A DNA stretch of 32,310 nt, taken from an uncultured Deferribacteraceae bacterium (GTDB taxonomy: Bacteria; Chrysiogenota; Deferribacteres; CAMZNJ01). Shown in pieces: positions 1 through 32,310 of the stretch (its first letter is position 1; every line of letters starts with the position of its first letter). A program made the translations under genes and the position numbers. The stretch lies in contig CAMZNJ010000066.1 of NCBI GenBank assembly GCA_947313825.1, forward strand, positions 1-32,310. Direction: 5' to 3'. A model generated the notes under the pieces. It was not told the DNA's origin and ran no database searches. It saw only the letters and a program-made list of their open reading frames with translations.

Positions 1-222
1 CGTGGTGTGTGGTGCGTGGTGTGTGGTGTGTGGTGTGGTGGCGTGGTGGTGTGGTGGCGTGGTGCGTGGTGTGTGGTGCGTGGTGTGTGGTGCGTGGTGT
101 GGTGGCGTGGTGGCGTGGTGTGTGGTGTGTGGTGTGTGGTGGCGTGGTGGCGTGGTGGCGTGGTGGTGTGGTGGTGTGGTGGTGTGGTGGCGTGGTGGTG
201 TGGTGGTGTGGTGGTGTGGTGG
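1..222. repeat. Tandem array of 7- and 8-bp units YGTGGTG / YGTGGTGG, continuing past the left window edge
   Basis: Window start parses almost completely into [C/T]GTGGTG and [C/T]GTGGTGG units, with two 6-bp TGGTGG units; strongly G/T on + strand. Confidence 0.95.
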
Positions 223-231
223 TGCGGCAAT

Positions 232-269
232 CCATCAGGGGTACCCCCTTGCAGGAGCCCCACTGATGG
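232..269 (-). terminator. Inverted repeat CCATCAGGGG...CCCCACTGATGG just 3' of ftsH; possible terminator or processing hairpin without a clear T-run
   Basis: CCATCAG/CTGATGG plus GGGG/CCCC arms with one bulge; 26 bp beyond the ftsH stop. Confidence 0.4.
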
Positions 270-294
270 ACATTGCTCTTAAGTCATAACTCTA

Positions 295-2715
295 TTAATC
301 GGTGTTGTCGCCGTTACCAGCGTTAGCATTGTCGTTGTTGCCGTTGCCAGCGTTAGCATTGTCGTTATCGCCGTTGCCAGCATTGTCGTTATCACCGTTG
401 CCAGCGTTAGCATTGTCGTTATCACCGTTGCCAGCGTTAGCATTGTCGTTATCACCGTTGCCAGCGTTAGCATTGTCGTTATCGCCGTTGCCAGCGTTAG
501 CATTGTCGTTATCGCCGTTGCCAGCGTTATCGTCGCCGTTGCCAGCGTTAGCATTATCATTATCGCCGTCGCCTTTGTTCGGCTGAACACTAAACGTTTC
601 ACCACTTTCAGCACTTTCAGCACTTCCCCCAGCATCCTTGTTGTCGTTGGGTTTCATCCCTCCCAGTGTTGCCGTTATTTTGGAAATATTGATACCGGCA
701 CCCTTGGAGCCCCCTTCTGCCAACCTCTCTGCTTCACGTCGTGCTTCTTCATAGGATTTTTTTTCAACTTGTCGTTGTTCCATCCTAGCCTTACTTTCGT
801 CGGCAGCTTTTTGTCTGCGTACTTCAGTAATTTTGTCGTATTCGGCTTTTTTCTGCGATACTTCTTTGTGGTGCACAACAAATGCGTCGTAAATATCTCC
901 GGTGGCAAATTCGTCTACCAGTCTATTGACGTCATCGGCGTTGATTGTTTCATGTTCCAGCAGTTCGTCTGACATTTTCACGAGTAGTTCGCTATTTTGT
1001 TTCATAATCTCCTTAGCACGGTTGTAGTTGTCGGTGATAATTTCGTTGACGACAATGTCTACTTCACGTGCTGTTTCGGGGCTTAGTGAGGAGTGGTTTG
1101 CGAGTTCCCGTCCGAGGAATATTGCTCCTTCTTGTGATCCCATTGCGACGGTTCCGAGTCGGCTCATGCCCCACGCACATACCATTTTGCGTGCGATGCT
1201 TGTTGCTCGTTCGATATCGTTGCTTGCACCTGTTGTAACTTCGCCGAATGTTATTTCTTCGGCGATGCGTCCTGCCATGAGTATGCTAATCATGGAGTGC
1301 AGTTTTTGGTCTGAGTAGTTGTATCTGTCGTCAGATGGTAGTTGCATGGTGATTCCCAACGCCATGCCTCGTGGTATGATGGATACTTTGTGTACGGGGT
1401 CGCTGTCCGGCACCATTTTTGCTACGATTGCGTGTCCAGCTTCGTGGTATGCGGTAACGATGCGTTCTTGTTCTCCCATGACCATGCTACGTCGTTCTTT
1501 GCCCATCATGACTTTGTCTTTTGAGTTTTCTAGGTCTTCCATGGATACTTTGTCTTTGTTGTGTCGTGCTGCTAGCAGTGCTGCTTCGTTGACGAGGTTT
1601 GCTAGTTCTGCACCAGCGAATCCGGGTGTACCTCTCGCGAGTACTTTCATGTCTACGTCGTCTTCGGTGGGCACATTTTTGGCGTGTACGTTTAGTATAG
1701 CTTCACGCCCTAGGATATCTGGTGGTGGCACGTTGACTTGTCGATCGAATCGTCCGGGTCTTAGTAGAGCTGGGTCGAGGACATCGGGTCTGTTTGTTGC
1801 TGCGATGAGGATTATTCCTTCGTTGCCGTCGAATCCGTCCATTTCGACTAGCATTTGGTTGAGAGTTTGTTCACGTTCGTCGTGTCCTCCACCGAGTCCG
1901 GCACCACGTTGTCGTCCAACGGCGTCGATTTCGTCGATGAATATGATACAGGGGGCATTTTTTTTACCTTGTTCGAATAGGTCGCGAACGCGTGATGCTC
2001 CGACGCCTACAAACATTTCGACGAAGTCGGATCCTGAGATATTGAAGAACGGCACATCGGCTTCACCGGCGACGGCTCTTGCGAGCAGTGTTTTCCCTGT
2101 TCCGGGAGGTCCTATGAGTAGTACCCCTTTGGGTATTTTCCCCCCTAGTTTTTGGAATTTTGCTGGAGCTCTGAGGAAGTCGATAATTTCTTCTAGTTCC
2201 TCTTTGGCTTCGTCAATACCTGCCACGTCGTCGAAAGTAACTTTTTTGGTACTAGTGTCCATTTTTGCTTTGCTTTTGCCGAAGCTGAAGGCTTTGTTGC
2301 CTCCCCCCATCATTTGCCTCATGAAGAATATCCAGATACCGATGAATAGTGCGACAGGTGCGAGTGATAGCAGTAGTTGTGTGAATACTGATGGTCGTGC
2401 TGCGGGTTTTACTGTGATATCGATGCCACGGTCTTTGAGTTGTTCGACTAAGGTGGAGTCTTGTGTTGGTGCGTAGCTTGTAACTACTTTGCCGTCGAGT
2501 GTTTGTGCTGTTATTTCTTGATTTTGCAGTACAACACTGGTGATGTCTCCACTATTTACGTTGCTGAGGAACTCGCTGTAGGAAACACTGTTGAGGTCTC
2601 GCGGGCTCTGGGATGTGAATAGTGAATAAGCTGCCATTGCTGTTAATGCTATGAGCACCCACGAGAAGATGTTTTTTGAAAATTTTGGGGGTGTCTGCTT
2701 TTTTTTATTTTTCAT
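295..2715 (-). CDS. ftsH: ATP-dependent zinc metalloprotease FtsH with a repetitive Asn/Asp/Gly/Ala C-terminal tail
   Basis: Two N-terminal TM segments, Walker [44 protein letters not shown], zinc motif HEAGH. Confidence 0.98.
300..566 (-). repeat. Coding tandem repeat, 30-bp (some 24-bp) unit encoding [10 protein letters not shown]
   Basis: gttagcattgtcgttatcaccgttgccagc repeated on + strand; in-frame FtsH C-terminus. Confidence 0.95.
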
Positions 2716-2752
2716 TATTGTTTATTCCCTTATGATTAGCGTTATTACAATA

Positions 2753-3358
2753 CTAGATTATTTTTTCGTTGAGGTCAACAAGTTCGTATACTCCGCCAAG
2801 TTCTCGAAACATGGATTTGTAATCTAAGCCGTACCCAACGACGAAAAAGTCTTCCACGATGAACCCTGCATAGTCCACTTTTATTTGTGCTTCGCGACAG
2901 CACTCTTTGTCCAACGCAACGGTGGTGATGATTTTTTTGGCACCTTTGGCATAGATGTAGTTGCTTAGTGCTTCCATTGTGTAGCCGGTGTCGAGGATGT
3001 CGTCCACGAGTAGTACTACTTTCCCTTCGACAATGCCCTCTTCTAGGTCGCGGACAACTTTGAGGTTGTTTGTGCGTGTGGTGCCTTTGTAGGAGCTAAC
3101 CTTTACGAACGCTGTGGATACGCCTTCTTTGATGTGTAGTTGTCGTATGAGGTCTGCCATGTAGAGGAAGCACCCGTCGAGGAGTCCGACGACGACGATA
3201 CCGCCGGGGTTATCGCCGTATTTGGCGGATATTTCGGCACCTATCTCTTGTGTGCGTATTTTTATTTGTTCGGCTGATATGACAGGTTTAAGTTTGCACC
3301 AGCCGTAGTCTATTGTGTTGTTGGCGTTGTCGTGTTTACTGTTTGCGTTGTCTAGCAT
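2753..3358 (-). CDS. hpt: Hypoxanthine(-guanine) phosphoribosyltransferase
   Basis: PRPP motif VVLLVDDILDTGYTM; DFFVVGYGLDY near C-terminus; tilS-hpt-ftsH order. Confidence 0.95.
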   Translation of the reverse strand: MLDNANSKHDNANNTIDYGWCKLKPVISAEQIKIRTQEIGAEISAKYGDNPGGIVVVGLLDGCFLYMADLIRQLHIKEGVSTAFVKVSSYKGTTRTNNLKVVRDLEEGIVEGKVVLLVDDILDTGYTMEALSNYIYAKGAKKIITTVALDKECCREAQIKVDYAGFIVEDFFVVGYGLDYKSMFRELGGVYELVDLNEKII

Positions 3359-3437
3359 TTATATATTCTCCTGCATTTGCGAAGTGGTGTAGATTTGCGT
3401 TTGGTGTGTGGGGATTGTGTTGTGTGGTGTATTGGTT

Positions 3438-5012
3438 CTACCAGAGGCAAGTGTGTTTGTGTTGCACATGGATGAGTTGGCTGTGTGGGTGATTGGTGAA
3501 TACGTTTTCGATATATATTATGCCTTCATGGGATTCGATTATGAATGTTTGTTTTCGTTCCATGGTGTTAAGTTTTTTGGTAATGAATAACTCTTTTACC
3601 GAGCCGTTTTTATGGTGGCAAACAGTTGTGCCGTCGTGGTTGGTGTATCTAGCCACCTTGTCCCCTTGTTGTCGTGTGCGTATTGTGAGTTGTTGTTCGG
3701 CGAGTTTTCCGTCGAATAGTATTTCCACACCGCAATCCGAGCCTCCACGGGGGATACAAACCTGCCCCACACCAGATTTTTTGGTAATGGAATAGGGTTG
3801 TAGCAGGGATTTGTGGTAAACGGCAAAGGTGTTGTAACTAGCTTCACAGCGAAACCCTTGGGGGAGGTGGATGCCCCTGCTGCCGTGATGCCCATGAGTA
3901 CTATGGAGTAGCCGTTGTACCTCATCAAAATGACGAGCTTCAACTCGAAATAATTTTGACATTTGAGCCATGATTATATACCTTCTCTCCACAAACCTCA
4001 AGGCTTTTAGGTCTTGGTTGTGTAATAAGAATCTCCCATGCCCTTCGTATTTTATAACATGTTGAGTCTGTTGGTTGAGGTATGTGTTTAGATCGGTGGA
4101 CTCTTTTTGTAGTCGTTTGACGGCGGGTGCAAGTTCATGAATAATCGGTTGTAGTGTTTTGCGAATGAGATTACGTTTGTACGCTAGGTTGTCGTTGGTC
4201 TCGTCATGGATAAATTCTACGCCGTGTTCATGTAGGTAGTCGAGAACTTCGTCTGTGGTGGTGTTTAGGAGTGGGCGATGAATGGTGATGCTACTGTGGC
4301 TCCCACTGCTCTCACTACTCCCACTGCTCTCACTGCTCCTACTGCTCTCATGGCTCCCACTGCTCCTACTGCTCTCATGGCTCTCAAGGTGCCACTCCAT
4401 CTCTGAGCGAATGCCCCCCATGGTGGTCAAGGATGCCCCTGTTAGCATGTCCAGAACCAGTGTTTCCACGTTATCGTTTTGTGTGTGTGCTGTTAGGATA
4501 GCTGCTGCCCCCACCTCCTTGGCGTACCCTCCCAGAGCGTTGTAACGCAATGTTCGTGCTGCTCCCTCCACTCCGAGGCGGGCAACGAGGGGGTGTGTAT
4601 CGCCGTGGTCGTGGTGTAGCATGTTGAGGCGGATGACGTGGAGGGGTACGTTAATGTTGGGGTGTTGGCATAGCTCCACACAGAATAATTCGTCGCGGTT
4701 ACTACTTTGTCGCAAGTTGTGGTTCACATGGCAGGCGAGTATGTTCAGAGCACCGCCAGCAACGTCAGCACCACCAGCACCGCCAGCAACGTCAGCACCG
4801 TCAGCACCGCCAGCAACCTCAGCAACACCGTACCGACGGTTTGCCGCCACGAGTGCATGGAGCAGGCACGTGGAGTCTTTCCCCCCACTAAGGGCAACAA
4901 CGACAGTTACCTTCCCCCTACGTTCTGTTGTGGAGTTGTTGGGATTGTTGGAGTTGTTGGGGTTGTGTTTACTGAGTACGCGAAATAAATTCTGAAAATT
5001 TATTGTAGTCAT
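3438..5012 (-). CDS. tilS: tRNA(Ile)-lysidine synthetase TilS with two low-complexity insertions (ORF open to 5159; start MTTINFQNLF inferred)
   Basis: PP-loop VALSGGKDSTCLLHAL, HVNHNLR, AAILTAHTQNDNVETLVLDMLTG, RPLL; neighbours hpt-ftsH. Confidence 0.9.
   Translation of the reverse strand: MTTINFQNLFRVLSKHNPNNSNNPNNSTTERRGKVTVVVALSGGKDSTCLLHALVAANRRYGVAEVAGGADGADVAGGAGGADVAGGALNILACHVNHNLRQSSNRDELFCVELCQHPNINVPLHVIRLNMLHHDHGDTHPLVARLGVEGAARTLRYNALGGYAKEVGAAAILTAHTQNDNVETLVLDMLTGASLTTMGGIRSEMEWHLESHESSRSSGSHESSRSSESSGSSESSGSHSSITIHRPLLNTTTDEVLDYLHEHGVEFIHDETNDNLAYKRNLIRKTLQPIIHELAPAVKRLQKESTDLNTYLNQQTQHVIKYEGHGRFLLHNQDLKALRFVERRYIIMAQMSKLFRVEARHFDEVQRLLHSTHGHHGSRGIHLPQGFRCEASYNTFAVYHKSLLQPYSITKKSGVGQVCIPRGGSDCGVEILFDGKLAEQQLTIRTRQQGDKVARYTNHDGTTVCHHKNGSVKELFITKKLNTMERKQTFIIESHEGIIYIENVFTNHPHSQLIHVQHKHTCLW
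4290..4390 (-). repeat. Coding tandem repeat in tilS (SHESSRSSGSHESSRSSESSGSSESSGSHSS)
   Basis: Repeated ctcccactgctctcactgctcctactgctctcatgg segments. Confidence 0.85.
4750..4832 (-). repeat. Coding tandem repeat in tilS (AGGADGADVAGGAGGADVAGGA)
   Basis: Repeated gcaccgccagcaacgtcagcacc segments. Confidence 0.85.
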
Positions 5013-6765
5013 GGGTAATTTCTGCCCCGTTGAGTGTTTCTTTGAAGTGTTTGCCATAACTCTTTGTGTTGAGTCGTTCGTCAGCGATGACCCAGCCTCC
5101 CGAGTGGTTTTCGTGTCTGAGTAGTCGTCCGATGCTCTGTTTGAAGAACAGGACGGCACGTGGTAGTGAGTAGTTGGTGAATCCGTTGTTTCCGGCGTCT
5201 GTAATGGATTTGAGTTTGGCTTCTGTATAAAGGTCTTGGTGGTATTCGAAAGGTAGTTTGTCTACAATGACGCATTTGAGGTTGCTGTGTGAGAAGTCCA
5301 TCCCTTCACGCAGTGTTGCTGTGCCGATGAAAACGCACCTGCCACCGGTATCGCTCACGTTGCTTTGGTAAACAAGTTCAAACTCCCCGTCCTCCTCGGC
5401 ATCGAGGTGTGTTTCTAGGTAGCTGTAAACGCTTTCTGTGCGTTGGAGGGAGTTGCACAAAATCAGAACAGAGCCACCTGACGCACGAATAATGTGGCGG
5501 TACAGCTTATTTTTGTCCATAAGGTTGAGCTCTGGCGGAACGTATGCTAAGCCCTGTGTTTGGTAGTTGAATATTTGTGGGAAGGTGTGTTGTAGAATTG
5601 TTTCGTCCTGATACCCTAGCTCACGGATGAAGTAGTCGAACCCCATGACGCTGGAGAGTGTTGCCGAAATAAAAATGGGGGATGTGCAGTATTCTGCAAG
5701 TGCATTATGAAATGATTCGGAAATATCTAGGGGGGTGGACTTGATGATTATGCTACGTCTAGCAACTTCGATACTACGAATATGGTTGTCGTCAGAGCCT
5801 GACGTGTCGAAACTGTTGTAAAATATCTCTAGGTAGCCGTTGAATTCGTCGGAAATATCGTCGTCCGCCAAGGATTCCACAACCTTAGCACAGCTCTCCA
5901 TAAACTCAGTTGCAAGGTCGCTGTGGGCATCGTAAGATGTTTTACTATCCCCAACTTTATCCATTAGCTCACCGTAAGTGCTTTTAATACCCATCATGGA
6001 CGATATGGGGATAACACCTTTGTGCTCGTCCAACATGCTTACCACGGCGTAAAGGTTGATGTTGGCACCGTAAAGGCTAGAAAAAATATCCGGCAGGGAG
6101 TGAGCTTCGTCGAATATAATGTGGTCTGGCGGTGTGAAGATGGTGCCATGGTTGTCGTCATCGCTCTGCATGATGATGTCGGAAAGTAGTAGGTGGTGAT
6201 TGGTGATGACAACGTCGGCGTCGTTGGCGTTGTTGCGTGCAATGTAAAACGGGCACTCGTCGTAATAAGCACATTTGCTACGTTTGCACTGATAACTGTC
6301 CGCCGTCATCATCTTTCTAACGTCGTAACTGAAGTGGTTTGGTGCCTCAAAAATATCGCCTTTGTTGGACTCAAACCACTCCACAACGTCGCTGTAGTAA
6401 ATCCCGCTACTGGAGATTAAACGGCGGTAACGCTCTTCGCAAAAGTAGTTGTTGCGACCCTTGAGCAAAACAACCTTGGTTGCTAGCCCCAAGGTGTTGA
6501 CCATGCCAACAGTATCCTTGGTGAGTAGTTGCTCCATGAGTGCTTTGGTTTTGGTGGCAATGATGATGCGTTTGTTGCTCATGAGGGCGGGTGCCAAGTA
6601 GGCGAGCGATTTACCCGACCCCGTGGGTGCTTCGATGAATACAGGCGTGGCTGTGTCCAGACCTTTTTGCACTAGGTTGGCGATTTCAGCCTGAACACTG
6701 CGATACTTGTAGCCACTAACATGGGGGGCAAATGCCTCTTCGTTTTTAAATATACCTTGGAACAC
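4969..6765 (-). CDS. DinG/YoaA-type (XPD-like) ATP-dependent helicase with a putative Fe-S cysteine cluster
   Basis: Walker A EAPTGSGKSLAYLAP; DEAH box; Cys quartet FCEERYRRL...YQCKRSKCAYYDECPFY; SIGRLLRHENHSGGWVIADERL. Confidence 0.9.
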   Translation of the reverse strand: MFQGIFKNEEAFAPHVSGYKYRSVQAEIANLVQKGLDTATPVFIEAPTGSGKSLAYLAPALMSNKRIIIATKTKALMEQLLTKDTVGMVNTLGLATKVVLLKGRNNYFCEERYRRLISSSGIYYSDVVEWFESNKGDIFEAPNHFSYDVRKMMTADSYQCKRSKCAYYDECPFYIARNNANDADVVITNHHLLLSDIIMQSDDDNHGTIFTPPDHIIFDEAHSLPDIFSSLYGANINLYAVVSMLDEHKGVIPISSMMGIKSTYGELMDKVGDSKTSYDAHSDLATEFMESCAKVVESLADDDISDEFNGYLEIFYNSFDTSGSDDNHIRSIEVARRSIIIKSTPLDISESFHNALAEYCTSPIFISATLSSVMGFDYFIRELGYQDETILQHTFPQIFNYQTQGLAYVPPELNLMDKNKLYRHIIRASGGSVLILCNSLQRTESVYSYLETHLDAEEDGEFELVYQSNVSDTGGRCVFIGTATLREGMDFSHSNLKCVIVDKLPFEYHQDLYTEAKLKSITDAGNNGFTNYSLPRAVLFFKQSIGRLLRHENHSGGWVIADERLNTKSYGKHFKETLNGAEITHDYNKFSEFISRTQ

Positions 6766-6835
6766 CGTGCCCCCTACTCAAATTATGTACGCCACTGCCC
6801 TGCTGTTGTAAAAGTTACTAGCAAAGGGGGAGTGC

Positions 6836-7711
6836 CTAGGACTCGCCATGCACTGTGTTGTTGCTGTTGTTAGCAGAGGCGGATTTGTTGTACTCTCTGC
6901 CACCAGCACCACCAGCACCACCAGCACCACCAGCACCACCAGCACCACCAGCACCACCAGCACCACCAGCACCATTGCCACCATTACTACGGTTGCGGTT
7001 GCTGTTACGATTGCGGTTACGATTACGGTTACGGTTACGGTTTCGATTGGCGTTGGAGGAGCGTTCTCCCCCTTTGTCCTCGTCGACATACCCTTCAGGA
7101 ACAATGTGCAACGATTTGAACACACCGCTTCCCTTCACAATCCCTTTGGAGCCTTTGATACTTTTCAGAGCTTTCTGTATCTCTCTTCGTGCTAATGGTG
7201 GTAGGTCGCGGATTATTTCGAGTTGTCCTGTTTTGGCAACGCTATGGGCAGCGTTTACCCCTGCAGTGATGAGTTTTTCCAGATGTTTAGCACGGTGGTT
7301 TTCCACGTCCACGGAAACGGCAATGCCAGAGGAGTCGGCATTCAGCAATCTGTTTACCATGTACTGCAGTGCGTCCAGTGTTTGCATACGTTTTCCGATG
7401 AGTATTTCGGCATCGTTGGTGATAATATTGATGGCGATACGTTTCCCTTCGGTGGTGGTGTTGAGTGTGTAGTTTACTACCCCCATTCGGTCAAGTATGT
7501 CTGCCAAGATTATCCTGCCCTGTTTTGTGTAGTAGTGGGTTTTGTTGAACAGGATTTCGATGGTGGCATCCTGTTGCCCAAAACCTAGGAACCCTTTTTT
7601 GCCTGGCTCGACTACTGTGTATGTTAAGTAGCTAGAGGGGATATTGCGTTCACGCTGAAACTGTAGGAACGCTAATTCAGCTGTTTTCGCTGTTCTTTTA
7701 TGTGTTTCCAT
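6836..7711 (-). CDS. jag: Jag/KhpB RNA-binding protein (Jag_N, KH, R3H) with an NR-repeat and GGA-repeat C-terminal tail
   Basis: GKKGFLGFG Jag_N motif, DAEILIGKRMQTLDALQYMVN KH motif, R3H-like LPPLARREIQKAL; start overlaps yidC stop (TAATG). Confidence 0.95.
   Translation of the reverse strand: METHKRTAKTAELAFLQFQRERNIPSSYLTYTVVEPGKKGFLGFGQQDATIEILFNKTHYYTKQGRIILADILDRMGVVNYTLNTTTEGKRIAINIITNDAEILIGKRMQTLDALQYMVNRLLNADSSGIAVSVDVENHRAKHLEKLITAGVNAAHSVAKTGQLEIIRDLPPLARREIQKALKSIKGSKGIVKGSGVFKSLHIVPEGYVDEDKGGERSSNANRNRNRNRNRNRNRNSNRNRSNGGNGAGGAGGAGGAGGAGGAGGAGGAGGREYNKSASANNSNNTVHGES
6898..7052 (-). repeat. Coding repeats: 9-bp CACCACCAG-type (GGA) and 6-bp CGGTTA-type (Asn-Arg)
   Basis: Direct reading; encodes NRNRNRNRNRNSNRNRSNGGNGAGGAGGAGGAGG. 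Confidence 0.95.
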
Positions 7712-9369
7712 TATTTTTTACCTCTAAAATTTGCACGGTGAACATATTTATTGACAAATACTTGTTGCAATATGGAAATGAAGTTACTTACTGTGTAGTA
7801 AAGTGTTAGCCCTGAGGGGAACTGTATCAGAAACCCGATGAACACAAGGGGTAGCACAAGCATTATCCGTCTCTGAGTTTTGTCCATGGTTGAGGGGGTA
7901 ATTAGTTGTTGAACGAACATCAGCAAGCCCATGGCAACAGGTAGTATGTAGAATTTGTCGTAAAGGGCAAGGTTGTCTATCCAGAAGATAAACGGTGCTC
8001 CGTACAAGTCCACCGATGTGCTAAGTAGTTTAAACAGTGCGATAAATATGGGGATTGTGAGCAGAATGGGCAAGCAACCACTAATGGGGTTAACACCTTT
8101 CTTTTTGTACAGCTCCATACTTTTTATCTTGTACGTTTCGGGATCATCTTTATAACGCTCCTTCAACTTCACAATTTCAGGCTGAATGGTTTGCATCTTA
8201 GCAATGGACTTGAGCCCCTTGAGGGATAAGGGGAACATGATAATACGTACGGCGATGGTGAGTAGAATAATCGCCCAACCGTAGTTGCCCACTAGGCTGA
8301 AGAAGAATTCTAGAATGTAGTACATGGGTATGGCGAGGAATGCTGCCCAGCCGAAGTTAATCGCCTTGCTGAGTGTGGAGTCCAGTCCTTTGAGCAGGCT
8401 GTAGTTTTTTGGACCAATGAAGAGGTGGTAGTCGAGTTGGGCAGTACCGCTAGCATCGAACTCCACTTTTTTGTTGAGGTTGACTAAAACCCTATCACCG
8501 TCGAAAGCACCGTATGCTTGGAACGTGCCTGTATCGAAGCCCTCTTTGAGGTATGGTGCGAAGAGGAAGAAGTTGGCATTGTATCCGCCCCATACTGGGT
8601 TTTCGATATCGTAAACCTTCTTGACGCTCTCCTCTTTTTTCTTGGTGTAGTCTTTGTTTGAGCCCATGGATACTCTGTTTATTCCGGATCGGATAGGTTC
8701 GAGTCCGGTGCCGAACCCCGGTCCAACGAGGATTTCGAATGTCATGGGTGCAGATGTTGCCGAGCGTGATGGTGTGCCGTCTCTGCCTAGGGGGACGATG
8801 GCTGCTGATACGTTCACGGAGTAGCTGTCTTTCTGCAGTGAGTATGTTTTTGTGATTTTGTATTCGTCGCCAGTGGCAGAGCATGTAATGGACGGTGTTT
8901 CGCTAGTGATGTAGTTGATACCGCAAACGTAGCCGCTGTCGTAGTCGAATCGTAGTTTGAGGTAGTCTTCTAGTCCGTTTTCGTTGAAGAAGGGTATTTT
9001 TTGTCCGTCGTTGATGGGTGTAATTTTTGCGGAGTAGATGTTCCCTGTGTGTTTGTTGATGTTTAGTGTTAGGTGTGAGTTTGAGATGGTTATTTTGCTG
9101 TCGTTGTTTAGTGGTTCGCTGTAGAGTTGCAACCCTTTCTGCAGGTGGTCAACAAGCTCGCCGGTGTCGGTGGATGGTATTTCGCGAACAGCCATGGTTT
9201 TGGTGTTTGTGTTGGTTTGTTGTTGTGTATTGTTGATTGTTGTTGTGTTGTTGGAAGTGTTTGCTGTTGCTGGTACGGGTGGATTAACATAGTTCATGTA
9301 TGCTTGAAACCCGATGAGTATGGCAATACTTGCTCCAATGGCTAAGCCTATGCGTAATTTATCGTTCAT
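7711..9369 (-). CDS. yidC: Membrane protein insertase YidC with large N-terminal periplasmic domain
   Basis: N-terminal TM, low-complexity linker, periplasmic domain, YGWAIILLTIAVRIIMFPLSLKGLKSIAKMQTIQPE, QFPSGLTLYYTVSNFISILQQ. Confidence 0.97.
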   Translation of the reverse strand: MNDKLRIGLAIGASIAILIGFQAYMNYVNPPVPATANTSNNTTTINNTQQQTNTNTKTMAVREIPSTDTGELVDHLQKGLQLYSEPLNNDSKITISNSHLTLNINKHTGNIYSAKITPINDGQKIPFFNENGLEDYLKLRFDYDSGYVCGINYITSETPSITCSATGDEYKITKTYSLQKDSYSVNVSAAIVPLGRDGTPSRSATSAPMTFEILVGPGFGTGLEPIRSGINRVSMGSNKDYTKKKEESVKKVYDIENPVWGGYNANFFLFAPYLKEGFDTGTFQAYGAFDGDRVLVNLNKKVEFDASGTAQLDYHLFIGPKNYSLLKGLDSTLSKAINFGWAAFLAIPMYYILEFFFSLVGNYGWAIILLTIAVRIIMFPLSLKGLKSIAKMQTIQPEIVKLKERYKDDPETYKIKSMELYKKKGVNPISGCLPILLTIPIFIALFKLLSTSVDLYGAPFIFWIDNLALYDKFYILPVAMGLLMFVQQLITPSTMDKTQRRIMLVLPLVFIGFLIQFPSGLTLYYTVSNFISILQQVFVNKYVHRANFRGKK

Positions 9370-9413
9370 TTGAGTTCCTCTCAGCTAAGTTCGATTCGTC
9401 TTCCTTGTTGCCC

Positions 9414-9710
9414 CTAGCTATTGTTGTCGTCAAGCTTTGCCCTATCTTTCGGATCAACAGGATCGTACCCACCAGGGGAGAATGGGTTGCACCTAAGGAT
9501 GCGGTAAAGCCCTTTGAGTATTCCTAGTATGAGCCCCTTTCGTTGAATAGATTCCATCATGTATGACGAGCATGTGGGGTAGTATCGACAGTTGTTCCCC
9601 AGTAGTGGCGACAGTATTTTGGCGTAAATGCGTATTGCGTTTATTGCCAAGGATTTGCCTAGGTTGTTGACTACGACCAGTCCCTTGAGGGGTAGCAATA
9701 GTATTTTCAT
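9414..9710 (-). CDS. yidD: Membrane protein insertion efficiency factor YidD (start [10 protein letters not shown])
   Basis: [28 protein letters not shown]...[31 protein letters not shown] upstream of ATG at 9710. Confidence 0.95.
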
Positions 9711-9731
9711 CGGCGGCTCCTTGGTTGTACC

Positions 9732-9923
9732 TGTTGCGTATCGTCTGTTGCGTATCGTCCGTTGCGTATCGTCCGTTGCGTATCGTCCGTTGCGTATCGT
9801 CCATGCGTCGTCCGTGCCCCGTCTCTTGCGTGTCGTCTGTTTCGTAGCGCCCATGCTTCGTCTGTTGCGTATCGTCCGTGCCTCGTCTGTTGCGTATCGT
9901 CCGTTGCGTATCGTCCGTTGCGT
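9732..9923. repeat. Minisatellite of 14-bp unit YGTTGCGTATCGTC with interspersed 11-bp variants, between yidD and rnpA
   Basis: Parses into 14- and 11-bp units over about 192 bp. Confidence 0.95.
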
Positions 9924-9932
9924 TTGCTTGCA

Positions 9933-10484
9933 CTACAAGTGTTCTTCGCCATGGTTTCGCTTAATTCGTTCGCTAATTTCTGCAAAGTCTCTGTGCATGT
10001 CGTCAAAGCTTGTGTGCGTCTCTATTATACGCTTGTGTGCAATAATAATTATTTTCGTTCCCACAGGCATGGTGGCACGGTTTAGTCGGTAGATGTGCCT
10101 CATTTGTCGTTTTATTCGGTTACGTGTATTAGCACGTTTGTGCACTTTTTTGCTTACGACAAAAGCCACTTTGCGAAATTTTGCCACGTTGTGTAGTTCG
10201 GCAATTATGGCGTCGTCCTGTGGTGCTGAACTATTTTGTATGGTTCCGGCTAGTCCCATATTTTGCAGTGTTTTGATGTAGGACGCTCGGTTGTAGCCAA
10301 AGAATTGATCATGCCTAGGATGATTAGTTGGCACAACCTCTGTGGCGTGGCAAACTGTGAACAGGCATGTGAAGTATTTTCCGTAAACTTTATTTTGTTT
10401 AAAAACGTGTTGTATTTCCGATTTCAGGCGTAACCTTTCTACTCGCGGGAATATGCCTGTTTTAGTATGTTCAACGGTATTCAC
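9933..10484 (-). CDS. rnpA: Ribonuclease P protein component RnpA (GTG start) with an internal insertion
   Basis: RVERLRLKSEIQHVFK, KVAFVVSKKVHKRANTRNRIKRQMRHIYR (RNR motif); between rpmH and yidD. Confidence 0.93.
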   Translation of the reverse strand: MNTVEHTKTGIFPRVERLRLKSEIQHVFKQNKVYGKYFTCLFTVCHATEVVPTNHPRHDQFFGYNRASYIKTLQNMGLAGTIQNSSAPQDDAIIAELHNVAKFRKVAFVVSKKVHKRANTRNRIKRQMRHIYRLNRATMPVGTKIIIIAHKRIIETHTSFDDMHRDFAEISERIKRNHGEEHL

Positions 10485-10569
10485 AATAACTCACAGGTGC
10501 CTCACAATGCTCACAATGCTCACAATAGCTCACAGGTGCCTCACAATATTCACAATAGCTCACAGGTGA
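10485..10569. repeat. Composite direct repeats (TCACAATAGC / TCACAGGTGCC) abutting the rnpA start codon
   Basis: tcacaataactcacaggtgcctcacaatgctcacaatgctcacaatagctcacaggtgcc... Confidence 0.9.
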
Positions 10570-10599
10570 TACGACTAAAGCTGACCAGCATGGCTCTTC

Positions 10600-10743
10600 G
10601 GGTAGCACTTGCCACGGGTAGCACTTACCACGGGTAGCACTCGCCACGGGTAACACTTACCACGGATAACACTTACCACGGATAACACTTACCACGGGTA
10701 GCACTTGCCACGGGTAGCACTTGCCACGGGTAGCACTCGCCAA
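10600..10743. repeat. Tandem array of nine 16-bp units (GGGTAGCACTTGCCAC consensus) between rnpA and rpmH
   Basis: Nine consecutive 16-bp units with point variants counted directly. Confidence 0.95.
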
Positions 10744-10803
10744 CCGTAACGCTAGCTCTAACGATAGCCGTAACGCCAGCATGGCTCTGCTTCAGTGGTG
10801 CTG

Positions 10804-10947
10804 TTAAGCTGAAAGGCGTTTACGTCCTTTTGCCCTACGTCTGTTGATGATGGTGATGCCTGATTTTGTTTTCATCCTTGCACGAAACCCTTGTTTGCGT
10901 TTCTTTTTCAGGTTTTTTGCGTTATGCATAGTGTTCTGTCTGCCCAT
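10804..10947 (-). CDS. rpmH: 50S ribosomal protein L34 (47 aa, absent from the supplied ORF track)
   Basis: Translation [54 protein letters not shown] upstream. Confidence 0.95.
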
Positions 10948-11034
10948 TGAATTAGACCTCCGTTAATACGCCAATGCGTTTGTTTGTTGTTATGTTTTCC
11001 CTGTATTTTTCGGTTGTTGCAACACAGATTAATT

Positions 11035-11064
11035 ATAATACACGAACTAAGGGAGTTCTGTCAA
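11035..11064 (-). promoter_or_regulatory. Sigma70-type promoter for rpmH operon: -35 TTGACA, 18-bp spacer, -10 TATTAT
   Basis: Minus strand TTGACA-GAACTCCCTTAGTTCGTG-TATTAT about 90 bp upstream of rpmH. Confidence 0.75.
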
Positions 11065-11091
11065 TACTTAGTATGACCCTCCGCAATATTC

Positions 11092-11155
11092 GCCACAGCC
11101 ACAGCCACCACCACAGCCACCACAGCCACCACCACAGCAGCAACAGCCACAGCAC
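11092..11155. repeat. Low-complexity CAGCCACCAC-type repeat
   Basis: cacagccacagccaccaccacagccaccacagccaccaccacagcagcaacagccacagc. Confidence 0.85.
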
Positions 11156-11165
11156 CTTACGACGC

Positions 11166-11197
11166 AAAAAGGGGGCAGCCTCAACAGCCACCCCCTT
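11166..11197 (-). terminator. Rho-independent terminator for the amidohydrolase gene
   Basis: Minus strand AAGGGGGTGGC-TGTTGAG-GCTGCCCCCTT followed by TTT; 11-bp stem with two G-U pairs, just 3' of stop at 11225. Confidence 0.9.
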
Positions 11198-11224
11198 GTT
11201 TACGCAATCAGTATTGTCCTTTCT

Positions 11225-13117
11225 TTAGTGAGAGGCTTTTGGTGCTCCTGTTGCCTTGGGTTGCACTATTTTTGTATTTTGTGCGGTTATCATGGCTTGT
11301 TTGTCGGCGTCAGAGAGCCCTTTGTGGTCGATGGGGTAAAGTTCCCCTTCAAACATTGTTCCCCATATTTCTATGTCTTTAATCTTTTGGGTATCAACGG
11401 TGTAGGGATCCTCTTCTAAAATAGTGAGGTCGGCCATCTTGCCAGCAAGGATTGAGCCGATACTACTTTCACGCCCCATAATCCATGCGGCATCGATTGT
11501 TACTGCTCTCAACGCTCTGTCCACACTAATTTTCTCTGAAACAAGGTTTTTGTTACCATTAATGGTAATGCGATTTACTGCTGCTCCCATGAGTGTGAGT
11601 GGGCTGAGGGGAGCCATTGGTGCGTCGGAGTGTAGTGCGTAAGTGATTCCGTACCTGTCTAGGGAGCCGAGGGCAACCATCTTGCGGGCACGGTCTTCCC
11701 CGAGCCAGTATTCAGCATAAATATCGCTGAGAATGTACTGATAGTACGGGTTTGCGGACACAACAATACCTAACTCTTTCATCTCTCTCGCTTGTGTTTC
11801 TGTTGCATAGGCGAAGTGTTCGAGTACGGTTCTGTGGTCTGAGCGGGGTTTCTGTTTCTGCATCTCCCTCACCATTTCGGTGAGTGCGTCAGCACTTTTG
11901 TCTCCGTTGGTGTGAGCGTGTATTTGGTAGTCTTGGTTCCAGAAAAATTCACCCCAGCTGTAAGTTATATCTAGTGGCGACATCCAAACACCTTCGTGTC
12001 CATCGATGTATCCGGGGTAGTTAAACTGCGACAATCCTGAGTAGATGGCACCGTCTAGCATTAGTTTGAAGTGGTTGTCGAACTGTACACGACGACTATT
12101 CTCACTACGCCACATCTCTATTTCGGCAAGGGCTTGCTCTGGTGTTCTGTTCCTTACTATGAAGTCGGTAACAAGTGGTGTCAGGATAATACGCGATGGC
12201 ACTTCGTTACCTTCGGCAACACTGCGTATTACTTCTATTTCGTGATTCGGATCGCCAATAACACCAACACCCATATCGAGCACAGTGGTTACGCCAGCCA
12301 AGTGAACCATCTCAAAAAAGTTGCCCAACCCTTCGCGGAATCTATCTTCACGGGCAAGAAACGTCATCTTGGCAATGATACTCTTGAAGCCAAATTCGTA
12401 GGCGTGTCCCTCTTCCCAGTTTGCTTCATGGGAGCTAAAGTCGGCTTCAGTGATGTTGAGCATATCAAAGGCTGCAGTGTTCCCTACAATTTCGTGGAAG
12501 GAGCGGTGCCACAGCATAACAGGTGTGTTGGGGAACATTTCGTCCAAATCAGCACGCACAATATCACCATGCCACAACTGATGGTAACCCCATGTAACGA
12601 AAGGCACGTCGCTGTTAGTTTTTTCGTACTCAGCAACAAGCTCTTTCAAACGTGCCTTGTAAGCCTCAGGAGTTGTTGCTCCAGGGAAGAAGCCTGTGGG
12701 CAACGTCCAGTCGTCGGGGGCGATGAACGGGAACAGTGTGAGGGTCGCGGGCAGGGAGGGGTGCACGTGGGGATCGATGAACCCCGGCGTAACGATTTTG
12801 TCTTGCAAGGTGTAGTCAACGGTTACATCTTTGCCCTTTGTCCAACTTTGCAGGGAGTCCAAGGATCCAACAGCAACAATTTTCCCGCCAGCAACAGCAA
12901 CAGCAGTGGCAACGGGGATGGATGGTTCCATGGTGATAATTTTTTTGGCAACGTAAACTGTTATGGGCTCCGTTACACTTTCGCTCTTCGTTGCCCACTC
13001 TGTCAGAGCAGAGCTAGCTTCTTCGCCACTGTTATTAGTCTTGCTGTTGCTTGAGCAAGCAACAAGGCTGGCACTCACCACAAGGGCAAGCATAATCATA
13101 CTTAGTTTCTTCATCAT
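11225..13117 (-). CDS. Amidohydrolase family (YtcJ-like) predicted lipoprotein
   Basis: Signal peptide with lipobox LVAC; TPGFIDPHVHPS metal motif; LHSDAPMAPLSPL; GSILAGKMADLTILEEDPY. Confidence 0.9.
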   Translation of the reverse strand: MMKKLSMIMLALVVSASLVACSSNSKTNNSGEEASSALTEWATKSESVTEPITVYVAKKIITMEPSIPVATAVAVAGGKIVAVGSLDSLQSWTKGKDVTVDYTLQDKIVTPGFIDPHVHPSLPATLTLFPFIAPDDWTLPTGFFPGATTPEAYKARLKELVAEYEKTNSDVPFVTWGYHQLWHGDIVRADLDEMFPNTPVMLWHRSFHEIVGNTAAFDMLNITEADFSSHEANWEEGHAYEFGFKSIIAKMTFLAREDRFREGLGNFFEMVHLAGVTTVLDMGVGVIGDPNHEIEVIRSVAEGNEVPSRIILTPLVTDFIVRNRTPEQALAEIEMWRSENSRRVQFDNHFKLMLDGAIYSGLSQFNYPGYIDGHEGVWMSPLDITYSWGEFFWNQDYQIHAHTNGDKSADALTEMVREMQKQKPRSDHRTVLEHFAYATETQAREMKELGIVVSANPYYQYILSDIYAEYWLGEDRARKMVALGSLDRYGITYALHSDAPMAPLSPLTLMGAAVNRITINGNKNLVSEKISVDRALRAVTIDAAWIMGRESSIGSILAGKMADLTILEEDPYTVDTQKIKDIEIWGTMFEGELYPIDHKGLSDADKQAMITAQNTKIVQPKATGAPKASH

Positions 13118-13133
13118 TATTTATCTCTCCTTA

Positions 13134-13150
13134 ACCTACAATCTGTAGGT
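13134..13150 (-). promoter_or_regulatory. Perfect inverted repeat ACCTACA-ATC-TGTAGGT in the amidohydrolase 5' leader
   Basis: 7-bp arms, 3-nt loop, immediately upstream of SD AAGGAG. Confidence 0.7.
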
Positions 13151-13168
13151 AATTGTTTCGTAGTTATA

Positions 13169-13196
13169 ATTATATATCTAAAGGGGGAAATTCCAA
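13169..13196 (-). promoter_or_regulatory. Promoter for amidohydrolase: -35 TTGGAA, 16-bp spacer, -10 TATAAT
   Basis: Minus-strand TTGGAA-TTTCCCCCTTTAGATA-TATAAT. Confidence 0.7.
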
Positions 13197-13311
13197 GGCT
13201 TGAATAACCTAAAATAAGGGGGAGTCCTTGTAGAGGTTTTCGCAAATGGCAATAAAATTCGTTAAACACAAGGCTAAACAATACCTTGGCGTTTGTCAAC
13301 TAAATTAAAAA

Positions 13312-13388
13312 ATATTCATTTGTGAAATGTTCATTTGTGAAATGTTCACTTGTGAAATATTCACTTGTGAAATGTTCACTTGTGCGAA
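13312..13388. repeat. Five 15-bp tandem units, each with a dyad TTCAYTTGTGAA, directly 3' of smpB
   Basis: ATATTCATTTGTGAA / ATGTTCACTTGTGAA units counted at 15-bp period. Confidence 0.93.
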
Positions 13389-13392
13389 ATTT

Positions 13393-13848
13393 CTACCTAC
13401 TGCTCTGCTTAATATACGTTTGTGCTTCACGTTTCAGTGTACGTTCTTTCATCGTCTGACGTTTGTCATGGAGTTTTTTCCCCTTCCCCAAAGCTATCTC
13501 AACCTTGACCAAGCCTGCTTTGAAGTACGCTTTGAGTGGTACAACTGTGAGTCCTTTTTCCCGTACTGAGCGTTCCAGCTTGAGTATCTCTTTTTTATTC
13601 AGGAGGAGTTTGCGTGTTGCACGGGGATCGAGTATGGTAATCTGTTCGAAAGCGTAAGGTGCGATGTGTGCGTTTATCAGAAATACTTCAGATTTAATGA
13701 TGCGTACATGGGATTCAACGAGGGATATGCCGTTGCTACGAATGGACTTCACCTCACTCCCCTTAAGCAGAATACCAGCCTCATACGTGTCCAGTATTTC
13801 ATACTCAAAGCGCGCTTTTTTATTGCTACTAATAGTCATGGTTTTCAT
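13393..13848 (-). CDS. smpB: SsrA-binding protein SmpB
   Basis: NKKARFEYEILDTYEAGILLKGSEVKSIR, RKLLLNKKEI, GKGKKLHDKRQTMKERT; SD AGGAGAGGGTGC-ATG. Confidence 0.98.
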   Translation of the reverse strand: MKTMTISSNKKARFEYEILDTYEAGILLKGSEVKSIRSNGISLVESHVRIIKSEVFLINAHIAPYAFEQITILDPRATRKLLLNKKEILKLERSVREKGLTVVPLKAYFKAGLVKVEIALGKGKKLHDKRQTMKERTLKREAQTYIKQSSR

Positions 13849-13898
13849 GCACCCTCTCCTGCTATGATTTTCACGGGGCTGTGTCTATGTTTATGCCC

Positions 13899-16271
<2,373 letters not shown>

Positions 16272-16358
16272 ACTTGCATCCCCTGCCCCGCGGTTCTCAC
16301 CATAAATGTTGCCCGCAACCGCAAACGTAACTGCAGGTTTGTGTTGAGCCCATAACTT

Positions 16359-17714
16359 TTACGAACGCTCTTTGCTTGCACGTTGACGCAAGAGTAGCCT
16401 AATGGGCACAGCGTCAAATTTGAAAGCGTCTCGTATTTCGTTGGTTAGGAACCGGTGGTACGAGAAGTGAACAAGTTCGGGGAAGTTGACGAATAGTGCG
16501 AAAGTTGGTGGTTTTGAGGCAACTTGTGTGGCGTAGTAGAATTTTAGTCGTCTGTTGTTGTTGAGAATCGGTGGTTGGTGTTTCATTAGTGCGTGCTGTA
16601 GGAGCTCGTTCACTTTGTTTGTTTCGATACGTTTGGTGTATATTTTGTGTAGTTTGTTGATTTCGGGGAACACCTTGAATATGTTACTTTTGGTGAGTGC
16701 GGACGTGAATATTACAGGTGGGTTGTGCAGGAATTTGAGGTGGTAGCGAATATCTTCAACCAGCTCTTTGCGTGCATCTTTTTCGCCCTTTGTGAGATCC
16801 CATTTATTGACCACAATGACCACAGGTCGACCAGCTTCCCAAGCGTCAGCAATAATTTTGATATCCCTCGACGTGAGTCCTTCCGAGCCGTCAATTACGC
16901 AAATGGCAATGTCTGCGAGCTCCATGGCATCCATGCTACGGTAGTAACTGAACCTGTCCACAGCATCGCGAAACATTATCGATTTTTTACGAATACCGGC
17001 GGTATCGATGAGTGTGTAGTCGGTATCGTTAACGTTAAACGCTGTGAACACAGCATCGCGAGTGGTGCCAGCTTGTGGCGTAACAATGGATCGATCTTGG
17101 TTGAGCCATGCGTTAAACAGTGATGATTTGCCAACGTTGGGTTTCCCCACAATGGATATTTTGATGGAGTCGTTGTCTAGGAATGAGCGTAAGTCTTCGT
17201 CAACATTGGCGGATTTTTCGTTGTAGTCGTCGATGAGGGGGAGGATTTTGTCCAGCATTTCGTCGATGTTGCGACCGTGGGACGCCGATATGGTTGTGTA
17301 TTCGTCAACACCTAGTGTGTAGAATTCCACAGCGTCGTTTTCCCGTTGTTGGTTGTCCACCTTGTTGACCACCAGCATGAACTCACGCCCTTGCATGCGT
17401 AACTCCCTGACAACGATTTCGTCTAATGGGTGCAGCCCTTCGATGGCATCCACTAGGACAATGATGAAGTCAGCTTCCACGATAGCGTTTGCGAACTGTT
17501 TGCGTGTTTCTTCTCGAATGACGGTGTCGCCAAGGTCAAACCCTGCTGTGTCTATGACGCGGAATGTTCGCCCTAGCCATGTGGAGGTGAATTCGATGTT
17601 GTCGCGGGTTACCCCCGGTCTGTCCTCCACGATGGCTATGCGTCTGCCAGCTAGCCTGTTGAATAGTGTGGATTTCCCCACGTTTGGGCGTCCGATGATA
17701 CCTATAGTGAACAT
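16359..17714 (-). CDS. der: GTPase Der (EngA), two tandem G domains
   Basis: GRPNVGKSTLFNRLAG and GKPNVGKSSLFNAWL; two DTAG motifs; C-terminal KH-like domain. Confidence 0.98.
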   Translation of the reverse strand: MFTIGIIGRPNVGKSTLFNRLAGRRIAIVEDRPGVTRDNIEFTSTWLGRTFRVIDTAGFDLGDTVIREETRKQFANAIVEADFIIVLVDAIEGLHPLDEIVVRELRMQGREFMLVVNKVDNQQRENDAVEFYTLGVDEYTTISASHGRNIDEMLDKILPLIDDYNEKSANVDEDLRSFLDNDSIKISIVGKPNVGKSSLFNAWLNQDRSIVTPQAGTTRDAVFTAFNVNDTDYTLIDTAGIRKKSIMFRDAVDRFSYYRSMDAMELADIAICVIDGSEGLTSRDIKIIADAWEAGRPVVIVVNKWDLTKGEKDARKELVEDIRYHLKFLHNPPVIFTSALTKSNIFKVFPEINKLHKIYTKRIETNKVNELLQHALMKHQPPILNNNRRLKFYYATQVASKPPTFALFVNFPELVHFSYHRFLTNEIRDAFKFDAVPIRLLLRQRASKERS

Positions 17715-17820
17715 AGTTTGGTTACAACCTTAATTTTTATAACGCGTCAGCCGTGGTGAAGTGGCTGTGTGCGTATGTGCGTGTGCGAGCCCCGTACATG
17801 CTTGCATGCATGCGAGCCGT

Positions 17821-17940
17821 GTGCTACTTGCGTGCCCCGTGTGCTACTTGCGAGCCCCGTAATTTGCGTGCCGTGTGCTACTTGCGTGCCCCGTGTGCTA
17901 CTTGCGTGCCCCGTAATTTGCGTGCCCCGTGTGCTACTTC
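17821..17940. repeat. Tandem repeats GTGCTACTTGCGTGCCCCGT (20 bp) with 14/16-bp AATTTGCGTGCC(CC)GT variants, between der and gatB
   Basis: Direct parse; last partial unit overlaps the gatB stop codon. Confidence 0.93.
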
Positions 17941-19406
17941 TTGTTGGCAAGTGTGTTTATCACCCCAGAGAGCACCTTGGGATTGGCACGCCCTTTGGTA
18001 GCCTTCATTACCTCGCCCATGAAGAAGCCCATGAGTTTTTTGTCTCCCCCTTTGAATCTTTCGAATTCGCTTGGGTTGGCGTCGAATACGCTCTGAACAA
18101 TGCTTTCAACTTCTGACGAGTCGGAAACTTGTGCTAGGTTGTGTTTTTCCACAATCTCAGCCACTTCTCCCCCTTCGCTGATAATCAGTCCGAGAACCTG
18201 TTTGCCGATGTTATTACTGATTGTGCCCTTGACAATAAGTTCTATTACCTGTCCAAGCTGTTGTGGGGATATGCCTAGGTCGAACACTGTTTCCCCTTGG
18301 CTATCTTTGAATAGGCGTAGTATTTCGGATAGTATCCAGTTGGCGGCTGTTTTGGGTGAGTCCACAAGATCCACCAGTGCTTCAAAGTAGTCGGCGTAGT
18401 GTTTTTCGGACACGAGTATGTTTGCGTCGTCCATGTTGATGGCGTAATCGTTGACGAATCTATCCCTTTTTGTTCTTGCTGATTCGGGCATATTTTGTCG
18501 TATTTCGTCTACATAATCTTTTGGTACGGTTATTGGCGTGAGGTCGGGGTCGGCGAAGTAGCGGTAATCCAAGGCTTCTTCCTTGCTACGCATGGTGAAT
18601 GTTACCCCTTTGTCGGCATCGTAGAGTCGTGTTTCCTGATCTACTTCCCCCCCATTTTCGACAATGTTTATTTGTCGTTCAACTTCATAGTTAATCGCCT
18701 TCTGGATATTTCTGAACGAGTTAAGGTTTTTCACCTCTGCACGTGTGCCGAACTCTTTTGAGCCCTTTGCCATAATGGATATGTTGGCGTCGCAGCGTAG
18801 CGATCCTTCCTCCATATTGAGGTCAGACACACCGGTGTAGATTAGTTCTGTGCGTAATTGTTGTAGAAAGAGTCGTGCTTCTTCCGAGGATCTCATGTCG
18901 GGTTCGGATACGATTTCCAAAAGTGGCATACTGCTACGGTTGTAGTCCATGAAGCTCCAACTGCCGTCCGTTACGCCGATACTGGTGGAGCCACCGTGTA
19001 CCGATTTGCCGGCGTCTTCCTCCATGTGAATACGCGTAATACGCACACGTTTGTACGATCCGTCGGCTTGTTCCACGTCCAAGTGTCCGCCGATGCAAAT
19101 GGGGTCGTCGCTTTGCGATATTTGGTACCCTTTGGGCAGGTCGGGGTAGAAGTAGTTTTTGCGTGCAAATATTGTGGTGTCGGCAATGGAGCAGTTTAGT
19201 GCTAAGCCTGCCTTAATTGCTGAAGTGAGAACATCTTTGTTGAACACGGGCAACGCACCAGGGAAACCAGCACACACAGGGCATGTGTTTAGGTTGGCGG
19301 GGGAGTTAAACGTGGTGGGGCATCCGCAAAATATTTTTGTGGGGGTATTCAGTTGTACATGCACCTCTAACCCGATAACAACTTCGTAATCTGTTTTAAC
19401 TGTCAT
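17934..19406 (-). CDS. gatB: Aspartyl/glutamyl-tRNA(Asn/Gln) amidotransferase subunit B
   Basis: YEVVIGLEVHVQLNTPTKIFCGC, CPVCAGFPGALPV, ARKNYFYPDLPKGYQISQ, RITRIHMEEDAGKSVH. Confidence 0.98.
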   Translation of the reverse strand: MTVKTDYEVVIGLEVHVQLNTPTKIFCGCPTTFNSPANLNTCPVCAGFPGALPVFNKDVLTSAIKAGLALNCSIADTTIFARKNYFYPDLPKGYQISQSDDPICIGGHLDVEQADGSYKRVRITRIHMEEDAGKSVHGGSTSIGVTDGSWSFMDYNRSSMPLLEIVSEPDMRSSEEARLFLQQLRTELIYTGVSDLNMEEGSLRCDANISIMAKGSKEFGTRAEVKNLNSFRNIQKAINYEVERQINIVENGGEVDQETRLYDADKGVTFTMRSKEEALDYRYFADPDLTPITVPKDYVDEIRQNMPESARTKRDRFVNDYAINMDDANILVSEKHYADYFEALVDLVDSPKTAANWILSEILRLFKDSQGETVFDLGISPQQLGQVIELIVKGTISNNIGKQVLGLIISEGGEVAEIVEKHNLAQVSDSSEVESIVQSVFDANPSEFERFKGGDKKLMGFFMGEVMKATKGRANPKVLSGVINTLANKK

Positions 19407-19417
19407 TTCTCGTCCCT

Positions 19418-20884
19418 CTAACTAAAATCTTTTGGAATACAGGTATGGTGCTCTGTATTGGATTGGTAGGCGTGAGCCAAGCGTAAAACTGTTGCATCGT
19501 CGAACACGGCACCCATAATTTGTATGCCAACGGGCAACCCGTCCCCATTGAAACCCGCAGGGATACTGATGGCAGCACCACCGTACAAGCTGGATGGTAG
19601 CGTTAGGAGATCGCTGTAATACATGCTAACAGCGTCCTCTGTTTTGTCGCCAAGTTTAAACGGTGGCGTCGGCGATGTGGGGGCAACGATGAGGTCGTAC
19701 GACTTGAATACCTCTTCAAAGTCTTGACGAACCACCTGACGAACTTTCTGTGCCTTCATGTAGTAGTCGCCACTAACCTCTTTGGAGGACAAAGCAAGGT
19801 TGCCCAACATAATTCGACGCTGAACTTCCACACCGAAATACTCTGTACGTGTTCGAAGGTACAGCTCTTCCAAGGATTCAGAATCGTAGCGTTTGCCGTA
19901 TTTGATACCGTCGTAACGGGCAAGGTTGGCAGCAGCCTCGGCGGGGGCAACAACGTAGTAAGTGGGGATACACAACTCCAAGCGGGGGAGCTCCACCTCT
20001 TCCACAATGCAGCCCAAGTCTTCAAGCTTAGCAAGTGCCACGGAGAACAACGCCTCAACATCAGGGGACAAGTGATTAACTATCTCCTTGGGAACACCGA
20101 TACGCAACCCCTCTACACCAGCGTCAAGCCCGTTCAGGTATTCCGCCTGAGTATCAGGCATGTAGCTTGTGGAGTCGTTGGGATCGTGCTGACCGATGAT
20201 ATTCATGATGATGGCAGCATCCTGTGCTGAAGTGGTGATAGGACCAACCTGATCAAGGGTGGACGCAAACGCTATGATACCGTAGCGGGAAACCCTGCCG
20301 TAGGATGGCTTGAACCCGGTAACACCGCAAAATGAGGCTGGTTGGCGGATGGATCCGCCGGTGTCGGAGCCTAGTGCGAAGGGGGTCATGCGTGCCGCAA
20401 CAGCCGCCGTCGAGCCACCACTACTGCCACCAGGGGAGTAGTCTAGGTTCCAAGGGTTGTGTGTGGTGAAGTGGCTAGAGTTTTCGGTGGATGATCCCAT
20501 GGCAAATTCGTCTAGATTGAGTTTGCCAAACAACACAAACCCTGCTTCACGAAGTCTTTTCAGCACGGTGGCTTCATAAGGTGAAACAAACCCTGCAAGT
20601 ATCTTTGAGGCAGCATCAGTAACCATACGCGTGTCTGCCATGTTGCCTTTTACTGCCATGGGTATTCCGGCAAAGGGGGGCACAGGTTCATCGTTGGCAC
20701 GTTTGTTGTCCCATTCCTGTGCGGCTTCTGTGGCACCTTCAACGTCGATTTCGAGGAATGCTCGTACGTCTTTGTCGTACTCTTTTACCCTGTTGAGGTA
20801 GTAGTTTAGCAGTTCCACTGATGTTACTTGCTTGGAGTTTAGTAACCCCGATAACTCCAAAAGCGTTAACTCTGATATTTCCAT
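19418..20884 (-). CDS. gatA: Aspartyl/glutamyl-tRNA(Asn/Gln) amidotransferase subunit A (ORF open to 20911)
   Basis: Amidase signature SPGGSSGGSTAAVAARMTPFALGSDTGGSIRQPASFCGVTGFKPSYGRVSRYG. Confidence 0.98.
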   Translation of the reverse strand: MEISELTLLELSGLLNSKQVTSVELLNYYLNRVKEYDKDVRAFLEIDVEGATEAAQEWDNKRANDEPVPPFAGIPMAVKGNMADTRMVTDAASKILAGFVSPYEATVLKRLREAGFVLFGKLNLDEFAMGSSTENSSHFTTHNPWNLDYSPGGSSGGSTAAVAARMTPFALGSDTGGSIRQPASFCGVTGFKPSYGRVSRYGIIAFASTLDQVGPITTSAQDAAIIMNIIGQHDPNDSTSYMPDTQAEYLNGLDAGVEGLRIGVPKEIVNHLSPDVEALFSVALAKLEDLGCIVEEVELPRLELCIPTYYVVAPAEAAANLARYDGIKYGKRYDSESLEELYLRTRTEYFGVEVQRRIMLGNLALSSKEVSGDYYMKAQKVRQVVRQDFEEVFKSYDLIVAPTSPTPPFKLGDKTEDAVSMYYSDLLTLPSSLYGGAAISIPAGFNGDGLPVGIQIMGAVFDDATVLRLAHAYQSNTEHHTCIPKDFS

Positions 20885-20988
20885 GTACAGTTCCGCTCCT
20901 ATGAATAGCACCTAACTAAGTATTAGGCACTCCTTTTATTTGTTTGTTACTTGATTGCTCCCATGGGGAAGGTCTCTGCGATTGTTGT

Positions 20989-21369
20989 TTAAGAGTCAAC
21001 AACCTTGGGCACTTGGTAGTAACCGTCTTGGCTTTTTGGTGCATTGCGTAACATTGCGTCCACACCTAGCCTTGGGGCTTGCATCTCCACTGTTTCCACT
21101 GTTTCCACTGTTTTGTCGCTTTGATGACTCTGTGGTGTGTGTGGTGTTTGTGGTTGCGATAAAATAGTTGGGTAAGTGTGTGCAAACGGCTCCACATTGG
21201 ATGTGTCAACTTTATTTAGTTTGTTGATGTGTGGCATGATCCCGTTGAGGGATTCCAGCATTTCGTCCAGTGCCTCTCCCTGCAGGTCGAGCTTCGACGT
21301 TTTCGCAACTTTTACGACCTCTTCACGGGTAATATCCCGAACAAATATGCTATCACCTTTTATTCCCAT
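20989..21369 (-). CDS. gatC: Aspartyl/glutamyl-tRNA(Asn/Gln) amidotransferase subunit C with low-complexity insert (ORF open to 21519)
   Basis: ITREEVVKVAKTSKLDLQGEALDEMLESLNGIMPHINKLNKVDTSNVEP; adjacent to gatA; SD GGAGG. Confidence 0.9.
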   Translation of the reverse strand: MGIKGDSIFVRDITREEVVKVAKTSKLDLQGEALDEMLESLNGIMPHINKLNKVDTSNVEPFAHTYPTILSQPQTPHTPQSHQSDKTVETVETVEMQAPRLGVDAMLRNAPKSQDGYYQVPKVVDS

Positions 21370-21406
21370 TACAACTTCCCCTCCAAGTGCTACAATAAAC
21401 CACCAT

Positions 21407-21458
21407 ATATTAACACCTCGAAAATATGTTTGCAAGTTTTTTGTATGGCAGGTACAAT
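21407..21458. promoter_or_regulatory. Back-to-back divergent promoters for gatC (-) and mnmG (+) sharing a palindromic -35 hexamer TTGCAA (21430-21435)
   Basis: Minus: TTGCAA-17 bp-TAATAT (21412-21407). Plus: TTGCAA-17 bp-TACAAT (21453-21458). Confidence 0.7.
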
Positions 21459-21503
21459 GACTACCCTGTTGAGTACTGATATTGATACTGGAGAATAACA
21501 CAC

Positions 21504-23471
21504 ATGAACCGCCAAACAACCGAAAACGCCATGGGGAAAACTAACCACAATGGCTACGATATTATTGTTGTAGGTGGTGGACACGCTGCCATCGAAGCCG
21601 CCCTAGCAAGTGCACGCATGGGTGCAAAAACACTCATGCTCACAATAAACATCGACTCCATAGGGGCAATGAGCTGCAACCCCGCAATAGGTGGCATCGC
21701 CAAGGGGAACCTTGTCAAAGACCTAGACGCACTCGGCGGAGAAATGCCCAAAGCCGCCGACGACACTGGGATACAGTTCAAAACACTCAACCGTAAAAAA
21801 GGACCCGCCGTTCGAGGAACGCGAACTCAATCCGACAAACACCTCTACAACAAACGAATGGTCGACACCATCGCAACACAACAAGGACTATTCCTCAAAC
21901 AAGCAATCGTAACCAACCTCATCACACAAAACAACAACGAAATACCACTAAACTCACCACCACAAAAAATAGTGGGAGTAACAACCGACGTTGCCGGAAA
22001 CTTTTACGCACCACGCATCATCATCACAACAGGAACATTCCTCAACGGCACAGTACACATCGGACAAACAAACTACAGTGCCGGACGAATGAACGAATTC
22101 GCCTCCACAGAACTACCCAAATCCATGGCAAAACTAGGACTCACCACCGTAAGACTCAAAACAGGAACACCTGCACGACTCGACATAGAAACAATCAACT
22201 TCAACCAACTACAAGAACACACTGGCGACAAAGACACAAACCCATTCTCCTTCGACAACACCAACCACAAAATGACACAAATCCCATGCCACGCAACCTA
22301 CACCAACAATAACACACACAGCATCATCGAAGCAAACATGCACCTCTCACCACTATTCAGCGGACAAATCACAGGTATCGGTGCACGTTACTGCCCCTCC
22401 ATTGAAGACAAAGTGAAAAAATTCCCCACAAGGGAACAACACATGATAATGCTCGAACCTGAAGGACTCAATAGCCGCGAAATCTACGCCAACGGAACCT
22501 CATCCTCACTGCCAACACATGTACAACTACAAGCATACCGAACTTGCAAAGGATTGGAAAACGTCGAACTAATCCGAAGTGCTTACGCAATCGAATACGA
22601 CGCAATCAACCCACAACAACTCGACATCACACTGCAAACAAAAACCGTACGCGGATTGTACTTTGCAGGACAACTAAACGGCACCAGCGGATACGAAGAA
22701 GCAGCAACACAAGGGTTCATCGCCGGCGTCAACGCTGTGCTATCCCTAGACAACAACAACGAACCGTTCATACTATCACGACACGAAAGCTACATAGGTG
22801 TCATGATCGACGACCTAGTAACAAAAGGTGTGGACGAACCGTACCGCATGTTCACATCACGTGCCGAATTCCGACTCCACCTAAGGGAAGACAACGCCGA
22901 ATACCGACTACTCGAAAAAGGGTACAAACTCGGACTCATTTCAAAAACTCGACTAGAAAGATTCAAACTAGAACAAAACGAAATGACGAAAGAAGTGAAA
23001 CGATTAGAAAAAACCACCATCTTTGCCGACGCAAATCACAAACACGCAACAATACTCAACAAAATCGGAGTAAACATCACCGAGCACACAAAAGCAGCAG
23101 AACTACTCAAACGACCCGAAATATCCTACAACCAAATAGTCGAACTAGTGGGCGAAGCAACACCAAACTCACTCCTGCACCACAAACACCACCAAAGAGC
23201 AATGACACAAGCCGAAATCATAATCAAATACAGCGGGTACATCAAAAGACAATGGGCAGAAATATCAGAAGCTGAACCGTACGACAAAATCAACATACCG
23301 AACAACATGGACTATCGCAACATACAAGGGTTACGTAACGAATTTATCGAAAAATTGGAGAAAATACAACCCGCAACACTAGGACAAGCATCACGAATCC
23401 AAGGTGTAACGCCATCAGCGTTATCACTGCTACACATGCACCTAAAAATAAAGGGGAGGAGCAAAACTTAA
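21504..23471 (+). CDS. mnmG: tRNA uridine-5-carboxymethylaminomethyl modification enzyme MnmG/GidA
   Basis: DIIVVGGGHAAIEAALASARMG, NPAIGGIAKGNLVKDLDALGGEM, KTGTPARLD, GYEEAATQGFIAGVNA, TSRAEFRLHLREDNAEYRL. Confidence 0.97.
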   Translation: MNRQTTENAMGKTNHNGYDIIVVGGGHAAIEAALASARMGAKTLMLTINIDSIGAMSCNPAIGGIAKGNLVKDLDALGGEMPKAADDTGIQFKTLNRKKGPAVRGTRTQSDKHLYNKRMVDTIATQQGLFLKQAIVTNLITQNNNEIPLNSPPQKIVGVTTDVAGNFYAPRIIITTGTFLNGTVHIGQTNYSAGRMNEFASTELPKSMAKLGLTTVRLKTGTPARLDIETINFNQLQEHTGDKDTNPFSFDNTNHKMTQIPCHATYTNNNTHSIIEANMHLSPLFSGQITGIGARYCPSIEDKVKKFPTREQHMIMLEPEGLNSREIYANGTSSSLPTHVQLQAYRTCKGLENVELIRSAYAIEYDAINPQQLDITLQTKTVRGLYFAGQLNGTSGYEEAATQGFIAGVNAVLSLDNNNEPFILSRHESYIGVMIDDLVTKGVDEPYRMFTSRAEFRLHLREDNAEYRLLEKGYKLGLISKTRLERFKLEQNEMTKEVKRLEKTTIFADANHKHATILNKIGVNITEHTKAAELLKRPEISYNQIVELVGEATPNSLLHHKHHQRAMTQAEIIIKYSGYIKRQWAEISEAEPYDKINIPNNMDYRNIQGLRNEFIEKLEKIQPATLGQASRIQGVTPSALSLLHMHLKIKGRSKT

Positions 23472-23542
23472 CCCCAAAGACAACAGATACAGCTTAGGCA
23501 ACCCATCGTCAGGATAATCCACCCCACCCCTTCACCGTAGAA

Positions 23543-24331
23543 CTAGTTTAGGTAGTCCCACGATAACACCGCCTTGCCAACAACCTCAAAATCATCCTTC
23601 TCAACACTCAACACAATGTTAGTGTTGGAATCCTTATCAAACAGCAGTACGCTATTGTCAATATTAACACACCGACCAAGGTACAGCTTATTCACAACCT
23701 TCCCAGCACGCTCTCTAATATGCAGAAGATGAATATTATTTTCATGCTCGATACGGTTCTTGTATTTCGGCTTTTCGTAAATAATAATGCTCTTCTTATT
23801 CTTTAACCCCACAATGGCATTTTTACTTGCACTAATGACAAAACACTGCCTAGCCTTAACATTAATCAGCTTATTCGGTATGCTGAGGTAGCTTTTCATC
23901 TTTGCATCCTTCAAGCTCTCAACCATACCGTTGACACTCTGAATCTCAATCACAGGGATGTACCCACCCCCCGACCTGTTGCCCACACCGGACGTAAGCA
24001 CTGAAGTAGCACTGTTGCCACGCTCACGTTGCAAATCATCCTGTGCCTTCAATGCCTCCACAAGACTCACCTCGCCAAAAAAATACCCCACAGGTATCTG
24101 CAAATAAACCGCAATGCTCCGAATAGCCTCGAGGCTTGGCTTACGTTTATTGTGGCAGTAGTGGCTAATTGCCGACAACGACACATCCAGTAGCTCCGCA
24201 ACGTCCTTGCGACTTGCACCTTTCAATTTAATAGCGTCGTTCAGCCTAGCACCGAAGCTATCACTATTCACAAATCCTTTCTCAATATCTTCTAAGATAT
24301 CATTGGCTTGCACTTTCATAGTACTACTCAT
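23543..24331 (-). CDS. XRE-family HTH transcriptional regulator with a C-terminal S24/LexA-like domain (start MSSTMKVQ; ORF open to 24388)
   Basis: HTH LNDAIKLKGASRKDVAELLDVSLSAISHYCHNKRKPSLEAIRSIAVYLQIPVGYFFGE; S24-like C-terminus; SD GGGGGAGG. Confidence 0.85.
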   Translation of the reverse strand: MSSTMKVQANDILEDIEKGFVNSDSFGARLNDAIKLKGASRKDVAELLDVSLSAISHYCHNKRKPSLEAIRSIAVYLQIPVGYFFGEVSLVEALKAQDDLQRERGNSATSVLTSGVGNRSGGGYIPVIEIQSVNGMVESLKDAKMKSYLSIPNKLINVKARQCFVISASKNAIVGLKNKKSIIIYEKPKYKNRIEHENNIHLLHIRERAGKVVNKLYLGRCVNIDNSVLLFDKDSNTNIVLSVEKDDFEVVGKAVLSWDYLN

Positions 24332-24358
24332 ACTTAGACCTCCCCCGTATTGTTGATA

Positions 24359-24380
24359 ATATTTATTATACAATAAATAT
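24359..24380 (-). promoter_or_regulatory. Perfect palindrome ATATTTATT-ATAC-AATAAATAT overlapping a TATAAT -10 of the regulator gene; candidate autoregulatory operator
   Basis: 9-bp inverted arms with 4-nt centre; TATAAT on minus strand lies at 24370-24365. Confidence 0.6.
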
Positions 24381-24501
24381 ATTTTCAATATCTTAGAGGT
24401 AGTATAATTAAGAAAACAAATAAATTCAATAGTTAGTGATATTTTTATAAAAAAACTTTAAAAGTTGTTTATCTGTAAACTAACCATGCAACCGTCAACA
24501 C

Positions 24502-24595
24502 TAGCCTTACCGAAAATGAACGGGTGGGCTATAACTACAGACTAGCTCACGGGGGCAATGATAATAGTTGTTTCAACGTAAAACTAATCTACCCG
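24502..24595. ncRNA. Candidate structured RNA in an AT-rich intergenic region (strand unresolved)
   Basis: GC-richer island; CGGGTGG(24521-24527)/CTACCCG(24589-24595), GCTA/TAGC and GTTG/CAAC nested pairings. Confidence 0.25.
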
Positions 24596-24856
24596 CCAGC
24601 GAAATAATCCATTATCATATGGTAAAAATTATTTAAAAACACACTGCACTAGGGTTTGCTTTTCCCCCGTAATTTTATCAATTACAGCAGGTATTTTTCG
24701 TTAAATTGCAAAAATATAAAATAATTTTCGTCAACGATAACTTATTTGCCCTAGATAATTTTTATTTACCAAAAGTGGATAAACTGTATACTTTTAATAA
24801 TTAATTAACCATAGATGTAACCATTAGTCAACTATTTATCAACTTTTTACAAATAA

Positions 24857-26074
24857 TCAGGGGCAATAATTGGTGCTTTGTAGCTTGGAAATTGTTGGAC
24901 AGTACCCGTCGGCACAGAGTTGTGAGGCTTCTGAGCATGCCTCGGCAGTATTTTGTAGGTAGATGAGGGATTGTATTTTTAGGAGTCGGTAGGGTCGTGC
25001 GTTGCTGTTTTGTTCGATGGCGAGGGTTGTGAGTCGTAAGGATTCTTCATAGTCCATTTTCCGGAATGCCGTAACAGCTAAGTCGTATTGTTGTTTGCTT
25101 GTGAGGTTTTGTTGTTGTTTGTTTAGTTCTTTTTCCATTCGCTGAGCGTTTTCCGTGTCGTTCTGATTTTTGTAAACTCCTAGCAGTTTTTGTATTAGTT
25201 CTAGGGTTGCCCTGTTTTGTGTGATAAGTTTTTCGCCCTCTTTGATTCCGTTTTCGGTGTCGTTGAGTCCTAGGAGTGTTTCGGCGATTTTGCTTGCCAC
25301 AACCCCCATATCTTCAGCTTGTTGTCGGTTTTGCGGCGATGCTGTTGCCCAGTTTTGGTATTGTTTGTAGAGGGTTAGTGCCCCTGAGTGGTTGTTGACT
25401 GCTTCCATGGCGTTTGCGAGTGTGAGCAGTGCTTTGGAGTCGTTGTTGTTTAGTGTGAGTGCTTTTTGTGCTTCGAGTATGCTGTTGCCGTAATCTCCTT
25501 GTTGCAGGTATATGGCGGCGATGTCGGCGATGGAGTTGTTTTGCGGGTTGAGTACGGAATTTCGTTGGTAGTCGGTGAGTGCTTCTTGGAAGTTCCCTTG
25601 CGACAGGTAGAGGGTTCCTCGCCTCTGCAGAGCGTCTTTGTATTGTGGGTCTAGGTTGATAATTTCCGATAGGTCGTTAATTGCTTTGGCGACGTTGCCC
25701 GACTGTTGATACGCTGTGCTTCGTTGCAGGTAGCTTTCCAGCTGTACGGCGATGCTTGCGGCGTTTATGTTTGGTGTGCTGTTGTTGCTTTTCTCTCCTG
25801 CGAGGAGTTTTGCTAACCCTCGGGAGTACTCTTCAATGGCTTGCGTTGTTTTGTTGTTTGCCATGTATTTGTTTCCGATGCGGATGGATTCTTCTGGTGT
25901 GGAGAACGTGGTTAGGTCGGGTATGGGGAGTGTGGCTGTTTCTGCCCATGCTGTTTGTGTGGGTACGATCATGGTCAGCGTGATGGTCAGCGTAAGTGTA
26001 GCTGAGGCGATTTGTCGTGCGACAATGCTGTTTGCGGCAATGCTGTTTGCGACAATGCGGATACTATTACGCAA
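24857..26074 (-). CDS. Secreted TPR-repeat protein
   Basis: Signal peptide ending TQTAWA; multiple TPR motifs (e.g. AINDLSEIINLDPQYKDALQRRGTLYLSQGNFQEALTDYQRNSVLNPQN); overlaps flhB by 8 nt. Confidence 0.85.
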   Translation of the reverse strand: MRNSIRIVANSIAANSIVARQIASATLTLTITLTMIVPTQTAWAETATLPIPDLTTFSTPEESIRIGNKYMANNKTTQAIEEYSRGLAKLLAGEKSNNSTPNINAASIAVQLESYLQRSTAYQQSGNVAKAINDLSEIINLDPQYKDALQRRGTLYLSQGNFQEALTDYQRNSVLNPQNNSIADIAAIYLQQGDYGNSILEAQKALTLNNNDSKALLTLANAMEAVNNHSGALTLYKQYQNWATASPQNRQQAEDMGVVASKIAETLLGLNDTENGIKEGEKLITQNRATLELIQKLLGVYKNQNDTENAQRMEKELNKQQQNLTSKQQYDLAVTAFRKMDYEESLRLTTLAIEQNSNARPYRLLKIQSLIYLQNTAEACSEASQLCADGYCPTISKLQSTNYCP

Positions 26075-27140
26075 CTTTTTTCCCCTTGAGTTTGTAGACG
26101 AACGATATTATTTCGGCAATGGCTTTGTAGAGTGCTTCGGGTATTTCGTCCCCTATTTCGGCTGTGTTGAATAGTGTTCGTGCTAGTAGTGGATCTTCGT
26201 GAATGTGTATGTTGTTTTCTTTGGCGATTTCGCGAATTCTCAACGCCATCATATTTTTGCCTTTGGCGATAACTTTTGGTGCTCTATCCCCTTCATCGGG
26301 GCTGTATCTGACTGCGACGGCGTAATGTGTTGGGTTGGTGATGACCACGTCCGAGGTTGGCACGTCGTCCATCATCCTTGCCCTTGCTGCGTCCATTTGT
26401 GCTTGTCGGATTTTTTGTCTTAGTAGTGGATCCCCTTCCATCTGTTTGTGTTCCTCTTTGACCTCTTGTTGTGTCATTTTGAGTTGTTCCATGTGGTTCC
26501 ATTTTTGGTAGAGCAGATCCATGAGTGCGAGGATTATTACGACTGCACTGGCACGGAAAAACATCTCGACGATCATGCTGTAAGCGAGTTGTACGGCTTC
26601 GATGAGAGTTCCGTCTTGCATTAGGACGATTTCGATCCTGTTGCTGTAGAGTATGGGGAGGCATATTGCTCCCACGATGAATATTTTTGTGAGTGATTTC
26701 GCAAGCTCCACAAGTTTTGTGAGCTTAAACATATTGCGAATGCCTTTGATGACGTTGAGTTTGGTGAAGTCGGGGTTGATTGCTTTTGTTGCCCATAGTG
26801 TTCCGAATTGGACTATGTGCGACATAATTCCCACAATGGCAACAACTATCATAACGGGTATGAGTATGGTGCTTGCCACCGAGAAGGCTTTGTAAAATAG
26901 TAGTAGTACCATCTCTTCGTCTAGTGTTTTGAAGTCCACGTTGAAGAAGAATAGGAATTGCTTCCCTAACGAGGTGCCCACCCATTTACCGATGAGCACG
27001 ATCATTAGTGCTGCTGCAAACAGTAGCATTGCACTTGGTAGTTCCTGACTTTTTGCCACCTGCCCTTTTTCACGTGCATCGCTAATTTTTTTGCTGGTGG
27101 CCTGTTCGGTTTTTTCTTGTCCTTCCTGATTTTCCGCCAT
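26067..27140 (-). CDS. flhB: Flagellar export apparatus protein FlhB (FlhB/SctU family)
   Basis: QEKTEQATSKKISDAREKGQVAKSQE; autocleavage motif NPTHYAVAVRY; EDPLLARTLF. Confidence 0.95.
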   Translation of the reverse strand: MAENQEGQEKTEQATSKKISDAREKGQVAKSQELPSAMLLFAAALMIVLIGKWVGTSLGKQFLFFFNVDFKTLDEEMVLLLFYKAFSVASTILIPVMIVVAIVGIMSHIVQFGTLWATKAINPDFTKLNVIKGIRNMFKLTKLVELAKSLTKIFIVGAICLPILYSNRIEIVLMQDGTLIEAVQLAYSMIVEMFFRASAVVIILALMDLLYQKWNHMEQLKMTQQEVKEEHKQMEGDPLLRQKIRQAQMDAARARMMDDVPTSDVVITNPTHYAVAVRYSPDEGDRAPKVIAKGKNMMALRIREIAKENNIHIHEDPLLARTLFNTAEIGDEIPEALYKAIAEIISFVYKLKGKKVA

Positions 27141-27255
27141 GAGGGGTTCCCCGTCTCCACAACCTATGTTCCTTGCGTAGCAACGTTTACCCCTTGCGTA
27201 GCAACACTTGCATAGGTCTGTTCACCCAAAATATTCACCCAAAAGTAGTAGGGTA

Positions 27256-27284
27256 ATCTTAGTCTTTTCCCCTGTTTATGTCAA
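27256..27284 (-). promoter_or_regulatory. Promoter for flhB: -35 TTGACA, 17-bp spacer, -10 TAAGAT
   Basis: Minus strand TTGACA-TAAACAGGGGAAAAGAC-TAAGAT. Confidence 0.65.
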
Positions 27285-27373
27285 TTACCAATACCAACCC
27301 GCACCATATTTCCCCCGCATGCCCCTAACCATGCCCCTAATTGTGGCTTAAGGGGAGAAGTGTTAATAAATAG

Positions 27374-27402
27374 TTGCAAAAATCATGGTTTGGCGTTATT
27401 AT
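27374..27402 (+). promoter_or_regulatory. Promoter for ispF: -35 TTGCAA, 17-bp spacer, -10 TATTAT, ending about 10 bp before the ATG
   Basis: TTGCAA-AAATCATGGTTTGGCGT-TATTAT; ATG at 27413. Confidence 0.6.
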
Positions 27403-27412
27403 ACCTGTGATT

Positions 27413-27943
27413 ATGTTTAAAACTAGAACAGGCATAGGCTTCGACGTCCATCAGCTCGGCGACAACCGTCCACTCATCTTAGGTGGCGTAACCATCCCCC
27501 ATAAAGAGGGCAAAGGCTTAATCGGACACAGCGATGCCGACGTTTTAACACATGCTATTATTGACGCCATACTCGGCTCGGCAAATATGGGGGATATCGG
27601 ACAACAATTCCCCGATACCGACCAACAATACAAAGGGGTTTCGTCCCTCAAACTGCTCAGTGAAGTGGTTAACATGGTGGAGCGTAAATTTACCCCACAA
27701 GGTCTGACGGGATCGAATCCCCCACATAAGATAATAAGCTATATCGATGCTCAGGTAATGGCACAGGAGCCCAAAATAGCCCCTTACATTGCCCAAATTA
27801 GAGCCTCCTTAGCACAATGCATGCACCTGTCGGAGCAGGATGTATCAATTAAAGCAACAACAACCGAACACCTCGGGTTTGTTGGTAGAAAGGAGGGTAT
27901 CGCCGCCATTGCCGTGTGTACCCTAACCGTGCCAGCATCCTGA
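27413..27943 (+). CDS. ispF: 2-C-methyl-D-erythritol 2,4-cyclodiphosphate synthase
   Basis: RTGIGFDVHQL, GHSDADVLTHAIIDAILGSANMGDIGQQFPDTDQQYKG, KATTTEHLGFVGRKEGIAA. Confidence 0.97.
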   Translation: MFKTRTGIGFDVHQLGDNRPLILGGVTIPHKEGKGLIGHSDADVLTHAIIDAILGSANMGDIGQQFPDTDQQYKGVSSLKLLSEVVNMVERKFTPQGLTGSNPPHKIISYIDAQVMAQEPKIAPYIAQIRASLAQCMHLSEQDVSIKATTTEHLGFVGRKEGIAAIAVCTLTVPAS

Positions 27944-28111
27944 GATATTAAAAAAATATAACGCTGCCCAGTACAGTTGTAAAACCAACTGAAGGGTGCA
28001 CGCTCATGGCAACACAATAACAATGCTGACCCACAATCAGCAACCGTTGCCCGCACTACTGCAGAGCCCATGCCCCCCCACGAAACTGCGGTTAGCGAAA
28101 ATGGAAGGATC

Positions 28112-29740
28112 ATGTCTTGTAAAATAACAGTTCTCGGTGGTGTTGGATCCATCGGCATGAACGCATACCTCTACGAAACCAAAACCACTGCCATACTAGT
28201 GGACGCCGGAATAAAATTCTTCGACGGCCGCGGAATAGGTGTTGACGGTGCCATACCCGACTTCACATACCTCAAATCCATCAAAAAGAAGCTGGAAGCC
28301 ATCGTAATCACACACGCACATGAAGATCACATCGGTGCCATTCGCTATGTTCTGGATATCAAAAACGTACCCGTGTACGCACCACCACTTGCCATTCAGT
28401 TTATATCCAAAAAGCTTAGCAAAAAACCGACGTTTAAAGAATACAACGAATTCAAACGTATCAAAATCGGCGATTTCGCTCTGGAATTCATCCCCGTCAA
28501 CCACTCCATACTCGATACTTACGCCATATACCTCAAGACAGGCAAGTTTTCCGCGTTGCACTCCTCCGACTTCAAAATCGACAACAACCCCAACGACCAT
28601 GTGCAAATGGACTTCAAACGTATCACCCAAATAGGCAAAAGCGGACTCACATGCCTACTTTCCGACTCAACTAACGCCCTCGTTGACGGCTTCAGCAAAT
28701 CGGAATCATCCATCTACGACAACATACGTAACATCGTTGCCGAACACAGCGGACGCGTCTTCGTTACCACCTTCGCCTCGAATATCTCCCGACTCTACAT
28801 GATCGCACAAATATGTGAAGAAACAGGACGCAAACTCTGCATAATGGGACGTTCCATGCTGAAAAATATCGACATCGTCAGCAAGATGGGCTACCCCGCA
28901 CTCAAAAAGTCCCTACTAGTAACACCGCAAAAAGCACTATCCATGCCCGACAACAAAGTCTGCTTCCTAGTTACAGGGTGCCAAGGGGAACAAAACGCCT
29001 CCCTTTACGCCGTAACATTCAAAGGACGCAAAGGGCTCAAAATCCGCAAAAACGACCTCGTCATCTTCAGCTCAAGGGTTATCCCTGGCAATGAAGGGGG
29101 GATAAACGACGTCATCAACCAAATCTACTACGTCGGTGCCTCCGCTGCTGTGGACAAAAACAACAATATCCACGTCTCAGGACACGCAGCCAAAGAGGAA
29201 CTCAAACTACTACTCGCCATGACTAGACCCAAGTACTTCCTCCCCATTCACGGCGATTTCCGACACCTCAATATGCACAAATCCCTCGCAACCAACGGCG
29301 GATACGTGAGCGAAAAAAATTGCATCATACTCCCCTGTGCCTCCCAAGGGGAATGGGACAAATCAAACAACTTCGTCGGCATTAATAAAGTGCCGTGGAA
29401 AAATGTTTACGTCGATGCACACCAACGACTCACACTTTACGATAAAGATCTTGAAGAGCGTCGCCTAATCAGCAGTGCCGGCGTACTGTTCATCAGCATC
29501 ACCATGCGTAAACGTATGCGGAAAAATCAGTACACCGTGGACGTTGTCCCTGTTGGGTTCCCCATATTTATGACCGACAAAAACAAGATTATCGACTCGG
29601 TAATGGCAATCCTAGAGGAACACGCACCCACCGATGGCACCATCATGCGGAATAAGGATTTCGTTAAGAACATAAAACAGGCACCGAATCCACATATTCC
29701 ACGCCGACCTCTAGTGGAAATATCCATACAGAAACTATAA
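28112..29740 (+). CDS. rnj: Ribonuclease J (metallo-beta-lactamase/beta-CASP); ORF open from 28070
   Basis: VITHAHEDHIGAI, SSDFKID, LLSDSTNA, TTFASNISRL, VTGCQGEQNASL, SGHAAKEELKLLLAMTRPKYFLPIHGDFRHL. Confidence 0.95.
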   Translation: MSCKITVLGGVGSIGMNAYLYETKTTAILVDAGIKFFDGRGIGVDGAIPDFTYLKSIKKKLEAIVITHAHEDHIGAIRYVLDIKNVPVYAPPLAIQFISKKLSKKPTFKEYNEFKRIKIGDFALEFIPVNHSILDTYAIYLKTGKFSALHSSDFKIDNNPNDHVQMDFKRITQIGKSGLTCLLSDSTNALVDGFSKSESSIYDNIRNIVAEHSGRVFVTTFASNISRLYMIAQICEETGRKLCIMGRSMLKNIDIVSKMGYPALKKSLLVTPQKALSMPDNKVCFLVTGCQGEQNASLYAVTFKGRKGLKIRKNDLVIFSSRVIPGNEGGINDVINQIYYVGASAAVDKNNNIHVSGHAAKEELKLLLAMTRPKYFLPIHGDFRHLNMHKSLATNGGYVSEKNCIILPCASQGEWDKSNNFVGINKVPWKNVYVDAHQRLTLYDKDLEERRLISSAGVLFISITMRKRMRKNQYTVDVVPVGFPIFMTDKNKIIDSVMAILEEHAPTDGTIMRNKDFVKNIKQAPNPHIPRRPLVEISIQKL

Positions 29741-29786
29741 CCGACATCAGGAGCTTCCTTAGCGTACCCCTAGGGAGAAAGAAGTC

Positions 29787-30626
29787 ATGTTACTTATTGA
29801 GTCCATACTTGGCACCGCCTTAGCACTAATCTTTAACCCTTACTTCTTGGACTTGTTGCACAACAATGCCCATACCAAAGAGATTATCGCCCTAAACAGC
29901 TTTCACGGCACCTTAGTGGTTGGCGGAACCACATACTACCAAACATCCCTGCTCTTCATCATGGTTACGCTCGGGTTGCTCCTCTCCCTTGCGTCCCCCC
30001 TCAGCAATGGTGTTAATCTTTTTACACTACGATACCGCCACAAGCAGCTTGCTGCATATCAGGAGCGTCGCCACTACATAACACTGGTGGCAACTCTCTT
30101 CCTCGGTATCGGTTTTGGTTCATCGGTATTGTGCGTTCTTGCCCCTAGTGCCCTGCTGTGGTTGTATGTTAGTCCTTACTACATGGGATATTTTTCTGTC
30201 CTTGCTTCCCTAATGCTTTACAGCTTACACTCCCATGCTTCATCTTCCGATCGTTCCCTTGATTCGAGTTGGTTGCTCCCTGCCTCTCTTTCCATTGTTG
30301 TTATTGTTGTTTTTTCCCATTTGTTTGGCACCACTCCCTTCATATGGACACTATTTTTATTTTTCCATCTATTGCGATTGCCCCTTCTCGTATCATTCTA
30401 CTACGCTATTTTGAGTGTAATTGCTTACTACACCTTTTATATTCTTTATGGTATAATATTTTTGAGTCATGGCATTCTTGGTTTTTCCCTGGTTCAGGTT
30501 GTATCTACTATGTTTGTTGCGTTGATTTTGGCAAGCCTTCTTCGTTTTATGATGTCCTCGCACAACATAATTATTCTTAGCTTGCTGTGTTTTTATTTAG
30601 GGGTAGGGTATCTTTTATGGGTGTAG
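29787..30626 (+). CDS. Polytopic membrane protein; possibly a divergent UppP/BacA-type protein (uncertain)
   Basis: About 7-8 hydrophobic segments; SD GGGAGAAAG; C-terminal pattern VSTMFVALILASLLRFMMSSHNIIILSLLCFYLGVGYLLWV recalls UppP. Confidence 0.6.
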   Translation: MLLIESILGTALALIFNPYFLDLLHNNAHTKEIIALNSFHGTLVVGGTTYYQTSLLFIMVTLGLLLSLASPLSNGVNLFTLRYRHKQLAAYQERRHYITLVATLFLGIGFGSSVLCVLAPSALLWLYVSPYYMGYFSVLASLMLYSLHSHASSSDRSLDSSWLLPASLSIVVIVVFSHLFGTTPFIWTLFLFFHLLRLPLLVSFYYAILSVIAYYTFYILYGIIFLSHGILGFSLVQVVSTMFVALILASLLRFMMSSHNIIILSLLCFYLGVGYLLWV

Positions 30627-32310
30627 CAATACCTAAGGGTCTTTTGCATATTACTTCTGCACTGTATTCTTTTTTTTATGTTTTGGTATCCCTCTCTATC
30701 ATCAGCTTTAGTAGCTCTGATAGAAGTTTTTCCACCATCGAAGTGAGCAAATATAGCTCCAGTGTGGACAATATTTTCGGTGCCCTTGGTGCCTCTGTTG
30801 CCGATATTCTTTTGGTGCTCATGGGTATCGGTGCGTTCTTCATCCCCCTCATAATGGCACGCCCTCTGATAATCATATGGCAACAACACAAAAATACCGA
30901 AAACCCTTCCGCCTACTACCTCTTGTTCAATATCGCAACGTCGTCCGCTTTGGTTCTCATGGTATCGTTTACCCTCGGGTTCGTGTGGGGGACAACCACT
31001 TTCCTCGAATCATACCTCGCATTCGGCATTCTCGGAGCCGTGTCCAAGGTAATCTTATCCAGCTTTGTCGGCGGAGTCGGTGGCATAATTATGGTTCTGT
31101 TCTTGCTGCCATTCCTCGCCATACTATATTTATCCTCATCATTCGAAAATATAGCTCACAACCTCAAAAACCCCGCAAACCCATTCAGCAAACTCGAACA
31201 CGTCAACAACTTCCTGCAAGAAGCATTCGCACTAGGAGGCGGAAAACGTGAACAATCAACTGTAACAAAAAAAATCCAGCTAATCGTAACAGCACCCGCA
31301 ATGCCAATAGTTTGGCTAGCACGAACCATCAACAATAAATGGATCAACAGACCAAAAAACACCATCGACCTCAGTGGCAACAGTAACACGCACGGAAGAC
31401 TAGGGGACGCTCGAACAGGTGTCGCTCAAACACAACAACAAACAGACTACATCAACAATACTTCACAAACAGCATCCTACAAATATGCAGAAACACTTGC
31501 CGCCAGCCTCGCATACCCAACAATATCTAGCTCAGGCACACACACAGGCACACACACAAGTGCGAACACAAGTGCGGACACGCAACAGCATCAGACACCG
31601 AATGACGATCCGTACTCCTTCCGTTTCCAAACCCTTAACCAACCCCCCAACGCACCAACAGGGCACGCTAACATGGGTAACGCTAACATGGGTAACGCTA
31701 ACACACCAACACAGCACGCCCCCGCACAAATACCAACACCACAAACTACCAACACCACACTCATGGGCGGACTAATTAGCCAAAGACGCCACATTCAAGA
31801 AATAGATACAGACACACCACCTCCCCCGCAACACGTGGGAGCATCATCGCCAACCATTACGCCAACCACTACGTCAACCATTACGCCAACCACTACGTCA
31901 ACCACTACGTCAACTGCCGACACCACACAGACAACTGTGGAAGATTCGGCAACCCCCCCAACCCTTAACATTAGCGGTGCTGTGCCACGAATACCCAACC
32001 AAGATATCACCAAGGTGCCAACCGAGGCAGTGCCTCCCGTGAACATGGACATGAACGTGGACGTGCCAACCGTGGACGTGGACGTGGACATGGACATGAA
32101 CATGGACGTGGACGTGCCAACCGTGGACATGGACATGGACGTGCCACCCGTAGCAGTGCCACCTGTGGCAGTGCCAACCGCCATCTTTGACGCTGACAAG
32201 GAGGATTACGACCTCCCATACTCCTTCCTGCAAGGGTACACCAAGAAGAGCACAAGCGACGACGATGCCTCCCTTTGGGCAGAGGCAGACGTGCTCAACA
32301 AACGCCTCAA
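30617..32310 (+). CDS. ftsK: DNA translocase FtsK, N-terminal membrane domain plus long repetitive linker; motor domain lies beyond the window
   Basis: ATG overlaps upstream stop; SIISFSSSDRSFSTIEVSKYSSSVDNIFGALGASVADILLVLMGIGAFFIPLI; YDLPYSFLQGY...SLWAEADVLNKRL matches the pre-alpha-domain segment; absent from ORF track because no stop in window. Confidence 0.88.
   Translation, partial: MGVAIPKGLLHITSALYSFFYVLVSLSIISFSSSDRSFSTIEVSKYSSSVDNIFGALGASVADILLVLMGIGAFFIPLIMARPLIIIWQQHKNTENPSAYYLLFNIATSSALVLMVSFTLGFVWGTTTFLESYLAFGILGAVSKVILSSFVGGVGGIIMVLFLLPFLAILYLSSSFENIAHNLKNPANPFSKLEHVNNFLQEAFALGGGKREQSTVTKKIQLIVTAPAMPIVWLARTINNKWINRPKNTIDLSGNSNTHGRLGDARTGVAQTQQQTDYINNTSQTASYKYAETLAASLAYPTISSSGTHTGTHTSANTSADTQQHQTPNDDPYSFRFQTLNQPPNAPTGHANMGNANMGNANTPTQHAPAQIPTPQTTNTTLMGGLISQRRHIQEIDTDTPPPPQHVGASSPTITPTTTSTITPTTTSTTTSTADTTQTTVEDSATPPTLNISGAVPRIPNQDITKVPTEAVPPVNMDMNVDVPTVDVDVDMDMNMDVDVPTVDMDMDVPPVAVPPVAVPTAIFDADKEDYDLPYSFLQGYTKKSTSDDDASLWAEADVLNKRL
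31530..32165 (+). repeat. Several distinct in-frame repeat blocks in the ftsK linker (GTHT, NANMG, TPTTTST, MDVD/VPTVD)
   Basis: catgggtaacgctaa x3 (15 bp), ccaaccattacg/ccaaccactacg (12 bp), GACATG/GACGTG (6 bp). Confidence 0.92.

Follow-up and report, generated by a model that had tools for sequence, protein, structure and literature searches.

Results

The gatC-mnmG intergenic region

The stretch of DNA analyzed here (the window, 32,310 nt) is contig C66 of a 1.26-Mb genome in 66 contigs. The organism is a Deferribacterota symbiont that fits the gut symbionts of Rimicaris vent shrimps, among which Deferribacterota are found (PMC10344455), and such shrimps would be its presumed host. In the window, gatC, the first gene of gatC-gatA-gatB, and mnmG (gidA) are transcribed divergently from a gap of 134 bp (21370–21503; Table 1). 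The ATG of gatC at 21369 on the minus strand has the Shine-Dalgarno sequence GGAGGGG, and that of mnmG at 21504 on the plus strand has GGAG. The pairing of gatC with mnmG is found only in this genus, whose taxonomic order comprises two genomes only, the present one and G001, the sole same-genus genome for comparison (hereafter the sister species); it is absent at 28 mnmG loci of other families. Tandem repeats fill 47 TRF rows in the 32 kb, many of them intergenic arrays, and in-frame tandem repeats occur within housekeeping genes (the C-terminus of ftsH, a Jag-like gene, tilS and a C-terminal (DH)n in uvrD) at 304–573, 6900–6974, 4749–4829, 13925–14024 and 4299–4386.

Table 1. Coordinates of genes and predicted promoter elements in the window.
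Feature	Position	Strand	Basis
gatC, first of gatC-gatA-gatB	20989–21369	-	ORF call, Pfam PF02686
mnmG (gidA)	21504–23471	+	ORF call, Pfam PF01134, PF13932
Putative palindromic -35 hexamer TTGCAA, common to both promoters	21430–21435		Sequence; identical in sister species
Putative -10 of mnmG promoter, TACAAT, 5/6 match	21453–21458	+	Sequence; identical in sister species
Putative -10 of gatCAB promoter, TAATAT, 4/6 match	21407–21412	-	Sequence; identical in sister species
Constrained block over both promoters and start of mnmG leader	21391–21478		5/88 differences vs sister species
Promoter-like TTGCAA-N17-TATTAT upstream of ispF	27374–27402	+	Sequence

The earlier note had pointed to a single TTGCAA in this gap with a -10-like hexamer 17 bp away on either strand, and on direct reading this is exact: TTGCAA is followed by a 17-bp spacer and TACAAT on the plus side, and by a 17-bp spacer and TAATAT on the minus side (plus-strand letters ATATTA), with 40 bp between the two -10s. 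TTGCAA matches TTGACA at 4/6 positions on both sides, and one base before the gatCAB -10 there is a TG (TGn, an extended -10). With -35 and -10 hexamers and a spacer near 17 bp, both sides have the composition of a sigma70-type promoter. In a strand-wise scan of the gap, with a score that accepts TTGCAA as a -35, the best promoter on each strand was the one formed with TTGCAA, and on the minus strand no other promoter came near it in score. TTACAA-N16-TACAAT at 21369 (+) was rejected as a promoter of the gap, because the sister species has AACAAT in place of its -10.

TTGCAA as a -35 element in this genome

Of all hexamers that precede TATAAT at a distance of exactly 17 bp, TTGCAA is the most enriched (5 vs 0.08 expected) in a 393-kb sample of the genome, and it shows no excess at 14–16 or 18–20 bp. 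We read TTGCAA as a genuine -35 in this genome. Genome-wide, both species have 7 copies of TTGCAA-N17-TATAAT and none of its reversal, counts comparable to those of TTGACA (5 and 6), and in the present genome TTGCAA-N17-TAYAAT occurs 10 times, again against 0 reversed. Several of the TTGCAA-N17-TATAAT sites are orthologous between both species, and the downstream genes, as read from their translations, would include metK, fliM and an ABC transporter among others. At two loci (L006 and L087) the site lies about 315–336 nt upstream of a gene reading as ribH, a long leader that might hold a riboswitch.

TTGCAA with a 17-bp spacer had also been reported upstream of ispF, and it is indeed present there (TTGCAA 27374–27379, TATTAT 27397–27402), in a stretch (27374–27412) that is 97% identical in the sister species. 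The predicted start falls about 2–5 nt before the ATG at 27413, and 27374–27415 contains no Shine-Dalgarno sequence; the ispF mRNA is possibly leaderless.

Chance expectation and conservation of the gap

A genome-wide search for the dual pattern (TANNNT on both sides) returned one site and no enrichment beyond independence: background alone predicts 0.17 sites per genome, and independent promoter enrichment of each side predicts 1.4. As the pattern is thus expected some 0.2–1.4 times per genome, motif statistics alone prove little.

Compared with the sister species, the block at 21391–21478, which covers the two promoters and the first part of the mnmG leader, has 5 differences in 88 positions, far below the 27.5% at four-fold degenerate sites of aligned genes (P 2e-7). 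Its left half differs at 3/39 positions (P 0.002) and its right half at 2/43 (P 0.0001), and these two-species P values are somewhat optimistic because the limits of the block were picked after the alignment had been viewed. The full gap (21372–21503) is 89% identical between the two species, and a 36-bp indel is found in the mnmG leader only. In this comparison of two species the entire block is conserved, without the hexamers or other bases being singled out. The first 19 bases past the mnmG -10 (21459–21478, GACTACCCTGTTGAGTACT) are the same in the sister species, which is more than a core promoter needs.

It could be that the mnmG promoter (TTGCAA-N17-TACAAT) alone is real, and that TAATAT on the minus strand is an AT-rich coincidence with gatCAB starting elsewhere. 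The plus side is indeed the better match, TANNNT is frequent at a distance of 17 bp (about 1.6% of positions), and up to 1.4 dual sites are expected per genome. We nevertheless find this reading unlikely: since constraint falls on the left half of the block as well as on the right, the mnmG promoter alone explains the block poorly, the gap has no other good minus-strand promoter, and a leader of about 30 nt with a Shine-Dalgarno sequence, together with the extended TG, suits gatC.

Recurrence across the class

Across the class (48 genomes) there are 82 occurrences of the dual 17/17 pattern, some of them copies of what looks like a repeat in one genome (G038), vs 35 and 40 for the off-register spacers 14/14 and 20/20. 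The off-register spacers served as the control, and a reversed pattern was dropped because its core, AACGTT, differs in frequency. Among the loci examined, 24/60 with the 17/17 pattern lie in divergent gaps vs 12/74 of the off-register loci (Fisher P 0.002), with genes called by a simple ORF picker that was the same for all sets, and when orthologues are collapsed there are 15 independent divergent-gap loci for 17/17 vs 6 and 5 off-register. In G024 and G021 (L092 and L093) a 64-bp divergent gap carries a dual TTGCAA site, and transcription in each direction is predicted to begin right at the start codon, which may reflect leaderless transcripts or coincidence.

The clearest recurring case (L205–L216) is the gap between divergent genes for a MATE transporter and an exonuclease, both identified by Pfam. 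In 8/8 genomes of two genera, the core TATTGCAAT is invariant or nearly so, and T-A-N-N-N-T is kept at exactly 17 bp on both sides, while the spacers have diverged and the leaders vary in length. Two further genera of the family also have these genes in divergent orientation, but their gaps lack TTGCAA and have TTGAAA at the aligned position; in one of these gaps (G017) we read TTGAAA followed, 17 bp on, by TAGAAT. TTGCAA being kept in two genera and lost in two, the layout has been long maintained in one lineage yet is replaceable.

The 10-bp sequence TATTGCAATA is found in most of the MATE/exonuclease family and, like the palindromic nature of TTGCAA and the constraint over the entire gatC-mnmG block, would fit TTGCAA being central to an operator for a transcription factor, or to another conserved element, and not a common -35. 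We regard this as very improbable, given that the symmetry at gatC-mnmG extends over just 6 bp, that the enrichment is specific to 17 bp from -10 motifs, and that Rfam gives no match within the window. Whether a common palindromic TTGCAA -35 with symmetric 17-bp spacers constitutes a recurrent and selectively maintained architecture of the Deferribacterota, analogous at the -35 to the bidirectional promoter with a shared -10, seems to us evenly balanced.

Discussion

We suggest that the gatC-mnmG gap probably holds two real back-to-back sigma70-type promoters on one common -35, with polymerase binding that is mutually exclusive at any one moment. What supports the site is its position, its conservation and the recurrence of the layout at divergent gaps, and not the motif alone. 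As TTGCAA reads alike on both strands, sigma region 4 could dock on it in either orientation, as expected from established sigma70 biology, and polymerase would then reach either TACAAT for mnmG or the extended -10 TAATAT for gatCAB. We estimate that mnmG would start at about 21465 (+), with a leader of about 39 nt, and gatCAB at about 21400 (-). With about 65 bp between the estimated starts, and with overlapping polymerase footprints, which are taken from established knowledge, binding would on geometry be mutually exclusive at any instant. One polymerase at a time would thus occupy the site, but as each polymerase leaves after initiation both operons would be transcribed, and competition would be mild at most.

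The earlier note had gone further, interpreting the arrangement as a switch between the tRNA amidotransferase and tRNA-modification genes. Its divergent promoters with a common -35 agree with our results (best on both strands, conserved block, recurring layout); they lend no support to the switch. A true regulatory switch would put mutual exclusion to use, perhaps through a regulator, so that GatCAB and MnmG are kept at opposite levels, and although the footprints overlap and conservation continues past the core promoter, up to 21478, we think that there is very little chance of this. We identified no extended palindrome or regulator site in the gap, and gatCAB and mnmG are both housekeeping. 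Furthermore, E. coli promoters that share a -10 have low basal activity, at which they compete little; either direction gains nothing when its partner is lost, and the two begin to compete only once one side is strengthened (PMC12825309). As the -35 matches TTGACA at 4/6 on either strand, the gatC-mnmG promoters probably have low-to-moderate activity, and a switch is therefore not the default expectation. The common -35 by itself reveals no new regulation of tRNA genes.

In the literature searched, which covered few subscription journals and is thus weak evidence on this point, we found no described case of a symmetrical common -35 with equal spacers. If confirmed, the arrangement would mean that in divergent transcription of bacteria the symmetrical element can be the -35 box as well as the -10, that a single hexamer can constrain the two genes on either side of a compact gap, and that TTGCAA is a main -35 of this lineage, which would aid promoter annotation in symbionts that cannot be cultured.

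Overlapping back-to-back divergent promoters are established in E. coli, at fepA-fes and in the appY region, where the starts are 64 bp apart (PMC4469952). By geometry and gene order the gatC-mnmG promoters belong with them, lying on opposite strands before divergent genes with overlapping footprints of polymerase at sigma70 promoters, and the appY distance is close to the one that we estimate. They differ from fepA-fes and appY in that one palindromic -35 makes up all of the core-element overlap, and in that the two 17-bp spacers are identical. Bidirectional promoters with a shared -10 are a separate class, with starts 7–25 bp apart (PMC12825309, PMC10268837). The gatC-mnmG site has two separate -10s and falls outside this class: its common element is the -35, and its estimated starts lie beyond the 7–25 bp range. 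What it would have in common with the shared -10 promoters is one symmetrical element that admits RNA polymerase in both orientations, but only a single enzyme at a time.
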